A DNA stretch of 64,000 bases from an uncultured Hyphomicrobiales bacterium. GTDB lineage: Bacteria > Pseudomonadota > Alphaproteobacteria > Rhizobiales > Beijerinckiaceae. The stretch covers positions 1-64,000 of the forward strand of contig CAINED010000031.1 in assembly GCA_903847605.1 (NCBI GenBank), written 5' to 3'. Below the pieces are notes generated by a model. That model was not told the origin of the DNA. It ran no database searches and saw only the letters and a program-made list of their open reading frames with translations. Position numbers and translations under genes: made by a program. This document shows positions 1 to 64,000 of the stretch, piece by piece (position 1 is the stretch's first letter; every line of letters starts with the position of its first letter).

Positions 1-141
1 GATGGCGCTGAGACCGGCGCGGCCGCGTGCTTCGTTATACTCGCCCCATCCGATGACGCCTTCATCGGTGACGATCTTCAGGAAGGAATAGGTATCCCAG
101 CCGGCATCGGCGTGCATCGTCTCGAAGGCGACGATCTTCAT
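1..141 (-). CDS. Mandelate racemase/muconate lactonizing enzyme family protein, N-terminal fragment
   Basis: Only the first 47 codons lie in the window; the gene continues past its left edge. The start at 141 is supported by a GGGAGG ribosome binding site just upstream on the minus strand. The fragment begins MKIVAFETMHADAGWDTYSF and contains VTDEGVIGWGEYNEARG, the N-terminal capping-domain pattern of enolase-superfamily enzymes (a strand, then T-D-x-G-x-x-G-x-G-E). These enzymes abstract a proton alpha to a carboxylate on acid-sugar or muconate-type substrates. The catalytic barrel is outside the window, so the substrate cannot be inferred. A second member of the superfamily lies at 14947-16050. 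Confidence 0.7.
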   Translation of the reverse strand, partial: MKIVAFETMHADAGWDTYSFLKIVTDEGVIGWGEYNEARGRAGLSAI

Positions 142-196
142 TCATCCTCCCGGTCCAAGCCACGTCGCGCTGCATGGCAATTTCCGGAAGCTTACA

Positions 197-231
197 ACAA
201 AAAAATCCCGGATCAACGCGATCCGGGATTT
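197..231 (-). terminator. Rho-independent terminator of the gentisate-dioxygenase-like gene
   Basis: A perfect 11-bp stem (AATCCCGGATC at 204-214, GATCCGGGATT at 220-230) encloses a 5-nt loop. On the minus strand it is followed by a run of T (A199-A205 on the plus strand). It lies just downstream of the stop at 269. Confidence 0.85.
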
Positions 232-268
232 TCAAGTTGCACCGAAGAACTTTGCTTCGGAACACGGT

Positions 269-1315
269 CTAGCGGCGTTCCTCGCGGTAGATGGCGAGCT
301 TTTCCTGAGCGCTGCGGTCCGAGAAGGTGAAGATGATCGCATCCTTGGACGCGCGCATGCGACGCCAATGCCAGCTCGGGATTCCGATCACGTCGCTTTC
401 GCCGGCATGGAAGGTCTTGCCGCCGGCCTCGATTTCCACCTCGCCCTCAACGACGATGTGGGTCTGGCCGTCCGTCGCACGCATTTCCCTGGTTTCGAAG
501 CCCCTGGGGAGATGCGTAAGCCAGGCTGCGATCAGCGGCATGGGCCAGCCGCCCGTGAGCGGATTGGTGTAGCGAAGCGCATGGCCGCGATGCGGATCGG
601 GCTTGTCGGCTGCGGCCACGCCCATCAGCGCCGGGCGCGACACCGAATATTTGTAGTTGAAGATCGGCGTCGTCGCGCCGAAGGGCGACTGCGCATCGAA
701 GGGCGCCATGTTAGAAGCCCAGCGCGCATCGCTTTCGCCCTCTTTCTTCACCACCATCTGCATCTTGTCGTTCGAGTGCTCGCTGAAAGCGGTCTCGAAG
801 AAATTGATGATGTGAAGGTCGAGCCCGTCGATCCAGATCACCGGCTTGTCGTTGTTCTGGCCGTGGTCGTGCCAGGCCCAGTTCGGCGTGATGACGAAGT
901 CGCCGCGATTCATCGTCGTGCGCTCGCCGGCAACCGCCGTATATCCCATGCTGCCTTCGAGCACGAACCGAAGAGCCGATGCCGTATGGCGGTGCGCAAC
1001 GGCGATTTCGCCGGGCATGATGAGCTGCATGCCCGAATACATGGTCGCCGTGATGCGCGAGCCGCCCGGCTGGCCCGGATTTTCGAATACGAGAACGCGG
1101 CGCTCGGCCTCTTCGGCGGTCAACAGCGCGCCGGCTTCCATGAGAAGCTCGCGCGTCGGGCCGAACTTCCATTGATGCGGGACGAACTTGCTCTTGGGCT
1201 CCGGCGGCACGAGGCCCTTGAGCGCTTCCCAAAGCGGCGCGAGATTTTGCGGCGCGAGCTTGTCGTAAAATTTCTGCCGGTCCTTGCCAGGCGCTTCGGC
1301 GAGTGCGGTGCTCAT
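269..1315 (-). CDS. Gentisate 1,2-dioxygenase-like cupin ring-cleavage dioxygenase
   Basis: 348 residues, the usual length of gentisate 1,2-dioxygenases, which cleave gentisate to maleylpyruvate using ferrous iron and O2. Two cupin domains are visible. The N-terminal one has the family iron site: H108 and H110 in AHRHTASALRFVLEG and H149 in NWAWHDHG. A second cupin lies near residues 260-340 (GQTHIVVEGEVEIEAGG, then IPSWHWRR). The start at 1315 is preferred over an upstream in-frame ATG at 1351 because AAGGAG lies 7 nt ahead of it. The gene is transcribed divergently from the IclR gene at 1529 and ends in a strong terminator. No maleylpyruvate isomerase or fumarylpyruvate hydrolase is adjacent. 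A salicylate or 1-hydroxy-2-naphthoate 1,2-dioxygenase of the same family is the main alternative. Confidence 0.85.
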   Translation of the reverse strand: MSTALAEAPGKDRQKFYDKLAPQNLAPLWEALKGLVPPEPKSKFVPHQWKFGPTRELLMEAGALLTAEEAERRVLVFENPGQPGGSRITATMYSGMQLIMPGEIAVAHRHTASALRFVLEGSMGYTAVAGERTTMNRGDFVITPNWAWHDHGQNNDKPVIWIDGLDLHIINFFETAFSEHSNDKMQMVVKKEGESDARWASNMAPFDAQSPFGATTPIFNYKYSVSRPALMGVAAADKPDPHRGHALRYTNPLTGGWPMPLIAAWLTHLPRGFETREMRATDGQTHIVVEGEVEIEAGGKTFHAGESDVIGIPSWHWRRMRASKDAIIFTFSDRSAQEKLAIYREERR

Positions 1316-1528
1316 GGTTCGCTCCTTCGGGCGTATGGTGCGGCGATGCAATACCTGCGTTTTCTTGGTTGAGCAGGCGACATCGGCTCCCCTCCCGCAA
1401 GTCGTCCGGCGGGATATGTGTGCTTAGCACCCTTGCTCTATCATGTCAATTTTCTCATATTTTAGAATTTTTGATATTAATGCTCAGTGTGCTATTCAAA
1501 AAAGTGAGAAATAACTTCGAGATGTTAC
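1316..1528. promoter_or_regulatory. Divergent control region between the cupin dioxygenase and IclR gene
   Basis: 213 bp containing the promoters of two divergent genes. Bases 1440-1500 are strikingly AT-rich for this genome. They contain AATTTTCT (1448-1455) and CTCATATTTT (1454-1463), both of which recur (the second as its reverse complement) in the analogous region 6164-6410. No unambiguous -35/-10 pair could be assigned. Confidence 0.5.
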
Positions 1529-2254
1529 ATGGCCGGCTTTTCCCGTTACCGGGATATTCTGAGACTATTCGACCCGGCGCAGCCCGCCTGGACCGTGCCG
1601 GAAATTTCCGAGAGGCTGCATGTGCCCGCGAGCACCGTTTATCGCACCGTGCGCGAACTGACCGCGGCGTCGTTTCTCGAACCATCGAACGCGGCGAGCT
1701 ATCGCCTCGGATCGGCCTTCATCGAATACGACAGATTGTTGCGCCTCACCGATCCGCTGATGCAGGCGGCAGGGCCCTTCCTCGACGACATCGTGATGCA
1801 GTCCGGCATTCCCTGCATCGCGCTGCTTGCACGGCTCTATAATGGTGAAGTCATGTGCGTGGCCGATGTCGCCGGCCCCGACACGGATTTCAAATCGAGT
1901 TACGAGCGCGGCCGGCCAATGCCGTTGACGCGCGGCGCAACATCGAGGGCGATCCTTGCAAGTTTGCCCGCGCGCACGCTTGGGAAACTGGTAGGCCCAC
2001 GCGACAAGAGCGCCGCGCTGCGCGACGAGCTGATCGAGATCAGGCGCAACGGCTATTGTATCGTGACGAGCGAGATCGACGCAGGTCTCTCTGGCATTGC
2101 CGCGCCCGTCGCTTTGCCCGAGCGCAGCATCTTTGCGAGCATCAGCCTCGCCGTCCGCAACGACGATCTCGACGACAACAGACGGCGAAGACTTGCGCTG
2201 CTGGTCATGTCGGCCGCCGGCCTGATCGATGAGGCGCTCAAATCCAGCGGGTGA
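1529..2254 (+). CDS. IclR family transcriptional regulator (paralogue 1)
   Basis: 241 residues, normal for IclR proteins, which pair an N-terminal winged helix-turn-helix with a C-terminal effector-binding GAF-like domain. The recognition region (VPEISERLHVPASTVYRTV) lies near residues 23-42. The effector domain contains CIALLARLYNGEVMCVADV and SSYERGRPMPLTRGATSRA, the region that usually contacts the small-molecule inducer. The gene is divergent from the gentisate-dioxygenase-like gene. Its stop codon abuts, with no gap, the stop of the convergent molybdoenzyme small-subunit gene at 2255. It is clearly paralogous to the IclR protein at 6411. The likely effector is the aromatic substrate or a ring-cleavage product (inference). 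The ribosome binding site is weak. Confidence 0.92.
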   Translation: MAGFSRYRDILRLFDPAQPAWTVPEISERLHVPASTVYRTVRELTAASFLEPSNAASYRLGSAFIEYDRLLRLTDPLMQAAGPFLDDIVMQSGIPCIALLARLYNGEVMCVADVAGPDTDFKSSYERGRPMPLTRGATSRAILASLPARTLGKLVGPRDKSAALRDELIEIRRNGYCIVTSEIDAGLSGIAAPVALPERSIFASISLAVRNDDLDDNRRRRLALLVMSAAGLIDEALKSSG

Positions 2255-3094
2255 TCAAACCCTGATATCGCCGAGGTTGACGCTCTCGGTCACATGAGCA
2301 TCGACTGTTTTCTTCGTCTTGCCTGCCGCCTCGATTTCCAGCACATAGCTGCCCGAATTTTCCGGCAAACGATCGAATTTGAAATCGCCGTAATTGTCGC
2401 TGGCCTGTTCGGCGACTGTCTTGCCATCCTTCACAAGCCGCAACTTCGCGCCTTCGAGGCACTCGATGCGGCCACCGACGTCATGCGAGAGCGTGCCCGC
2501 GACGAATGCCGTCGAATAACGCCAGAGATTCCTGTAATAGACGCGCGGCTTGGCGTTGAGCTCGGGCTTAATCACCTCGAGATTTTCCGCTTTGGCCTTA
2601 TGCGCCATCTCTTCATCGGAAATTTTCAGAGTGACGAAAGCGCCTGTCGGACACACTTGCGAAGCGCGCGTCTTGCCCCACCCGCTGTCGATGAGGTGTG
2701 CGTCGAAATTCCAGTGCTGCGGCGTCTGCAATTCTTCGTTCCACCAGATATGGCCATAGGGACACGCTTCCACGAGTTGTTTCTGTCCCTTCGCCTTCAC
2801 AGGATCGATGAGAACGATGCCGTCCTCACGTTTCCTGATCGCGCCATCTTTCGCAACCTTGATGCACGGCGCATCGTCGCAATGATTGCACATCGTCGGC
2901 ACGTAGGCGGCGTCGAAATAGGGCGTCGTTCCCCGCTCTTTTTGCAGGATGTTGATCCAGCGATGACCGTGTTTCTGCATGGGCGCCGAATAGCCCGGCC
3001 ATTCGTTGCCCACATGCTCGTCCATTGTCGCCAGGGTGCAAAGGTTGCAATTCGTGCACTCGGCTACGTCGATGATGACATTCCACTTCGACAT
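2255..3094 (-). CDS. Iron-sulfur subunit of a pyrogallol-phloroglucinol transhydroxylase-type molybdoenzyme (AthS/RhS family)
   Basis: 279 residues in the transhydroxylase beta-subunit layout: two ferredoxin-like domains (about 1-195) followed by a C-terminal beta-sandwich/CnaB-like domain (about 196-279). Conserved family blocks include DEHVGNEWPGYSAPMQ, GHRWINI and KPRVYYRNLWRY. Cluster-ligand cysteines are C13, C16, C19, C69, C72, C77, C111 and C148. By the usual DMSO-reductase beta-subunit ligand exchange these complete two [4Fe-4S] clusters. The fourth Cys of motif I is T23, and the CxxC of motif IV is absent (QHWNFDAH), so the third cluster known from the Pelobacter enzyme is missing. 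There is no signal peptide, so the enzyme is cytoplasmic. The gene lies 24 bp downstream of the large subunit, in the same operon. Resorcinol hydroxylase small subunit is the nearest functional alternative. Confidence 0.9.
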   Translation of the reverse strand: MSKWNVIIDVAECTNCNLCTLATMDEHVGNEWPGYSAPMQKHGHRWINILQKERGTTPYFDAAYVPTMCNHCDDAPCIKVAKDGAIRKREDGIVLIDPVKAKGQKQLVEACPYGHIWWNEELQTPQHWNFDAHLIDSGWGKTRASQVCPTGAFVTLKISDEEMAHKAKAENLEVIKPELNAKPRVYYRNLWRYSTAFVAGTLSHDVGGRIECLEGAKLRLVKDGKTVAEQASDNYGDFKFDRLPENSGSYVLEIEAAGKTKKTVDAHVTESVNLGDIRV

Positions 3095-3118
3095 GTTCGT
3101 TTTCCCGTCAATTCGCGC

Positions 3119-6100
3119 TTATTTGGCAGGTTCGAGAACGGCAACTGGCTCGACAGCCTTCTTTTGCGGTTCCATGCGCGCGAATGTTTCCGACATATGT
3201 TCGATCTTGCCGTCCCATTTTTCGATCTGCACCAGCGCATTGGCGCCGGCGAGCGAATGGGTCGTCTTGGTCTGCGTCTTCTCCGGCGTCAGGAGATTGA
3301 GACAGCCGCCGCGATCCACCGACTTGCCCGGCTCGCCCATGGGATCGTAGACCGCGCAGGATTCGTAGCCGTGGCAAACGCCACGGCCCAGTCGATGCGT
3401 CGGCAGCGCAGCGCACAGAACTGCGCCACGATCGTTGAACACCTTGACGATATCGTGCTTCTTGATCCCGCGTTCGGCCGCATCTTCCGGATTCATGCGC
3501 ATGATCCAGTAGTAGTAGTCGCCGACCTTAGCCCGGTGATCCTCGATGTTCATGATGAACGAGTCCTTCCCGTCACCCTGGGTGTGGAAGGAATATTTCG
3601 CGTGCGGCGTCAGCATCTGCAGTGGAAATTTTTCGAACATCGCGCCGGAATGCTGACCTTCCCAGGAGGGCTCGTACTTGACGATTGGCGGCCGCTCCGG
3701 ATCGGCAAAGCGCTTGAGACTGTTGCACTCGAATTCCAGCTTGCCGGACTGCGTCTGCAACCCTTTGAGGAATTCTTCCGTATAGTCGGAAGGCAGCGGA
3801 TGTGGTTCCGGCACATCCTTCTTGCGGTTCTCGACGAACCACTTGAACGACAGCGGCGTGCGCAGTTTTTCCTTCTCTGCAGGCACGACATAGTAGCCGC
3901 GCTTCATGAATTCTTTCCAGGAAATCTTCTTCGGCAGGTCCGAAGCGTCGAAGTGGCGCTTGACCCAGTCGATCTCGTTCATGCCTTCCGAGAAATAGTT
4001 GGCAAGGCCGAGACGCTTGCTGATCTCGTTGAAGATCCAGTAGTCGGTCTTCGACTCGCCGAGCGGCTTGATCGCCGGCGCCTGGAAGATGATGACGCGG
4101 TGGTTGAGCTGCTGCTGGCCGTGGTGCCCATAGCCGCCGAAGCCCGCCCATTCGCTGATGTCCACGCGCTCGAAATTCGTGCAGGCCGGAAGGATGATGT
4201 CGGCGAACATCGACTCGCCTTCGTGCCAGATCGACTGGTTGACGATGAATTCGAGCTTCTCGCTCTGGTACATGCGTACATGGCGGTTGGTGTTGTTCAT
4301 CGTGCCGATGATCGAGCCGCCGTATTTGTAGAGCATTTTAACCGGCGAATGGCCCGGCGCGGGATAGGCGAATTTCGCGAACTGATGTTCGATCGACTTG
4401 CCGACCCACGGCCAGCCCTCGGCCTTGCCGTCGGCCAGCGCCTCCGGCATCCAGATGCGCGGAATGCGCTGAAACGTCGAATTCATCGTCGCGAGTTGCG
4501 GCATGCGCTGGTAGAGTTCGACCGGCATTCCCGTATTTTCCAGATCGCCGGACATGCCGCCGTCGGAATAGCCCGGGAAATAGAAATTGAAATCGAGCGG
4601 GCAGCCCCATTGCAGATTGCCCATGTTGATGCCGGGCTTGCCGAGGCCCTGCATCGCAATCAGGCACACCATCACGCGCGCCCACTGAATGCCGGTCTGA
4701 TTGCGGCACGCGCCGCCATGGCCGTTACCCCAGCCGCCCGGCGCGAGATAAACTTTCTTGCGGCCCCATTCGCGCGCCAGCGCGCGCACATCCTTGGCGG
4801 GAACGCCGGTTTCCTTCTCCTGCCATTCCGGCGTTTTGGGAACGCCGTCTTCCTTGCCGGTCAGATAGTCGGCCCATTTGTCGAAACCAACCGTGTGGGT
4901 CTTCACATACTCCTTGTCGTAAAGGCCTTCCTCGATCCACACCTGTGCTATCGCCATCGCCATGGCGACCGATGTCGTGGGCTTGGGCGCGAACCATTTG
5001 CCCGGCAGAAATTGCGCTGAGGAATTAAAGAAGGGATCGACATGCACGACCTTGATGCCGAGCTTGCCGTCCTTCAGCCACTGGCGGCGAATCGTGCCTT
5101 CCTGCGCGCCGTACGAGCCTGATGTCGTCTCGGGATCCGCGGACCAGAACACGATCATCTCGGCGTTCTGCATGCAATCCTCGACCGTTCCGTAAGTCTC
5201 GGACTGGCCGACGCGCAGGGTATGGCCCCAGTGATGCACCGCGCCCCAATACCAGCCTTCCCAGGAATCGGGATTGTGATGCACGCGCGTCATGCCGACG
5301 GCGTTGGAAAAGCGGAACAGCGCGGAAAGATAATAGCCGATATTGCCCCATGTGTGATGCGAGCCGTGCGAAACCGCAATCGAACCCGGACCGAAATCGC
5401 GCTTCATGCGCTTGATCTCGCTGGAGACGATGCTGAGAGCCTCGTCCCAGGAGATCTCGACATAACCAGACTTGCCGCGGTTCTGCGGATTGCGCGCGCC
5501 GTTCGGATCGAAGTCGACACGTTTCATCGGCTTCAGGAGGCGGTTCGGCGCATAGATGATCGACTTCGTGTTCTGCCCGTGCGGCGCAATCGTCGTGCGG
5601 CGCGGAGGAGTGAAACTGTGGCCCTTCGCCTTGATCGTCCACGGCGGCGGATCCTTGTCGTCGAAGTCGATCGGCATCATGCGGATGATCTTGTCGTCCT
5701 TCACGTCGACGAAGACCGGCCCGCCATTTGTCATGTTGCAATAACGCATCACGCCGCCCGGCATCGGCGTGCCGAATTTCCAGCCCGCCGTCTGGCTCTG
5801 CATGATCGTCTGCGCGAACCAGTTCGTCAGGTCTTCTTCGCCATCGACCGTGAGGATGAAGTCCTTCTGCGCGTTGATCTGTTCGAGCCAGTTGATCGGC
5901 GGCGTCAGCAAGCGCGCGCCATCGCCAGCGGTCTTGAAGCTCAAGGTCACGTCAGGCTTGGCATGCAGGCCCTTGCGCGAAGAGATGCGTCCGTTGCTGA
6001 TCTGGTACCAGCGTCCGATTTCCTCGTCGCGCGCCTTCACTTGTGCAACGAGATTGCGTTCCTTCAGCCGCTCGCGAAACGAAGGGTGCTGCCAAGCGGA

Positions 6101-6163
6101 AAGCTTCAACGCCTGCGCAAGACCGAACAGCACAGTCGAGAATTTCAACGTGTCGAACGACAT
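3119..6163 (-). CDS. Molybdopterin catalytic subunit of a pyrogallol-phloroglucinol transhydroxylase-type enzyme (AthL/RhL family) with N-terminal SCP2-like domain
   Basis: 1014 residues, about 140 longer than the Pelobacter acidigallici transhydroxylase large subunit (about 875). From about residue 139 ([19 protein letters not shown]) the protein follows that DMSO-reductase-superfamily enzyme along its whole length. Active-site residues are kept: H269 in SHHTWGN (Pelobacter His144), D299-S300-W301 in HNPDSWEGW (Asp174, Mo ligand Ser175, Trp176) and Y532 in YFPGY (Tyr404). As in the family, no N-terminal Fe-S motif and no Tat signal is present. Residues 1-125 are extra and resemble an SCP2 sterol-carrier domain (DVTLSF, then [16 protein letters not shown]). 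The Pelobacter enzyme moves a hydroxyl between pyrogallol and a tetrahydroxybenzene co-substrate; resorcinol hydroxylase is a relative. The true substrate here is unknown. Confidence 0.9.
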
Positions 6164-6410
6164 GCATGCCTCCCTTGGCCCGATGGGCGTTTCTTGTGGT
6201 CATAAACTAGCGGGATCGCGCAGACGCTGGAACCCGCCGGCCCCTGATCTTTCGCGCATCCGCCATTGTTGCGGCGAAAAAATCGAGCCAAGCCTCAAAA
6301 TATGAGTATCACAGGATACAAATTTCACAAAATTTTCTAAAAATGATAATTATAGTTGAATCTACATCCAAAAACAGCAATTTTAGCCGCACATTAATTC
6401 GGAGGCGCGC
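6164..6410. promoter_or_regulatory. Divergent control region between the molybdoenzyme operon and IclR paralogue 2
   Basis: 247 bp. Bases 6290-6390 are very AT-rich and contain AAAATATGAG (6297-6306) and AATTTTCT (6331-6338), shared with the region 1316-1528. A GGAGG ribosome binding site at 6401-6405 serves the IclR gene. Either paralogous regulator might bind here; no perfect palindrome is visible. Confidence 0.5.
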
Positions 6411-7232
6411 ATGGCTGGACTGGGACGCTATGTCGACGTGTTGCGCCTGTTCGACACCACAACATCAGGCGGCGCGGAAAGCTGGAGCGTCGTCGCCATG
6501 GCTTCCGCGCTCGGCGCGCCAGCCAGCACGCTCTATCGCACCGTACGGGAATTGACCAAAGCCGGATTTCTCGAACAGGCCGTTGACGCACAATATAGTC
6601 TCGGCCCGGCATTCATCGAATACGAGCGCCTGCTGCGCATCAACGATCCGCTCGTGCGGACGGGGCGCGGCATACTCGTCGACCTCGTCAGGCAGGCCGG
6701 CCTGCCCTGCGTCGCATTGATGGCGCGCCTGTATAACGGCGAAGTGATGTGCATTGCCGACGAGGCGGCGCCCGGCACAGACTTTCATTCGAGTTACGAA
6801 CGCGGCCGTCCCATGCCGATGACTCGCGGCGCAACCTCCAAGATCATCCTGGCGCACCGCCCCTCGCGTGAACTTACGAAACTCATTGGGCCACGCGCGG
6901 CAACGGTGCAATTACGTAAGGAATTACAGGCAATACGGCGTGCGGGTCATATCGTGACCGCCAGCGAAATCGATCCGGGCCTTACAGGCATCGCCGCCCC
7001 GATCATCGCCGCAGATCCCGGCGCATCGGCGAGCCTCACACTCGTGGTGAGGGAGGAAGCGCTCGACGAAGCGACGCGCCGCCGGCTCGTGCTGCTCGTC
7101 GTCTCTGCCGCAAGCCTGCTGGCAGAGGAAATCCGTGGGGCCCAAGCGGCCCCTCCCCCCGCTGAGGAAGAGAAGAAGGTTCCGCACCGCGTGCAGGTCA
7201 CATCCAGCAAATCGAAACGCCGCAAGGATTAG
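6411..7232 (+). CDS. IclR family transcriptional regulator (paralogue 2)
   Basis: 273 residues. The winged-helix region (MASALGAPASTLYRTVREL) and effector domain (CVALMARLYNGEVMCIAD, SSYERGRPMPMTRGATSK) closely match the IclR protein at 1529, so the two arose by duplication. A C-terminal tail of about 30 residues rich in Pro, Glu, Lys and Arg (ending SKSKRRKD) is absent from the paralogue. The start at 6411 has GGAGG 5 nt upstream. The gene is divergent from the molybdoenzyme operon and is its obvious candidate regulator. The amidase at 7308 follows 75 bp downstream on the same strand and could be co-transcribed. Confidence 0.92.
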   Translation: MAGLGRYVDVLRLFDTTTSGGAESWSVVAMASALGAPASTLYRTVRELTKAGFLEQAVDAQYSLGPAFIEYERLLRINDPLVRTGRGILVDLVRQAGLPCVALMARLYNGEVMCIADEAAPGTDFHSSYERGRPMPMTRGATSKIILAHRPSRELTKLIGPRAATVQLRKELQAIRRAGHIVTASEIDPGLTGIAAPIIAADPGASASLTLVVREEALDEATRRRLVLLVVSAASLLAEEIRGAQAAPPPAEEEKKVPHRVQVTSSKSKRRKD

Positions 7233-7307
7233 CTGGCGCAAAACCTGTTGACGCAGACCTCCCGCCGCGCTCGTCTTGGGTCAAGGAACGACCGGACGGA
7301 GGAGCGA

Positions 7308-8759
7308 ATGTCGGACATTGCATTTTCATCGGCAAAGGATCTCGCGCGCATGGTGAGGCGCGGCAAGATCGGCTGCGTCGAATTGTTCGAACATTTTCTG
7401 GCGCGCGTCGAACGCTACAATCCCGCGCTCAACGCCATCATCGCTACCGATTTACCGCGCGCCAGAAAGCGCGCGAAAGATGCGGACCGGGCGCTGAAAA
7501 AAGGCGAGGTCTGGGGGCCATTGCACGGCGTGCCCATGACCTTCAAGGAATCCCACGATGTCGCGGGATTGCCGACGACATGGGGCGTTCCGGCCTATCG
7601 CGACGCCATCGCGAAGAAAGACGGCCTCGCCGTCAAACGATTCCTCGATGCCGGCATAAACGTCTTCGGGAAGACCAATGTGCCCTTGTTGCTGGCGGAC
7701 TCACAAAGCTGGAACCAAATCTACGGCTCGACCAACAACCCCTGGGATTTGACCCGCACGCCCGGTGGCTCGTCCGGCGGCGCGGCGGCAGCGCTCGCCG
7801 CCGGGCTCACCGGCCTCGAATGCGGATCGGACATTGCATCCTCCATTCGCAACCCCGCGCATTTCTGTGGCCTCTTTGGTCACAAGCCTACTTGGGGAAT
7901 CTGCCCGCCGCGCGGCCACGCGATGGGCGGCGCGTTGCGGCAGACCGATATTTCCGTCATCGGCCCGCTGGCGCGCAGCGCAGAAGACTTGAAACTCGCG
8001 CTGGACGTGATGGCAGGCCCTGATGAAATCGACTCCGCGGGTCTTCGCCTCAAACTGCCTGCGCCGCGCCACAAGAATTTTCGCAAGATGAAGATCGCCG
8101 TCATCACGGACGATGCCACTGCGCCGGTCGACAAGGATTATAGCGCACTCATCCAGAAACTCGCGGACTTCCTCGCGAAGGAAGGGGCCGACATTCATCA
8201 TAATACGAAACCGGACATCGACATGGATGACGCGCATCGCACGTTCGACATCATGCTGCGGGCCGCAACGTCAGGCCGCAACCCCGACTCTGCCTATGGT
8301 GAGGCGCTGGATCGCGCAGCGCAACTCGATCTCGACGACGACAGCGTCCAGGCGCGCGGCTTGCGTGGCGCAACCATCCGCCACCGCGACTGGCTGCGCC
8401 TCGACGAGAAGCGCACCGCGATGCGCTGGAAGTGGCACGAATTCTTTGGGGACTTCGACCTTCTGCTCGCGCCTGTCATGAGCACGGCGGCCTTCCCGCA
8501 CGATCACAAGCCATCCTACGAACGTGTCTCCACGATCAACGGCAAGGAATATCCCGCCATGATGGAGACTTTCTGGGCGGGTTATACCGGCCTCGTTTAT
8601 CTGCCCGCCAGCGTCGCGCCCATTGGCTTTACAGCGAAGGGCCTGCCGGTTGGCGTTCAGATTGTCGGACCGCAATATGGCGACCGCTCGACGATCCACT
8701 TCGCGCGGATGCTGGAGAAGGCCTATCAAGGCTTTCTGCCGCCGCCAGGCTACGACTGA
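7308..8759 (+). CDS. Amidase signature family hydrolase
   Basis: 483 residues with the Ser-cisSer-Lys layout of amidase-signature enzymes, which hydrolyse amides of very varied structure. The Lys is K80 (PMTFKESHD), the cis-Ser is S155 in TPGGSSGG, and the presumed nucleophile is S179 in GSDIASSIRNPA. The usual GGSIR around the nucleophile reads ASSIR here, an unusual oxyanion-region change, although the nucleophile itself is kept. The start at 7308 is chosen over a longer frame because GGAGG lies immediately upstream. The gene converges with the SulP gene, leaving an 8-bp gap. There is no signal peptide, so the enzyme is cytoplasmic. The substrate is unknown; glutamyl-tRNA amidotransferase GatA is unlikely because no gatB or gatC is nearby. 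Confidence 0.88.
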   Translation: MSDIAFSSAKDLARMVRRGKIGCVELFEHFLARVERYNPALNAIIATDLPRARKRAKDADRALKKGEVWGPLHGVPMTFKESHDVAGLPTTWGVPAYRDAIAKKDGLAVKRFLDAGINVFGKTNVPLLLADSQSWNQIYGSTNNPWDLTRTPGGSSGGAAAALAAGLTGLECGSDIASSIRNPAHFCGLFGHKPTWGICPPRGHAMGGALRQTDISVIGPLARSAEDLKLALDVMAGPDEIDSAGLRLKLPAPRHKNFRKMKIAVITDDATAPVDKDYSALIQKLADFLAKEGADIHHNTKPDIDMDDAHRTFDIMLRAATSGRNPDSAYGEALDRAAQLDLDDDSVQARGLRGATIRHRDWLRLDEKRTAMRWKWHEFFGDFDLLLAPVMSTAAFPHDHKPSYERVSTINGKEYPAMMETFWAGYTGLVYLPASVAPIGFTAKGLPVGVQIVGPQYGDRSTIHFARMLEKAYQGFLPPPGYD

Positions 8760-8767
8760 CATGCGGT

Positions 8768-11065
8768 TCACCGCGCGAGGATCGTGATCTCGCGATTGGC
8801 GAATTCGAGCCGGTCGGCAAGCACGTGAATCACGAATTCATAGAAGGATGCGGCGAGCTTGGGATCGTCGGCCAGCATGCGCTCGAAATTCTTGCGATCC
8901 AGTGTGAAGATCACAGCAGGTCCATCCGCGACGACGGTAGCGGATCGCGATTGTTGACGGAAAAATCCCATCTCGCCCACGATGCTATGCGTTGCAAGCC
9001 GCCGCACGCGAAGCCGCTTGCCGCTTCCATCATCAATTTCAATGGCGAGATTGCCTTGCGCGATGAAATCGATGGAGTCGGCGGGATCTCCTTGCCGATA
9101 CAGCACCGAAGACGGCCGCAGGAATCGCCTCTCAAGATAGGAGAGGAGAAAGTCCGGCCGTATCCAGTTGCCGAGCTGGCTCGCAAGCCAGACGGGAATC
9201 TTGTCTTCCACCATTTCCTCGACCTGGGCGCGCTCCTTCAGGAGCTCTTCCTCGCACCATTCCAGCGCCGCGTTGCGGTCGTTGAAACTACGATGCGGAC
9301 TTTTCGGGCCGAAGAAGCCGTCTTTCTCGAGCGCAAAGCGCGCGCTTGGAACCAGCGAACTGCAGACGAGGACAATGCCCTTCTTGTCGAAATAATTTCG
9401 GAGTTTGACGAGGCTGAGCACTGCGGAAGAATCCGCGCCCGTTACCGCCGCAAAATCGATGAGAACGTAACGAACAACTCCGTCAGCACACTTTTCGACA
9501 TCGGCCTTCACCATTTGAAATATGCGATCCGACGTTCCGAAAAACACGTAGCCCGTGAGCCAATAAATCTGGATGGCTTCACCGCGCCCCCGCAGGAACT
9601 GCGCGGCTTCAAGCGACCGGTCGACATTGCTTGAAAACCCCGCCCGCGTCGTATGCCGCTTGATGGCGCTGACGCGCGCGTAACTGTAGGCGAAAACCAG
9701 ACAGGCGGCGACGCATCCCGCAAGAACGCCGACCACGTAGCCGAATTGCACGCAGATGATGGCAATGACCAGGATTAGAATGAGATCAGCCCACGACTTC
9801 TGCAGGAATGGGCGTTTGAACGCGTCGATAAGAAAGCCATAGCCGAGGTAAAGAACGAGACCTCCGACGACAAACTTTGGAACAAAGGACGGCAGATCGA
9901 AACTGAAGAGAGCGACCGCGCCGAAGATCAATGCCGTCACGACTCCACTAAATCGTGTTTGCCCCCCACCATCCTGCAGCAGACGGCTCGAACCCACCTG
10001 CACCGCGCCGGAGATGCCACCTGCCGCTCCAGCTGCCAGAGCGCCCGCGCCATGGGCGATAAATTCGCGATCGAGGTCCGCTGACGTGGACCGCATGACT
10101 TCGATGCTGGATGTCTTTGTGACGAGCGAGAGGAGCGCAACGGCGCTAGCCGCAAATATTTCCGGCGCAGTTTGCAGCAAGATTCCCGAACTGAGTCCGT
10201 TCTGGTTCCATACCGCGAGCGGCGACCAGTATGGCAAGGCTCCGATCGAAGGGATGTACCAGCCGGAGTTCGACGTCCAGAGGCCCTGCTGCCACAAAAC
10301 GGCGTTGGCCACGATGCACAGCAAAACGAGGAACAGCGACGTTACGAAAGGCGACTTGATCCACTTGCGCAATTGCAGCAACACGACGAGCAGGACGAGC
10401 GCGCCGGCAAGCATGAGAATGTCAGGCGTTCGCCATGAAGACTGCAACCCGGCCAGATCGAGGGCGCGCCCCGACGTCATGCGAATGGCGCCGGCAATCA
10501 AAAGCCACCCTGTCGCTGCGAGAAAGCCGCCGACGACGCAATAGGGCACGAAACGGAACATATAACCCCAGCGGATCGCGCCAAGGCCCAGCAGCAACAA
10601 ACCTGAAATGATCGACGCCACCCAGAAGATCAGCAGAACGCTATGGGTGACCGCAGAACCGCTGCCGCCGGCTGCCGCGACTTGCGCGCCCACGGCTGCG
10701 CCAAGCAGGACGAAGACAGCGCCTGTCGGCGTATCCAGCCCTGCCGCAATCGGGGGCAACGAGGTCATCAGCGCGATGACGATGCCCGACAGGCAACTCC
10801 CGATCAGCAGGACCCACAGGACCGTCGCGACGTTACCCGCACCCGGCGGCGCCATCAGCGCAGAAAAGCCGATGATATTGCCAATGAGAACGATGGAAAC
10901 GGTGATGCCGGCGACAATGTCGCCTACAAGACCCCGCCAGTCGCGCGGAAAAAACGCGCCTATGCCCGCAAGTACAGGCGCAGTCGTGGCATTGGAATCG
11001 GGCGAACCGGTCGTTGTGGCGATCCCGGTTGGGCCGCCTTTTCCCATAGGGCCATCCTGCCGCAC
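8768..11065 (-). CDS. SulP/SLC26-family anion transporter with STAS and cyclic-nucleotide-binding domains
   Basis: About 765 residues in three parts. First is a hydrophobic transporter core of roughly a dozen membrane segments (about residues 40-465), including TPTGAVFVLLGAAVG and GAAGGISGAVQVGSS. Next is a STAS domain (about 500-610, LIDFAAVTGADSSAV). Last is a CAP-type effector domain (about 640-755) with a phosphate-binding cassette, GEMGFFRQQSRSATVVA. SulP proteins move sulfate, bicarbonate or dicarboxylates. The extra CAP-type domain suggests gating by cAMP or cGMP (inference). The start is a GTG at 11065 with AGGGGG upstream; an ATG at 11047 is possible. The protein is in the inner membrane and its substrate is unknown. 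Confidence 0.88.
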   Translation of the reverse strand: MRQDGPMGKGGPTGIATTTGSPDSNATTAPVLAGIGAFFPRDWRGLVGDIVAGITVSIVLIGNIIGFSALMAPPGAGNVATVLWVLLIGSCLSGIVIALMTSLPPIAAGLDTPTGAVFVLLGAAVGAQVAAAGGSGSAVTHSVLLIFWVASIISGLLLLGLGAIRWGYMFRFVPYCVVGGFLAATGWLLIAGAIRMTSGRALDLAGLQSSWRTPDILMLAGALVLLVVLLQLRKWIKSPFVTSLFLVLLCIVANAVLWQQGLWTSNSGWYIPSIGALPYWSPLAVWNQNGLSSGILLQTAPEIFAASAVALLSLVTKTSSIEVMRSTSADLDREFIAHGAGALAAGAAGGISGAVQVGSSRLLQDGGGQTRFSGVVTALIFGAVALFSFDLPSFVPKFVVGGLVLYLGYGFLIDAFKRPFLQKSWADLILILVIAIICVQFGYVVGVLAGCVAACLVFAYSYARVSAIKRHTTRAGFSSNVDRSLEAAQFLRGRGEAIQIYWLTGYVFFGTSDRIFQMVKADVEKCADGVVRYVLIDFAAVTGADSSAVLSLVKLRNYFDKKGIVLVCSSLVPSARFALEKDGFFGPKSPHRSFNDRNAALEWCEEELLKERAQVEEMVEDKIPVWLASQLGNWIRPDFLLSYLERRFLRPSSVLYRQGDPADSIDFIAQGNLAIEIDDGSGKRLRVRRLATHSIVGEMGFFRQQSRSATVVADGPAVIFTLDRKNFERMLADDPKLAASFYEFVIHVLADRLEFANREITILAR

Positions 11066-11164
11066 GGCGCCCCCTGCTCGTTATGCCCCGCCCCTTCGGC
11101 TCGCGCCGACACTTTCATTGTGCGCTGCTCGGGCGGGGCTGGCAACAGGGTTTGGGCGGGAATG

Positions 11165-11584
11165 TTAACGCAGGGGCTTGTAGGCCGTGCCCTTGATTTC
11201 GATCAGCAGATGCGGATGCGGTAATTGGTCGACAGCAACGGTCGTCCGCGCCGGGCCGTCGTAGTCGAAATATTCGCCGTAGGTTTCGTTGTAGCCCTTG
11301 AAGTCGTTGATGTTGACGAGAAACACGGTCACGTCGACGAGATCGGCGAGGTCAGCACCCTGCGACCTGAGAATATCCTTGATATTTTCGATGACGGCGC
11401 GCGTCTGCACGCGAATATCGAGTTCCGTATTTCCCATTTCGTCGGCTTTGGCGCCGGCGAAAGTGCCGTCAGGCTTGCGCGAGGAAATTCCGCTGACGAA
11501 CAGGAAATCGCCAGCGCGCTTCACATGTGGATATTTTCCGCGCGGCTTCGCCTTGTCTGTGAGGACCGTGGCCTTGTCGTTCAT
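11165..11584 (-). CDS. RidA/YjgF family protein, 2-aminomuconate deaminase-like
   Basis: 139 residues. The family fold is clear: [20 protein letters not shown] at the N-terminal side, then [11 protein letters not shown] and [16 protein letters not shown]. The last block, with the long N-terminal part, is typical of the 2-aminomuconate deaminases of nitrobenzoate and 2-aminophenol meta pathways (AmnD/NbaF type) rather than of housekeeping RidA, which removes reactive enamines. It is the last gene of a three-gene operon, 3 bp after the VOC gene. No 2-aminomuconate semialdehyde dehydrogenase is present, so the substrate assignment remains an inference. Confidence 0.8.
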
Positions 11585-11587
11585 GCT

Positions 11588-12043
11588 TCACTCCGTGCGG
11601 TAATTCGCCCAGAGGCCTGGCGTCGCGACCTCCAGAACGTTGCCGTCGATATCCTCGAAATAAAGACTGCGCCCGCCTTGCGGCCAGTTTACCTCGCCGG
11701 TCAAGGGAATGCCGAGATCGCCGAGCCATGAGCGCCAGGACTCGTAATTCTTTTCGTCGATACGGAAGGCGAAATGAGAGGGGCCCGTCGTCGCATGCCC
11801 CGGCACCACGCCGAAAGACGTGAGGGAGTCATCCTTGCTGAGCGCGCGCGGGAAGAGCAGCAGAACTTCCTTGGGCGCAATTGGAAAGGCATGCAGCCTT
11901 TCCTGCTTCAGCATCGGCGCGATCCCGAGGAGCCGCTCGTAGAAAGCGCTCGCGAGTGCGAGATCGTCGACATAAACGGCAGTTTCCAGAATGCCGCCGA
12001 TGGGAGGAGCAGCGCCAGTATTCGGTGTCTGCTCCGTGTTCAT
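11588..12043 (-). CDS. VOC (glyoxalase/extradiol dioxygenase superfamily) protein
   Basis: 151 residues, two beta-alpha-beta-beta-beta modules. The first begins ILETAVYVDDLALASAFYERLLG (about residue 18). The second contains SHFAFRIDE (about 95) and ends in GRSLYFEDIDGNVLEVATPGLW. This is the standard VOC pattern, with a Glu near the end as a likely metal ligand. Members include glyoxalase I, fosfomycin-type resistance proteins and small ring-cleavage enzymes; nothing here decides among them. It sits between the LigI-like hydrolase and the RidA-like gene, so a step in the same catabolic branch is plausible. Confidence 0.8.
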   Translation of the reverse strand: MNTEQTPNTGAAPPIGGILETAVYVDDLALASAFYERLLGIAPMLKQERLHAFPIAPKEVLLLFPRALSKDDSLTSFGVVPGHATTGPSHFAFRIDEKNYESWRSWLGDLGIPLTGEVNWPQGGRSLYFEDIDGNVLEVATPGLWANYRTE

Positions 12044-12048
12044 CGCCC

Positions 12049-12933
12049 TTACTTCTCGTCGAAATAGAGCCTGCCGGGATTGGTCACCAGCAACTTCAGT
12101 TGCAGTTCGGGCTCAGGCGCGAACAGCGGAATGAGATCGACGAGATCGCCGTCATTGGGCATGACCTTGACGTTCGGATGCGGCCAGTCGGTGCCCCAGA
12201 TCACGCGGTCCGGACCAGTCTCGCAGATCTTGCGCGCGAAGGGCACGGAATCCGTGAAGGGATAGCCCTTGGTGGAAACGCGCTCGGAACCACACACCTT
12301 AACCCAGCACTTTTCGTCGTCCTTCATCAGGTTGATGAGGCATTCGAACGGCTTCTGCTCCATGCCATCGCCGGCCTTCACGCGGCCCATGTGGTCGACC
12401 GTGTAGATGACCGGCAGCTTGGCCAGCATCGGCGCATAATCGGGCAGGTCGATCGCGTCGAAATGCACGTCGAGCGACCAGCCGAAATTCTTGATCTTGT
12501 CGACGACGTTGTGAAACACCTTCATGTCGGGAACGCCGCCGAGATGCGCGACAAAATTGAAGCGGCAGCCGCGGATACCGCCCGCATTCAGCTTCTCGAT
12601 GTCCTTCTCGGTGAAACTGTCATCAATGTTGGCGACCGCGCGATAGGCGCCGTTACTGGCGGCGATGGCGTCGAGGCAGACCGTATTGTCGTTGCCGTGG
12701 CAGCTCGCATTCACGATCACCGCGCGGGTCAGGCCCAGTTTGGACTGCAAGTCGCGAAACTTGTCGAGGCCGGAATCCGGCGGCGTGTAGGAGCGATCGG
12801 GCGCAAAGGGATATTTGTCGCCCGGGCCGAAGATATGGCAATGCGCATCCGTCGCATTGTGCGGAAGCTTGAATTTCGGTGTCTTGGTGTTCGGATCCGG
12901 CGGCGGAATGGTGGGGACGAAAACCTGCGCCAT
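12049..12933 (-). CDS. Amidohydrolase-superfamily lactonase/hydrolase, 2-pyrone-4,6-dicarboxylate hydrolase (LigI)-like
   Basis: 294 residues, close to LigI (about 290-300). The TIM-barrel metal and catalytic motifs are visible: DAHCHIFGPG near residue 31, VIYTVDHMGR and VIWGTDWPHPN near the end. The superfamily hydrolyses lactones and amides; LigI opens 2-pyrone-4,6-dicarboxylate in protocatechuate 4,5-cleavage. The start at 12933 is chosen because GGGAG precedes it and the longer frame has low-complexity N-terminal sequence. It is the first gene of the operon with the VOC and RidA-like genes (5-bp and 3-bp gaps). Other carboxylactonases of the same family are possible. Confidence 0.8.
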   Translation of the reverse strand: MAQVFVPTIPPPDPNTKTPKFKLPHNATDAHCHIFGPGDKYPFAPDRSYTPPDSGLDKFRDLQSKLGLTRAVIVNASCHGNDNTVCLDAIAASNGAYRAVANIDDSFTEKDIEKLNAGGIRGCRFNFVAHLGGVPDMKVFHNVVDKIKNFGWSLDVHFDAIDLPDYAPMLAKLPVIYTVDHMGRVKAGDGMEQKPFECLINLMKDDEKCWVKVCGSERVSTKGYPFTDSVPFARKICETGPDRVIWGTDWPHPNVKVMPNDGDLVDLIPLFAPEPELQLKLLVTNPGRLYFDEK

Positions 12934-13108
12934 TACTTCTAGCTCCCTGAACCAGCGGCACTCAGCCTGCTCTGCCGGGCTGTCTATACGAGACGCTGGC
13001 AACCGGGCAAGCCTTGCAGCCGGCCCGGCGTTACCGGCGCGTAAATTCGGCTCCGGAAAGGCCACGCGAAAGCGCCTTCGCGCTTTGCAGGGCCAGCCCT
13101 GACGCCGC

Positions 13109-13816
13109 TCAGACCGCGCCGATGCGCGGCATGCCTACCGTGATATGGTCCTCAACTGCACCGACCTGCGGCATTTCCTCGACGAGGATACGGATCGCCC
13201 GGCGCTGGTCTTCGGTCTCCGTGCTGCCCCACAGTTCCACGGCGCGCTCGGTAACGATTACGTTGATCGTTCCGCCGTTCACCCAGGGCTGCTCACGAAT
13301 CTTGTCCATAACCGCTTGCCGGACCGCCGACTTGTCCTGATCGAGGTTATCCTTGTGCAGGCCGCGCTCGGTGAGGCGCAGCAGCGCGCGCACGATATCC
13401 CCCCGCGAAACAATCCCGACAAGGACACTATCCCGCGTGACGGGAACGCGCTTGATGCGATAATTATCGAAGGCGTTGGCGACGACGTCGAGCGGCGCAT
13501 TCTCCGGCACCGCGACGACCTTGCGGGTCATGATATCGCCAGCCGTGCGCCCATGCGCCTTGCTGAACTCGCGAGCCAGCGCTTCGGAGTCGGAAAACAG
13601 CGTCAGCCACCAGCTCGACTTCTTTTCCGTATGCGTCTCGACCCGATGAAGGAGGTCGGCTTCCGTCACAATGCCGAGAATGTTGTGGTTGTCATCGACG
13701 ACGGGCACACCGCTGATATGGCGTTCAGTCATCATCCGGGCGATCTCGTGAACGGATGTTTGGGGAGCAACGGTCGCCACGTTGCGGGTCATGATATCCC
13801 GGGCCTGCAATGTCAT
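13109..13816 (-). CDS. CBS-pair and BON domain protein
   Basis: 235 residues. Two CBS domains (starting ARDIMTRNVATVAPQ and AGDIMTRKVVAVPENAP) form a Bateman module that senses adenine nucleotides. A C-terminal BON domain (about 165-230, VNGGTINVIVTERAVELWGS) is of a type associated with membrane or lipid attachment. The start at 13816 follows GGAGG; an upstream ATG at 13828 lacks a site. Proteins of this layout are common in alphaproteobacteria and are thought to link energy status to stress responses, though the targets are unknown. The gene stands alone between oppositely paced catabolic operons. Confidence 0.85.
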   Translation of the reverse strand: MTLQARDIMTRNVATVAPQTSVHEIARMMTERHISGVPVVDDNHNILGIVTEADLLHRVETHTEKKSSWWLTLFSDSEALAREFSKAHGRTAGDIMTRKVVAVPENAPLDVVANAFDNYRIKRVPVTRDSVLVGIVSRGDIVRALLRLTERGLHKDNLDQDKSAVRQAVMDKIREQPWVNGGTINVIVTERAVELWGSTETEDQRRAIRILVEEMPQVGAVEDHITVGMPRIGAV

Positions 13817-13921
13817 GGATGCCTCCATTCGATCGCTTCAGGATAAGCGCGCCCGGCGATTGCGCCTTGATGCAGCGCAATCGGCTAAACAACCTCAAAT
13901 CAGAGACTTAAATCCGGACGA

Positions 13922-14932
13922 TCACTGCGCGCCGTAAATCTGCTTCCCCAGCGCGAAGAACTCGTTCTCGCGGTCGGGATCGGTCGTCCCCAGCAATTTG
14001 GCACCGAGCGCGGACCTGATCTCCGCCGGCGCCTTTTCGAGGACGCCGCGCACCGTAACCCCGCGGCCGCTGCGCGCATAGAGAAGCTGCGCCTCTTCAT
14101 CGAGGAAGAAGTTCAGCAGGAGGCGCGCCGCGTTGGGATGAGGCGCGCGCTTGAGCATCGCCAGCATGAACACCTGATAGGGCGAGCCCTCTTGCGGCCA
14201 AACGAATTTCACCGGCAATTGCTTCAGCAAGAGATAGTCCGGATATTTCTGCGGGAAATAGACGGCGTATTCTCCGCGCGCGACGCGCATGCCGCCTTCC
14301 AGCAGATTGCGGGTGAAGGTCAGATTTTGCTTCGCAAGCGCTTCCTGAAACGGGCGTCCAAGCTTTTCGTAAGTCGTCGCAAAGGTTGCATAACCCTCCC
14401 CGGCGGCGCGCGGATCGTCCGCGAGAATCTTGCCGTGAAAAAATGGATCGAGCAGGTCGCGATAGGCTTTAGGCTCGCGTTCGGCGGGAACGAGCCGCGT
14501 ATTGATCAGAAAGCCGAACAAATTGACGAAGATCGGAATGCGCGTTCCATTGTTTTCGAAATCCGGCAGCAAATGCCGTTCGTTCGGCAAGCCGCCATGC
14601 GGATCGAAATGTCCGGCGCGATCCATGACGATGGCGCCCGTCGAGCCGTTGAGACACAAATCGGCAAGAAACCGCCCCGAAGTCTGCTCGATTCGCACAC
14701 GCTCGCGCAGTTCGGAGGCCCGCATATCGAGAAAATTTACGCGCACGCCATAGCGAGCCGTAAAGGCGGCAGCGACATCGCGATGCAGGCCAACGCCCGT
14801 ATTGTAAATCGTGACACTTCCTTCCTGCTTCGCCGCGCGTTCGATTGCAGACCAATCGTTGGACTGTGCGAAACTCGGCATGGCGGCGAGGGCGGCAGCG
14901 CCCGATACGAATTGGCGTCGCGTCACGAACAT
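13922..14932 (-). CDS. Periplasmic ABC-type binding protein, iron(III)/family-1 fold, Tat-exported
   Basis: 336 residues. The N-terminus TRRQFVSGAAALAAMPSFAQ is a twin-arginine signal peptide. The mature part (EGSVTIYNTGVGLHRDVAAAF, then YGVRVNFLDM) is typical of family-1 solute-binding proteins related to Fe(III) and 2-aminoethylphosphonate binders. A GAGGAG site precedes the start. It is the last gene of an operon (SDR, GST, enolase-superfamily enzyme, then this gene; 14-bp gap). No permease or ATPase is adjacent, so it is an orphan binding protein in this window; its ligand may be the organic acid the operon degrades (inference). Confidence 0.82.
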   Translation of the reverse strand: MFVTRRQFVSGAAALAAMPSFAQSNDWSAIERAAKQEGSVTIYNTGVGLHRDVAAAFTARYGVRVNFLDMRASELRERVRIEQTSGRFLADLCLNGSTGAIVMDRAGHFDPHGGLPNERHLLPDFENNGTRIPIFVNLFGFLINTRLVPAEREPKAYRDLLDPFFHGKILADDPRAAGEGYATFATTYEKLGRPFQEALAKQNLTFTRNLLEGGMRVARGEYAVYFPQKYPDYLLLKQLPVKFVWPQEGSPYQVFMLAMLKRAPHPNAARLLLNFFLDEEAQLLYARSGRGVTVRGVLEKAPAEIRSALGAKLLGTTDPDRENEFFALGKQIYGAQ

Positions 14933-14946
14933 TTCGAAGCTCCTCG

Positions 14947-16050
14947 TCAGGTCACGCGATATTTAGCAATCATGTCTTCGTCGAGTTCGATGCCCCAGCC
15001 GGGCTTTTGCGGCATGTGATAGAGGCCGCCTGAAATCTTTCCACGTCCCTGCACCATCTTGTGAAAGACGGGATCGCGCTCGGGATGATGCGTCTCCATA
15101 TAGGTGCCGTTCGATACCGACGCGATAAGATGCGACCCGACCACGGGCTCGCCATGATGGGCCATTTCCACGCCGAAGGCCTGCGCCATTTTCGCAACGC
15201 GCAACCAGACCGTGGGGCCGCCGCCCCAACTTGCATCGAGATTGCAGATATCTATGGCGCCCTCGCGAATGAGATCGCGACAACCTTGCACTGTCGACTC
15301 CGATTGACCGGCTGCGATCGGCATGCCCGTCAGCATGCGCATCTGCGCCATGTCGCGTTTGTCGTCGTCCCAATGACAGGGCTCTTCGAACCAGCGCAGA
15401 GGCAGATCGCGCACAAGCCGCGCATAATCGAGCGCTGTGCGCAGCGGCCAGCCGCGATTGGCGTCGACACACAAGACAAATCCATTCCCGCCAGCGGCCA
15501 GCGCCGCGCGCGTGCGCTCGGCATCTTCTTCCGGCGAACGTCCGCCGACCTTGAATTTGCAACCGGCAAGCCCGATGCCGCGATAGAATTCCATTTCGCG
15601 GCCGTAGTCGGCAGTCCTGTAATCGGGATGATATTGCCCGCCAATGGCGATAATCGGTATGGCATCCTTGGCCCCGCCCCATAGTTTATAGAGCGGCATG
15701 TTGGCTTGCTTGCCCTTCATGTCCCAAAGCGCACTGTCGATGCAGGCGATGGCGCGCACTTCCGGCCGCCTGTCGCGGTTCGACGTGTGCGTGAGACCCC
15801 ACATTTTCTGCCAGACAGCCTCAATGTTTGAAGCGTCCTCGCCGATCAGCATGGGGATCAGTTCGCGTGTCAGAACATCATAACTCGCCGCGATGATGGC
15901 GCGCGACCCCTCGCCGTTGATCCCCTCTCCGACCGGACCGTGATCGGTGTAAACCCGCGTGACGATAGCGTTCTTCTCCGGCACGGAATAAATGCTGCCG
16001 CCGAAGTCGCGCGGCAGTTTGATGCAGATATGCGTCGCCTCGATCCTCAT
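14947..16050 (-). CDS. Mandelate racemase/muconate lactonizing enzyme family (enolase superfamily)
   Basis: 367 residues. The KxK base motif (K165, K167 in GCKFKVGG), metal ligands D196 (VDANRGW), E222 (WFEEPCHW) and E251 (GQSES), then D272 (LDASWGGG) and the His pair near H299 (MAHHGEPV), together match the mandelate racemase subgroup. These enzymes form a Mg-stabilised enolate and usually dehydrate or racemise acid sugars. The start at 16050 gives MRIEATHICIKLP, the usual family N-terminus; its ribosome binding site is weak. The gene lies between the GST and binding-protein genes in a leftward operon. The substrate cannot be told from sequence alone. Confidence 0.9.
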   Translation of the reverse strand: MRIEATHICIKLPRDFGGSIYSVPEKNAIVTRVYTDHGPVGEGINGEGSRAIIAASYDVLTRELIPMLIGEDASNIEAVWQKMWGLTHTSNRDRRPEVRAIACIDSALWDMKGKQANMPLYKLWGGAKDAIPIIAIGGQYHPDYRTADYGREMEFYRGIGLAGCKFKVGGRSPEEDAERTRAALAAGGNGFVLCVDANRGWPLRTALDYARLVRDLPLRWFEEPCHWDDDKRDMAQMRMLTGMPIAAGQSESTVQGCRDLIREGAIDICNLDASWGGGPTVWLRVAKMAQAFGVEMAHHGEPVVGSHLIASVSNGTYMETHHPERDPVFHKMVQGRGKISGGLYHMPQKPGWGIELDEDMIAKYRVT

Positions 16051-16078
16051 AATCTTGTGCACCGCTTGCTCCCGCAGG

Positions 16079-16891
16079 TTATGCAAATGCAGCCAGATAC
16101 TCCTGCCGGCGTTCGCCAATACGCTGACGCAGCGCGCCGCCGAACTTCCTCATGGCTGCATTTTCCTCTGGCGTGAGCCGGCTCTCGATAGCTTTCTCAT
16201 AGCTAGGACGCATCTTCGCCCGCGCCCACCAGCGCAAGACGTGCGGGCACTCTGCCGTCCAGACATCCAGAAGATCGAGCTTCTCGATCCGCGCCACGAA
16301 CGGCGTCAGGTTAATGTCGGCCAGAGAGAACGCGTTCGCAACAAGCCAGTCACGTCCGTCCGCGAGATCCTTTTCCATGGCGGCGAACATTTTTTCGAAA
16401 TGCGCGATACCGTAGAGGACGTAGGGTGATTCCACTCCCTCCTCATATGTCGAAACAAAGCGCGCCCGTTTCTCGGGATTTCCGACGTTGCGAAAACGGC
16501 CTTCGCGCTGTTCTTCAGTCATGTCGCGCATCTTCTGGCGGAACATGGCGGAGAAGCTGATTTCGCGCGTCGCCTCGAATATGCCCTCGTCGATGAACTT
16601 GCTCCAGATGCGCATACGGGCGCGATCTGCCGCCTTCTCCGGCCGCAGACGCGGCTGCGGAAAGGCCTCGTCGAGATATTCGCAGATGAGCGTCGATTCA
16701 TTGATCGCTGCGCCCTCATGCATAAGCGAAGGCACCACGCCTTTCGGATTGATCGCGAGATATGCAGAGCTGTATTGCTCGTTCCGGAAAAGGTCGATGA
16801 TGACCTCCTCCCATTCCAGCCCCTTTTCGTGGAGGGTGATGAACACCTTTTGCGTGCAGATCGAATTTCGAGCCGTATAAAGTTTCAGCAT
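16079..16891 (-). CDS. Glutathione S-transferase, LigF/beta-etherase-like
   Basis: 270 residues. The N-terminal thioredoxin-like domain (MLKLYTARNSICTQKVFITL, INPKGVVPSL, NESTLICEYLDEAFP) carries the Ser/Glu glutathione-binding pattern. The helical C-terminal domain contains MRIWSKFIDEG and FSLADINLTPFVARIEKL. The long domain and the ESTxICEYL...RMRxWxKxxDE pattern resemble bacterial LigF-type glutathione-dependent beta-etherases that split lignin aryl ethers, but generic dehalogenase-like or isomerase GSTs are also possible. The start at 16891 follows GAGGTG; an ATG directly before it (16894) would be too close to the site. The gene is 7 bp after the SDR gene in the same operon. Confidence 0.85.
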   Translation of the reverse strand: MLKLYTARNSICTQKVFITLHEKGLEWEEVIIDLFRNEQYSSAYLAINPKGVVPSLMHEGAAINESTLICEYLDEAFPQPRLRPEKAADRARMRIWSKFIDEGIFEATREISFSAMFRQKMRDMTEEQREGRFRNVGNPEKRARFVSTYEEGVESPYVLYGIAHFEKMFAAMEKDLADGRDWLVANAFSLADINLTPFVARIEKLDLLDVWTAECPHVLRWWARAKMRPSYEKAIESRLTPEENAAMRKFGGALRQRIGERRQEYLAAFA

Positions 16892-16898
16892 CATCACC

Positions 16899-17729
16899 TC
16901 ACTTCGGTTGTGCAGCCTGTACGCCATAGCCCGGCCAGGCGCAGGGCGCCGACGCCTTCAGCGCCGCTTCCTTTCCGGGAATCGTGGAATCCCACAGCCG
17001 CGCGACGATGCGGCGGTTGTTGAATCCATCTGCATCGTCCGAAGCGAGCCACACGACCGGCGGCCCCATGACCGGTGGCTGGATGATCTTGTCGCGCGGC
17101 AAATCCGTATTGGCAGGCAAAAGGCCCGTATTGGCAGGGCCGCCGGGAACAAGGATGTTGAGTGTCACCGGCGTATTGGCGAGTTGCGCGGCAAGGCTTG
17201 CGGAGACGGCCTCGAAACCCGCTTTCGCCTGCCCATAGGCCCAAACCTTCGGCGCGATCATAGTGTCAAAAGATGTGGTGACATTCACGACGCGGCCACG
17301 GCCCTTTGTGATAAAATGTTTGACCGCCTTCTGCGTGAGAATGACAGGCGCGCGCATGTTGACGTTGATGATCTTCTCCCAGCCGTAAATATCCGTCTCC
17401 CAAAACGGCTTTGCCTGCGCGGTGGAATATTCCGGATCGATCATCTGCTGGCCGACACCGGCATTGTTGACGAGCATCGTAAGATCGCCGCAGGCGGCAA
17501 TCACTTCGCCCACCAGCTTTTCACAATCGCCACGCTCGCCAAGATTGGCGATGAACGGAATGATGTTCGCTTGCGCGGATCCGGCACGTTGCATGAGCCC
17601 GTTGACACCCTGCAAGCTGACATCGACAGCCGCGACCTTCGCGCCAGCGCTTGCCAGCGCCAGCGCCATGGCGCCGCCCAATCCGCCGCCAGCGCCCGTC
17701 ACAATTGCAACTTTGCCTTCGAGCCCCAT
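16899..17729 (-). CDS. Short-chain dehydrogenase/reductase
   Basis: 276 residues of classical SDR type: TGAGGGLGG nucleotide-binding motif near residue 12, VNNAG, and catalytic YGQAK (Tyr and Lys present). The Asp at the end of the second strand (AAVDVS) suggests NAD rather than NADP. The start at 17729 has AAGGAGGGG upstream. It heads a four-gene leftward operon with the LigF-like GST, the enolase-superfamily enzyme and a binding protein. In beta-etherase systems an SDR oxidises the benzylic alcohol before ether cleavage, so the SDR-GST pairing is suggestive but unproven. It is divergent from the atypical SDR at 17820. Confidence 0.88.
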   Translation of the reverse strand: MGLEGKVAIVTGAGGGLGGAMALALASAGAKVAAVDVSLQGVNGLMQRAGSAQANIIPFIANLGERGDCEKLVGEVIAACGDLTMLVNNAGVGQQMIDPEYSTAQAKPFWETDIYGWEKIINVNMRAPVILTQKAVKHFITKGRGRVVNVTTSFDTMIAPKVWAYGQAKAGFEAVSASLAAQLANTPVTLNILVPGGPANTGLLPANTDLPRDKIIQPPVMGPPVVWLASDDADGFNNRRIVARLWDSTIPGKEAALKASAPCAWPGYGVQAAQPK

Positions 17730-17819
17730 CGTCCCCTCCTTCGTCTCTTTTCTGGCGCACACCATAAGGGTAAGGTCGCGCCGGATGCAAACCACATAAA
17801 TGATTTGAGGAAAGCCGAA

Positions 17820-18605
17820 ATGAAACTGGGCATTTCCGGCCGCAACGCGGTCGTCACTGGCGGCAGTCTCGGCATCGGCTATGCGACGGCGAGGGAATTT
17901 CTCGCGAATGGCGTCAATGTCGCTTTGATTGCACGCGACAAGGAAAGGCTCGAAGAGAAGGCGGCCGCATTACCGGCAAATGGGCAGAGCCGAATAGCAA
18001 CAATCGCAGCCGATCTCACCAAAGCATCGGAGGTCGACCGCGCCATGAGAGAAACGCAATCAGCGCTCGGACAAATCGATATACTCGTCAACAATGCGGG
18101 ATCGACGCCATCGGGGGGACTCGAACTTGGCGACGACGTCTGGCAGAAATCTTTCGATCTCAAGCTCATGGGCTACGTCCGCGCCGCGCGACTGCTTCTG
18201 CCCGGCATGGTCGAACGCAAATGGGGGCGCGTCATCAATGTTATCGGTCTCGGCGCCTATCAGGCCAATCCACAATATCTCGCCGGCGGCGCCATCAACG
18301 CTTCATTGTTGGCGGTCACCAAGACGCTGGCGAAAACGGTTGCGCATGCGGGGGTCACGGTAAACGGAATCAATCCCGGTCCGACGGCGACGCCACGTTG
18401 GCAGGATCTCGTACGCCAGCGCGCAGCATCTTCAGGCCGCAGCATCGAGGAAGAAACCGCAGCCTCTATCGCAAAAGTACCGATGGGTCGCGCCGGCACA
18501 CCCGAGGAATGCGCCGCGCTGATTGCGTTTCTCGCATCGCAACAGGCAGGCTATATCAGCGGAGCGCTCGTCAACATCGACGGCGCCGCCAGCAACGGGT
18601 TATGA
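17820..18605 (+). CDS. Short-chain dehydrogenase/reductase lacking the Ser and Lys of the catalytic triad
   Basis: 261 residues. The Rossmann features are intact: TGGSLGIG (13-20), VNNAG (90-94), and a C-terminal GISGALVNIDGAAS-like strand. The catalytic region is atypical. The Ser region reads VINVIGLGAY, and the YxxxK motif reads Y153-L-A-G-G157, so Lys is replaced by Gly; only Tyr153 remains. Some SDR subgroups act with such changes, so loss of activity is not certain. A GAGG-type site lies before the ATG at 17820. The gene stands alone on the plus strand, divergent from the operon ending at 17729. Its stop overlaps the convergent PanE-like gene by 6 bp. Confidence 0.85.
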   Translation: MKLGISGRNAVVTGGSLGIGYATAREFLANGVNVALIARDKERLEEKAAALPANGQSRIATIAADLTKASEVDRAMRETQSALGQIDILVNNAGSTPSGGLELGDDVWQKSFDLKLMGYVRAARLLLPGMVERKWGRVINVIGLGAYQANPQYLAGGAINASLLAVTKTLAKTVAHAGVTVNGINPGPTATPRWQDLVRQRAASSGRSIEEETAASIAKVPMGRAGTPEECAALIAFLASQQAGYISGALVNIDGAASNGL

Positions 18606-19568
18606 ATCGCCTGCGCGTACGAAAGAAGTATCCAGACCCTTCAGCAACGCATAGACAATCCGGCTCACGGGCGCGTCGACGCCCAATTTCTGCGCAAGCT
18701 CGACGACGCAACCGAGAATGCCTTCATGCTCGAGACGCCGTTGCGCGACCGCGTCCGCATACATCGACGTGCGAAAATCTCCCAGTTTTTTCGTGATTTC
18801 GATTCGATCGTCCGCGCTGACGGGCAGAGCGATACCGAGCTTGCGCCCAATGGAATCGAATTCGTTCATCATCTCATAGACGAGCCTGCACAATTCCGGC
18901 TGTTCCAGGATCGGCAGCGAAGACAGCCGCGTGAGCGCGCTGATGGGATTCATGTTCATATTGCCCCAGAGCTTCGCCCAGATTTCCTCGCGAATGTTGC
19001 CGACGACAGGCGCTTTAATTCCGCCTTTCTCGAAATCTGCGGCCAGGGCCCGCACGTGTTGCGATGGATAGCCTGGAACTTCACCGAGAATGAGCCTGTC
19101 TGCCTTGACCGTCCGGACCACACCCGGCTCGACAGCGTGCGACGAGGCGTGAACGACCGCGCCGACGGGCACAACCTCATGCAGGATTGCGGCCGCGCGA
19201 GCCCCGGGATCGATGCTTTCGAGTTCCATCCCGCAATCTCCGAGAAACCACCAGGGCAAACCATTAACCGCCGCGATGACTTCCAGGCCTGCAAGAAAGA
19301 GTGGAGCCAAACTGGCCGAAATTGCGGGAAAGTCCTGAGATTTGGCACAGAGGATAACGACATCGAAGTTTTGGGCGCCGTCGATCGCGCCAAACGCCGG
19401 AATTTTGAAAGTCTCTGTTTCTTTGTCCGATGTCAGCGTCAAGCCGTCGCGTTGCAGGCGCTCCAACGTGACGCCGCGCGCGAAGAGGGAAACATCAGCG
19501 CCGCCACGCGCCAACGCTCCCGCCATCCAGCCGCCGATCCCGCCAATCCCTGCGATGAGAACTTTCAT
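18600..19568 (-). CDS. Ketopantoate reductase (ApbA/PanE) family oxidoreductase
   Basis: 322 residues. The N-terminal nucleotide-binding motif MKVLIAGIGGIGGWMAGAL and the C-terminal helical domain containing EEIWAKLWGNMNMNPISALTR are diagnostic; KLW-N is the family substrate region. PanE makes pantoate from ketopantoate with NADPH, but proteobacterial catabolic clusters often hold paralogues of unknown substrate. Here the start overlaps the stop of the class II aldolase gene (TGATG), so translation is coupled and the gene belongs to the hpa-type operon. A role in reducing a 2-oxo acid or aldehyde intermediate is an inference. Confidence 0.82.
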   Translation of the reverse strand: MKVLIAGIGGIGGWMAGALARGGADVSLFARGVTLERLQRDGLTLTSDKETETFKIPAFGAIDGAQNFDVVILCAKSQDFPAISASLAPLFLAGLEVIAAVNGLPWWFLGDCGMELESIDPGARAAAILHEVVPVGAVVHASSHAVEPGVVRTVKADRLILGEVPGYPSQHVRALAADFEKGGIKAPVVGNIREEIWAKLWGNMNMNPISALTRLSSLPILEQPELCRLVYEMMNEFDSIGRKLGIALPVSADDRIEITKKLGDFRTSMYADAVAQRRLEHEGILGCVVELAQKLGVDAPVSRIVYALLKGLDTSFVRAGDS

Positions 19569-20353
19569 CAGAGCTTATAGCTTTGGTCGATCTTGTCGAT
19601 CTGGCGCAAGAGCGCATTGAACACGTCAGAACCGCCGCCGTACTTCGCATCGTATTGCAGGGACACGCGCGAACATTGTTCAAGCACATGTTGGGGCAGT
19701 TCGATCAATTCGTCGTTGAGGCTTTGCGAGGCGAGCTGAATTTCGCAGGCGCGTTGCGCCGTCCAGAGCGTCACAAACGCTTGCGACAGCGTTCGTCCGG
19801 TCGCAAGCAGACCGTGATTGCGAAGAACCAGCAACGGCTTGTCGCCAATACTCTTCAACAGTCGCGAAGCCTCGTCGGGATTGACCGTAATGCCCTCGAA
19901 ATCGTGATAGGCGATACGTCCATGTAATTGCGCCGAATAGAAATTCGTCATGGAAACGCCGTTCTTGGTGCAGGCAACGGCGAGGCCTGCGGTCGTATGC
20001 GTATGCATGATGCAATGGGCATCGTCACGATGACGATGAATAGTCGTATGCGGCGTGATACCCGCTGGATTCACGGGAAAATCGGATGGCGAGAGCTTGT
20101 TGCCGTCGAGATCGATCTTGATGAGGTTGGATGCGCAAACTTCCGTGTAGTGAAGCCCGAAGGGATTGATCAGGAGATGCTTTTCGGGGCCGGGAATACG
20201 CAAGGTGATGTGATTGTAGATCATCTCCACCCAGCCGAGATGGGCGAAGATGCGATAACAGGCCGCGAGTTCGACGCGCGAGCGCCACTCGGCATCGCTG
20301 ACACCGGCAAGGCGGCACTGACCGTAGTCAATTTCAAGCTTTGGTACGCCCAT
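19568..20353 (-). CDS. Class II aldolase/adducin family protein (aldolase or decarboxylase)
   Basis: 261 residues. The zinc site of the family is visible in IMHTHTTAG and RNHGLLATG, with NHITLRIPG near residue 53. Class II enzymes include fuculose-phosphate aldolase and ring decarboxylases such as those acting on 3,4-dihydroxyphthalate and 2,3-dihydroxy-p-cumate. In this context, directly downstream of hpaR and an extradiol dioxygenase, a decarboxylase or a side-chain aldolase for an aromatic acid is a reasonable idea. The start at 20353 follows AAGGAG at good spacing; the upstream in-frame ATG at 20368 does not. Confidence 0.85.
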   Translation of the reverse strand: MGVPKLEIDYGQCRLAGVSDAEWRSRVELAACYRIFAHLGWVEMIYNHITLRIPGPEKHLLINPFGLHYTEVCASNLIKIDLDGNKLSPSDFPVNPAGITPHTTIHRHRDDAHCIMHTHTTAGLAVACTKNGVSMTNFYSAQLHGRIAYHDFEGITVNPDEASRLLKSIGDKPLLVLRNHGLLATGRTLSQAFVTLWTAQRACEIQLASQSLNDELIELPQHVLEQCSRVSLQYDAKYGGGSDVFNALLRQIDKIDQSYKL

Positions 20354-20369
20354 GGTGATCTCCTTCACA

Positions 20370-20882
20370 TCATCTTCGCACGTGCGCCGCTAATTTCCGC
20401 TGTTTCGGATTCGCCCGCTCAAGCGCCTCGTCGCCACGCGTTTGCTTCGCCTCAACGAGCGTTGCCACGACGTCGTCGAGCTTCGCCATAAGGGTGCGGC
20501 ACGTTTCCTCGCCCAATGTACTCTCGATGGAAGCGTAAACAACTTCGGACTCCCGCGACATCTCGTCGAAGAGAAGGCGACCTTTGGCTGTCAGCTTGAC
20601 GATGACGACCCGCCGATCGCTCGGACTGTTCCTGCGCGTCAGCAATCCTTGAGCGGACAGATCGCGCAGAATGCGGGACAGCGACGGCGTCAACAAGCAG
20701 ACGCGGCGCGCAAGTTCTCCCGCTTCGAGCGCGGCCGCTTCGGCGAGCGCGCGCAGCACACGCCATTGCTGCTCCGTCACGCCGTGTGCATGAAGATGGG
20801 GTCGAAACATCTCCATGACAGCTTCGCGGGCTTGCAGCAATTTTAGCGGCAAGGACTGATTGAGCGCGCGCATTGGCGTCAT
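20370..20882 (-). CDS. hpaR: MarR-family repressor of homoprotocatechuate degradation (HpaR-like)
   Basis: 170 residues. The N-terminal block SLPLKLLQAREAVMEMFRPHL followed by VTEQQWRVLRAL is the HpaR subgroup signature. The winged helix spans about residues 50-100 (LARRVCLLTPSLSRILRDL, then the basic wing NSPSDRRVVIVKL). HpaR represses the homoprotocatechuate meta-operon and is released by its substrates. The gene is 3 bp downstream of hpaD, so it is co-transcribed with its target; a candidate operator lies at 24418-24429. The C-terminus is about 20 residues longer than in the enterobacterial protein. Confidence 0.9.
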   Translation of the reverse strand: MTPMRALNQSLPLKLLQAREAVMEMFRPHLHAHGVTEQQWRVLRALAEAAALEAGELARRVCLLTPSLSRILRDLSAQGLLTRRNSPSDRRVVIVKLTAKGRLLFDEMSRESEVVYASIESTLGEETCRTLMAKLDDVVATLVEAKQTRGDEALERANPKQRKLAAHVRR

Positions 20883-20885
20883 CGC

Positions 20886-21740
20886 TCAGGCTGCATCGAC
20901 GTGAAATTCAACCGTGATCTGACCGCTCCCGCTGGAGGCGAAATATTCGCACAATTCCTCCGCCTTGCCCGCATATTTGTCCCAGCCGAGCAGCCCGAAC
21001 AGCATGGCGGTGTCGGCCATCAACCCTTCGCCCTTGCAGAGCCGAGAATAGTCGGGAAGCATTTTGACGAACTCGCCATAACGTTTTTGCTGCCAAAGTT
21101 CGAGGACGCGAAGATCGACCTGGCGGTTGAACTCGCTCGACATCTGGTCCCACTGTCCATCGCCGACTTCCGTAGAGTTGACGAGCATGTGCGACAGCGA
21201 ACCGCTGGCAAGCACTGCCACGCGCGAATTGCTTTTCGCAACGGCGCGAGCGACGGCCTCGCCAAGACGGCGGTTCTCATCCGTCGACGCGAAGAGGTTG
21301 GCCGCAATGGAAATAACCTTCTGCGTCGAGTCGCCATTCATGTAGTGCATCGGCACGATGGTGCCGTATTCCAGCGGCAAGGTCTCGACATGATGGGATA
21401 TGACGTCGATCCCCAGCCCCTTGGCTTCCTCGGCGATGGCATCTCCCAGCGCCGGATCGCCGGGATAGTCATAAGCCATATTCTGAATCATATGCGGCGC
21501 TTCGTGGCTCGTATAAACGCCGCGATGCCGGAGATTTGCATTGAGGTGAAAGCCGAAATTCGAAAGCCAATGCACGTCGAAAACGATGAAGGTATCAGCG
21601 CCGCGCGCGCGGGCGCGGCGTCCGAGCTCCTTGAGCGAGTGGATCGGTCCATCGCGGCGGCCCTTCAGCGGCCCTTCGCGCTCGGAGATCAGCAGCGACG
21701 GCACATGTGTGATCTTCGCAGCAAGAACGATGACGCCCAT
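20886..21740 (-). CDS. hpaD: 3,4-dihydroxyphenylacetate 2,3-dioxygenase, LigB-type (HpaD/HpcB)
   Basis: 284 residues, the length of E. coli HpcB (283). The ferrous-iron ligands His12 (AAKITHVPS) and His57 (FDVHWLS) are present. Further HpcB blocks are seen: YTSHEAPHMIQNM, LEYGTIVPMHYMN, VAVLASGSLSH and MLFGLLGWDKYAGKAEEL. The enzyme opens homoprotocatechuate to 5-carboxymethyl-2-hydroxymuconate semialdehyde. It is in the leftward hpa operon, 94 bp after hpaI and directly before hpaR. A related catechol acid substrate cannot be excluded, because the next enzymes of the standard pathway (HpaE, HpaF) are not encoded nearby. Confidence 0.92.
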   Translation of the reverse strand: MGVIVLAAKITHVPSLLISEREGPLKGRRDGPIHSLKELGRRARARGADTFIVFDVHWLSNFGFHLNANLRHRGVYTSHEAPHMIQNMAYDYPGDPALGDAIAEEAKGLGIDVISHHVETLPLEYGTIVPMHYMNGDSTQKVISIAANLFASTDENRRLGEAVARAVAKSNSRVAVLASGSLSHMLVNSTEVGDGQWDQMSSEFNRQVDLRVLELWQQKRYGEFVKMLPDYSRLCKGEGLMADTAMLFGLLGWDKYAGKAEELCEYFASSGSGQITVEFHVDAA

Positions 21741-21834
21741 GATCGATCCTCCGGTATCCGTTGCAGCGCTGGCTGCGCTGCGCTCTCCATTAAGCCTTGC
21801 GAGGCAGCCTTCGCTTGACTTCGGTCAACATGCT

Positions 21835-22617
21835 TCACAGCGGCAGAGGCTTCCGCACGCCGAAGCGGTCGGCGAGTGCGTTCACGCCCTGCGACAGAAT
21901 TCCAATATCGGTCCCGACCGAAACGAACTGCGCGCCAAGTTCGAGATAGCGCCGCGCAGCCGGCTCATTGACCATGAGAGAGCCCGGCGCCTTGCCGGCC
22001 TGCCGAATCCTGACGATGCATTCTTCGATGAACTTCTGCACATCGGGATGCATGGGATTGCCGAGATGACCGAGCGCCGCGGCCGTATCGGAAGGTCCGA
22101 TAAAGACGCCGTCAAACCCTTCAACCGCCAGTATCGCGTCGAAATTGTCAAAGCCCTTGCGCGTCTCGATTTGCAGCAAAAGACAAACCTGCTCGTCCGC
22201 CGTCTTGAGGTAATCGGAAATATGGCCGTAACGGGCCGCGCGCGTTGCGCCGGCAACGCCGCGAATGCCGCGCGGCGGATAACGCACGGCCTCAACGAGA
22301 CGTTTCGCCTGCTCCGCCGTCTCGACGATGGGAATGAGAATGTTCTGGGCGCCGAGATCCAATAGTTGCTTGATCATATAGGTCTCGCCGATGGGCGGAC
22401 GCACGACAGCGGGCGCGCGATAGGGAGCGACCGCCTGCAGAAGATTCAAAAAAATCGGAATATCGATGGGACAATGTTCGCCATCGAAGGTCAGAAAATC
22501 ATAGCCGGAACCGGCACAGAGCTCTGCGGTGTAGGGATTGCCGAGCGACATCCAGAAGCCGACAAGCTGTTTGCCGTCTTTCATCGCCTGTTTGAATGCA
22601 TTATGCGGTGCGGGCAT
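21835..22617 (-). CDS. hpaI: 4-hydroxy-2-oxoheptanedioate aldolase (HpaI/HpcH)
   Basis: 260 residues, a class II pyruvate aldolase of the HpcH/HpaI family. Catalytic and metal residues are in place: D45 and H48 in TFDGEHCP, R73 in VVRPP, E151 in LQIETRKG and D177 in VFIGPSD. The enzyme splits 4-hydroxy-2-oxoheptanedioate into pyruvate and succinate semialdehyde, the last step of homoprotocatechuate meta cleavage. It follows hpaH by 19 bp in the same operon. Related acid-sugar aldolases share the fold, but the gene context favours HpaI. Confidence 0.92.
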   Translation of the reverse strand: MPAPHNAFKQAMKDGKQLVGFWMSLGNPYTAELCAGSGYDFLTFDGEHCPIDIPIFLNLLQAVAPYRAPAVVRPPIGETYMIKQLLDLGAQNILIPIVETAEQAKRLVEAVRYPPRGIRGVAGATRAARYGHISDYLKTADEQVCLLLQIETRKGFDNFDAILAVEGFDGVFIGPSDTAAALGHLGNPMHPDVQKFIEECIVRIRQAGKAPGSLMVNEPAARRYLELGAQFVSVGTDIGILSQGVNALADRFGVRKPLPL

Positions 22618-22636
22618 TTGATCCTCTTTTATTCAA

Positions 22637-23440
22637 TCACGCAAAGTGACAGCTGACCGTGCCCCAGGGGCCATAGTCGGCGTGGAACGTGTCGCCCTTG
22701 CGCGCTTCGATTGGCCGGATGAACGAGCCGGCGAGAACCACCTGCCCGGCCTCCAGCGATTTTCCATATTGCGCCATACGATTGGCAAGCCAGGCAATTC
22801 CCATGGCGGGATGATTGAGCACGCCGGCGGCAAGTCCGGTTTCCTCGACCTGCGCATTGCGGAAGACGACGGCGCCGACCCAGCGCATGTCCGTATCGTC
22901 GGGTTTGAAGGCGCGCCCGCCCAGCACAATGCCGGCGTCGGCGGCATTGTCGGCAATCGTATCGAACACAGTGCGCGTCTTCTTCGTCTCGGGATCGACG
23001 CGCAGGATACGCGTATCCAGAATTTCGAGCGCCGGCGTCACATACTCCGTCGCTCGCAAGACATCGAACACACTGCAGTTCGGTCCCGACAAACGCGATT
23101 TCAGCACGAAGGCGAGTTCGGCCTCGATGCGAGTCTGGATGAAGCGGTCCGTGGGAATATCGCTGGCGTCGGGAAAGAACATATCGTCCAGCAGGAAACC
23201 GGAATCGGGCATGTCGATATTCAACGCATATTGCATCGCCTTGGACGTGAGGCCGATCTTGTGGCCGAGAACCTTGCGGCCGCTTGCGAGCTTGATGTCC
23301 AGCCATGCGTTCTGAATCGCATAGGCGTCATCCATGGCCATATCCGGATGGTCGAGCGAAATCATCCGGATTTGCTTGCGCGTGCGCTCGGCCCCCTCGA
23401 GGCGGCGAGCCGCCGCTTCGATCTCAGGCTTGCCAAGCAT
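22637..23440 (-). CDS. hpaH: 2-oxo-hept-4-ene-1,7-dioate hydratase (HpaH/HpcG)
   Basis: 267 residues, member of the hydratase/decarboxylase branch of the fumarylacetoacetate hydrolase superfamily. Family blocks include GHKIGLTSKAMQ, DSGFLLDDMF, RIEAELAFVL (metal-binding Glu residues) and EILDTRI. It hydrates 2-oxohept-4-ene-1,7-dioate to the aldolase substrate. Its start overlaps the end of the hpaG-like gene by 17 bp, so the two are translationally coupled. The length equals HpcG of E. coli. Confidence 0.92.
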   Translation of the reverse strand: MLGKPEIEAAARRLEGAERTRKQIRMISLDHPDMAMDDAYAIQNAWLDIKLASGRKVLGHKIGLTSKAMQYALNIDMPDSGFLLDDMFFPDASDIPTDRFIQTRIEAELAFVLKSRLSGPNCSVFDVLRATEYVTPALEILDTRILRVDPETKKTRTVFDTIADNAADAGIVLGGRAFKPDDTDMRWVGAVVFRNAQVEETGLAAGVLNHPAMGIAWLANRMAQYGKSLEAGQVVLAGSFIRPIEARKGDTFHADYGPWGTVSCHFA

Positions 23441-24320
23441 TGCTCACACCCGTCTCGTCCGCAATCTCGTTGCGCAGCGTGCCAACGCCTTCGACGCCGA
23501 CCTCAAGCACGTCGCCGGGCTTCAGCCAGATCGGCGGGTTCGAACTGACGCCAGTGCCGACAGGCGTGCCGGTCAAAATGATGTCGCCGGGATAAAGCGT
23601 CGTGAAGGCCGACACATAGGCTATGATGAATCGGAACTTGTAGATCATCCGCGCCGTGCGATCGTCCTGCCGCAATTCGCCGTTCACTTTCGTCGTCAGA
23701 TGAATATCGTCGAGCTGCGACGGCTTGGCGAAGGGAACCATCCACGGCCCGATCGAGCCGGATGCGTCGAAATTCTTGCCTTGCGTGACGTTGAAGCGCG
23801 AATGTCGCAACCAGTCGCGAATTGTACCTTCGTTGCCGGCTGTCACGCCGGCAATGTGATCGTATGCATCTGCCTCGCGAATGCGCCGGCCGGTCTTGCC
23901 GATGACGATAGTCACCTCACCCTCGTAATCCAGCTGATCGGACTCCGGCGGACGCAGGATCTTCTCGTTATGTCCGACGAAAGAATTCGTCGCCCGAAAG
24001 AAAATACCCGGATATTTCGCAGCCGCATTGCCTTCCGAATATTCCTCGTTGCGTGCGGGATAATTGATGCCGATGCAGATGATCTTGCGGGCGTTCGGCA
24101 CGGGAATTTCATAACGGATAGCAGACAGTGGATGATCCACTGTGGCCGACGCGGCAGCGTCAATCGTGCGAACCAGCGCGCCGGCATCGAGCACATCCCG
24201 CAAGGTCGGGAATTGCGGGTTGCGCCGCCCGAGGTCTACGAAACCGTCATCGCGCACGAGGCCCCAGGCGGACCTTCCCCCGACAATGCAACTCGCCACG
24301 CGCATTTGCGAATCCCCCAT
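23424..24320 (-). CDS. Fumarylacetoacetate hydrolase-family isomerase/decarboxylase (HpaG-like, single domain)
   Basis: 298 residues: a short N-terminal domain and one FAH catalytic domain. The metal site is seen in LDYEGEVTIVIGK with the preceding His/Glu region, and the substrate region in GVTAGNEGTIRDWLR. E. coli HpaG is two fused FAH domains (about 430 residues) that decarboxylate and isomerise; here only one domain exists. The protein probably performs decarboxylation of the 5-oxo-pentene-tricarboxylate, leaving isomerisation to another step (inference). It is the first gene of the leftward hpa operon. The start at 24320 has GGGAG upstream; longer and shorter in-frame ATGs lack such a site. 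Confidence 0.82.
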   Translation of the reverse strand: MGDSQMRVASCIVGGRSAWGLVRDDGFVDLGRRNPQFPTLRDVLDAGALVRTIDAAASATVDHPLSAIRYEIPVPNARKIICIGINYPARNEEYSEGNAAAKYPGIFFRATNSFVGHNEKILRPPESDQLDYEGEVTIVIGKTGRRIREADAYDHIAGVTAGNEGTIRDWLRHSRFNVTQGKNFDASGSIGPWMVPFAKPSQLDDIHLTTKVNGELRQDDRTARMIYKFRFIIAYVSAFTTLYPGDIILTGTPVGTGVSSNPPIWLKPGDVLEVGVEGVGTLRNEIADETGVSNAWQA

Positions 24321-24415
24321 ATGCGTTCTCCCAAATTCAATCTTATTCGATTCAGGCAAGCTCGCTTAAACCCGGACGCCATGCGCCAGCGTACGCCGCT
24401 GCGCCTTCGGAATAT

Positions 24416-24444
24416 TATTAACACGTTAAGTGTATTGCCGGCAA
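24416..24444 (-). promoter_or_regulatory. Candidate promoter and operator of the hpa operon
   Basis: On the minus strand TTGCCG (24439-24444) and TTAATA (24416-24421) are separated by 17 bp. An inverted repeat, TTAAC-AC-GTTAA (24418-24429), overlaps the -10 box. It lies about 100 bp upstream of the first hpa gene, a fitting place for a MarR-type repressor such as HpaR. Confidence 0.45.
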
Positions 24445-24460
24445 GCCGTTCCGGTTGGCT

Positions 24461-24997
24461 TCATTTCTCCTGCATCGCAGCGAGAATTTCGGCAGAATGG
24501 TCCCGCACATAGATCCGCCACCACGCCGTGAATGCAGCCGGCCTCGCCGCAATGGCTTCACGCAATTCTGCAAACGTCATCCATTCATAGCCGTCGGCCT
24601 CATCGGGGTTCGGCCGCACGGGCCCCCGATAAAAACCTGAAAAAACATGCACCAGTTCGTGCTCGGTCAGCCCCTCGCCGACGCCTTCCCGATACACAGT
24701 GCGAAATACGAAACGCAACCGGCAGACTATGCCCATCTCCTCGCGCAAGCGGCGTTGCGCGGCCTCCAGCGGAGGCTCGCCGGGGCGCGGATGACTGCAG
24801 CAGGCGTTGGTCCATTGACCCCGCGAATGATATTTCTGCGCCTGCCGCTTCTGCAGCAACAGGCGGCCCTTGCCATCATGGACGATGACGGAAATCGCGC
24901 GGTGCAAATTGCCGTCCCGGTGAGCGGCGAGCTTCTCCTGCAATCCCACTTCGGTATCGTTCTCATCGACAAGAACGACCTGCTCCTGCGCTTCCAT
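24461..24997 (-). CDS. idi: Isopentenyl-diphosphate delta-isomerase, type I (Nudix)
   Basis: 178 residues. Catalytic Cys67 lies in NACCSHPRPGE, with the Nudix-like helix RRLREEMGI and the Glu of TEHELVHVF. The enzyme interconverts isopentenyl and dimethylallyl diphosphate for isoprenoid synthesis. In alphaproteobacteria idi is usually optional and often sits with carotenoid or photosynthesis genes; none is adjacent here. It lies upstream of, and in the same direction as, the hpa operon (140-bp gap containing that operon's candidate promoter), and is divergent from the hpaB-like gene. Confidence 0.92.
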   Translation of the reverse strand: MEAQEQVVLVDENDTEVGLQEKLAAHRDGNLHRAISVIVHDGKGRLLLQKRQAQKYHSRGQWTNACCSHPRPGEPPLEAAQRRLREEMGIVCRLRFVFRTVYREGVGEGLTEHELVHVFSGFYRGPVRPNPDEADGYEWMTFAELREAIAARPAAFTAWWRIYVRDHSAEILAAMQEK

Positions 24998-25146
24998 ATC
25001 GAGCCACTCTTTCGCTGCCGCGGCATTTCGCGCCGCTCCTTTTTCAGGCTATCCCGGCCATGCTAGACGAGGCAGAGTTAGGAAAATAGGGCGGCGGCCG
25101 GGACGCCGCAAGCAAGCTCCAGTCTTGCTGCATATGGGAAGAAGCG

Positions 25147-26589
25147 ATGCGGACGGGGAAGCAATTTATCGAAAGCCTGCGCGATGGCCGCGAAGTCTGG
25201 CTGGATGGCGAGCGCGTGAAGGATGTCACCGAACATCCGCACCTGCGCCCCTCCATCGATTCGACAGCCCGCCTTTACGACATGCAATTCGAAGCGGCCC
25301 ATCGCGGAACGCTGACCGTCGCGAGCGCGGAGACCGGCGGAGAAATTGGCCGTACCTTCCAGATTCCGCGCACGCGCGAAGACCTAGTCGCGCGACGCCA
25401 GGCGACGCGTTTGTGGATGGAAAGTTCGTTCGGCTTCATGGGTCGTGCGCCGGATTTCCTCAATGCCACGATCATGGCACTGAAGACCAAGAGCGCCTTT
25501 TTCGCCCGTCAATCACGCGAGCACCAGCAGGCCGTGGAAGCCTACTATCTCCACGCAGCGTCAAACGATATTTTCCTCACCCACGCATTGAACGATCCAC
25601 TGCCGAACAAGACGCGGGCGCGCCACGCGCAGGAAGATGCGGGCGTCGTCCTCCATGGCGTCGAGGAAACCGGCAAGGGCCTCTTCGTTTCCGGAGCCAA
25701 GGTCGTCGCAACAGCGGCGGCCTATGCGAACGAGGCGATCGTGTTTCCGATGCCCAACAATCTCGTGCCGAGCGACGAGCGCCACGCGTTGGCCGCCTGC
25801 ATCCCCATGGATACACCGGGCCTGAAAGTGCTGTGCCGCGCGTCATTCGCGCATCCCGGACGCGTGCGCGATTTTCCGTTGTCGTCGCGCTTCGACGAAA
25901 TGGATTCGGTGCTCGTTTTCGACCGCGTATTCATTCCCTGGGAGCGCGTCTTTCTCTATGGCGACATCGCTCTCATCAACGCGATGTTCGCGACCTGCCG
26001 CGTTCGGGACATGACGGCCCATCAGACAGCGATACGGTTGCTGGTGAAGCTCGAATTCATTTATGCGCTAATGGTGAAAATCGCACGCGCGCTCGGCACC
26101 GAGGAGACGACCGGCGTTTCGCTTCTGCTCGGGGAGACGGCGGCACAGGTCGAAATCGTCCGCAATGCCATTCTGGCCGCGGAAGCCGAAGCGAAGGTCG
26201 ATCCGGAAAACGGCATGATTTATCCGGATTTCACGGCGTTGCTGGTGCCGCGCGTCATGGGTCCGCGAATCTACGGCGAGTTCGTACACAGGCTGCGCCG
26301 CATCTCCGGCTCGACGCTGATGCAGGCGCCAGCCTCGCTCGACGATTTCGACAGTGCTGCCGGTCCTTTCATGAAGCGCTATCTCGCCGGCACGGGCGCG
26401 AGCGCCGAAGAAAAAATCGAACTGGCGCGCCTCGCATGGGACATCTGCGGCACGGAATTCGGTTCCCGGCATGTCCTCTACGAGTTGTTTTACGCAGGCG
26501 ATCCCGACGCCATCATGGCCGGCATGCACAGGGGCTATGCGCACAAGGATGCGCATCTTGCCATGTTCGACAGGTTTATGAAGGGATAG
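25147..26589 (+). CDS. hpaB: 4-hydroxyphenylacetate 3-monooxygenase, oxygenase component (HpaB family)
   Basis: 480 residues, in the range of FADH2-dependent two-component phenol hydroxylases. Family blocks: RDGREVWLDGERV, RLYDMQFE, GFMGRAPDFLN, FLTHALNDP and IPWERVFLYGD. HpaB hydroxylates 4-hydroxyphenylacetate to homoprotocatechuate, the substrate of HpaD encoded on the other strand. No HpaC-type flavin reductase is visible, so reduced flavin must come from elsewhere. Close relatives acting on other phenols exist, so the substrate is inferred from context. The gene ends 3 bp before the convergent livF gene. Confidence 0.87.
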   Translation: MRTGKQFIESLRDGREVWLDGERVKDVTEHPHLRPSIDSTARLYDMQFEAAHRGTLTVASAETGGEIGRTFQIPRTREDLVARRQATRLWMESSFGFMGRAPDFLNATIMALKTKSAFFARQSREHQQAVEAYYLHAASNDIFLTHALNDPLPNKTRARHAQEDAGVVLHGVEETGKGLFVSGAKVVATAAAYANEAIVFPMPNNLVPSDERHALAACIPMDTPGLKVLCRASFAHPGRVRDFPLSSRFDEMDSVLVFDRVFIPWERVFLYGDIALINAMFATCRVRDMTAHQTAIRLLVKLEFIYALMVKIARALGTEETTGVSLLLGETAAQVEIVRNAILAAEAEAKVDPENGMIYPDFTALLVPRVMGPRIYGEFVHRLRRISGSTLMQAPASLDDFDSAAGPFMKRYLAGTGASAEEKIELARLAWDICGTEFGSRHVLYELFYAGDPDAIMAGMHRGYAHKDAHLAMFDRFMKG

Positions 26590-26592
26590 GCG

Positions 26593-27297
26593 TTACTGCG
26601 CCACGACGAGACGCGCGAGCAGTTCTTCATCCGCAAGAAGTCCGGCGCTCGGCCCGCTGTGAATCACGCGCCCGCGGCTCATCACAAGCGCATTCTGCGT
26701 GACGCGCAGCGTCATTTTCGCATGCTGCTCGACCAGGATGACAGCCAACGCTTCTTCGCGGATCAGCTTTTCGACCGCCTTCAGGATCGATTCGATAATG
26801 ATCGGCGCAAGTCCCTCGAACGGTTCGTCCATCAGCAGGATGCCGGGATTGCCCATCAGCGCGCGGCCGATCGAGAGCATCTGCTGCTCGCCGCCCGAAA
26901 GCTGATTGCCCCTGTTGCGCCTGCGGTTGCCGAGATTGGGGAAGAGTTCGAAAATGCGCTCAAGCGTCCACTTCCCGCCTTGCGCTTCAGCCACAAGAAG
27001 ATTTTCCTCAACCGAAAGCGACGGGAAAATTTCGCGTGTCTGCGGCACGTAACCGATACCGCGGCGGCAGCGTTCGTAAATTGGCAGGTTCTCGATTTTT
27101 TCGCCGCGATATTTGATCTCGCCGCCGTGATACGTCGTGCGGCCCATGATTGTGGCGAGCAGCGTCGTCTTGCCGACGCCGTTGCGCCCCAGCACGGCCA
27201 GCGAGCCCTGTTCCGGCAGCGTGAAATCGACATCTTCGAGAATGACGGTCTCGCCATAGCCCGCGCGCAGTTTCGAAACGGAGAGAACGTCAGTCAT
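26593..27297 (-). CDS. livF: Branched-chain/aromatic-acid ABC transporter ATP-binding protein LivF
   Basis: 234 residues. Walker A GRNGVGKTT, signature LSGGEQQ, Walker B ILLMDEPFEG and the LivF-typical GRNGVGKTT-LLATIMG spacing are present. It is one of two ATPases of a LivFGMHK importer. The start at 27297 lies inside the end of livG (8-bp overlap) with a GGGGAGGG site; a longer upstream frame is rejected. It is the last gene of the five-gene operon. Confidence 0.92.
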   Translation of the reverse strand: MTDVLSVSKLRAGYGETVILEDVDFTLPEQGSLAVLGRNGVGKTTLLATIMGRTTYHGGEIKYRGEKIENLPIYERCRRGIGYVPQTREIFPSLSVEENLLVAEAQGGKWTLERIFELFPNLGNRRRNRGNQLSGGEQQMLSIGRALMGNPGILLMDEPFEGLAPIIIESILKAVEKLIREEALAVILVEQHAKMTLRVTQNALVMSRGRVIHSGPSAGLLADEELLARLVVAQ

Positions 27298-28054
27298 GGC
27301 CGCCCTCCCCGAGATAGACGTCGCGAACGCGCTGGTCATTGGCGATCTGGTCCGGCGCTCCCTCGGTGAGCACCGCGCCCTGCACAAGGACAGTGATGCG
27401 CTCGGCAAAGCGGAAGACCAGTTCCATGTCGTGCTCGATAATCAGGATCGCTATGTCCTTGGGCAGCTCTGCGAGCACGTCGAGAATGCGGCCGGACTCG
27501 ATGGACGGCACGCCCGCCGCCGGCTCGTCGAGTAGCAACGCTTTTGGTTTCAAGCCAAGCGCAATCGCGATTTCGATCAGGCGCTGCTTGCCATAGGGAA
27601 GATCGCGCACGACTGTCAGCGCTTCGTCGCGCAGTCCCATCTTTTCGAGATGCGACATCGCCTCGTCGCGAATGGCGCTGTAGCCGCTCGCCGGTTTCCA
27701 CATGCGCAGCGCAACGCCCTCGCGCTCGGCGATGCCCATGGCGACGTTGTCGAGGGCCGGGAGACTGCGAAACAGCGAGGTGATCTGGAATGTACGCCCG
27801 AGGCCGCGCTGCGTGCGCGCCGCCTGCGACATCGTGGTGATGTCCTCGCCATTCATGAAGATGCGGCCGGAGCTTGATGGCAGCGCGCCCGTCAGCATGT
27901 TCACGAAGGTCGTCTTGCCCGCTCCGTTGGGGCCGATCAGGGCGTGGCGTGCGCCCTGTTCGAGACGAAAGTTGATGTCGTCGGCGACCGTCAGCGCGCC
28001 GAAGGCCTTGCACAGCATTTGCGTTTCGAGTGCGGGTGTCGCTAAGGCGCTCAT
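27290..28054 (-). CDS. livG: Branched-chain/aromatic-acid ABC transporter ATP-binding protein LivG
   Basis: 254 residues. Walker A GPNGAGKTT, the LivG-type signature LPYGKQRLIEIA and Walker B ALLLDEPAAGV are all present, with the C-terminal extension typical of LivG. It overlaps livM by 4 bp (ATGA) and livF by 8 bp, indicating tight translational coupling. It powers uptake of hydrophobic amino acids or, in many alphaproteobacteria, aromatic acids. Confidence 0.92.
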   Translation of the reverse strand: MSALATPALETQMLCKAFGALTVADDINFRLEQGARHALIGPNGAGKTTFVNMLTGALPSSSGRIFMNGEDITTMSQAARTQRGLGRTFQITSLFRSLPALDNVAMGIAEREGVALRMWKPASGYSAIRDEAMSHLEKMGLRDEALTVVRDLPYGKQRLIEIAIALGLKPKALLLDEPAAGVPSIESGRILDVLAELPKDIAILIIEHDMELVFRFAERITVLVQGAVLTEGAPDQIANDQRVRDVYLGEGGHD

Positions 28055-29022
28055 GACTTGCGCACCCTGGCGGAAATCTTGTCGATGAGGCCGAGTATGC
28101 CGCCGCGCGCGAAGAAGACGACGATCAGCAAAAGGAAGCCCACGCCGAACGACCAGTATTCCGGAAACTGCTTGGCGAGTTCATCATGCGCGATGAGGTA
28201 GACTGTCGGTCCGACGAATGCGCCGTAGATGCGCCCGACGCCACCGAGGATGAGCATGACGAGCACGTCGCCGGCGATTTCGAAACTCAGCACGTTTAGG
28301 CCGACGCTTTGCGTCGTTTGCGTTAGCAGCACGCCCGCTATGCCCGCTATGCCTGCCGAGATTGTATAGACGACCAGCAGGCGCTTGTAGACCGGCGCGC
28401 CCAGCGCATGCATGCGCGCGGTATTCTCGCGTATGCCCGTCAGCATCGCCCCGAAGGGCGAATAGACCATGCGCCGTACGAAAAACCAGACGATGAAGAG
28501 CACGACAAGGCAATAGACATAGCCCGTCTTGCCGATGAAATCGAATTCGAACACGCCGAAGAGCGGATTGACCTGCACGCCCGGCAGTCCGTCCGCGCCA
28601 CCTGTCAGCCAGTTCGCTTTGTTGCCGACTTCCATCATGATCGCGGCGATGGCGAGCGTCAGCATGAGCTGGGTGAGATCCTTCGTGCGCAGAACGACAG
28701 CGCCCGTGATCGCGCCGAAGCCCGCGCCGATCGCCGCGCCTGCAATCAACTGGAGAAACGGATCGTGGATCCCGGCCTTCACGCTGAGAATTCCGGCCGT
28801 GTAAGCGCCCAGTCCGAGAAACACGCTATGGCCGAGCGTGATGATGCCCGCGTATCCGAGGATCAGGTCGAGCGACAGCGTGAACAGGATGAAGATAAGA
28901 ATGCGTGCGCCGAGCGAAAGATATTCGGGCAGCAGGAAAAAGGCTGCAATGGCGACCAGCCATGGCAGGATTTCGAGCACGCCGATGCGCGAGCCGCGCG
29001 CATAACCGCCGGAATGCATCAT
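28051..29022 (-). CDS. livM: Branched-chain/aromatic-acid ABC transporter permease LivM
   Basis: 323 residues with about nine hydrophobic segments. The LivM cytoplasmic loop ALRTKDLTQLMLTLA-type region appears as GAVVLRTKDLTQLMLTLAI, with GYAGIITLGHSVFLGLGAY and GVGRIYGAFVGPTVY. The start at 29022 overlaps the livH stop (ATGA); an upstream in-frame start would run well into livH. It pairs with LivH to form the membrane channel. Confidence 0.9.
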   Translation of the reverse strand: MMHSGGYARGSRIGVLEILPWLVAIAAFFLLPEYLSLGARILIFILFTLSLDLILGYAGIITLGHSVFLGLGAYTAGILSVKAGIHDPFLQLIAGAAIGAGFGAITGAVVLRTKDLTQLMLTLAIAAIMMEVGNKANWLTGGADGLPGVQVNPLFGVFEFDFIGKTGYVYCLVVLFIVWFFVRRMVYSPFGAMLTGIRENTARMHALGAPVYKRLLVVYTISAGIAGIAGVLLTQTTQSVGLNVLSFEIAGDVLVMLILGGVGRIYGAFVGPTVYLIAHDELAKQFPEYWSFGVGFLLLIVVFFARGGILGLIDKISARVRKS

Positions 29023-29894
29023 GAGCGCACTCCGAACAGGCCCTGCGGACGCCACAACAGCACGGCGATCGTCGCCGCATAGATCAGGAACGCACCGAGT
29101 TCCGGCAGCCAGTATTTCGTCGCGGTGTCGGCAATCCCGATCAGCAGCGCTGCGATGAAGGGCCCGCTGAGACTGCCGAGCCCGCCGACAGCGACCACGA
29201 TCATGAAGTACACGAGATTTTCGAGCGGATAGGTCGACTGCACTGGCAAAATATCCGAGCCGAGCGCGCCGCCGAGACCGGCGAGACCGCTGCCGAGCGC
29301 GAAGGTCAACATGAACAGCCGGTTCGTATTGATGCCGACAGATTGCGCCATGTCGCGATTATCGACCGCAGCGCGCACCATCGCGCCCCAGCGCGTCCGT
29401 TCGACGCCGAACCAGAGGGCAGCCACAATGAGGCCGCTGAAGATGATGAGTACGACACGGAACGTCGGAAAATCCCTGCCGAATAGCGGGATCTGCCCCT
29501 TGAGATAATCGGGCAGGAAGAGCGGCGCAGCCTGCGTGCCATAGAGATAGCGCGCCACGGCGATGGACATGAAGATCAGGCCCATCGTGAACAGGACCTG
29601 CGGCAATTCACCGGCGGAATAGAGCTTGGAATAAAGGAGCCGTTCGAGCACCACGCTTGCGACCGCAACGACAACGAACGCGAGCAGAAGCGCCAGCGGG
29701 AACGGCACGCCATAGCGTCCCATGGCGGTGGACAGCAGCAACCCTCCCGCCATGGCGAAAACGCCATGGGCGAGATTGACGAACCCCATGAGGCCCATCG
29801 TCACCGACAGGCCCACGGAGATCACGTAGAGGATCATGCCGTAAGCGACCCCGTGAAAGAGGACGCTTACGAGCGAAGACAGAAAAGCTTGCAT
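29019..29894 (-). CDS. livH: Branched-chain/aromatic-acid ABC transporter permease LivH
   Basis: 291 residues, about eight membrane segments. Family motifs are GLMGFVNLAHGVFAMAGG near residue 34, RAAVDNRDMAQSVGINTNR (the EAA-like cytoplasmic loop) and GGLGSLSGPFIAALLIG. It is the first membrane gene after livK (15-bp gap) in the livKHMGF operon. Confidence 0.92.
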   Translation of the reverse strand: MQAFLSSLVSVLFHGVAYGMILYVISVGLSVTMGLMGFVNLAHGVFAMAGGLLLSTAMGRYGVPFPLALLLAFVVVAVASVVLERLLYSKLYSAGELPQVLFTMGLIFMSIAVARYLYGTQAAPLFLPDYLKGQIPLFGRDFPTFRVVLIIFSGLIVAALWFGVERTRWGAMVRAAVDNRDMAQSVGINTNRLFMLTFALGSGLAGLGGALGSDILPVQSTYPLENLVYFMIVVAVGGLGSLSGPFIAALLIGIADTATKYWLPELGAFLIYAATIAVLLWRPQGLFGVRS

Positions 29895-29909
29895 CAGTTG
29901 GGCCGCGGC

Positions 29910-31106
29910 TTACTTTTTGTCTTTCTGCATGATCTGCCAGGGATCCTTGACGGCGACGGATGCAGTCTCGATCTCGACATTCACCAATTCGCCGCCGACG
30001 CGGCGCGTTTCGCGCAGATATTCGTTCTGCACGATGTCGCGCGTTTCTGGATCAATGGAGATCGTGCCGCGCGGAGACTGATCCGTCTTGAAGTTCTTCA
30101 TGATCTCGACGGTCTTCTCGGGATTGAGCTTGCCGTTCTGCTTCTTGATCGCGTCGAAGATCATGGCCATGCCGTCCCATGAGGCGGCGGCAGCGAAATT
30201 CGGCGTCGCCTTGTCGCCGTATTCCTTGCGCCATGCGGCGACGAAGGCCTTGTTCGCGGGGCGGTCGCCCGCGGCCGAATAGTGGAACATGGTGATCGTG
30301 CCGATGGCTTCGTCGCCGATGTTCGGCAGTTCTTCCTCGGGCACGATGTCGCCGGTGCCGATCAGCTTGATGCCCGAGCTCTTGAGGCCGAGATCGACAA
30401 AGCCCTTCATCATCGCCGTCGCCGTGCGGCCGGCCGGCAGGAACACCATCATCGCATCCGGCTTGGCGTCCTTCACGCGTTGCAGGAAGGGCGCGAAGTC
30501 GGCCGTCGCAACGGGCGCGCGGATCACGCCGACGATTTCGCCGCCGGCCTTCGTATAGGAAGAGGTGTAGGCTTCCTGGCAGTCATGGCCAGGCGCATAG
30601 TCGGAAACGAGGATGAAGGTCTTCTTCAACGTCTTGGCCGCCCAGGTGCCGAGCGGCACGCAGTGCTGGTAAATCGTGAAGGACGAGCGGACGTAATAGG
30701 GCGAGCGTGTCACCACCACCGACGTGCCGGCGTTGACCAGCACAGTCGGGATCTTCGCCTGCGTCGCGATCGGAGCGATCGCCATGGCGTTCGGCGTGAA
30801 AGTGATGCCCGAGAGAATATCGACCTTGTCGCGCACGACGAGTTCCTGCGCGAGCTGGCGGGCCTTGTCCGGGTTCGCGCCGCCGTCGTCACGGTTTATG
30901 ATCTCGATCTTGACGCCGGGCGGAAGCTGGTCGGCGTGCAGCTTGATGTAGAGGCGGAAGGCCCGGTCGATCATCTCGCCGAAGCTCGCCTGCGGCCCCG
31001 AGAATGTATTGACGACGCCGATCTTGATGGTTTGGGCGCTGGCGCCCACCGTCAGCGCAGCAACGGCCACCGCCGCCACAGCCGAACGCAACCCTGCCTT
31101 CTGCAT
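29910..31106 (-). CDS. livK: Branched-chain amino acid/aromatic acid ABC transporter binding protein LivK-type
   Basis: 398 residues with a Sec signal peptide (QKAGLRSAVAAVAVAALTVGASAQ). The mature start TIKIGVVNTFSGPQASFGEMI and later INRDDGGANPDKARQLAQEL are typical of type-I periplasmic binding proteins. In soil alphaproteobacteria many such proteins bind aromatic acids such as hydroxybenzoates or coumarate. With hpa genes adjacent, uptake of 4-hydroxyphenylacetate or a relative is a fair hypothesis. The start at 31106 follows GGAGGGG; the longer frame overlaps the divergent gene and is rejected. It is the first gene of the operon. Confidence 0.9.
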   Translation of the reverse strand: MQKAGLRSAVAAVAVAALTVGASAQTIKIGVVNTFSGPQASFGEMIDRAFRLYIKLHADQLPPGVKIEIINRDDGGANPDKARQLAQELVVRDKVDILSGITFTPNAMAIAPIATQAKIPTVLVNAGTSVVVTRSPYYVRSSFTIYQHCVPLGTWAAKTLKKTFILVSDYAPGHDCQEAYTSSYTKAGGEIVGVIRAPVATADFAPFLQRVKDAKPDAMMVFLPAGRTATAMMKGFVDLGLKSSGIKLIGTGDIVPEEELPNIGDEAIGTITMFHYSAAGDRPANKAFVAAWRKEYGDKATPNFAAAASWDGMAMIFDAIKKQNGKLNPEKTVEIMKNFKTDQSPRGTISIDPETRDIVQNEYLRETRRVGGELVNVEIETASVAVKDPWQIMQKDKK

Positions 31107-31293
31107 AAACCCCTCCATGCGTACGCGCCACCACAAGCCGGGCGGCGGGAACAGGCTCGATAGCAGGTTTTTTGGGGGCGAAATAGCCGGATTTCTGCGG
31201 CGGACACGCTGGTCCGCGGTCTCCCGCGCGGCTGTCAGGAACAATCCCCGGCGAGGCGGCGTTCTGCAACGGGGCTCAGTTAAGGAGAATGTC

Positions 31294-31608
31294 ATGAAAA
31301 ACTTGGCCGCAATCGGTATCGCCGGCTCTCTCTTGTTCAGTGCAGCCGCCATCGCGCAGACGGCGACAGTGCAAATCTCACCTCAACAGCGCACCGAAAT
31401 CCGCCAGTACATGGTTCAGGAAAAGGTGCGCCCCGTCGTGATCCAGGAGCGCATGGCAATCGGCTCCACGATGTCGCCCAACGTCGATCTCAACGATTTC
31501 CCCGCCAAATGGGGCGACATCGGCACGAAATACAGATACGTCTACAGCAACAACAACGTTTATCTTGTCGACCCCGGCAGCCGCCGCGTGGTGGACGTGA
31601 TCGAGTAA
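31294..31608 (+). CDS. DUF1236-type small secreted protein
   Basis: 104 residues: a cleavable signal peptide (MKNLAAIGIAGSLLFSAAAIA), then a domain with TEIRQYMVQEKVRPV and KYRYVYSNNNVYLVDPGSRRVVDVIE. This is the DUF1236 pattern common in Hyphomicrobiales; the C-terminal YVYSNNxVYLVDPxSRRVV strand pair is diagnostic. The function is unknown and the location is likely periplasmic. AAGGAG lies 7 nt before the ATG. The gene is divergent from livK and followed by a short hairpin with T-rich tail. Confidence 0.85.
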   Translation: MKNLAAIGIAGSLLFSAAAIAQTATVQISPQQRTEIRQYMVQEKVRPVVIQERMAIGSTMSPNVDLNDFPAKWGDIGTKYRYVYSNNNVYLVDPGSRRVVDVIE

Positions 31609-31655
31609 CGCCCGTCGCTTCAACGCCTTCAATACTGCGCTCGCCAGGGCTTTAC

Positions 31656-31679
31656 CGCCCTCGGCGGGCGCTTTCGTTT
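31656..31679 (+). terminator. Candidate terminator after the DUF1236 gene
   Basis: CGCCC (31656-31660) and GGGCG (31666-31670) form a short GC stem with a 5-nt loop, followed by CTTTCGTTT. It is a weak Rho-independent terminator, 48 bp after the stop. Confidence 0.45.
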
Positions 31680-31707
31680 ATTAACGCGCGGGCTGGCGGA
31701 AGTTGTT

Positions 31708-31783
<76 letters not shown>

Positions 31784-31796
31784 GTCCAAATGGACA

Positions 31797-31824
31797 GCGC
31801 CGGTCATCTCCTGATGTCCGGCGC
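31797..31824 (-). terminator. Hairpin between leuA and tRNA-Lys
   Basis: GCGCCGG-T-CATC and GATG-T-CCGGCGC form an 11-bp stem with one T-T mismatch and a TCCT loop (plus-strand reading). It has no T-run on either side. It may end leuA transcription in a Rho-assisted way or mark an RNA-processing site ahead of the tRNA. Confidence 0.4.
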
Positions 31825-31886
31825 GAACGAGGGGGCCTTTAGCAAAGGTCGCCCCGCCTGTCCACCCATATTCCGAATTCTCGGCG

Positions 31887-33470
<1,584 letters not shown>

Positions 33471-33541
33471 GAAACTGATCCTGATCACTTGGCGCCGCTA
33501 GCTTTGCAATGGAGCGCCCGTTGGCTTCAATCGGTTGCGAT

Positions 33542-33582
33542 CCCCTGAGCGCCAGGGCGAATGCCCGGCCGGCCCTCAGGGG
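33542..33582 (-). promoter_or_regulatory. leuA leader hairpin (attenuator-like)
   Basis: CCCCTGAG (33542-33549) and CTCAGGGG (33575-33582) are perfect 8-bp complements enclosing an inner GGGC/GCCC stem. The outer stem includes the stop codon of the Leu-rich leader peptide. No T-run follows on the minus strand, so it may act on leuA translation or with Rho rather than as a classic terminator. Confidence 0.55.
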
Positions 33583-33662
33583 CGGCTAAGAAGCAGAAGG
33601 GCAGTATGCGAGGAGGCAGCCGCAGACGCGCGGGCAGCCGGTGCGGCGCCCCTGTCCATCAT
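33576..33662 (-). CDS. leuL: leuA leader peptide with four consecutive Leu codons
   Basis: A 28-residue reading frame, MMDRGAAPAARASAAASS then HTALLLLSRP, ends with CTT CTG CTT CTT just before its last three codons. It lies between a candidate promoter and leuA, and its stop falls inside the long hairpin, the usual geometry of leucine attenuation: ribosomes stalled on the Leu codons when charged tRNA-Leu is scarce would change the RNA folding. The start codon is one of two adjacent ATGs (33662 or 33659); the ribosome binding site is weak. Confidence 0.65.
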   Translation of the reverse strand: MMDRGAAPAARASAAASSHTALLLLSRP

Positions 33663-33729
33663 GCGATTTGTGGCGAAATCAGCCACGCCAAAACTCCCGC
33701 TGCGCCGGCCGAGAGGCCAGCTACCGCCT

Positions 33730-33758
33730 AAATAGCCGCAATAACCTGCATTTTGCAA
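33730..33758 (-). promoter_or_regulatory. Candidate leuA promoter
   Basis: Minus strand TTGCAA (33753-33758), 17 bp, then CTATTT (33730-33735). It lies about 70 bp upstream of the Leu-rich leader peptide, a reasonable leader start. Confidence 0.45.
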
Positions 33759-33852
33759 GCGGGATCGCACTAGACCGCCGATCCGCGGTTAACGGCACGA
33801 CGTGACGCAAGGAATCCGCGGCAGGCGGCCGATCAACAATCGAGACGACGGC

Positions 33853-34296
33853 CTAGGCGCTTTTCGCGGCCAGATTCATCGCAACATGGATCAAATCGGT
33901 CGCCAGCGCGGTGTCGCAGAACTCGATCATATGCGCTACCTTGCCCTCGCGGAAAGTAACGAGATCGAAGAGATCGGTCTCGACGATCTGGTTCGTCGGG
34001 ATGAAGCGCTGCCGGGTCCGGTAGCGGACGGCCGCGCGATTGCCGTCGATGACGAGATCCAGAATTTCGTGGTCGATCCACTCCCAGGCTTCGACAAGCG
34101 ATTTCATGAGGCTGCGGATACCCTCCGCTGCGTCCACACGCGTCGCTATGCGGCCCGGGCCGGCCGCTCCTGCCAACTCGAAGACAGCATCATGCGCGAA
34201 CAATTCGGCCGCCAAAGCCGCATTGTTCATTTTCCGGACGGAATAAATATGATCGACAAGCGCTTGGACAGTTGTGCGATCCAACAGTGCCTCCAT
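33853..34296 (-). CDS. NTF2/SnoaL-like small protein
   Basis: 147 residues with the alpha+beta cone pattern of SnoaL-like proteins: N-terminal helices (VQALVDHIYSVRKMNNAALAAEL), FAHDAVFELAG, WEWIDHEILDLVIDGNRAAVRYR and a final strand FREGKVAHMIEF. Such proteins are polyketide cyclases, isomerases or of unknown role. It lies 83 bp downstream of the Bug gene array on the same strand and could be its last gene. Two other NTF2-like genes lie at 46481 and 47181. An ATG at 34296 (or TTG at 34299) is the likely start; no strong ribosome binding site is visible. Confidence 0.78.
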   Translation of the reverse strand: MEALLDRTTVQALVDHIYSVRKMNNAALAAELFAHDAVFELAGAAGPGRIATRVDAAEGIRSLMKSLVEAWEWIDHEILDLVIDGNRAAVRYRTRQRFIPTNQIVETDLFDLVTFREGKVAHMIEFCDTALATDLIHVAMNLAAKSA

Positions 34297-34379
34297 CAAG
34301 TAATCGTCAAGGCTTTGCCCGGTGCGGCCCTCATGTCAACGCTGTCAATGGCAATGCATACGATTGCAAATGTAACAAC

Positions 34380-35411
34380 CTATTGATCGAAAATTTTCGT
34401 CAACTCCGCCGCCACTTCCTTTGGCAAGGATACAGTCTTTGCCGCGGCCGCTGCCGCTTCCTCGCCGCTTGCCGGGATGATGTCGTGATTGCGCTTTTTC
34501 GCGGCTTCGATAAACGCCGGATCTTTCAGCATCGCCTGAAACGCGGCGCGCAAGGCCGCAACACGGTCGTCCGGCATGCCCGGAGGCCCAATCAGAGAGC
34601 GTCCCATCAGCGCGGATGATGACATGAATTCCAGCATCTGCCGCTCACGGTCATTGCGCGCGAGATCGAGCAGCAATTGTACGTTGGGAATGCTCGGGTC
34701 CTTGCGCAGATTGATCTGCAGCATGTGCACGAACTTGCCGTCCTCGACTTCCTTCGCGCGCGTTTGTGTCCAGCCGACCAACGAACCGGCGCGGCCATGG
34801 GCCTCGCCCCGCTCCATCGCAAGCGTCATCTCGCCCATCGCCTGATAGCCGCCAACGATCTTGAATTTCGTGCCGTAGACCGCGTTCAGCAAGGTCGGCA
34901 ATTGATGCGTGATCGAACCACGGCCCGTGGAGGCGACGATCACCTCTTTCGATTTCGCGCCTTCGACCGTCGTCGCCGGCGCATTCGAAGTGACGGTCAG
35001 CGTCGACGTGATCATGCTGAGCACGCCAATCCACTTCATCTTCGCCATGTCGAATTGGATGCCTTCGGGCTTGAGCACCTGCTCGCCGGCGAGCGTCTCA
35101 TGTACCGCGCCCAGGACCGTGCCGTCCTGCGGGGCGACATTGGCCAGATGATTGGCGGCGCGAACACCGCCCGCGCCGGGCATGCTTTGCAGGATCAACG
35201 TCGGCTTGCCCGGAATATGCGGCCCCAGAAAGTCGGCCGCGAGTTGCGCATAGGTGTAATAGGTCGACGCAGGTCCGGTGGAAACGACGACGCGGACCGT
35301 CTTGCCTTTATAGAAGTCCTCGACCGATTGCGCCGATGCGCCCTGCCCGAGCATGATAGCCAGGAGGGGGATCGAAAGCGTCCCGGCGCGCAACGAAGTT
35401 CTGATCGGCAT
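34380..35411 (-). CDS. Bug/TctC-family periplasmic binding protein 1 (divergent member)
   Basis: 343 residues with a Sec signal (RTSLRAGTLSIPLLAIMLGQGASAQ). The two-lobed Bug fold is recognisable (GKTVRVVVSTGPAS, LQSMPGAGGVRAANHL, and IGPPGMPDDRVAALRAAFQAM), but the sequence is the most divergent of the five tandem members. Its mature start SVEDFYKGKTV is typical of a separate Bug subgroup. It is last in the array, 69 bp after Bug 2; that gap contains a 14-bp tandem repeat. Bug proteins capture organic acids for tripartite tricarboxylate transporters, whose membrane subunits are not encoded here. Confidence 0.87.
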   Translation of the reverse strand: MPIRTSLRAGTLSIPLLAIMLGQGASAQSVEDFYKGKTVRVVVSTGPASTYYTYAQLAADFLGPHIPGKPTLILQSMPGAGGVRAANHLANVAPQDGTVLGAVHETLAGEQVLKPEGIQFDMAKMKWIGVLSMITSTLTVTSNAPATTVEGAKSKEVIVASTGRGSITHQLPTLLNAVYGTKFKIVGGYQAMGEMTLAMERGEAHGRAGSLVGWTQTRAKEVEDGKFVHMLQINLRKDPSIPNVQLLLDLARNDRERQMLEFMSSSALMGRSLIGPPGMPDDRVAALRAAFQAMLKDPAFIEAAKKRNHDIIPASGEEAAAAAAKTVSLPKEVAAELTKIFDQ

Positions 35412-35447
35412 ATGACTTTCCTTCCCGCAACGTCTGCGAAGCACAAA

Positions 35448-35489
35448 CACAACTATTCCTGCACAACTATTCCTGCACAACTATTCCTG
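35448..35489. repeat. Three perfect tandem copies of a 14-bp unit
   Basis: CACAACTATTCCTG is repeated three times without change at 35448-35461, 35462-35475 and 35476-35489. The last copy holds the stop codon (TAG) and last codons of Bug gene 2, so the array looks like expansion of that gene's 3' end into the spacer before Bug gene 1. Confidence 0.95.
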
Positions 35490-36461
35490 CTGCTCGCCCG
35501 CTTCCACTATCAGCTTCTTCCATCGCACGAGATCGTCGGCGACCATTTTCTCCTGTTCGGCGATGGTCATGTCGAGCGGCACACCGCCGGCCTTCAGCCA
35601 GAAGGCGCGAACCTCGGGATTGTCGGCGATCTTCTTCATCTCGGTACGCATGCGCTCGATGATCGGTTGCGGCGTTCCCGCCAGGGCGAACAACCCAAAC
35701 CAGCTCTCCTGATCGAAATCGGCGATGCCGGTTTCCCGCACAGTTGGAACATCAGGATGATAGGGGAGACGCTTCTTCGCCGAAACGACGATCGGCCGCA
35801 CGCGGCCGGCTTCGATAAGGGGCCGCGCCGTCGAAGAGTTGTCGAAATAGAGATCGATCCGCCCCGCCAGCAAATCCTGGTGCACGGCCTGCGCGCCGCG
35901 ATAGGGAACGGAAGTGAGCTTCGCGCCGGTGATATGCGACAGCACCGCCATCGCCACATGCTGTCCCGTGCCCTTGCCGCCGCCGAAATTCAGCTTCTCC
36001 GGATTGGCCTTCGCAAAATCGATCACGTCCTTCAGAGACTTGAACTGCGAATCCGGCGGCACGATCAGCGTGTAGGAAAACATGACGGGGATCCCGACCA
36101 CCTTGAAGTCGCGCAAGGGATCGAAGCGCAGCGTCTTGAAGAAGCCGGCGTTGTGCACGATGTTCGGCAAGGCGCCGATCAGGAATGTATATCCATCGGG
36201 CGCCGCCTGCGCCGCGACTTCGGTGCCGATCCGCGTTCCAGCGCCCGTCCGGTTTTCCACGATGACGCTGACGCCGAGCGCCGGGGCGAGCCTCTCTGCA
36301 AAGACACGCGCCGTGAGATCGAAACCGCCGCCCGGCGCGGAGGCTGCGATGATTTTGATCTGCCGTTCCGGCCAGTTTTGCGCGATAGCCGGCGCCGCCG
36401 CCGCGAGAAGGCCGAACATGCCTCCGGCAAGGGCTCTCCAAATCCGGCGTTGTTTCATCAT
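35481..36461 (-). CDS. Bug/TctC-family periplasmic binding protein 2
   Basis: 326 residues. A signal peptide (ALAGGMFGLLAAAAPAIAQ) precedes NWPERQIKIIAASAPGGGFDL. The Bug core motifs follow: VIVENRTGAGTRIGTE, AAPDGYTFLIG, VPYRGAQAVHQDLLAGRIDLYF and VPTVRETG. It closely resembles Bug 3 and Bug 4, so the three are tandem duplicates. Ligands of this family are carboxylates such as citrate, terephthalate or amino acids; none can be assigned. The 3' end includes the last unit of the 14-bp repeat. Confidence 0.9.
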   Translation of the reverse strand: MMKQRRIWRALAGGMFGLLAAAAPAIAQNWPERQIKIIAASAPGGGFDLTARVFAERLAPALGVSVIVENRTGAGTRIGTEVAAQAAPDGYTFLIGALPNIVHNAGFFKTLRFDPLRDFKVVGIPVMFSYTLIVPPDSQFKSLKDVIDFAKANPEKLNFGGGKGTGQHVAMAVLSHITGAKLTSVPYRGAQAVHQDLLAGRIDLYFDNSSTARPLIEAGRVRPIVVSAKKRLPYHPDVPTVRETGIADFDQESWFGLFALAGTPQPIIERMRTEMKKIADNPEVRAFWLKAGGVPLDMTIAEQEKMVADDLVRWKKLIVEAGEQQE

Positions 36462-36501
36462 CGACTCCTCCAGCAGATATTTTGATTTTTTGAGTTGGCC
36501 T

Positions 36502-37488
36502 TCATTCCGTCAGACCGGAGTCGCGCAACAGCTTGGTCCAGCGCACGACCTCCGCTTTCACAAAATCTTCCGTCTCCTTCGGCGACAGGACAAGAGGCTC
36601 CTGCCCGATCCTGCGAATGCGTTCGTGCATGTCGGGCGATGACATCATCTTTGTCATCTCGTCACGCATGCGATTGAGTGCTGCGGGTGGCGACTGCGCC
36701 GGCAGGAAAATGCCGGACCAGCTTTCCATCACGAAATCGACTGCGCCTGTTTCCGGCAGCGTCGGCAGCTCCGGCAGCGATGGCAGCCGCTTGCGCGACG
36801 ACACAGCGAAGGCACGCACGGACTTGCCTTCGACAAGCGCTTTCGCCGTTGCAGTGGAATCGAAGAAGAGATCGACACGGCCCGCCATCACGTCCTGATA
36901 GGCAGCCTGCGCACCACGATAGGGCACGTGCACCATCATGACGCCCGCCAGCGCTTCGGTCGTCGCCATCGCGATATGCTGGCCCGAGCCCTTGCCGGCC
37001 GAGGCATAAGTCAGCTTGCCCGGATTGGCCTTGGCGAAAGCGACGACATCCTTCAGCGTTTTGTGCGGTGACTCGTTACGCGTCACAAGCGTGTAGGAGC
37101 CGAGCATGGCGAGGCCGACCGGCGTGAAATCGCGCAGAGAGTCGTAGGGCAGGTCTTTATAAAGGCCCATATTCAGCGCGATGTTGGAGAGGCCGCCGAA
37201 AATCCATGTGTACCCGTCGGGCGTGGCTTTCGCGACATAGTCGGTGCCCGCGCGAGTGCCTGCCCCCGTGCGATTTTCGACGACGATGCTTTGTCCCAAT
37301 TGATGCTGCAGGCGGTCGGCCATCAGCCTCGCCATCGTATCGAACCCGCCGCCCGGCGGCTGCGGCACGACGAATTTGATGGAGCGATCGGGCCATGATT
37401 GCGCTTGCGCCGCAAGCGGTACAACAAACAAGCTGGCGAGTACGATCAGCCCCGCGCGCGAGACTCCATGAAAGAAGGTGTTCTGCAT
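36502..37488 (-). CDS. Bug/TctC-family periplasmic binding protein 3
   Basis: 328 residues with signal peptide (LIVLASLFVVPLAAQAQ). Core motifs: VVPQPPGGGFDTMAR, VVENRTGAGTRAGTDYVAK, TPDGYTWIFGG, VPYRGAQAAYQDVMAGRVDLFF and LPTLPETG. It shares long identical stretches with Bug 4 just upstream (10-bp gap), evidence of recent duplication. Differences in the lobe-closing loop (FDSTATAKALVE against FDNVTTARPLVD) suggest different ligands. Confidence 0.9.
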   Translation of the reverse strand: MQNTFFHGVSRAGLIVLASLFVVPLAAQAQSWPDRSIKFVVPQPPGGGFDTMARLMADRLQHQLGQSIVVENRTGAGTRAGTDYVAKATPDGYTWIFGGLSNIALNMGLYKDLPYDSLRDFTPVGLAMLGSYTLVTRNESPHKTLKDVVAFAKANPGKLTYASAGKGSGQHIAMATTEALAGVMMVHVPYRGAQAAYQDVMAGRVDLFFDSTATAKALVEGKSVRAFAVSSRKRLPSLPELPTLPETGAVDFVMESWSGIFLPAQSPPAALNRMRDEMTKMMSSPDMHERIRRIGQEPLVLSPKETEDFVKAEVVRWTKLLRDSGLTE

Positions 37489-37498
37489 GCGAGCCCCC

Positions 37499-38464
37499 TC
37501 ACCCTTCGACGCCCGCGTCGATCAGAAGTTTCTTCCAGAGGATGATGTCGTCGTTCACAAGCTTCTCAGTGTCGGCGACCGAAGGATTGATTGGCGTTGC
37601 GCCCATTTTGGCAAAGCGTTCGATCACATCGGGCATGGCTGCGACCTTCGCCATCTCCACGCGCAGACGGTCGACGATCGGCTTCGGCGTCCCCGAATGA
37701 ACGAAAATTCCGAACCATGTCTCAAGCGTAAAATCGGCGACGCCCGTTTCCTTGACAGTTGGAACTTCGGGATGCACCGGCACGCGCTTGCTCGCGGATG
37801 TCGCGATGGCGCGCACCTGCCCGCCATCGACCAGAGGACGCGCGGTCGTCACATTGTCGAAGAAGAGATCGACGCGGCCCGCGATCACATCCTGATAGGC
37901 GGCCTGCGCACCGCGATAGGGAACGTGCACGGTCTTGATGCCAGCCAGATGCGACAGCACGGCCATCGCAATATGCTGGCCAGTACCCAGCCCGCCCGAG
38001 GCGTAGGTGATCTTGTCGGGATTTGTCCTGGCGAAGGCGACGAGATCCTTCAGCGTTTTCTGCGGCAGATCGTTGCGCGTCACCAGCGTATAGGTGAAGG
38101 CGACGAAGAGGCCGACCGGCGTAAAATCCTTCTGCGTATTGTGCGGAAGATCTTTGTAGAGCGCCGGATTGAACACGATGTTGGGCGAAGCGCCAACGAG
38201 CAGCGTATAACCGTCAGCCGGCGCCTTCGCGACGAAATCCGTTCCCGCGCGGGTGCCCGCGCCTGTCTTATTTTCGACGACGACGCTCTGCCCCAGAAGT
38301 TGCGACAGCTTGTCGGCTGCAACGCGCCCGACGAGGTCATAGCCGCCGCCAGCGGGTTGGGGAACAACGAGCCTCAACGGCCGGTCGGGATAGGTCTGCG
38401 CCAATCCGATCGACGCGGACAGCAAAAAACCCACTAAGCCAGAAATGGCCGAAACAGCCTTCAC
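37499..38464 (-). CDS. Bug/TctC-family periplasmic binding protein 4
   Basis: 321 residues with signal peptide (AVSAISGLVGFLLSASIGLAQ). Core motifs: VVPQPAGGGYDLVGR, VVENKTGAGTRAGTDFVAK, VPYRGAQAAYQDVIAGRVDLFF and VPTVKETG. It is nearest to Bug 3 and Bug 2. The 107-bp gap before it contains a 7-bp GC hairpin (38510-38528) that could stabilise or process the polycistronic message. Confidence 0.9.
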   Translation of the reverse strand: MKAVSAISGLVGFLLSASIGLAQTYPDRPLRLVVPQPAGGGYDLVGRVAADKLSQLLGQSVVVENKTGAGTRAGTDFVAKAPADGYTLLVGASPNIVFNPALYKDLPHNTQKDFTPVGLFVAFTYTLVTRNDLPQKTLKDLVAFARTNPDKITYASGGLGTGQHIAMAVLSHLAGIKTVHVPYRGAQAAYQDVIAGRVDLFFDNVTTARPLVDGGQVRAIATSASKRVPVHPEVPTVKETGVADFTLETWFGIFVHSGTPKPIVDRLRVEMAKVAAMPDVIERFAKMGATPINPSVADTEKLVNDDIILWKKLLIDAGVEG

Positions 38465-38509
38465 GCACCCCTCCCTCGATATCGGGGAGAAACCCTCCAG
38501 GCCCCTCCC

Positions 38510-38528
38510 GTCTCCCTCGCTGGGAGAC
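38510..38528 (-). other. Intergenic GC hairpin in the Bug array
   Basis: GTCTCCC (38510-38516) pairs with GGGAGAC (38522-38528) around a 5-nt loop. No T-run follows on the minus strand. It lies between Bug genes 5 and 4 and may be an RNA-processing or stabilising element. Confidence 0.4.
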
Positions 38529-38571
38529 TAGGAGGAGAATGCGCTATCTGCAAACCGCTTTTTCGCGTCTC

Positions 38572-39564
38572 TCACTCCGGCTTGTAATCGGTGCGCGGCG
38601 TGTTCGCGATCTTGATGAGTTCCTGCGCGGCTTTGCGATCTTCCTGCACGAAGGCCACGAATTCTTCCGGTGACGTCGGCGCGGCGAGAGTCGCCTGCCC
38701 TTCCAGACGCGCCATGAAAGCCGGATCGCGCAACAGACGCGTGAATTCCGCATTCAGCTTTTCGATGATCGGACGCGGCGTGCCGGCAGGCGCGGCAAGC
38801 CCCCACCATCCGCGCGCCTTGTAGCTGCCGAGGCCTGCCTCTTCGAAGGTCGGCACATCCGGAACGAGGGACGACCGCTTGGGCGCCATCACCGCCAGAA
38901 GCTTGACCTTGCCGCCCTGCACCAGCGGCAGGAAGTTTCCGAGCCCCATATTGCCGATCTGCAGATCGCCGGCGGCAAGCGCCTGCGCAATCGGACCGCC
39001 GCCACGGAACGGCACGGCTGCTATTTTCGTGCCCCACTGGTTGTTGGTCCATTTCAGAAAGAGTTCGGGAAACGAGCCTGCGCCGAGCGTTCCGAAGTTG
39101 AAAGCGTCGGGCTTTGCCAGCGCCTGCGCCTTGAGATCGGCGACGCTGTTGATGCCGAGCGAGGCAGGAACCGCAAGTCCTTCGACAAGGAAGAACAGAC
39201 GCGTGATCAGAGCGAAATCCTTGTCCGCGTCGTAAGGCAATTTGTTGAAGAGATAAGGATTGTACGAGAGCGTGCTGTGATAGATGACGCACAGCGTATA
39301 GCCATCCGCAGGCGCGGCCTTGCAAGCTTGCGCCGCAAGAATGCCACTTGCCCCGCCGCGATTCTCGATCACCATTGGCTGACCAAGGCGCGGCGCGAGT
39401 TCTTTGTCCATCATGCGCATGATCACGTCGGTGACGCTGCCGGCGGCGATGGACACGATCACGCGGATCGGACGATCCGGATAGTTTTGGGCCTTGGCCG
39501 GCGCGTGAACGAATGCGCCGAATGCCAATGCGATCGCGACGACCTTTTGCGCGATAGATTTCAT
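38572..39564 (-). CDS. Bug/TctC-family periplasmic binding protein 5
   Basis: 330 residues. The signal peptide (VVAIALAFGAFVHAPAKAQ) is followed by NYPDRPIRVIVSIAAGSVTD. This subgroup differs from Bug 2-4: it has MVIENRGGASGILAAQACKAAPADGYTLC, VPFRGGGPIAQALAAGDLQIG and VPTFEEAGLGSYKARGWWG. It is the first Bug gene, 25 bp after the beta-propeller gene in the same direction. The start at 39564 follows GGAGGAGG. Confidence 0.9.
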   Translation of the reverse strand: MKSIAQKVVAIALAFGAFVHAPAKAQNYPDRPIRVIVSIAAGSVTDVIMRMMDKELAPRLGQPMVIENRGGASGILAAQACKAAPADGYTLCVIYHSTLSYNPYLFNKLPYDADKDFALITRLFFLVEGLAVPASLGINSVADLKAQALAKPDAFNFGTLGAGSFPELFLKWTNNQWGTKIAAVPFRGGGPIAQALAAGDLQIGNMGLGNFLPLVQGGKVKLLAVMAPKRSSLVPDVPTFEEAGLGSYKARGWWGLAAPAGTPRPIIEKLNAEFTRLLRDPAFMARLEGQATLAAPTSPEEFVAFVQEDRKAAQELIKIANTPRTDYKPE

Positions 39565-39589
39565 ATTCCCCTCCTCCACCATAACAAGG

Positions 39590-40480
39590 CTATGAACGGA
39601 CGACCTCCCCGATCGATCCGCTGTCGTGCTGCGTGAAAAAGATGCGGCCTTTCGAGGTGACGGCTATGCAGCGCGCGCCACTGTTCGGCGTGGGTATGTC
39701 GTATTCGCCGATCATGCGACCGTCCGCAGCCATATGTGCGATCTTGTTGGCGAAATTCTCAGTCGCCCAGACATCGCCATCCGCCGTCGTGGCGACGCCG
39801 CGAAGCGAAGCCTCCGGCGTCGTCACGGGATGTTCGGTGATCTTGCCTTCGCGATCGACACGCCCCAGCCCGTTGGCGCTCGTTTGCACGAACCAGATGC
39901 TGCCGTCGGTATGCACCGTCATGGCGCGCGGCTGCGAACCTCTGGTCGGAATCGGATAACCGCTCGCAACACCGTCGACAGTGATGCGTCCGACATGATC
40001 CCCCGCCGCCTGGCTGAACCACAGCGCGCCATCGCGCACGACGATCGACAATGGCTTGCAGCCGCGGGGAATACCGTCCTCGTATTCCGTGACGTCGCCT
40101 GCGGGCGTAATGCGGCCGATGCGGCTCGTTTCCGTCATCGAAAACCAGACATTGCCGTCAGGCCCAAACATGATGCCGTCGGGCCCGGACTTCGGCGTCG
40201 GCAAATCGAATTCCGTTATATCCCCGGCAAGCGTGATACGCCCAATCTTGTTCGCAGCCTTTTCGCAGAACCACAAATCTTCGCGCGCCCCGATGATTCC
40301 GATCGGCATCGACTCTTTAGTCGGCGTCGCAAATTCGCTGAACGTCATGGACGTGAGATCGAGCTTGCCGATTTTCGAAGCGCCGCTTTCGCAAAACCAG
40401 AGATTGCCATCCGGACCTTCGACGCAGATATACGGACGACTGTCGGCGGAAGGAATTTTGTATTCGCGAATTGCAATCAC
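39590..40480 (-). CDS. Virginiamycin-B-lyase-like beta-propeller protein
   Basis: 296 residues built of about seven repeats ending in variants of GPDGNLWFCE-ASKIGKL (for example near residues 23, 66, 107, 152, 193, 234 and 277), the propeller blades of the Vgb family. The length equals streptogramin B lyase. Several blades read GDVWATENFANKIAHM or SLRGVATTADG, where active Vgb proteins carry a conserved His after Pro, so a lyase role is doubtful and antibiotic resistance should not be assumed. There is no signal peptide. It is the first gene of the array with the five Bug genes, so an accessory catabolic (lactonase-like) role is plausible. Confidence 0.8.
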   Translation of the reverse strand: MIAIREYKIPSADSRPYICVEGPDGNLWFCESGASKIGKLDLTSMTFSEFATPTKESMPIGIIGAREDLWFCEKAANKIGRITLAGDITEFDLPTPKSGPDGIMFGPDGNVWFSMTETSRIGRITPAGDVTEYEDGIPRGCKPLSIVVRDGALWFSQAAGDHVGRITVDGVASGYPIPTRGSQPRAMTVHTDGSIWFVQTSANGLGRVDREGKITEHPVTTPEASLRGVATTADGDVWATENFANKIAHMAADGRMIGEYDIPTPNSGARCIAVTSKGRIFFTQHDSGSIGEVVRS

Positions 40481-40637
40481 GGGCGAGCGCTTCCCTAGGA
40501 TTGGCTTGTATTGCCTTTCAATACAGCACTTTCACTGCAATCGACGATGACCGCACTCTTGCTGCAAGTCAAATCGCAACGCTTGCATCGCGTGCTGGAA
40601 TGCCGCTAGTTTGCAAGCGGAGAAGGGAGAATACGAA

Positions 40638-41630
40638 ATGAGAAATTCACTTTCACATCTTGTATGGAAACTTGCAGGAGCCGCAACGCTTGCAGTCGCA
40701 TTAACGTCGGCTTCGCAGGCGCAGAACTGGCCTCAACGCAACATCACGCTCATTGTTTCCCAACCGGCCGGCAACAGTCCCGATGTGATGGCCCGGCTTC
40801 TGGCAGAGCGGCTCACCACGGAACTCAAACAGGGCGTCATCGTCGAAAACCGTCCCGGCGGCGCCAACGTGCCCGGCACACTCGCCGTCACGCGCGCCGC
40901 GCCGGATGGCTACACTTTCCTTTTCGCCACCACCGCCTCCATTGTGTCCAACGTCTTTCTGGTCAAAGGCCTTGCCTACGATCCGCTGAAGGATCTCGCT
41001 CCCGTTGCCTATATCGTGCGTTCGAACCAGGTTCTCGTCGTCAATCCGCAAGTCAACGCGAAGTCGCTGCCTGAACTGATCGCGCTCGACAAGCAATCGC
41101 CGGGTAAACTGTCGATCGCCGTCGACGGACCGCGCGCGCTCGCCGGCATCACGGCGCAGGCGCTCAATCAGCGCTCCGGCATGAAGCTCGTGCCCGTGCC
41201 CTATCCTAATGTGGGCGCAGGTGTGCAGGATGTCGTCGCAGGTCGAGTCGAAGCGGGTGTTTTTTCGCAATCCATCATCGAATCGCTGGTGCGCGAGGGC
41301 AAATTGCGCGCGCTCGCGGGCGCTGCTTTGACGAGGCCCATATCCATGCCTGAAGTCGGAACGATGAGCGAAACCGTTCCAGGCATCGATTTTTCCGGCT
41401 GGTTCATGGTTATGGCGCCGGCGGCTACGCCAAAAGACATCATCATACGCATGAATGCAGCGATCAACGCAGCGATGAAGGACGAGAAAATTCGCGGAAT
41501 GCTGCCCAAGATCGGATTCGAGGCCAATCCCAACGGCCCCGGTTCGCCTGACGACGCCGCGAAATTCCTTGCTTCGCAAATGGACGTCTGGCGCGACACG
41601 ACGAAGGCGCTCGGGCTGGAACCGCAATAA
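40638..41630 (+). CDS. Bug/TctC-family periplasmic binding protein 6
   Basis: 330 residues. A signal peptide (LAGAATLAVALTSASQAQ) precedes NWPQRNITLIVSQPAGNSPDV. Core motifs VIVENRPGGANVPGTLAV, APDGYTFLFAT and VPYPNVGAGVQDVVAGRVEAGVF identify a Bug protein that lacks the usual YRG of the ligand loop (PYPNVG instead). It is divergent from the propeller/Bug array, separated by 157 bp that must hold both promoters. A strong terminator follows at 41658. Confidence 0.9.
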   Translation: MRNSLSHLVWKLAGAATLAVALTSASQAQNWPQRNITLIVSQPAGNSPDVMARLLAERLTTELKQGVIVENRPGGANVPGTLAVTRAAPDGYTFLFATTASIVSNVFLVKGLAYDPLKDLAPVAYIVRSNQVLVVNPQVNAKSLPELIALDKQSPGKLSIAVDGPRALAGITAQALNQRSGMKLVPVPYPNVGAGVQDVVAGRVEAGVFSQSIIESLVREGKLRALAGAALTRPISMPEVGTMSETVPGIDFSGWFMVMAPAATPKDIIIRMNAAINAAMKDEKIRGMLPKIGFEANPNGPGSPDDAAKFLASQMDVWRDTTKALGLEPQ

Positions 41631-41657
41631 ACGCATCTTGCGGATTGAGAGAAAACT

Positions 41658-41690
41658 TCGGGGCGGTTATCATCCGCCCCGATTTGCTTT
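41658..41690 (+). terminator. Rho-independent terminator after Bug gene 6
   Basis: TCGGGGCGG (41658-41666) and CCGCCCCGA (41674-41682) form a perfect 9-bp stem with a 7-nt loop, followed by TTTGCTTT. Confidence 0.8.
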
Positions 41691-41713
41691 CGATCTGCCC
41701 AAGGAGCCGCAGC

Positions 41714-42079
41714 ATGACCTTCCGCGCCCTACCCCTCGTCACCATCGGAATTTCGCTCGCGCTTGCCGCCTGCAACACCACACAGCCGCAGGCGACTGCG
41801 GAGCCCGCACCCGTGGCGACAGACGCCTATCGCAACGCGCCAGCCGGCGTGACGCCACAGGGCTTCGCGCTGCCGTCGGGTACCGGATGCCAGGGCGATA
41901 TCGCGCGCTGGTCGGCCATCCAGGACAACGACCTGAAGACCGGCCACGTGTCGAAGGGCGTTTACGATCGCATACAGGGCGAGATCAATGAGGCGCGTGC
42001 CGCCTGCACCGCTGGCAACAGCGCGCAGGCGAGCGCCCTCGTACGCGCCAGCCGCGCACGCCACGGCTATCCCGGCTGA
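41714..42079 (+). CDS. Small predicted lipoprotein
   Basis: 121 residues. A lipobox (ALAAC, Cys near residue 20) ends the signal sequence TFRALPLVTIGISLALAAC, predicting acylation at that Cys. The mature part is Pro/Ala-rich, then has FALPSGTGCQGDIARWSAIQDND and a helical C-terminus (SKGVYDRIQGEINEARAAC), with two Cys that could pair. Similar short lipoproteins of unknown function are common in Hyphomicrobiales. AAGGAG precedes the ATG. Its stop abuts the convergent Nudix gene. Confidence 0.8.
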   Translation: MTFRALPLVTIGISLALAACNTTQPQATAEPAPVATDAYRNAPAGVTPQGFALPSGTGCQGDIARWSAIQDNDLKTGHVSKGVYDRIQGEINEARAACTAGNSAQASALVRASRARHGYPG

Positions 42080-42802
42080 TCATTCCGGCAGTTTCTCGCA
42101 AAGCCAGCGAAGCATGAAATCCGGCATGCGCGCGGGAATGAGATCCGCCCGCGAACGTACGACATGCATGCCCTGTAATTCCGGCTGCTGCTGACTTGCG
42201 ATATATGCATCCATGCGATCGCATAGCGTCAGCGCGTCCTCGCCCGCAGTCATGACTTTCATGCAGCCAATGCGCGGCCCGTGCAGGATGACCGACCAGT
42301 CATCCGCCATATGCAGGCAGCTCCCATCGATACCCGTTTCCTCCAACAGTTCGCGAGTGGCGCTGCCGCCAAAATCGACCTGGCCATTCGCGATGTCGCC
42401 GAGATCCGGCGTCCCCGCCGGAAAGTAGATCTGGCCGGCATTCGATGTTTGCTCACCCATCACGCCCAGAAGCCACGCTCCATCTGCGCTTCGCAAGGCG
42501 GCCATCGAAAAACAATTGCAGATGCTTGCGTCAGGAAAGCCGAAATCGCGCCAGGCGATGAAATTCGCGAAACCTGTCTCGAACGCCTGAAGCCGTAACG
42601 TTTGAACGCCTTTCTTTTCGGCAATTTGCGGGTTGCGCATGAGGAGAACCCGGCCATTGAAGAGTGCAGGTCTCTCGCGCCGCAGCTTGTTCCAATGCGC
42701 TTCGATGCGATTTCGCTCGTCCCGGACAAACGGCCAGTCGAAGTCCGTCACGGGACAATCGATATCCCGCACCTCAAAGATGCCGTCCTCGCGCAAATTC
42801 AA
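42080..42802 (-). CDS. Nudix-domain protein with degenerate Nudix box
   Basis: About 240 residues. A Nudix-type segment is seen near residues 146-162 (GGSATRELLEETGI). The REL-x-EE-x-G half is intact, but the first half lacks the Glu of the GX5E consensus (Val at that place), so catalysis may be altered. Nudix enzymes hydrolyse nucleoside-diphosphate-linked compounds. The start appears to be TTG at 42802, overlapping the end of the PhzF gene; no better ATG is in frame until residue 55. It is the last gene of the leftward ABC operon. Confidence 0.72.
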   Translation of the reverse strand: MNLREDGIFEVRDIDCPVTDFDWPFVRDERNRIEAHWNKLRRERPALFNGRVLLMRNPQIAEKKGVQTLRLQAFETGFANFIAWRDFGFPDASICNCFSMAALRSADGAWLLGVMGEQTSNAGQIYFPAGTPDLGDIANGQVDFGGSATRELLEETGIDGSCLHMADDWSVILHGPRIGCMKVMTAGEDALTLCDRMDAYIASQQQPELQGMHVVRSRADLIPARMPDFMLRWLCEKLPE

Positions 42803-43707
42803 ACTTCGATCTCGCCGCGCGAGACGATCACGGCTTCCCCGCCAATGGAGACAGAAGCCAGCAATCCTGAGGCGACATCCATCGTCAGCACGATCTTGCT
42901 CGGACGTCCCATTTCGATGCCTTGCTCAATGACGAGAATATGTTCGCCATCTTCCGGCCGTTCGAATTCCAGGGCAACGCCCGCGAAAGCCGCTGCGGCA
43001 GCGCCCGTCGCCGGGTCTTCGACTATGCCGAACGAAGGCGCAAACATGCGCGCATGAACATGATGCTCCTCCTGCGCCGTCTGCTTGGTGTAGAGATAGC
43101 AAGCGCCGCTTCCGGGCGGCGCAACCAGCTTGTCCCAATGGCGCATGTCTGGCCGCGCACGCGCGATGGCGTCGCGCGAACGAATGGGAACGAAAGTTAC
43201 GGGAAAGCCGGCGCTATAGATCGTGGGGCGATGGTCGTCGAAGCAGATATCGCCTGCATCGAGTCCAAGCGCCGCAGCCGCAACAGCAGCATCCGCTTCG
43301 CCGAGTTTTTCAGGCAATCGCGGTATCGCAAATTGCGCGCGGCTGACGCGCTTTGCGCTGCGGCGAACCTCGCAGCTGACAAGACCGATTTCGAGTTCAA
43401 GCGCAACGACGAGTTCCTGCTTTGCCAGGATCTCCGCGCCTTCCGTCTCGGCGATCAGCACCGCGGTTCCGACCGTCGGATGACCGGCAAACGGCACCTC
43501 CTGCGCCGGTGTGAAGATACGCACGCGTGCCGTATTCACCGGATCTCGCGGCGGCAACAGAAACACCGTTTCCGACAGATTGAACTCGCGCGCGATCGCC
43601 TGCATCTGCTCGCTCGACAAACGTCCGGCGTCACGAACGACCGCGAGCGGATTGCCGGCGAAACGGCGATCCGTGAATACGTCAAGCGTATGGAAAGAAA
43701 GCCGCAT
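42799..43707 (-). CDS. PhzF family isomerase/epimerase-like protein
   Basis: 302 residues. The N-terminus FHTLDVFTDRRFAGNPLAVV, catalytic-Glu region FNLSETVFLLPP (Glu near 46), VPFAGHPTVGTA and DPATGAAAAAFAG are all diagnostic of PhzF. PhzF itself isomerises dihydro-hydroxyanthranilate in phenazine synthesis; most homologues are of unknown role. There are no other phenazine genes here. It lies 6 bp after the ABC binding-protein gene, so it likely acts on the imported compound. Confidence 0.9.
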   Translation of the reverse strand: MRLSFHTLDVFTDRRFAGNPLAVVRDAGRLSSEQMQAIAREFNLSETVFLLPPRDPVNTARVRIFTPAQEVPFAGHPTVGTAVLIAETEGAEILAKQELVVALELEIGLVSCEVRRSAKRVSRAQFAIPRLPEKLGEADAAVAAAALGLDAGDICFDDHRPTIYSAGFPVTFVPIRSRDAIARARPDMRHWDKLVAPPGSGACYLYTKQTAQEEHHVHARMFAPSFGIVEDPATGAAAAAFAGVALEFERPEDGEHILVIEQGIEMGRPSKIVLTMDVASGLLASVSIGGEAVIVSRGEIEV

Positions 43708-43713
43708 CGGCGA

Positions 43714-44730
43714 TCACTTGATCGTCGCTGCAGCCTTCTTCGCGAAGGTATCGACGAAGGTCGTGTTGAGATCGATCTTCACGTTCTGCAGGCTCTGTTC
43801 GAACTTCTGCAGCATCGCGAGCGTCGATTGCATGCCTTCCATCGGCACGATGCCTGTCTGCGAATAGGAGGCGAGCGAATTTCTTGCGGCGAGCATGTAG
43901 AGTTCGCGATCTCCCAGCAGATAGTTTTGCGGCACCGCGCCGGCGATGTCTTCGGGCTTCGCTGTCTTCAGCCACACCAGCGCCTTGTAGAGTGCGTTCG
44001 TGGCGGCCTGCACCGTGTTTGGATTGTCGCGTATGAATTCGCCGCGCAGGTAAAGCACCGCTGCCGGATTCGATCCGCCGAACAATTCGCGCGTGCCCGC
44101 TTCGGTGCGGGTGTCGATGACGACGCGCACTTCGCCGCTGCGCTCGAGGAAGGATGTCACGGGCTCAAGATGCGAGAGCGCCTGGATCTCGCCCTTCTGC
44201 ATCGCGGCCAGCGCCGAGGCTGAAGACCCGATGCCGACATAGGAGGCGGCATTCGGCGCCAGTCCGGCCTTGGACATTGCGAATTGCACGAGCATATTGG
44301 TCGACGAACCCGGCGCGGTAACGCCGACCATCAAACCCTTGAAGTCGGAAGGGCTGTCCCACTTCACGCCCTTTTTCACCATCACGCTGATGCCGGGGAA
44401 GCGTCCAAGCTCCAGCACCGCGCGAATATCCTGCGAGCGCGCCTGCATGCGGATCGTATGCTCGTAGGCGCCCGTCACCATATCAACGGAACCGCCAACC
44501 AGCGCCTGAAGCGAGCGCGCGCCGCCAGCGAAATCCTGGATCTCGACCTCGAGCCCCTGCTCCTTGAAATAGCCCTTCTGCTCGGCGATCGTCAGCGGCA
44601 GGTAATAGAGCAACGCTTTGCCTCCGACGCCGAGCGTCACCCTGCTCTTCTCGAGTTTCTGCGCCTGCACCGATGCGGCGGAAAGACCCAGCGCGATCAG
44701 CGCCGCGCCAGCAATAGCTGCAATCCTCAT
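43714..44730 (-). CDS. ABC transporter binding protein, NMT1/TauA type
   Basis: 338 residues. A signal peptide (AAIAGAALIALGLSAASVQAQ) is followed by KSRVTLGVGGKALLYYLPL and AEQKGYFKEQGLEVEIQDFAGGARSLQAL, the pattern of taurine, sulfonate, nitrate and pyrimidine binders. It is cotranscribed with a permease and an ATPase (25-bp gap to the permease). The ligand is not evident; alkylsulfonate or thiamine-precursor-like compounds are typical. Confidence 0.88.
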   Translation of the reverse strand: MRIAAIAGAALIALGLSAASVQAQKLEKSRVTLGVGGKALLYYLPLTIAEQKGYFKEQGLEVEIQDFAGGARSLQALVGGSVDMVTGAYEHTIRMQARSQDIRAVLELGRFPGISVMVKKGVKWDSPSDFKGLMVGVTAPGSSTNMLVQFAMSKAGLAPNAASYVGIGSSASALAAMQKGEIQALSHLEPVTSFLERSGEVRVVIDTRTEAGTRELFGGSNPAAVLYLRGEFIRDNPNTVQAATNALYKALVWLKTAKPEDIAGAVPQNYLLGDRELYMLAARNSLASYSQTGIVPMEGMQSTLAMLQKFEQSLQNVKIDLNTTFVDTFAKKAAATIK

Positions 44731-44755
44731 GTCGTCCTCCCTTCAACACGTCCCG

Positions 44756-45544
44756 TCACGTTGCGCGCTCGCCGGCCTGCGGCCGCCATGCGAGGAGCCT
44801 GTGCTCCACAAGCGTCACGATCCAGTCGATGAATATCACGAATGCCGAGAGTACGGCCATGCCGGCGAAAACGCCGGTCACATCGAACGTGCTCTCCGCC
44901 TCGTGAATGAGATAGCCGAGCCCCGCCGCGGAGCCCATATATTCGCCTACGACGGCTCCAACCAGCGCAAAGCCGACCGAGGCATGAAGCGAGGAAAACA
45001 TCCAGGAGAGTGCGGAAGGCCAATAGACATGGCGGAGCAACTGGCGGTCATTCATGCCGAGCATGCGCGCATTGGCGAGAATTGTCGGGCTAACTTCTTT
45101 TACGCCCTGATAAACGGCGAAAAAGACGATGAAGAACACCAGAGTCACGCCGAGCGCCACTTTCGACCAGATGCCGAGACCGAACCACAGCATGAAGATC
45201 GGCGCGAGAACGACACGCGGCAAGGCGTTCGCCATCTTCACATACGGATCGAGAATGGCGGCAATGCGCGGCTGGCGCGCCAGCCAGAAGCCAACGGCAA
45301 TCCCCGCAAGTGAGCCGATGACGAAAGCCAGTATCGTCTCCGTCAGCGTGATCCACAGATGTTTCCAGATGACTCCAGTGGCAAAAAATTCGTAGACGCG
45401 CACGATCACGGCCGTTGGCGTCGAAAAGAAGAACTGGATCTTCTTGGGATCGCCGACAATGGGCCAGGTCGCGACGGCGTACCAGACAACGAAGATGACG
45501 ACGGCGACGGCAATCTGCCAGATCAGGAGATGGGTGCGCTTCAT
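44756..45544 (-). CDS. ABC transporter permease, TauC/SsuC type
   Basis: 262 residues, about six membrane segments. The cytoplasmic coupling loop is MNDRQLLRHVYWPSALSWMFSSL, and LASCxG-like helices follow. It overlaps the ATPase gene by 4 bp (ATGA), so the two are translationally coupled. With the binding protein and ATPase it forms a complete importer. Confidence 0.9.
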   Translation of the reverse strand: MKRTHLLIWQIAVAVVIFVVWYAVATWPIVGDPKKIQFFFSTPTAVIVRVYEFFATGVIWKHLWITLTETILAFVIGSLAGIAVGFWLARQPRIAAILDPYVKMANALPRVVLAPIFMLWFGLGIWSKVALGVTLVFFIVFFAVYQGVKEVSPTILANARMLGMNDRQLLRHVYWPSALSWMFSSLHASVGFALVGAVVGEYMGSAAGLGYLIHEAESTFDVTGVFAGMAVLSAFVIFIDWIVTLVEHRLLAWRPQAGERAT

Positions 45545-46377
45545 GCCCCTGCTCCCGCGATGGCCGCGAATTCGTCGCCGTAGGCGCGCATCACTTCGGC
45601 GCGCAGATCATTCCAGATCGCCTTTTGCAAGGCGTGAAAGCTGGTGTCGAGGCGGATTTCCGCGGTTTGCCGGGGACGGGGCAGATCGATGCGATGTTCG
45701 GCGATGATGCGCGATTGCGGCCCGGCGGACATCACGACCACCCTGTCCGACAGCGCGATGGCTTCGTCGAGATCATGCGTCACGAACAGCACAGCCTTGC
45801 GATCCTGTTGCCAGAGCGACAGCAAGAGATCGCCCATCAGGACGCGGGTCTGTGCGTCGAGCGGACCGAAAGGTTCGTCCATCAGGAGGATGCGCGGATT
45901 GCGGATCAGCATCTGCGCCAGCGCCACGCGCTTTTTCTGACCGCCTGAAAGCTGGTGCGGATAGCGGTCTGCGAAACGGGAAAGACCGACGCGGGCGAGA
46001 AATTCACGCGCCCTGGCTTCGGCCCTCGCTTTCGTCTCGCCGGCGATTTCAAGCGCCACCGCGACATTCGCCAGGGCTGTCTTCCATGGCATCAGGGCGT
46101 CGGCCTGAAAGAGATATCCGCAAGACTTCGATATGCCCGCAACCGGCGAGCCTTCGACAACAGCGACGCCGGCCGAAGGCTTCAGCAGGCCGCCAATGAC
46201 GTTCAGCAGAGTGGATTTCCCGCAACCGGTCGGGCCGACAATGGCTACGAACTCGCCAGCGCGAACCGCAAGGTCGACATTCGAGACCGCGACAAAGCGC
46301 AACGCGCCCTCGCCGAAGCTCACTTCGATGTCGCGGAGTTCCACGGCTGCGCCTTCGCCGCCGTTTTTCGTCTGCAT
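45541..46377 (-). CDS. ABC transporter ATP-binding protein, TauB/SsuB type
   Basis: About 278 residues. Walker A GPTGCGKST, signature LSGGQKKR, Walker B ILLMDEPFGPLD and the H-loop VLFVTHDLDEA are present, as in nitrate/sulfonate/taurine ATPases. The start at 46377 (MQTKNGGEG) follows a weak AGGGAT; an ATG at 46422 would add 15 residues. It heads the operon ATPase-permease-binding protein-PhzF-Nudix. Confidence 0.9.
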   Translation of the reverse strand: MQTKNGGEGAAVELRDIEVSFGEGALRFVAVSNVDLAVRAGEFVAIVGPTGCGKSTLLNVIGGLLKPSAGVAVVEGSPVAGISKSCGYLFQADALMPWKTALANVAVALEIAGETKARAEARAREFLARVGLSRFADRYPHQLSGGQKKRVALAQMLIRNPRILLMDEPFGPLDAQTRVLMGDLLLSLWQQDRKAVLFVTHDLDEAIALSDRVVVMSAGPQSRIIAEHRIDLPRPRQTAEIRLDTSFHALQKAIWNDLRAEVMRAYGDEFAAIAGAGA

Positions 46378-46480
46378 CCCAATGATCCCTGCGGGTCCCT
46401 CTACCTGCCCCTCAAGGACCATCGGCGAAGCCCGCCGTCAAGACAAGGGCAACTTGCCGTGCGTAAAAGCCGGAACGCTT

Positions 46481-46915
46481 TCAGTCTTGCGATTGCGGCC
46501 AATCCGCCAGTTGGGCAATCGCTGCCGTATCCATGAATGCCGCGTATTCGCAGATAAGTTCACCACGGAAGATGACGTGTATGAAGCCCTCGAAATGGGC
46601 TTGTGCGCTCGTGCCCCGATTGCGAAGAATCCCGCTCCAACGCATGCCGACCTGATCGTTATCAATCATGATGTGATCGAGTTTCACGTCTCGGTACTCG
46701 AATTCGATGGAGAGACTTTCGAGAACCGCCCGGCCCGCAGCCTTGCCACGATAGTTGCCGGCGAATGGGCTGAGCGCACGGTTGCCCACCAGCTTCACGA
46801 CCACATCGTCTGTTGCGATGGCCTCCAGCACCTCGAACTGGCCCCGTAACCTGGCATCTGCCAGCTGCATGATCAGCGAAAAGAGCTTGTCCCGTCTGTT
46901 TGCCTGAGCGTTCAA
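46481..46915 (-). CDS. NTF2/SnoaL-like small protein
   Basis: About 144 residues, start uncertain. The SnoaL pattern is LADARLRGQFEVLEAIATDDVVVKLVG, FAGNYRGKAAGRAVL, FEYRDVKLDHIMIDNDQVGMRW and a final strand GELICEYAAFMD. A TTG at 46915 with GGGGA before it is the best start; the only nearby ATG (46870) would cut off part of the first helix. It lies 103 bp upstream of the ABC operon on the same strand. The function is unknown. Confidence 0.65.
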   Translation of the reverse strand: MNAQANRRDKLFSLIMQLADARLRGQFEVLEAIATDDVVVKLVGNRALSPFAGNYRGKAAGRAVLESLSIEFEYRDVKLDHIMIDNDQVGMRWSGILRNRGTSAQAHFEGFIHVIFRGELICEYAAFMDTAAIAQLADWPQSQD

Positions 46916-47180
46916 ATTCCGTCCCCACAATGAATTGCCGCAACTCCCCCAGCGGAAAACGAGCAACGGAAAACGGCCCCACCCCGCTCCGCAGTCGACG
47001 ACCACAGTTGAGTTTCAGGTAGCACGGCTGACTAAAAACAGGGAGATGCCGTTAGGACAAAGTTCACCAAACGGTAAATGGCGCCGGCAGCATTACGAGA
47101 ACAGCGCTCCGCTCAGCGCGGGTAGCGAAGAATGGCTGCGGAAAAGCTTTTTTGCACCAACGCTTTACCGAAGAGATCTT

Positions 47181-47624
47181 TCAGCGGCCGGCGCAAAGAC
47201 GGCTGAACGTAGACGTATCAAAATGTTTTGTCTGCTGGACAATCAAACCGTTTTCGAAGCGAAACATGTCCCAGATTTCCTGCTGGAGGCTCATGCCGGT
47301 GCCGCGATGGCGAACTTTGGCTCGCACCCGCATCATGGCCCGGTCGTGATCGATCAGGACATCGGCAACCTCGGACTCGAGGAATTCCACTTCTGTCGAC
47401 AGCCGCCGCATGACATCGACAATGGCCGGTTTGCCTTCGTAACGGCCCGCATAAAATATCGCCTTGGGATTTCCGAGCACATCGAGGACGGCGTGCTCGG
47501 CATAAGCATCGGCGAGTTCGCCGATGCGCGCGGCCGCGCGGAGCCTGTTGTGCTGACCAAGCGTGAGTTCGATCGTTTCGCGATCGAACACCGCCAATTG
47601 TTTCAGCGCGTCCAGACTCTGCAT
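47181..47624 (-). CDS. NTF2/SnoaL-like small protein
   Basis: 147 residues. Helices QHNRLRAAARIGELADAYAEH, strand AIFYAGRYEGKPAIVDVM, VEFLESEVADVLIDHDRAMMRVRAKV and a closing strand MFRFENGLIVQQTKHFD give the NTF2-like cone. It lies 22 bp after ilvC on the same strand, with a GGGGGA site at its ATG, so it is probably co-transcribed with ilvC. The function is unknown; it is distantly like the gene at 46481. Confidence 0.78.
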   Translation of the reverse strand: MQSLDALKQLAVFDRETIELTLGQHNRLRAAARIGELADAYAEHAVLDVLGNPKAIFYAGRYEGKPAIVDVMRRLSTEVEFLESEVADVLIDHDRAMMRVRAKVRHRGTGMSLQQEIWDMFRFENGLIVQQTKHFDTSTFSRLCAGR

Positions 47625-47646
47625 CGGTCCCCCACGAACCCTGGAA

Positions 47647-48729
<1,083 letters not shown>

Positions 48730-48923
48730 TCATGCAAAATCCCGCCGCCTTCTAAGCGCCCAAATCCCTGCCGTCAAAGGGGACTGCCGCAGGTAGCCGG
48801 ATTTCCGGCCTCTGTGGCCATTTGTGACGGGAGAATTCATCCCGCCCATATTGACGTTGCGGCAGGAAAAATGATCATTTTCGCCGGTCGGACGGATATT
48901 TCCCTGCCTACACGGAGATAAAC

Positions 48924-49271
48924 ATGAAACGCGTGCTCGTTGCAGCCCTTGCTCTGACGGCTGCGGCTTTTGCCCCGGGCCTTGAATATACAACCACGGC
49001 GGACGCACAGCAGAACCGCCGGGTCCGCATCATCAACAATACCAGCTACACGATGATCAGTTTCCAGGCTTCCAACGTGCGTCGCAAAAGCTGGGAAGAA
49101 GACATGCTCGGGCGTAGCGTGGTACGTCCCGGTGGCTCATTCGTCGCCAATATCAACGACGGCACGGGCTTTTGCATGTTCGACCTGCGCGCCAAGTTTC
49201 AGGGCGGACGGCAGGCGGAACGCCGCAACGTGAACGTCTGCAGCGTATCGAGCTGGACGATCAATAACTGA
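48924..49271 (+). CDS. Small secreted protein with Cys pair, unknown function
   Basis: 115 residues. A signal peptide (MKRVLVAALALTAAAFAPG) precedes RRVRIINNTSYTMISFQASNV, RKSWEEDMLGRSVVRPGGS, NDGTGFCMFDLRAKF and a C-terminal NVNVCSVSSW. Two Cys probably form a disulfide. This is a common Hyphomicrobiales periplasmic family, sometimes misnamed after an enzyme; no function is known. It is divergent from ilvC, and its end overlaps the convergent FAD monooxygenase gene by 11 bp. Confidence 0.82.
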   Translation: MKRVLVAALALTAAAFAPGLEYTTTADAQQNRRVRIINNTSYTMISFQASNVRRKSWEEDMLGRSVVRPGGSFVANINDGTGFCMFDLRAKFQGGRQAERRNVNVCSVSSWTINN

Positions 49272-50511
49272 TCTGCTGCGTGACGGCTCTGTCTCCCGGC
49301 AAGGCCTGAAACGGGACGAACCTGCCGCTGCCCAGCGGCGGGACCGTCAACCCCGAGACGAGCCGCGCCAGCAGCGCGTCGGCCAGCGGAAGCCGCGACA
49401 ACGGCGCGGCGATCCGGTCCCTGACGATCGGCAAAATCACGTTATCCGACTGATAGAACGGCGTGAACGCCGCGCTCGCCCATTGAAACAGGCGGACGTG
49501 CCAGCGCCGCAAGTCCGCATAATGGTTCAAAGCTTCCGGGACATTCCGGGCATTCTCCATGGCCAACGCCAGCGCCATCGCATCCAGGAGCGCCATATTC
49601 GCCCCCTGCCCGAGCTGCGGGCTGGTCGAATGGGCCGAGTCTCCCACATGCGCCAGATGATCGTCGTAAGGGCGCAAGAGCGTGAAATGCTCATAATGGG
49701 CTGGCGTGAGATCGTCCGGCGACCGGAGATGCTCGAGCAGAGGCAGGCATTCCGGCCACAATGCGCCTACCTCGTCCTTCCAGCGCGCAATCCCGTTGTC
49801 GCGCCAGCGCGCGACATCACCACGCCTGATGCTCCAGAAAAAGGCCGCCTGCGGCGCTGCGCCCGGTTCACGCGCGCCGGTCGGCAACACGCCGGCCATC
49901 CGGCTTGCGTGGAAATATCGCTGCTCCAGGGCATTCGCGGCAAAACCGCTGTTTTCCGTAAACGGAACATTCGCCCATAGCGCGCCATAGGTAAGGACAC
50001 TTGTCGCAACCTGCGGACGCAGCGGCGAGCGCGCGCCCATCGCATCGACAACAAGATCGAACGCGCCGATGATTTCCCCGCTTTCGGTCGCGATCTCCCG
50101 CCGCCCCAGGGCCACTTTGCTGGCGGTCACAGCCGTCGAAGTGCGGATCGGAATCCCCGCCGTGTTGACCGCCTCGTGAAGCACGTCGAACAACGCCGCG
50201 CGATGCACGGCGAGACCTGCCCAGCCGCCTGCCATCGCAGCATAGCGGACATCGAGCACCACGCGCCCGGAAGGATGAGCGCGACCAAACAGGCGTTCGA
50301 TAATCGCGCCGCGCTGCATGATCTCCTCGGCGAGACCCAGCGCGGAAAGGACACCGAGCCCCGTCGGCTGGAGGATCAGGCCGGATCCCACGGGTCGGGG
50401 CGCGTCGAAACGCTCGAAAAATTGAACGCTATGGCCCTGTCGGGCCAGAAAAAGCGCCGCAGCGAGACCCGCCGGCCCGCACCCGCAAATTGCGATCTTC
50501 AGAGGCGACAA
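49261..50511 (-). CDS. FAD-dependent aromatic-ring hydroxylase-like monooxygenase
   Basis: 416 residues. GxGxxG at the N-terminus (CGCGPAGLAAALFLARQGH), the DG-like motif FDLVVDAMGARS and the second FAD motif HVGDSAHSTSPQLGQGANMALLDA place it among class A flavoprotein hydroxylases (salicylate, UbiH-like). It uses NADPH and O2 on a substrate that cannot be assigned. It lies 70 bp after ilvH on the same strand, possibly by read-through of the ilv operon. Confidence 0.87.
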   Translation of the reverse strand: MSPLKIAICGCGPAGLAAALFLARQGHSVQFFERFDAPRPVGSGLILQPTGLGVLSALGLAEEIMQRGAIIERLFGRAHPSGRVVLDVRYAAMAGGWAGLAVHRAALFDVLHEAVNTAGIPIRTSTAVTASKVALGRREIATESGEIIGAFDLVVDAMGARSPLRPQVATSVLTYGALWANVPFTENSGFAANALEQRYFHASRMAGVLPTGAREPGAAPQAAFFWSIRRGDVARWRDNGIARWKDEVGALWPECLPLLEHLRSPDDLTPAHYEHFTLLRPYDDHLAHVGDSAHSTSPQLGQGANMALLDAMALALAMENARNVPEALNHYADLRRWHVRLFQWASAAFTPFYQSDNVILPIVRDRIAAPLSRLPLADALLARLVSGLTVPPLGSGRFVPFQALPGDRAVTQQISY

Positions 50512-50581
50512 TTCGATTCATCCTGCGGGCGACTTGTCCTGCAGGAGGAATGCCAACCGCGTCCTTGCGTCAAGCCGGCTG

Positions 50582-51130
50582 TCAGCTCGCTTCCGGCCCG
50601 CGCGAGAGCGCCGCAATGCCCGTGCGCGCCAGCTCGACAAGACCGAGGGGCCGCACCAGCTCGATAAAGTCGTCGATCTTTTCCGGCTTGCCCGAGAGTT
50701 CGAACACGAAACTTTCAAGCGTCGTATCGACGATTTTCGCATTGAAGGCCTGCGCGAGACGCAGAACCTCAACGCGATTTTCGCCCTTGCCGGCCACTTT
50801 CACCAGCGCAAGATCGCGTTCCAGAATGCGGCCGCTCACGGTCAGATCCGTCACCTTGTGAATCGGCACGATACGTTCGAGTTGGTGGCTGATCTGCTCG
50901 ATCGCCTCGGGCGAACCGGTCGTCACGATGGTGATGCGTGACCAGCGTTCGACATGCGCGACTTCGGCGACCGTCAGGCTCTCGATGTTGTAGCCACGGC
51001 CGGAAAACAGGCCCACCACGCGAGCGAGGACGCCGGGTTCGTTGTCGACGAGCACGGTGAGCGTGTGACGTTCGGCGCGCGAGGTCACCGTAGCCGAAGA
51101 ATAGGGCGAGAGAGATGCTGGAGCGTTCAT
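50582..51130 (-). CDS. ilvH: Acetolactate synthase small subunit
   Basis: 182 residues. An N-terminal ACT domain (HTLTVLVDNEPGVLARVVGLFSGRGYNIESL) binds valine for feedback control. A C-terminal domain (RVEVLRLAQAFNAKIVD, SFVFELSGKPEKIDDFIELV) contacts IlvB. It is separated from ilvB by the vapBC pair, which sits in the same operon order. Confidence 0.96.
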   Translation of the reverse strand: MNAPASLSPYSSATVTSRAERHTLTVLVDNEPGVLARVVGLFSGRGYNIESLTVAEVAHVERWSRITIVTTGSPEAIEQISHQLERIVPIHKVTDLTVSGRILERDLALVKVAGKGENRVEVLRLAQAFNAKIVDTTLESFVFELSGKPEKIDDFIELVRPLGLVELARTGIAALSRGPEAS

Positions 51131-51163
51131 GGCGTGACCTGTTCCCTTGACGATAAGTGACGA

Positions 51164-51568
51164 TTAATGCGCGACCACGACGACTGGTTCGGATCGAATG
51201 CGGGCAGCCTTGCGGGCGAAATTCCGGTCGAAACTGACAAAGCTTTCGGATGCGCCGCACGTTGCCAAATGCAAGGCGTCAGCAAAATCCAGCCCTTGCT
51301 TCGCCCATTCGATAGCGCGCGATACGGCTTGAGAATCGGCAACTTCAACGTTTCGCATTTCCATAAGGCCTTCGAAGGCAGCCATCACTTTCGCTTTGGG
51401 TATGTTCATGACGGCGCGAAGCACCCATTCCGCTTCGAGCAGCACCGTCGGCTGAACGCAAATCTCGTTCTCGAGAAAATATTTCTCCACGATCTTGTAT
51501 TGCCGCTCGTGATCGCGAACGAGAAAACGGACGATCATGTTCGTATCGAGTGCGATCATTTCCGCCAT
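51164..51568 (-). CDS. vapC: VapC-type PIN-domain toxin ribonuclease
   Basis: 134 residues. The PIN acidic residues are present: D8 (ALDTNMIVRFL), E45 (VLLEAEWVL), D97 (LDFADALHLA) and D114 (SFDRNFAR). VapC toxins cleave tRNA or rRNA and stop growth when the antitoxin is lost. Its start overlaps the antitoxin gene by 13 bp (ATG at 51568 or 51559). It lies 33 bp before ilvH. Confidence 0.92.
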   Translation of the reverse strand: MAEMIALDTNMIVRFLVRDHERQYKIVEKYFLENEICVQPTVLLEAEWVLRAVMNIPKAKVMAAFEGLMEMRNVEVADSQAVSRAIEWAKQGLDFADALHLATCGASESFVSFDRNFARKAARIRSEPVVVVAH

Positions 51569-51825
51569 TCCTTCCGGAACGATTCCGCAAGCCGGCTATC
51601 TATCTCGTCGAGACTGAGCGGTGGCCCGTCGTATTTCAGCGTGCCGCCGACTTTTCTTACCTCTTCAAGCGTCGGCAGGCGTCTGTCCCGCGCAGGTCTG
51701 CGAAGCATCAGGCCTTCGTCGTTGATCTCGACCTCAAGATCGGTTCCAGCTCCCCAATGCAATGCGTCGCGCAGGCCTTTGGGAATGACGACCTGGCCCT
51801 TGCTCGACATTTTGATCTGGCCCAT
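51556..51825 (-). CDS. vapB: AbrB/MazE-fold antitoxin of the VapBC pair
   Basis: 89 residues. The N-terminal swapped-hairpin DNA-binding domain MGQIKMSSKGQVVIPKGLRDAL (AbrB type) is followed by a C-terminal toxin-binding tail with acidic and hydrophobic residues. It neutralises VapC and probably autoregulates the pair. It is transcribed from within the ilvB-ilvH interval, 89 bp after ilvB. Confidence 0.92.
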   Translation of the reverse strand: MGQIKMSSKGQVVIPKGLRDALHWGAGTDLEVEINDEGLMLRRPARDRRLPTLEEVRKVGGTLKYDGPPLSLDEIDSRLAESFRKEWRK

Positions 51826-51914
51826 TTCAGCTTCCTTCGTCGATCCGGCTTACCGCAGGTAAGCCTATCGTCTTACCAAAAGTTGGACAAGCTCCCGGCA
51901 CCGGGCGACTTGCC

Positions 51915-53675
51915 TCACACCAGCATCTTGCCCTTCTCGTCGATCACCGAACCGATGTCCTGATCGACATCGGCGAGGATCATCTCGTTATGCGCCTTGC
52001 CCGAGGGGATCATCGGGAAGCAATTTTCTTCCTTGTCGACGCGACAGTCGAAGATCACCGCGCCGGGCGTGTTGATCATTTGCAGAATGGCCTCGTCGAG
52101 TTTTGCCGGATCGTCGCAACGGATGCCGGTCGCGCCGTAGGCGTCAGCGAGCTTGACGAAGTCCGGAAGCGAGGCCGAATAGCTTTCCGAATAGCGCCCG
52201 CCATGCAGCAATTCCTGCCACTGGCGCACCATCCCCATATATTCGTTATTGAGGATGAAGATTTTCACCGGCAGGCGATATTGATGCGCCGTCGACATCT
52301 CCTGAATGTTCATGAGGATCGAGGCTTCGCCGGCGATGTCGATGACGAGCGCATGCGGATGCGCCATCTGCGTTCCGATGGCGGCCGGCAGTCCATAACC
52401 CATCGTGCCGAGGCCGCCGGACGTCATCCAGCGATTGGGCTCGTCGAAGTGATAGTGCTGCGCGGCCCACATCTGGTGCTGGCCGACTTCCGTCGTGATG
52501 TAGGTGTCGCGATCTTTCGTGAGTTCGTAGAGTCGCTGCACTGCATATTGCGGCTTGATCGTCGTCTTCGAGTTCCGGTAGGCCAGCGAATCGCGCTTGC
52601 GCCACACGTTGATCTGCTTCCACCAGTCGGCCAGCGCCGACGCATCGACCTTGCGCGCCTCGCTGCGCCACAACCGCACCATATCCTCGAGCACGTGAGC
52701 GCAATCGCCGATCACCGGCAGATCGACCTTCACGTTCTTGTTGATCGAGGACGGATCGATGTCGATGTGGATCTTCTTGGCATTCGGCGCGAAGGCGTCG
52801 AGGCGGCCGGTGATGCGATCGTCGAAACGCGCGCCGACGCAGACGATGAGATCGCTGCCGTGCATCGTTAGATTGGCCTCATACGTGCCGTGCATGCCCA
52901 GCATGCCCAGCCAGTTCTTGCCGGAGGCCGGATAAGCGCCGAGGCCCATCAGCGTCGATGTGATCGGAAAGTCGGTGAGTTTCACCAGCTCGCGCAGCAG
53001 ATCGCTGGCTTCCTTGCCCGAGTTGATGACGCCGCCGCCGGTATAGAACACGGGACGCTTGGCTTGCGCCATCATCTCAATGGCCTGGCGGACCTTGTCG
53101 AGGTCGCCCTTCAGCTTCGGCTGATAGGTCTTGTGCGTGACGTTCTTCGGGAATGAATATTCGCCCAAAGCGAACTGCACATCCTTGGGCAGATCCACCA
53201 CCACCGGACCCGGACGGCCCGAACGCGCGACATGAAAGGCCTCGTGCAGGATTCGCGGCAGATCCTCGATCGAACGCACGAGGTAATTGTGCTTGGTGCA
53301 ATGACGCGTGATGCCGACCGTATCGCATTCCTGGAACGCGTCGGAGCCGATGAGATGCGTCGGCACCTGACCGGTGAGACAGACGAGCGGTATCGAATCC
53401 ATTAGCGCATCGGTGAGGCCGGTGATGGCATTGGTCGCGCCCGGTCCCGAAGTCACCAGCAGAACGCCCACCTTGCCCGTCGAGCGCGCATAGCCTTCCG
53501 CCGCATGGGCCGCGCCCTGCTCGTGGCGCACGAGAACATGCTTCACATAATTCTGGTGAAAGATCGCGTCGTAGATCGGCAGGACCGCGCCACCGGGATA
53601 GCCGAAGATCGTGTCGACGCCCTGATCCTGAAGGGCCTGCACCACCATTTCCGCGCCGGTCATCTGATTGGCCAT
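51915..53675 (-). CDS. ilvB: Acetolactate synthase large subunit
   Basis: 586 residues. Thiamine-diphosphate enzyme motifs are present: GYPGGAVLPIYDAI, RHEQGAAHAAEG (catalytic Glu), and the ThDP site DIAGEASILMNIQEM, where the metal-binding Asp of the GDG motif reads Glu. The enzyme joins two pyruvates, or pyruvate and 2-oxobutyrate. The start at 53675 follows GGAG; a longer frame to 53729 runs into the attenuator terminator and is rejected. It is controlled by an upstream Ile-Val-Val leader. Confidence 0.95.
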   Translation of the reverse strand: MANQMTGAEMVVQALQDQGVDTIFGYPGGAVLPIYDAIFHQNYVKHVLVRHEQGAAHAAEGYARSTGKVGVLLVTSGPGATNAITGLTDALMDSIPLVCLTGQVPTHLIGSDAFQECDTVGITRHCTKHNYLVRSIEDLPRILHEAFHVARSGRPGPVVVDLPKDVQFALGEYSFPKNVTHKTYQPKLKGDLDKVRQAIEMMAQAKRPVFYTGGGVINSGKEASDLLRELVKLTDFPITSTLMGLGAYPASGKNWLGMLGMHGTYEANLTMHGSDLIVCVGARFDDRITGRLDAFAPNAKKIHIDIDPSSINKNVKVDLPVIGDCAHVLEDMVRLWRSEARKVDASALADWWKQINVWRKRDSLAYRNSKTTIKPQYAVQRLYELTKDRDTYITTEVGQHQMWAAQHYHFDEPNRWMTSGGLGTMGYGLPAAIGTQMAHPHALVIDIAGEASILMNIQEMSTAHQYRLPVKIFILNNEYMGMVRQWQELLHGGRYSESYSASLPDFVKLADAYGATGIRCDDPAKLDEAILQMINTPGAVIFDCRVDKEENCFPMIPSGKAHNEMILADVDQDIGSVIDEKGKMLV

Positions 53676-53730
53676 CTTGCGTGCTCCGTTCCGGTTTTCA
53701 TGTCCTGTGTTGTGCGGCATTTCGGGCAAT

Positions 53731-53757
53731 AAAAAAGGCCCCCTCGGGGACCCCTAA
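53731..53757 (-). terminator. ilvB attenuator terminator
   Basis: On the minus strand GGTCCCC pairs with GGGGGCC around a short loop, then TTTTTT (plus A53731-A53736). It lies 55 bp ahead of the ilvB start and after the leader peptide, so it ends transcription before ilvB unless an alternative fold forms. Confidence 0.85.
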
Positions 53758-53781
53758 AGCGCCTGTCGCGGGATGCAGGGT

Positions 53782-53835
53782 CTATCCCTGTCCCGTCCGA
53801 GGCGCTGCGCCTACTACAATCTTCCTGCCGAACAT
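53782..53835 (-). CDS. ilvL: ilvB leader peptide (Ile-Val-Val)
   Basis: 17 residues, MFGRKIVVGAAPRTGQG, with consecutive ATT GTA GTA codons near its middle, followed by GGCGCAGCGCC and CAGGG/CCCTG hairpins and then the terminator. The ATG at 53835 has GAGG at good spacing; in-frame ATGs at 53859 and 53856 would give about 25 residues. The run of branched-chain codons is what an isoleucine/valine attenuation sensor needs. Confidence 0.7.
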   Translation of the reverse strand: MFGRKIVVGAAPRTGQG

Positions 53836-53878
53836 CACATGTCCTCGCGCGGCCATCATCTGCCACGTTCCATCGAAT

Positions 53879-53907
53879 TAATTATCGTCAACAAAGCGGC
53901 AGGTCAA
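53879..53907 (-). promoter_or_regulatory. Candidate ilvB promoter
   Basis: Minus strand TTGACC (53902-53907), then TAATTA (53879-53884) at 17 bp, or GATAAT (53881-53886) at 15 bp. It lies immediately upstream of the leader peptide. Confidence 0.6.
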
Positions 53908-54060
53908 GCAATCTTCAGTTCCGGCGCGATGCGGCTTTGGTCGATGGTTCGGATTTCTCCGGTCAGAACGTCCCGGAAAAACGCAATCCGTGAGATTCCA
54001 TTAACCATAAATAAAGCGTTGCGGTGGCATTCCTGAGCCATAACTTCTTTGGAGATCGAT

Positions 54061-54840
54061 ATGTTTGCGAAATATGTTTGCACCGCCGCGATTTGCCTGA
54101 ACGCCGGTGCCGTCCTTGCGGCAGATCTCCCCTTGCGCCCAACTTTCACGCCCTCGACCACCCCCTTCCCACTGGACCCGCCGTCATGGGCCGGGTTTTA
54201 CGCCGGCGTGCATCTCGGCTACGGCTCCACTCTCGACGACAAGGTCGGCATCCACCACCTCGGCCAGGGCGGCTGGACCGTCCGCAACGTCGGCGGGAAC
54301 CTGACGCCCGGCGGCCTCGCCGGCGGCATTCAGGTCGGCTACAACTGGCAATCGGGCGCAGTCGTCTTCGGCATAGAGGCCGACGGCAGCTGGCTTTCGG
54401 GAAAATCGAGCTTTTCAGGCGTATATCCCGCCCCCATCGGCGGCATCGTGACGACCTCGGCCTCCAAAGGAGCAGCCGCCACACTGCGCACACGCCTCGG
54501 TTACGCCTTCGGCAATGTGCTGCTCTACGGAACCGGCGGCCTGTCGGTCACACAGGTGAAATATATGGTTGCGCCCGCGGGCGGTGTCGCCATGAGCGCA
54601 ACAAACGCGCGCCTGGCCCCGGTCATGGGCGGCGGCGTCGAATATGCTTTCGACAGCAACTGGACGGCGCGCATCGAGGGGCTCTACACCCACCTTGGCG
54701 CCCGGCGGCTGCCCGCGACGGTCGCTCCGGGCGGCCAGGTCACGACCATCGAGACGCAAAGCCACTGGCTGGCCCGCGTCGGGGTGAATTACCGCTTCGG
54801 TGGTGGCGCACCGGCGACGGCGATCGCCGCGAGATTCTGA
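54061..54840 (+). CDS. Omp25/Omp31-type outer-membrane beta-barrel protein (copy 1)
   Basis: 259 residues. A signal peptide (FAKYVCTAAICLNAGAVLA) precedes ADLPLRP and then WAGFYAGVHLGYG, the family start of the barrel. Repeated amphipathic strands end in VNYRFGGG. Such proteins are abundant porin-like surface antigens of Hyphomicrobiales. It shares its outline with the two genes downstream. GGAG lies 8 nt before the ATG at 54061. Confidence 0.9.
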   Translation: MFAKYVCTAAICLNAGAVLAADLPLRPTFTPSTTPFPLDPPSWAGFYAGVHLGYGSTLDDKVGIHHLGQGGWTVRNVGGNLTPGGLAGGIQVGYNWQSGAVVFGIEADGSWLSGKSSFSGVYPAPIGGIVTTSASKGAAATLRTRLGYAFGNVLLYGTGGLSVTQVKYMVAPAGGVAMSATNARLAPVMGGGVEYAFDSNWTARIEGLYTHLGARRLPATVAPGGQVTTIETQSHWLARVGVNYRFGGGAPATAIAARF

Positions 54841-55121
54841 GCTGATTGCGGGTTTCGGCTCGAATCGGCGCAGCCTCGCTTGCGCCCGCTGCGCAGTGCG
54901 TAAACGAAAATTAAACCAAGGCGCGGAAAGTCGCGCTTTCATTGCGCCGCAAACAAATTAATCTGCTATATTTTTCTGTAACTTATCCAATTACCCAAGT
55001 GCGCACGAACAGTTTGCTCCACCCTGTTGCACAATAGCTACAGTTAGCCCGGGAACGCCGTGATAAGTTTCTGATTGAAACGCCTCTTCGCGCCCGAGGC
55101 GCAATCACTGGAGTTCGGACA
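54841..55121 (+). promoter_or_regulatory. Intergenic region with candidate promoter of OMP copy 2
   Basis: 281 bp. TTGCGC (54942-54947) and TATATT (54967-54972) are 19 bp apart, a longer than usual spacing. A leader hairpin CGCCTC/GAGGCG (55081-55101) precedes the GGAG site. No gene is visible. Confidence 0.35.
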
Positions 55122-55871
55122 ATGTTTCTTCGCAAGTTGCTGTTGGCTGGTGTAGCCGGATCTTCGCTGTTCGCCGCTGGGGCGATGGCAGCCGACTTGC
55201 CGGTGCGCGCGCCCGCGCCCGCGCCAGTCATCATGGCTCCGGTATTCACCTGGACAGGCTTCTATGTCGGCGCGAACGTCGGCTACGGTATGGTTCAGGG
55301 TGATCGCGTCGGCATCCGCACCTTCCCTGCCAATGTTTTCGTAAACCCGGTTCAGGGCTCGGTCGACGGAAACGGCGTGTTCGGCGGTATCCAGGCCGGC
55401 TACAATATTCAATACGGTTCAATCGTGTTCGGTCTCGAGGCCGATGCCCAGCTGAGCGGCATTCGCGGCACGGCGACGGGCAACCTCGTCAACACACGCG
55501 CGTCCATCGACTGGTTCGGCACCCTGCGTGGTCGCCTCGGCTATCTCATCACGCCGAACCTGATGATCTACGGCACGGCCGGCGGCGCGATGACGGACGT
55601 GAATTATCGCTGGACCGGCGTTGCCCCGTTCGCTCCGCTGCGCGCCTCCAACGAGCGCTTCGGCTGGACGGCCGGCGGCGGTCTCGAATACGCGGTGAAC
55701 AACAACTGGTCTGTGAAGGGCGAGTACCTCTACGTCAGCACCGGCAAGAACCGCCTCGTGAACGTGGCCCAGACCCATTCGACACTGGAAACACAGAGCT
55801 TCTGGGCGGTGCGCCTCGGCGTGAACTATCGCTTCGGCGGTCCGTCGGGCCCGGTCGTCGCGAAGTATTGA
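55122..55871 (+). CDS. Omp25/Omp31-type outer-membrane beta-barrel protein (copy 2)
   Basis: 249 residues. The signal peptide FLRKLLLAGVAGSSLFAAGAMA and mature ADLPVRAPAPAPVIMAPVFTWTGFYVGANVGYG are typical; the last strand ends VRLGVNYRFGGPSG. A strong terminator follows. It is likely a highly expressed surface protein. Confidence 0.92.
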   Translation: MFLRKLLLAGVAGSSLFAAGAMAADLPVRAPAPAPVIMAPVFTWTGFYVGANVGYGMVQGDRVGIRTFPANVFVNPVQGSVDGNGVFGGIQAGYNIQYGSIVFGLEADAQLSGIRGTATGNLVNTRASIDWFGTLRGRLGYLITPNLMIYGTAGGAMTDVNYRWTGVAPFAPLRASNERFGWTAGGGLEYAVNNNWSVKGEYLYVSTGKNRLVNVAQTHSTLETQSFWAVRLGVNYRFGGPSGPVVAKY

Positions 55872-55895
55872 GATTTCAGGCATCTGCCTGATTTG

Positions 55896-55924
55896 ACCGG
55901 CGGAACTCTGTTCCGCCGGTTTTT
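55896..55924 (+). terminator. Rho-independent terminator after OMP copy 2
   Basis: ACCGGCGGAA and TTCCGCCGGT form a perfect 10-bp stem with a CTCTG loop, followed by TTTTC. Confidence 0.92.
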
Positions 55925-56079
55925 CATTGCGGACACGTTCGCCTCGCCACATTTGGCCGGCCTCATCCCATTCGCGCCGCAATATCATCGATTCATTTCC
56001 GCATGCGGTCCCGATTTGCGCCGCATGCCGCTGGCCTAGTTCTGCCTTCTGGGGTGCATACAGAGAGGCAAAACAAGCC

Positions 56080-56883
56080 ATGGTTTCTTTCCGAAATTTC
56101 GTTCCGGACACGCGAACCACAATCGCGGCAGCGTCCCTTGCGGCAACAGCGATGGCGGCTACCGCAGCGCATTCCGCCGACATTCCTCCCCGCGCGGCAG
56201 CCCTTCCGCCCGCTCCACTCGTGGCCCAATTTCCGGTTTTCACGTGGACCGGCTTCTACCTCGGCGTAAACGCCGGCTGGGCCGGCGGTGCCCGCAACCC
56301 TACGTCGGTCTTCGTTACACCGCCCGGCACAGGCCTTAGCGATATCGGCGGCGGTCGACGCGAGGGCTTCGGCGGCGGCCTGCAGGCCGGCTACAACTGG
56401 CAGGTCGGCAATCTCGTCGTCGGCATCGAGACGGACATACAGGCGCTTGTTTCAGGCAATCGCCGTCTCGGCCCGGCGACGCTCCCCGATGGCACGATCG
56501 CAACCGGGCGTGGCTCCGGCGCCTGGTACGGCACGCTGCGTCCGCGCGTCGGCTATGCCTTCGACCGCACCCTTCTCTACGTGACCGGCGGCCTTGCCTA
56601 TGGCGGTGGCAAACATTCCATCGCCACCATCGATGGCGCGGGCAACACGGCGGCGTTGCGCTCGGATAACATCCGCACGGGCTGGGCGCTCGGCGGCGGC
56701 GCGGAATATGCCTTTTCGCGCAACTGGTCGGCGAAGCTCGAATATCAATATGTCAATCTGGGCGCCGAGCGGATGACCGGCGGGGTCTTCACACCCGCGG
56801 GGGTTGCGACGGGCGCTACGGTCTCATCGCGTCACGAGAACAAGTTTCATACGGTCAAGGCCGGCCTGAACTACAGATTCTGA
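56080..56883 (+). CDS. Omp25/Omp31-type outer-membrane beta-barrel protein (copy 3)
   Basis: 267 residues. A long signal region (RTTIAAASLAATAMAATAAHSA) precedes FPVFTWTGFYLGVNAGWAGG. The barrel ends KAGLNYRF. The start at 56080 has a GAGAGG upstream; the longer frame is rejected. It is the third tandem copy. Confidence 0.9.
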   Translation: MVSFRNFVPDTRTTIAAASLAATAMAATAAHSADIPPRAAALPPAPLVAQFPVFTWTGFYLGVNAGWAGGARNPTSVFVTPPGTGLSDIGGGRREGFGGGLQAGYNWQVGNLVVGIETDIQALVSGNRRLGPATLPDGTIATGRGSGAWYGTLRPRVGYAFDRTLLYVTGGLAYGGGKHSIATIDGAGNTAALRSDNIRTGWALGGGAEYAFSRNWSAKLEYQYVNLGAERMTGGVFTPAGVATGATVSSRHENKFHTVKAGLNYRF

Positions 56884-56894
56884 CGCATGCAAAT

Positions 56895-56928
56895 ACGGCG
56901 CGGCGGTATCGTCTCGCTGCGCCGTTTC
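56895..56928 (+). terminator. Candidate terminator between OMP copy 3 and the convergent gene
   Basis: ACGGCGC (56895-56901) and GCGCCGT (56919-56925) form a 7-bp stem with a 17-nt loop, followed by TTT. It is located between two convergent genes. Confidence 0.5.
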
Positions 56929-56942
56929 AACTCTCGAGCGAA

Positions 56943-57563
56943 TTATTGCAGGCCCTGCTGGCCGAACGGCGACAGCAACATTCCGTTGCCGGTCCCGACC
57001 GACACTCCGACGCCAACCGAAAGCTTGTTCGTGATGGCGTAGTTGAATCCCGCATTCACGCTCGTGAAACTCTGCGTCGGATAGAGCTGCTGCGGCAGAA
57101 CGCTCACCGTGCTGCCGGGTATCTGGAAGCCCTGCGCGCCAATCGGATTTGCGACGCTGGCGCTGACGCCGAGATAGTGCTTGAACCTGCCCATGTCGTA
57201 GCCGAACCTGAATTGCGTCGAAGAAAACTCCACACCGTTAAACGAACTGCGGTTGAAGAAGGCCGGCTCGTAGCCGCTGCTGCTTCTGAAATCGACGAAG
57301 AAATTATTGCCGAGCTTCTGGCGATAACCAGAATGGTTCACCAGACCGCCCCAGGCCGCCACGCCGGAATTGGTGAAGGAATAGAATTGCGCGCCTTCGC
57401 CCAAATCCTTCCAGATGTTCTGGGACGAAGAAAACGCCGCCGGGTTTTGCGCGAAAGCGGGCAGCGAAGCCGTCGAAAGCGTTTGCGCCGCTGCACACTG
57501 GGCAGCGGCGCACAGGCCGACAAGAAGGCCTGCCCCGGCACACAAACAGATGTTCGCTCTCAT
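56943..57563 (-). CDS. Secreted or outer-membrane beta-rich protein
   Basis: 206 residues. A signal peptide (ICLCAGAGLLVGLCAAAQCAAAQ) is followed by a beta-rich sequence with alternating hydrophobic residues (AQFYSFTNSGVAAWGGLV, TQFRFGYDMGRFKHYLGVSASV, TSVNAGFNYAITNKLSVGVGVSVG), as expected for a small barrel. The function is unknown. It converges with the outer-membrane gene at 56080. Confidence 0.7.
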   Translation of the reverse strand: MRANICLCAGAGLLVGLCAAAQCAAAQTLSTASLPAFAQNPAAFSSSQNIWKDLGEGAQFYSFTNSGVAAWGGLVNHSGYRQKLGNNFFVDFRSSSGYEPAFFNRSSFNGVEFSSTQFRFGYDMGRFKHYLGVSASVANPIGAQGFQIPGSTVSVLPQQLYPTQSFTSVNAGFNYAITNKLSVGVGVSVGTGNGMLLSPFGQQGLQ

Positions 57564-57654
57564 GGGGACAAATTAGCAGATTTTCCGTCCCCCGGCAAAA
57601 CCCCGGGGGAACCTGCACACTGATCAAGTTTGCATCCGGGATGATCGCGCCCGC

Positions 57655-59019
57655 TTATTTTGCGCCAAGCAAGGCCTCGACCTCGAGCAATACGAATTCG
57701 TTGTCGTCAGCCTTGTTGGGATCGCGGCTGGAAGAAAACGGCAGGTTGTTGTCGTTACCGACGATGATGTGCCGGCCATCGACGATATCCACATTTTCGA
57801 TGGTGAAGAACGGAAAGGTCAGCACACCGCCGTTCAGGGGCTTGCGCGCGATCTTGCGCGGATCCTGAATTTTCATCAGGTCGATGAAACCGATCTTGCG
57901 CACCGCGCCGCCGGCATTCCCATCGTTCATTTCGATCTTGACGATACGTTTGAACTTCGCAAGGTCATGAAAACAATCGGGCGCACGCTTTCCTTCCGGG
58001 CACGCTCTATCAGGCGTGCCTTCGCCGTTGTCGCGTTCGATGATCAGACCTGTCGTTGCGTCGATCATATTGAAATCGCCAATTGCCGTTGCGCCCGCTT
58101 CAAGCGGAAACTTCCAGTGCCGGCCCGTCCATTTTTCTTCGGCGACCGAAAACTCGAGAATGCGCAGAACGGTCTTGCCATCCAGCTTTTCCCAGTCTTT
58201 GGCCGCGGCGTCCCAGAGCGAACCTTCGAGCAATCCGTACAGGAACTTGCCGTCCGCAGACGCCGCGAAACCTTCATAACCGCGCGAGCGGCCGAGATTG
58301 ACCATGGGAAGGGTCGCACCCGGATTGGGCGATACGACGCGAAAATGGTCGGGTGACATGACCGGCTTGCCATCGGCCATCGTTTCGAAAACGGCCTCAA
58401 CCTTGCCGTTCATGTCCGTGCGGATGAGATAAGGACCGAATTCTTCCCCGATCCATATCTTGTTGCCGACGATCTGAAACCCCTCCGGATCGAAATCGGC
58501 GCCAGTAAGATAGCGCTTGTCCGTACCTTCATGGACGATGCGGAAAGGAACTTTCTTGTCGGGATCATGCAGGAACACGGTCTTGAGCGTCTCGATCCCG
58601 CCTTTGTCCCAGTCGATCCGGATGTTGCGCAGAAAGAGCATCGCATCCGGTGAATTGGCCTTCGACCCGAATCCATTATCGGAAATGGCCCAGAATGTTC
58701 CATCGGCCATCCGCTTGATGCCCGAATGGCCCTGAATGGGCTGGCCCTTGAAAGGAAGTTTGAGGCCTGTTGGCCGCCCGTTGGAAAACCCTTCCACGGT
58801 TTCAGGCGCTTCGACGCGAATACCTGTCGTGAACTTCCCGGACAGTCGCAAGTCCGCCGGCGCATCGACAGGCGCATCCATGAAGGTGCCGGCGGGAAGC
58901 ACAGCATGGCCAGCAAGCCGGGCAGGAAATTCCTGCTGCTGGGCCAGCGCAGCGCCATAGGACAGAATTGCGCAAAAACAGGAAAGACCTGTAGCGGCCA
59001 ATGATTTTGTCAGGGTCAC
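57655..59019 (-). CDS. Esterase-like activity of phytase family protein
   Basis: 454 residues with signal peptide (SLAATGLSCFCAILSYGAALAQ). Blocks such as PIQGHSGIKRMADGTFWAISDNGFGSK and DFDPEGFQIVGNKIWIGEEFGPYLIR match the secreted phytase-like esterase domain. It probably acts in the periplasm on phosphate esters, but homologues are poorly studied. The start is a GTG at 59019 with GGAGG at good spacing. Confidence 0.85.
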   Translation of the reverse strand: MTLTKSLAATGLSCFCAILSYGAALAQQQEFPARLAGHAVLPAGTFMDAPVDAPADLRLSGKFTTGIRVEAPETVEGFSNGRPTGLKLPFKGQPIQGHSGIKRMADGTFWAISDNGFGSKANSPDAMLFLRNIRIDWDKGGIETLKTVFLHDPDKKVPFRIVHEGTDKRYLTGADFDPEGFQIVGNKIWIGEEFGPYLIRTDMNGKVEAVFETMADGKPVMSPDHFRVVSPNPGATLPMVNLGRSRGYEGFAASADGKFLYGLLEGSLWDAAAKDWEKLDGKTVLRILEFSVAEEKWTGRHWKFPLEAGATAIGDFNMIDATTGLIIERDNGEGTPDRACPEGKRAPDCFHDLAKFKRIVKIEMNDGNAGGAVRKIGFIDLMKIQDPRKIARKPLNGGVLTFPFFTIENVDIVDGRHIIVGNDNNLPFSSSRDPNKADDNEFVLLEVEALLGAK

Positions 59020-59118
59020 GTTTCGCCTCCTGCGGATGATGCAGGAGAAAGGAGCACATTTCGCTATGAAACTACGGTGACGGATTTCCTTCGAAACACT
59101 GATATCCTCGCTCTTTCA

Positions 59119-60432
59119 TCAGCTCGCGACAACGGACGGCGGGCGCGCCAGAAGATCCCGCCCCCTTTTCCCGACAGCCTCCACCACGCCATAGTTTTCC
59201 TGCGTGATGCGTCCGGCCGTGAGTTCGCCTAGCGCCCAGTCGAGATGCATGTCGAGATCGCGCTCCAGCGTCACGCGCTTTGGCCCGTCGGCTTCGGGAA
59301 TCTCGCGAACCGACGCCAGCATCTGCGAAACGTGCTGTGAAAATTCGTCCCGATCGCCGCGCGAGGTGCGCGCGCGCCCGACGCCCCAGGCGACGAGCGA
59401 TGCCAGAAGGCTGGCAAGAATGCCGCCATAATAAATGAAATATTCGAAGCGATCGAACAGCGTAAGTTGCTCACCGCTGAAATATGTCGCCGCGCCGGGA
59501 TGCACCGGCAATAATTGCGTCTTGTCTTCCGTATCGGGCGCCTCGATCTGCGCCGCCGCCGGCAAGGCCTCGGCGAGCACGGACTTCTTGGTCACGACGA
59601 TGCGCGCAATGTCACCGGCGAGCGAATTGCTCATCGTGCTGGACGCAATCAAGCGCAGCGAGAGAGCAACGGTGTTGACAGTGTCTTCGGGGATCGCGGG
59701 ATTGCCGCTGATCGCGCCGCGAGGAACTTCCATCGTCTCGAGTTGCGGCAGCTTTTTCACGATGGCGCTGGCTTCGCCTATGTCGAGAAGCGACGGCGGC
59801 TTGCGCATGACCTTGCGCATGGAGCCTGCAACTTCGGCGATGACGCCGGTGACGCTGGCAGGACCGACGACAAAGGCGGCTACGACGCGCTTTTGACGAA
59901 CGGCCTGCCCGACTTCGCCAGGCGGAACCACAACGCGCGTGATGCTCGTGCGCGGAATCGCATAGTAGTCGAGCATTTGATCGAGCAGAGCTTCGTTCTG
60001 CTTCTGCATCGGCCCTGCGGGAATGGCGATGGCGCGCTTGGCGATATCCGCGAATTTTTCAATCGTGGAGTCGGGCGGCAGAACCAGCGTCATTGCATCG
60101 CGCCGGACGATGGCGATGGTTTGCCCTTTCGTGCGCGGCGCGAGATCGCTGCGCGCGATCATCAAATCGATCGTACCTGCGTCCAAAGCCTTCGCCGCAG
60201 CTTCGGGATCGTCGAAATTCACCTGCCGGAAACGCATGCGCCAGCGCTCCGCGCCGATCAGCGGCGCGAGCGCGGTCATGAATTTTTGCGCCTCGCCCTG
60301 GTCGCCGCCGATGGCGACGCGCAATTGCAGACGCGGCGCAACCATGTGCGAAGTGACCCACACCGCGGAACACACGATCAGTACGATCATCGCGAGGTAG
60401 AACAGGGCGCGTCTGACTTTGCTTCGCTTCAT
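59119..60432 (-). CDS. TAXI-family binding protein anchored by two membrane segments
   Basis: 437 residues. A membrane segment near residues 9-31 (LFYLAMIVLIVCSAVWVT), a TAXI-type domain (LQLRVAIGGDQGEAQKFM, then DAGTIDLMIAR and GQTIAIVRRDAMTLV) and a second segment near 330-355 (YFIYYGGILASLLASLVAWG) are followed by a cytoplasmic helical tail. TAXI proteins serve TRAP transporters; none is adjacent. The gene lies 78 bp downstream of the CbiM-like gene on the same strand. Confidence 0.82.
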   Translation of the reverse strand: MKRSKVRRALFYLAMIVLIVCSAVWVTSHMVAPRLQLRVAIGGDQGEAQKFMTALAPLIGAERWRMRFRQVNFDDPEAAAKALDAGTIDLMIARSDLAPRTKGQTIAIVRRDAMTLVLPPDSTIEKFADIAKRAIAIPAGPMQKQNEALLDQMLDYYAIPRTSITRVVVPPGEVGQAVRQKRVVAAFVVGPASVTGVIAEVAGSMRKVMRKPPSLLDIGEASAIVKKLPQLETMEVPRGAISGNPAIPEDTVNTVALSLRLIASSTMSNSLAGDIARIVVTKKSVLAEALPAAAQIEAPDTEDKTQLLPVHPGAATYFSGEQLTLFDRFEYFIYYGGILASLLASLVAWGVGRARTSRGDRDEFSQHVSQMLASVREIPEADGPKRVTLERDLDMHLDWALGELTAGRITQENYGVVEAVGKRGRDLLARPPSVVAS

Positions 60433-60510
60433 CGTTCCCTTGGCGTCTGGCCAACTGGCGCCGGCTCCTGGCGAACCGGCCCCGCAGAGAAAATGGAACC
60501 GTCAGCCGCG

Positions 60511-61158
60511 TCACGCAATATGCAGACGCCTGACATTTGTGAGATTTGCAATGGTCTCGCGATTGCCAGCCAGCGCCAGCAGTTTGACCGTGCAAAAGGT
60601 CATCACGGCTTCCGCAGCAAAAACCGGGAGATAATAGGCTGCCCAGCGAGCCCAGTCGGCAAGCGGCGCGGGTTGGTTGGAAATCAGCAGCCAGAAGCCG
60701 ACCATGGCGACGACGCCGGCATAATAGGTGACATCGAGACGGAAGACGCGCGCCAGCGTAAACCGCTCGGCGAGATCGCCGCTCAGCCTTTTGCCGAAGG
60801 TCATGTGCATGGCGACGAGCGGCAACATCAGCGACAGCGAATTGATCCCCCAATGCAGGAGATCGCGCTGTTCGAACAGCAGCGCCTGCAGGAAAAGTCC
60901 AACGCCAAAGCCGAGCAGCGCCGGCACGAAGCCAAAGATCAGATAAACGCCGGTCGCGCCGATGATATGCAACTCGGAAGGTCCTACCGGCTGATGCCAT
61001 ATCTGCATCAGGATCGAGAAGACGGCGCCCGCAAGCAACGTCTTCGCCAGCACGAAGGGGCGCAGCAGTTGCCGCGCCTGTGTCGCCATCAGTCCTGCCG
61101 CGGCGACATGCGCGGCATTCGTGCGGAGCGGTTCGACGATTCCGATTTCGATATGCAT
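60511..61158 (-). CDS. CbiM-like energy-coupling-factor permease (S component)
   Basis: 215 residues, about five to six membrane segments. MHIEIGIVEP at the N-terminus matches the metal-binding start (Met-His) of CbiM/NikM proteins that import cobalt or nickel, though the rest diverges. The start at 61158 is chosen for this motif; the longer frame is low complexity. No CbiQ or CbiO genes are adjacent, so a shared ECF module would be required. Confidence 0.8.
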   Translation of the reverse strand: MHIEIGIVEPLRTNAAHVAAAGLMATQARQLLRPFVLAKTLLAGAVFSILMQIWHQPVGPSELHIIGATGVYLIFGFVPALLGFGVGLFLQALLFEQRDLLHWGINSLSLMLPLVAMHMTFGKRLSGDLAERFTLARVFRLDVTYYAGVVAMVGFWLLISNQPAPLADWARWAAYYLPVFAAEAVMTFCTVKLLALAGNRETIANLTNVRRLHIA

Positions 61159-61187
61159 GCTCGGCCCTCCTCTATCCTTGCTTCTTG

Positions 61188-62891
61188 CTATATGCCTTCG
61201 CGCCAGACGATCTTGCCGCCGATCATCGTCATCAGCGCGCGTGTGTCGCGCAGTTCCGCCGGCGGAATGTTGAGCAGGTCTTTCGAGACCGCCACGAGAT
61301 CGGCCAGTTTGCCGGCTTCGATCGAACCGCGATCCTTTTCGACCCCCAACACGATGGCATTGTTGATCGTGTACAGCGTGAGCGCCTCGCGCGCTGTGAT
61401 CGCCTGTTCCGGTCCGAGCGCATAACCGTTGAGAGTCATGCGCGTCGTCATCCACCACATGGATTGAAACGGATCGAAAGGCACAACCGGCCCGTCCGAT
61501 CCGCCGCCAACCATGATCTTGGCGTCGAGGAGCTTGCGGATGGGAATGGCGTAGGCGGCCCGTTCGTCTCCCCACCAGCGCCTCTGGTTATGACCCAGCA
61601 GCACCGGATGATCCTGCGCCGTGGCCATGATGCCAAGTTCCGACATCTTCGCGATGGCTGCATCGGTCGGCAGGAAAATGTGCATGATGCTCCAGCGCAG
61701 ATCGCGGATCTTTTTCGCGCCCGCTGCGCGCTCATAGGCTCGAACGATCACGTCGATCGTCTCGTCCCCGACGGCGTGCGTCTGCGCCTGCAATCCGTTC
61801 TCTGCGACGAGCTTCAGGGCTTCAACCCATTCGTCCTCGCCGCCCGGCGGCAACAGGAGAACGCCGCGATAATCCTTGTCAGGCTGTTCGCCCGGCACGA
61901 TGCGATAGGGTTCGCGCAACCGCGCGCCTTCGATTCCGCCGTCGAGAGGAAACTTGAAACCGTCGAAGCGCAACATGTCGTCATTACGGAACGATTTGAA
62001 GGCGAGCCCCTTGCGCACTTCGTCAGGCGTGATGGCCCGATAGAGAATATGTGTGCGCACAGTGAGGTCGCCCGAAGCGCGCAGCCGCTCGTAAAGCGCG
62101 ATATTCGGTTCGCCTATTCCCGGCTCGACGACGCTGACGATGCCAAGGGAATTGAGCAGCTTCATCTGCTGCTTCAAGAGTTCCGCGAAGCGCTCCGGCG
62201 GCGGAGGCTTGGGGCCGACACGGCGAACGAAATAGGCGGCCGCTTCCAGCAATACGCCGGTCGCCTCGCCATTGGCGGGATCGCGCACGATCACGCCGCC
62301 CGGCGGATTTTTCGTTTCCTTCGTGACACCTGCCCGTTCCAGCGCCTTCGTATTCGTCGCGACGACATGCCCGCCGCGCGGAATGAGAACGGGATGATCG
62401 GGGGAAACGACATCGAGTTCGTAGCGTGTCGGCAACCGGCCTTCCTTCAGCAGGCTTTCATGCCATCCTGAAGATGCGACGACCCATTCTCCCGCAGGGG
62501 TCTGCTTTGCGCGTTCGCCGATGAGCCTCTGCACATCGGCGATCGAACGTGCGCCCAGCAATTGAACCGCGGGCAGATTGGTCGCTGCGAACGACTGGTG
62601 AAGATGCGAGTCGATGAGCCCGGGCACGATGGTGCGTCCGCCGAGATCGATGACTTGCGTCTGCGGCCCCGCCTGTTTCATCACGCTGGCTTCATCGCCC
62701 ACCGCAACGAAGCGTCCATCGCGTATCGCGACGGCGCGCGCGACCGAAAAGTTCCTGTCGACCGTATAGATATTCGCATTGCGCAAAATTGTATCGGCAG
62801 TCTGCGCAGTGGCTGCGCCTGCAGCCAGACACAATCCTGCGACAAGACCTGCACGCAGCGAAGTGCGAGCCCAAATATGGAATTCATGCAT
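61188..62891 (-). CDS. Exported amidohydrolase, YtcJ-like
   Basis: 567 residues. A signal peptide (LRAGLVAGLCLAAGAATAQ) precedes ILRNANIYTVDRNFSVARAVAIRDGRFVAVG and VPGLIDSHLHQSF (metal His pair). Later blocks include QTHAVGDETIDVIVRAYE and MVGGGSDGPVVPFDPF. The YtcJ group acts on N-substituted amides or similar. The start at 62891 gives MHEFHIW. Confidence 0.88.
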   Translation of the reverse strand: MHEFHIWARTSLRAGLVAGLCLAAGAATAQTADTILRNANIYTVDRNFSVARAVAIRDGRFVAVGDEASVMKQAGPQTQVIDLGGRTIVPGLIDSHLHQSFAATNLPAVQLLGARSIADVQRLIGERAKQTPAGEWVVASSGWHESLLKEGRLPTRYELDVVSPDHPVLIPRGGHVVATNTKALERAGVTKETKNPPGGVIVRDPANGEATGVLLEAAAYFVRRVGPKPPPPERFAELLKQQMKLLNSLGIVSVVEPGIGEPNIALYERLRASGDLTVRTHILYRAITPDEVRKGLAFKSFRNDDMLRFDGFKFPLDGGIEGARLREPYRIVPGEQPDKDYRGVLLLPPGGEDEWVEALKLVAENGLQAQTHAVGDETIDVIVRAYERAAGAKKIRDLRWSIMHIFLPTDAAIAKMSELGIMATAQDHPVLLGHNQRRWWGDERAAYAIPIRKLLDAKIMVGGGSDGPVVPFDPFQSMWWMTTRMTLNGYALGPEQAITAREALTLYTINNAIVLGVEKDRGSIEAGKLADLVAVSKDLLNIPPAELRDTRALMTMIGGKIVWREGI

Positions 62892-62913
62892 GGCTTTCGC
62901 CTTTCGGCTGCAA

Positions 62914-63366
62914 TCAGGAAACGGCGATGTCGCGCGCGATGATCTGCGCCTTGCCTCGCGCATCGACGGCGATGGTCCCCGTTACATCGATGGCGCGCAG
63001 CATGTTGAGACCTTCAGGCAATTTGTCGCCGATCACCGCTAGGCTTGCTCCGGAATCGTGGAACGCGCCGCACATCGCGCAGGGCATGGCGGGCTTTTCG
63101 TTGAGATCGAAGAGCACATTCGCGCGCATGGCGGGCGAAAAATAACCGCGCAACGAAACCTCTTCACCAACGCGCGCCTTGGCTGCTTCGGTTGCAGCAC
63201 CGACTTCGTCTGCGAGATCGGAAATACGCGTGCGTGTTTTCGCGGCCAGCATTCCCGGAGAAAGCGCAACCGTGAAAGCAAGTCCGGCAAGCAATTCGCG
63301 ACGGCCGATATTCACATCCTCGCAAACGATCCTGGCGCGCATACAGGCGCGGCGGTTCTGGCTCAT
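62914..63366 (-). CDS. Small Tat-type exported protein, unknown function
   Basis: 150 residues. IGRRELLAGLAFTVALSPG is a Tat signal after a longer basic N-terminus. The mature part contains VGEEVSLRGYFSPAMRANVLFDL, CAMCGAF (CxxC) and a beta strand DVTGTIAVDARGKAQIIARDIAV, which could be an OB-like fold. GGGAG precedes the ATG. It lies 22 bp before the amidohydrolase gene, in the same operon. Confidence 0.72.
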   Translation of the reverse strand: MSQNRRACMRARIVCEDVNIGRRELLAGLAFTVALSPGMLAAKTRTRISDLADEVGAATEAAKARVGEEVSLRGYFSPAMRANVLFDLNEKPAMPCAMCGAFHDSGASLAVIGDKLPEGLNMLRAIDVTGTIAVDARGKAQIIARDIAVS

Positions 63367-63405
63367 GGCTGTCTCCCTATGGCTTCCAATGCCACGAGTA
63401 GAGAC

Positions 63406-64000
63406 TTACGCCACAGGCCCGTCAACCGGTCCCGTTACAGCCGCCCGTGCGGCCTCGGGCGCGACCCACTCGAATTCCGGCAGTTGGTGGCGGAACCAGG
63501 TGAACTGCCGCTTGGCGTAATGGCGCGTATCGAGCTTGCCCTTTTCAATGGCCTGTTCGAGCGAGATTTCGCCGCGCCCATAGGCCAGAAGGCCCGGCAC
63601 GCCATGCGCGCGCATCGCCGGCAGCGCAGGGTCGAGGCCTCTTTCGCCGAGCGCGCGAACCTCTTCCAGTGCGCCCGCGGATATCATGGCATCGAATCGC
63701 GCATCTATCCGCGCATAAAGTTGCTGCCTGTCGGGCGCGAGAAAGATGCAGCGGCAGCGAGCGGGATCAATCGCGGGTTCGCCGCGCTGCGACTGAAACG
63801 AAGTCAGCGACCGCCCGGTCGCAGCATGAATTTCCAGCGCGCGCAGGATGCGTTGCCGGTCGTTCTGCTTCAGCCGCGTAGCCGTCAGCGGATCTCGCGA
63901 CATCAGTTGCTCATGCAGGTCCGGCGTCGCAAAGCCTTCGGCGTCCGCGCGCACACGCTGACGTATCTCCTCGGGCACTTTGGGAATATCCGAGAGCCCG
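63406..64000 (-). CDS. miaA: tRNA dimethylallyltransferase MiaA, C-terminal part
   Basis: At least 197 residues; the 5' part runs past the right edge. GLSDIPKVPEEIRQRV, RLKQNDRQRILRALEIHAATGRSL, MISAGALEEVRAL and HYAKRQFTWFRHQLPEFEW are MiaA blocks. The enzyme adds an isopentenyl group to A37 of tRNAs reading UNN codons, using dimethylallyl diphosphate. Confidence 0.93.
   Translation of the reverse strand, partial: GLSDIPKVPEEIRQRVRADAEGFATPDLHEQLMSRDPLTATRLKQNDRQRILRALEIHAATGRSLTSFQSQRGEPAIDPARCRCIFLAPDRQQLYARIDARFDAMISAGALEEVRALGERGLDPALPAMRAHGVPGLLAYGRGEISLEQAIEKGKLDTRHYAKRQFTWFRHQLPEFEWVAPEAARAAVTGPVDGPVA

Follow-up and report, generated by a model that had tools for sequence, protein, structure and literature searches.

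How does a molybdoenzyme of an anaerobic-type family come to stand beside an O2-dependent ring-cleavage dioxygenase in a bacterium that appears to respire oxygen? By the textbook, aerobes hydroxylate aromatic rings in an oxygenase step, and the molybdenum (Mo) family of transhydroxylase and RhL is anaerobic. The locus lies at the start of a 64,000-nucleotide stretch of DNA from an uncultured Hyphomicrobiales bacterium, here called the window. A first-pass annotation of positions 1529-7232 proposed an anaerobic-type step feeding an aerobic one in an apparently aerobic host. Consistent with the latter part, the host's own genome gave three matches to haem-copper oxidase subunit I, which fits oxygen respiration; two of these are truncated at contig ends and may derive from a single gene.

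Gene content of the locus

The open reading frames and protein families were confirmed as annotated. The Mo operon on the minus strand encodes a large Mo-bisPGD subunit of 1014 amino acids (3119..6163) and a small Fe-S subunit (2255..3094). Two IclR-family regulators are encoded on the plus strand, both with Pfam IclR_C and HTH_IclR domains over the cut-offs. Regulator 2 (6411..7232) is divergent from the Mo operon, and regulator 1 (1529..2254) from a gentisate 1,2-dioxygenase gene just beyond the edge of the annotated span (269..1315, minus strand; ATG at 1315, with the reading frame open to a TTG at 1351). This dioxygenase scores 451.5 bits against NCBIfam TIGR02272 (cut-off 442.1), is closest to PDB entry 2d40 and carries the His metal motifs HRH and HDH at residues 108-110 and 149-151, counted from the ATG. 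Since the window begins at a contig end, genes past the dioxygenase are missing from view. The 5′ part of an MR/MLE (mandelate racemase/muconate-lactonising) gene, cut by the contig end, occupies 1..150 (minus strand). Its translation is 80% identical to L029_4 (MR_MLE) over 50 amino acids and similar to L034_5, and homologous DNA also occurs in locus L083; an MR/MLE gene comes after the dioxygenase in genomes G012, G019 and G030. An amidase-family gene (7308..8759, plus strand; NF004816, 598.6 bits against a cut-off of 503) adjoins regulator 2, and in G012 and G019, too, an amidase gene lies divergently beside the Mo operon (L033, L035). The adjoining amidase was absent from the first-pass annotation, as were the predicted SCP2-fold N-terminus and the lost Fe-S ligand set described below.

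The two regulators, which had been read as a duplicated pair facing two catabolic units, are real and related in the window, with 56% identity over 244 aligned positions. Regulator 1 shares 59-62% identity with the IclR encoded at the dioxygenase loci L082 and L084 of congeners, and regulator 2 shares 59-61% with that at congeners' loci L080, L081, L083 and L085. However, the pairing is not kept at the Mo loci of G012 and G019, where neither regulator is present, and a comparison of the two IclR intergenic regions for a shared operator gave no similarity above shuffles.

The molybdoenzyme and its subunits

The top PDB match of the large subunit is transhydroxylase chain 4v4c_A (972.9 bits over residues 136-986; 53.1% identity in 842 aligned columns). 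The Pfam domains PF00384 (Molybdopterin), PF01568 (Molydop_binding) and PF21423 (AhtL-like_1st) each score over their cut-offs, as expected of this Mo family. Ser300 (codon 5264..5266, minus strand), the predicted Mo ligand, aligns with S175 of transhydroxylase, Asp299-Trp301 with D174-W176, His269 with H144, Tyr277 with Y152 and Tyr532 with Y404, all of which we take to line the active site. The Ser ligand, the Asp-Trp and the His/Tyr positions are thus all kept, and the annotated membership in the transhydroxylase/resorcinol-hydroxylase family holds. By-eye inspection of the N-terminus revealed no twin-arginine motif, so the large subunit is probably cytoplasmic.

Residues 1 to about 130 (5774..6163, minus strand) are predicted to form an SCP2 (sterol-carrier) fold that is absent from the solved transhydroxylase. 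SCP2 was not detected there by sequence searches, and structure prediction was needed. The AlphaFold2 model of the domain (pLDDT 86.3) gave 28 Foldseek matches in the PDB at E ≤ 0.001, to SCP2-type proteins, UbiJ, and alkylsulfatases and the related YjcS, which presumably carry an SCP2 domain; these structural matches share 12-20% sequence identity with the domain.

The small subunit is best matched by 4v4c_B (261.7 bits; 48.0% identity over 269 columns). Two of its three [4Fe-4S] four-Cys ligand sets are complete. Residues T, W, D and A replace C23, C126, C129 and C145 of transhydroxylase, so that the subunit lacks the three complete sets of transhydroxylase proper. The motif W128-x-F130-D131 (2702..2713, minus strand) covers the positions of C126 and C129. 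Its W, F and D are present in 37 of 37 distinct alpha- and betaproteobacterial rows, and the remaining two sets are intact in the same rows. A tree holding these 37 rows together was 0.40 log units better (p-AU 0.555), which allows a single loss of the ligand set, unproven as this is. The C-terminus forms a CarboxypepD_reg-like beta domain (Pfam CarboxypepD_reg score below the cut-off). The structure model of the subunit has a pLDDT of 77.6 and is weak at residues 21-26 and 42-67. Because one relay cluster is missing, the electrons of a net oxidative hydroxylation would have to leave by another route.

Mo genes in the place of a flavin gene

The neighbourhood of the Mo genes was compared between congeners. 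In G015, which carries the Mo genes (L031:7030-10978), DNA homology to the flavin-gene carriers G004 and G032 breaks off where the upstream gene ends (L031:6679-6680) and restarts at the dioxygenase ATG (L031:11029-11031); only the hydroxylase between differs. G036 shows the same arrangement, with Mo genes between conserved flanks. When G012 is compared with Mo-less congeners, homology starts in the first dioxygenase codons (L029:3626), directly after the Mo genes. The gaps between Mo genes and dioxygenase amount to tens of bases in G012, G019 and G015. The exchange is untidy at the gentisate locus, where the differences take in the class II aldolase, IclR and flavin genes jointly. In the Mo-enzyme tree, G015 and G036 belong to a supported group of eight, with the window/G012 pair lying outside it; recruitment has therefore probably happened twice.

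The extradiol enzymes of G015, G036 and others are two-domain VOC proteins of type I. Their His, His and Glu positions, presumably metal ligands, are conserved in all eight complete rows, one of which (L065) comes from a gene about 4 kb from its Mo operon; a ninth row (L030), truncated at a contig end, is not counted. Matches to PF00903 number 9-52 per genome (16 genomes), which is plain VOC gene density.

The congener set comprised 37 genomes, 7 Mo-positive and 30 Mo-negative, several of them incomplete MAGs (58-100% complete). An MhpA-type FAD monooxygenase, searched for at a threshold of at least 57% identity, was found in 0/7 Mo-positive and 19/30 Mo-negative congeners (Fisher p 0.0031, a value that treats genomes as independent and is overstated because congeners are not). 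Some flavin-gene absences may be false, because of the incomplete MAGs and because no more than 23 candidates were scored in each genome. In this genus the FAD monooxygenase and the Mo enzyme are mutually exclusive. Every one of the 19 flavin genes has a gentisate (8) or extradiol (11) dioxygenase no more than 2.8 kb away, and five of the seven Mo operons have one or the other within 1.8 kb. The Mo operon of G008 has neither dioxygenase type on its contig, and the contig of G014 is too short to judge.

The pairing of gentisate dioxygenase and molybdoenzyme, for which the first-pass annotation had suggested a check of co-conservation, turned out to be local only. The dioxygenase adjoins the Mo genes in the window, G012 and G019 alone (3/7 Mo-positive congeners), and its presence at 67% identity or more does not track the Mo enzyme (6/7 Mo-positive against 18/30 Mo-negative, p 0.38). 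Two candidates for an obligate partner were rejected: gentisate dioxygenase, present in 33/37 congeners, and the extradiol enzyme, present in 2/7 Mo-positive and 13/30 Mo-negative congeners (p 0.68). No hydroxylase of either kind is found on the contig of 13/24 gentisate dioxygenases (at least 67% identity) and of 2/15 extradiol genes. The broader proposal of an anaerobic-type hydroxylation followed by aerobic cleavage is nevertheless supported, since in some congeners the Mo operon stands where others have the FAD monooxygenase, beside a dioxygenase.

Occurrence beyond the genus

Neighbourhood tables were drawn up with a rough ORF caller that yields spurious antisense frames, and neighbours without HMM or BLAST assignment were named by eye. 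Among the loci listed, the Mo operon of G1124/G1053 and of G882 has an extradiol gene at a distance of about 1 kb or less; on plasmids of Paraburkholderia, Burkholderia and Cupriavidus, such a gene precedes the Mo operon by about 4-4.7 kb in the same orientation. Loci of this plasmid clade carry the extradiol enzyme, an FAH hydrolase, an acyl-CoA synthetase and OmpW. That the clade might break down alkylresorcinols is only an idea, by analogy with the orcinol pathway; the literature search gave nothing on point among the matches listed. Flavin monooxygenase and Mo enzyme occur together in L102 and L063 among the loci listed, and the two are therefore not always alternatives outside the genus.

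Family members were also found in Desulfofustis, Oscillospiraceae and magnetospirilla. Two loci, L048 and L090, encode a second Mo enzyme as well as pyruvate-dehydrogenase-like proteins, the presumed partners in the anaerobic hydroxyhydroquinone route, and have the appearance of an oxidative resorcinol pathway. Their small subunits show the identical ligand-set loss. The second Mo enzymes of L048, L054 and L057 are 74-76% identical to that of L090. No dehydrogenase-like genes or second Mo enzyme were found among the ORFs of the window locus. In the seven Mo-positive congeners the second Mo enzyme had no full-length match above 31%; partial matches of 35-37% were the transhydroxylase-type gene itself.

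Proposed function and alternatives

We consider it probable that the Mo enzyme acts as an O2-independent ring hydroxylase that feeds O2-dependent cleavage. Without using O2, the two-subunit cytoplasmic enzyme would add a hydroxyl to a phenolic ring, or relocate one there, and pass the product to the dioxygenase, in the window gentisate dioxygenase; it would thereby assume the role held in sister species by the MhpA-type FAD monooxygenase. The likely role of the SCP2 domain is to bind a hydrophobic phenolic substrate or deliver it, and the altered Fe-S subunit may change how, or whether, electrons exit the enzyme. The enzyme may hydroxylate with water or may transfer hydroxyls. For the window we guess at a 3-hydroxy- or 3,5-dihydroxybenzoate-type acid that would yield a gentisate-type product; the polyhydroxybenzene of the first-pass annotation is likewise a guess.

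The enzyme could instead be a true transhydroxylase or isomerase that shifts hydroxyls between phenols with no net redox and still supplies the dioxygenase, a reading that we find unlikely. The nearest solved relative is a transhydroxylase with the aligned active-site residues kept, and the loss of one ligand set beside two intact ones in 37/37 rows might, at similarly low probability, reflect electrons that need not leave. But the same loss is found in L048 and L090, at apparently oxidative loci, the position of transhydroxylase W354 is His or Phe here, and the slot of an oxidising flavin monooxygenase could be filled by a redox-neutral enzyme only if a hydroxyl donor were supplied. The relatives in Desulfofustis, Oscillospiraceae and magnetospirilla, and the loci that combine dehydrogenase-like genes with a second Mo enzyme, would suit an ordinary anaerobic resorcinol- or resorcylate-type hydroxylase that works in anoxia only, in a facultative host, with its proximity to dioxygenases mere clustering of aromatic catabolism. 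This too seems doubtful to us, as the Mo-positive congeners lack a full-length second Mo enzyme at the level given above, loose clustering hardly accounts for a replacement exact to the gene border or for intergenic gaps of tens of bases, and some hosts (Ensifer, Paraburkholderia) are aerobes.

Removal of a hydroxyl, as by gut catechol dehydroxylases, is very improbable. Those enzymes share the superfamily and act on phenols, but they form a clade apart from transhydroxylase, nearest to acetylene hydratase (PMC7028382). The window protein scores 41.3 bits against acetylene hydratase and 972.9 against transhydroxylase. Addition is favoured over removal because the Mo enzyme stands in a hydroxylase's place.

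Hydroxylation ahead of aerobic cleavage thus remains our preferred reading. Whether a water-using, SCP2-bearing Mo hydroxylase with a rewired Fe-S subunit replaced an O2-consuming flavin hydroxylase more than once at the same chromosomal spot, with O2-dependent cleavage kept, appears evenly balanced to us; the direction of the exchange and operation in oxic cells would both be part of this proposal. No prior report of such an exchange was found among the matches listed in the literature searched, which covered few subscription journals. If true, the result would be a hybrid, oxygen-sparing aromatic pathway that saves one O2 and one NAD(P)H per ring and releases two electrons, a saving expected to pay under scarce oxygen. 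The exchange at one chromosomal place inside one genus is a natural experiment; it indicates which step the Mo enzyme carries out, and a gene swap could test this. With one ligand set lost and a fixed W-x-F-D in its place, the family also offers a clean system for the purpose of the Fe-S subunit.

Comparison with known systems

Pyrogallol-phloroglucinol transhydroxylase, defined by the transfer of a hydroxyl from 1,2,3,5-tetrahydroxybenzene to pyrogallol, resembles the window enzyme in its two subunits (53% and 48% identity), Ser ligand, active-site residues and the aligned C-terminal beta domain of the small subunit. In contrast, its solved chain is without the SCP2 domain, its small subunit keeps all 12 Cys, and its W354 and C557 correspond to His482 and Phe675. 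The SCP2 domains of UbiJ and of the alkylsulfatases SdsA1 and PisA1 share the fold of the large-subunit N-terminus; we know of no fusion of such domains to Mo enzymes.

The reaction type of resorcinol hydroxylase RhL/RhS of Azoarcus anaerobius and of the 3,5-dihydroxybenzoate hydroxylase of Thauera aromatica AR-1, compared by description only, is our best guess for the window. Both could well be members of the same SCP2-bearing clade. Their anaerobic route has partner genes that are absent from the window locus, where a dioxygenase is present. A 2023 survey of the superfamily (PMC10100899) lists RhL with PgtL as hydroxylating enzymes of a single Ser-coordinating family and assigns RhL to anaerobic respiration, PgtL to fermentation. 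The MhpA-type class A FAD monooxygenase is an unrelated protein at the same locus and would perform the same step before the dioxygenase. It requires O2 and NAD(P)H. Xanthine-oxidase-type Mo hydroxylases introduce a water-derived hydroxyl before oxygen-dependent ring cleavage in the aerobic breakdown of N-heteroaromatics; they belong to another Mo family and differ from the window enzyme in substrates and cofactors.

The molybdenum operon and its neighbourhood

The first base of the window is the end of contig C31, in a genome of 5.34 Mb and 92 contigs. A gentisate 1,2-dioxygenase gene (269-1315, minus strand) is followed by a first IclR regulator gene (1529-2254, plus strand), the genes of the Fe-S small subunit (2255-3094, minus strand) and of the 1014-residue molybdenum large subunit (3119-6163, minus strand), a second IclR gene (6411-7232, plus strand) and an amidase gene (7308-8759, plus strand). 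Near the operon, at 11165-12933, RidA-like and VOC genes were named by eye and an amidohydrolase gene was recognized by a profile match (PF04909). DNA 81-85% identical to the amidohydrolase region lies near the gentisate dioxygenase gene in four congeners (G006, G021, G023 and G030), and a counterpart 96% identical in protein sequence lies near the amidase gene in a fifth, G012.

The large subunit and its predicted SCP2 domain

The top solved relative of the large subunit is pyrogallol-phloroglucinol transhydroxylase, which matches residues 136-986 with 972.9 bits (runner-up: 245 bits) and is 53.1% identical over 842 aligned columns. We take the active site of that enzyme to comprise H144, Y152, D174, S175 (the Mo ligand), W176 and Y404. 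All six are kept in the alignment, as H269, Y277, D299, S300, W301 and Y532 of the window protein. The first-pass annotation had described a transhydroxylase-type molybdoenzyme with the Mo-ligand Ser, Asp-Trp and His/Tyr in place; since the family matches and these residues are retained, that observation is confirmed. The two enzymes differ at W354 and C557 of the transhydroxylase, which are His482 and Phe675 in the window.

The solved enzyme has no counterpart to residues 1-135, which lie ahead of the transhydroxylase core and are conserved among relatives in a 21-row alignment. Sequence searches with this segment gave no convincing match. Its AlphaFold2 model (pLDDT 86.3) yielded 28 Foldseek matches in the PDB at E up to 0.001, namely SCP2 proteins, UbiJ-SCP2 and alkylsulfatase-type enzymes including YjcS, whose matched part we take to be their SCP2 domain. 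The N-terminus is thus predicted to fold as an SCP2 domain, which suggests a substrate that is, at least ancestrally, bulky or hydrophobic. Neither this domain nor the change in the small subunit described below figured in the first-pass annotation.

On Sinorhizobium terangae plasmid pCB3126_1 (L066:10058-14556) the large-subunit gene is split between the SCP2 part and the remainder, and the interrupting ORF at 10562-11662 is transposase-like by eye. In a betaproteobacterial MAG (L057:5006-7953) it is in two pieces, with a tblastn break near residue 473-487, which is a frameshift or an assembly error. A distant family member of 34% identity in G029, G1053 and G1124 (loci L036, L100 and L101) starts near query residue 148.

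Loss of cluster ligands in the small subunit

The top solved match of the small subunit is the partner chain of the transhydroxylase (261.7 bits, 48.0% identity over 269 aligned columns), which carries 12 Cys in three sets. The Cys were tallied in 37 distinct alpha- and betaproteobacterial rows, with L068 left out as a copy of L047. Two sets, eight Cys in all, are retained in every row. C126 is replaced by W and C129 by D, with F at position 128 (W-x-F-D), again in 37/37 rows; C145 is retained in 13 and C23 in five. Outside this group all 12 Cys are present in L052, L053, L055, the distant paralogue of G029 (L036) and the transhydroxylase itself, and L058 has D at position 23. Judged from these alignments, the small subunit has lost the ligands of one whole cluster. 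Because C23 decays together with C126, C129 and C145 while C13, C16, C19 and C149 stay fixed, C23 is placed in the lost set, in agreement with the ligand-swap rule of ferredoxin folds. If the residues of this set correspond to the FS2 ligands of NarH-type subunits, the lost cluster could by analogy be FS2. According to PMC8840923, FS2 is a low-potential cluster situated between FS1 and FS3.

Distribution and phylogeny

At E up to 1e-100, and with the source genome counted each time, the large subunit was found in 4/397 genomes of the order, 9/385 of the class and 1/398 of the phylum. Within the genus, 7 of 37 genomes, the source included, carry it at 78% identity or more, a count that leaves out the 34% match in G029; the copies in G012 and G019 are each divided between contigs. 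Scanning 84,980 species genomes with a pattern yielded 22 loci, four of them the same records as G008, G012, G015 and G036; magnetospirilla, a betaproteobacterium, Desulfofustis and Oscillospiraceae are among them. A plasmid search (E up to 1e-60) returned 10 records. Nine of them span 80% or more of the query, and the eight of these with 51-58% identity come from Ensifer, Sinorhizobium, Rhizobium, Paraburkholderia (two), Burkholderia, Cupriavidus and Salipiger.

In a 43-row tree, L036 and the pair formed by the transhydroxylase and a second Desulfofustis copy stand apart from the SCP2-bearing rows. Constraining the 37 W/D rows to one clade was not rejected (p-AU 0.555). The window pairs with G012 (support 100/100), outside a group of eight (100/97) that holds G015 and G036. 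As these positions are separate, the genus likely recruited the molybdenum genes twice, as far as the tree indicates.

Molybdenum genes in the place of a flavin monooxygenase gene

In G015 and G036 the molybdenum operon is followed by a two-domain extradiol dioxygenase gene with conserved His/His/Glu positions. Seven of the 13 congeners that have the extradiol gene and lack the molybdenum operon were fetched, and in all seven the gene lies beside an MhpA-type FAD monooxygenase gene: directly adjoining in four loci (extradiol gene 74-89% identical), with an IclR gene between in three (46-47%). The flavin-carrying congeners G004 and G032 share the flanks of G015, with Hsp20-like and DUF1150-like genes (named by eye) upstream and a large convergent gene among those downstream. 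In both comparisons DNA homology to the G015 locus stops at L031:6679-6680 and resumes at 11029-11031; the first border coincides with the end of the upstream gene, the second with the extradiol ATG. Between the shared flanks only the hydroxylase differs: G004 and G032 have a single flavin gene there, G015 and G036 the two molybdenum genes. For two of 15 extradiol genes, the contig carries neither of the two hydroxylases.

In the genus as a whole, the flavin gene (at least 57% identity) was found in 0/7 Mo-positive versus 19/30 Mo-negative genomes (Fisher p 0.0031, a value that presumes independent genomes, which congeners are not). The count includes G022, whose copy has an in-frame TGA, and G027, whose copy is in pieces; single absences are uncertain because the search scored no more than 23 candidates in each genome and several of the MAGs are incomplete. 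G012 and G019 have only a 35-36% relative. Every one of the 19 flavin genes has a dioxygenase gene no more than 2.8 kb away, gentisate in eight cases and extradiol in 11. Three of the seven molybdenum operons lie by a gentisate gene, two by an extradiol gene and two, in G008 and G014 (a contig of only 3.5 kb), by neither. Upstream of the large subunit in G008, on the same strand and with no dioxygenase nearby, are beta-propeller-like and 89-residue MoaD/ThiS-like ORFs (L032:6464-7838, by eye).

Co-occurrence did not bear out the gentisate dioxygenase as the partner proposed in the first-pass annotation: with relatives in 33 of 37 congeners, its presence alone is uninformative, and direct adjacency to the molybdenum genes is confined to the window, G012 and G019. 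In the two congeners about 60 bases, with no IclR gene, separate the small-subunit gene from the dioxygenase gene downstream of it. Loci L080-L085 were fetched from six Mo-negative congeners for their gentisate genes (77-80% identity); in these, a FAD monooxygenase gene and an IclR gene of about 60% identity occupy one strand and the dioxygenase gene faces them on the other. A class II aldolase gene precedes the dioxygenase gene in both loci tested by HMM (L080 and L082) and, by eye, in two more. Among gentisate genes of at least 67% identity, 13/24 have neither hydroxylase on their contig.

Loci outside the genus

In G1124/G1053 and G882, an extradiol gene of the G015 subfamily (40-47% identical) lies within about 1 kb of the molybdenum operon. 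Four plasmid loci of Paraburkholderia, Burkholderia and Cupriavidus carry a gene of another extradiol subfamily (19-24% identical to members of the first), located on the same strand as the operon and about 4-4.7 kb upstream of it. An FAH hydrolase gene follows the extradiol gene in 4/4; by annotation or inspection by eye, three of the loci also have an acyl-CoA synthetase and at least two an OmpW-type porin. L102 and L063 hold a flavin monooxygenase in the same locus as the molybdenum enzyme. No ring-cleavage gene was recognized by eye in the fetched flanks of, for example, L037, L042, L043, L044, L046 and L056. In magnetospirilla and relatives (L049:6367-8120, L051, L048 and L057) one or two small cupin genes follow the operon; in magnetospirilla, a hydroxyisobutyrate-dehydrogenase-like gene and ABC transporter genes of the branched-chain type do so as well (all identified by eye).

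A second molybdenum enzyme lies beside the operon in L048, L054, L057 and L090. The L090 copy, to which the other three are 74-76% identical, carries an Fe4S4 domain; the seven Mo-positive congeners gave no full-length match to this enzyme above 31%. Pyruvate-dehydrogenase-like genes occur in L090 (HMM) and L048 (by eye), and the gene sets of these four loci recall the anaerobic resorcinol route. The second enzyme may serve as the dehydrogenase in the anaerobic hydroxyhydroquinone route, a guess based on a remark about a Thauera homologue in an eLife 2020 paper.

Proposed function and comparison with known systems

Because the flavin and molybdenum enzymes alternate upstream of the same dioxygenase, they would most simply do the same job, producing a di- or trihydroxylated ring for the dioxygenase to cut. 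A flavin monooxygenase consumes O2 and NAD(P)H. The molybdenum enzyme would take the hydroxyl from water and release two electrons, or would transfer it from a phenol acting as donor. Our guess for the substrate in the window is an acid of the 3-hydroxybenzoate or 3,5-dihydroxybenzoate type, since para-hydroxylation would yield a product of the shape that gentisate dioxygenase needs, either gentisate itself or its 3-hydroxy derivative. The Thauera product is reportedly 2,3,5-trihydroxybenzoate. The protein family has been described before, and the characterised RhLS hydroxylase is possibly a member of the same SCP2 clade. Within the literature searched, the exchange of flavin and molybdenum hydroxylases at a single locus next to O2-dependent ring cleavage is new, as are the fusion of the predicted SCP2 domain to the molybdenum subunit and the apparent loss of an Fe-S cluster.
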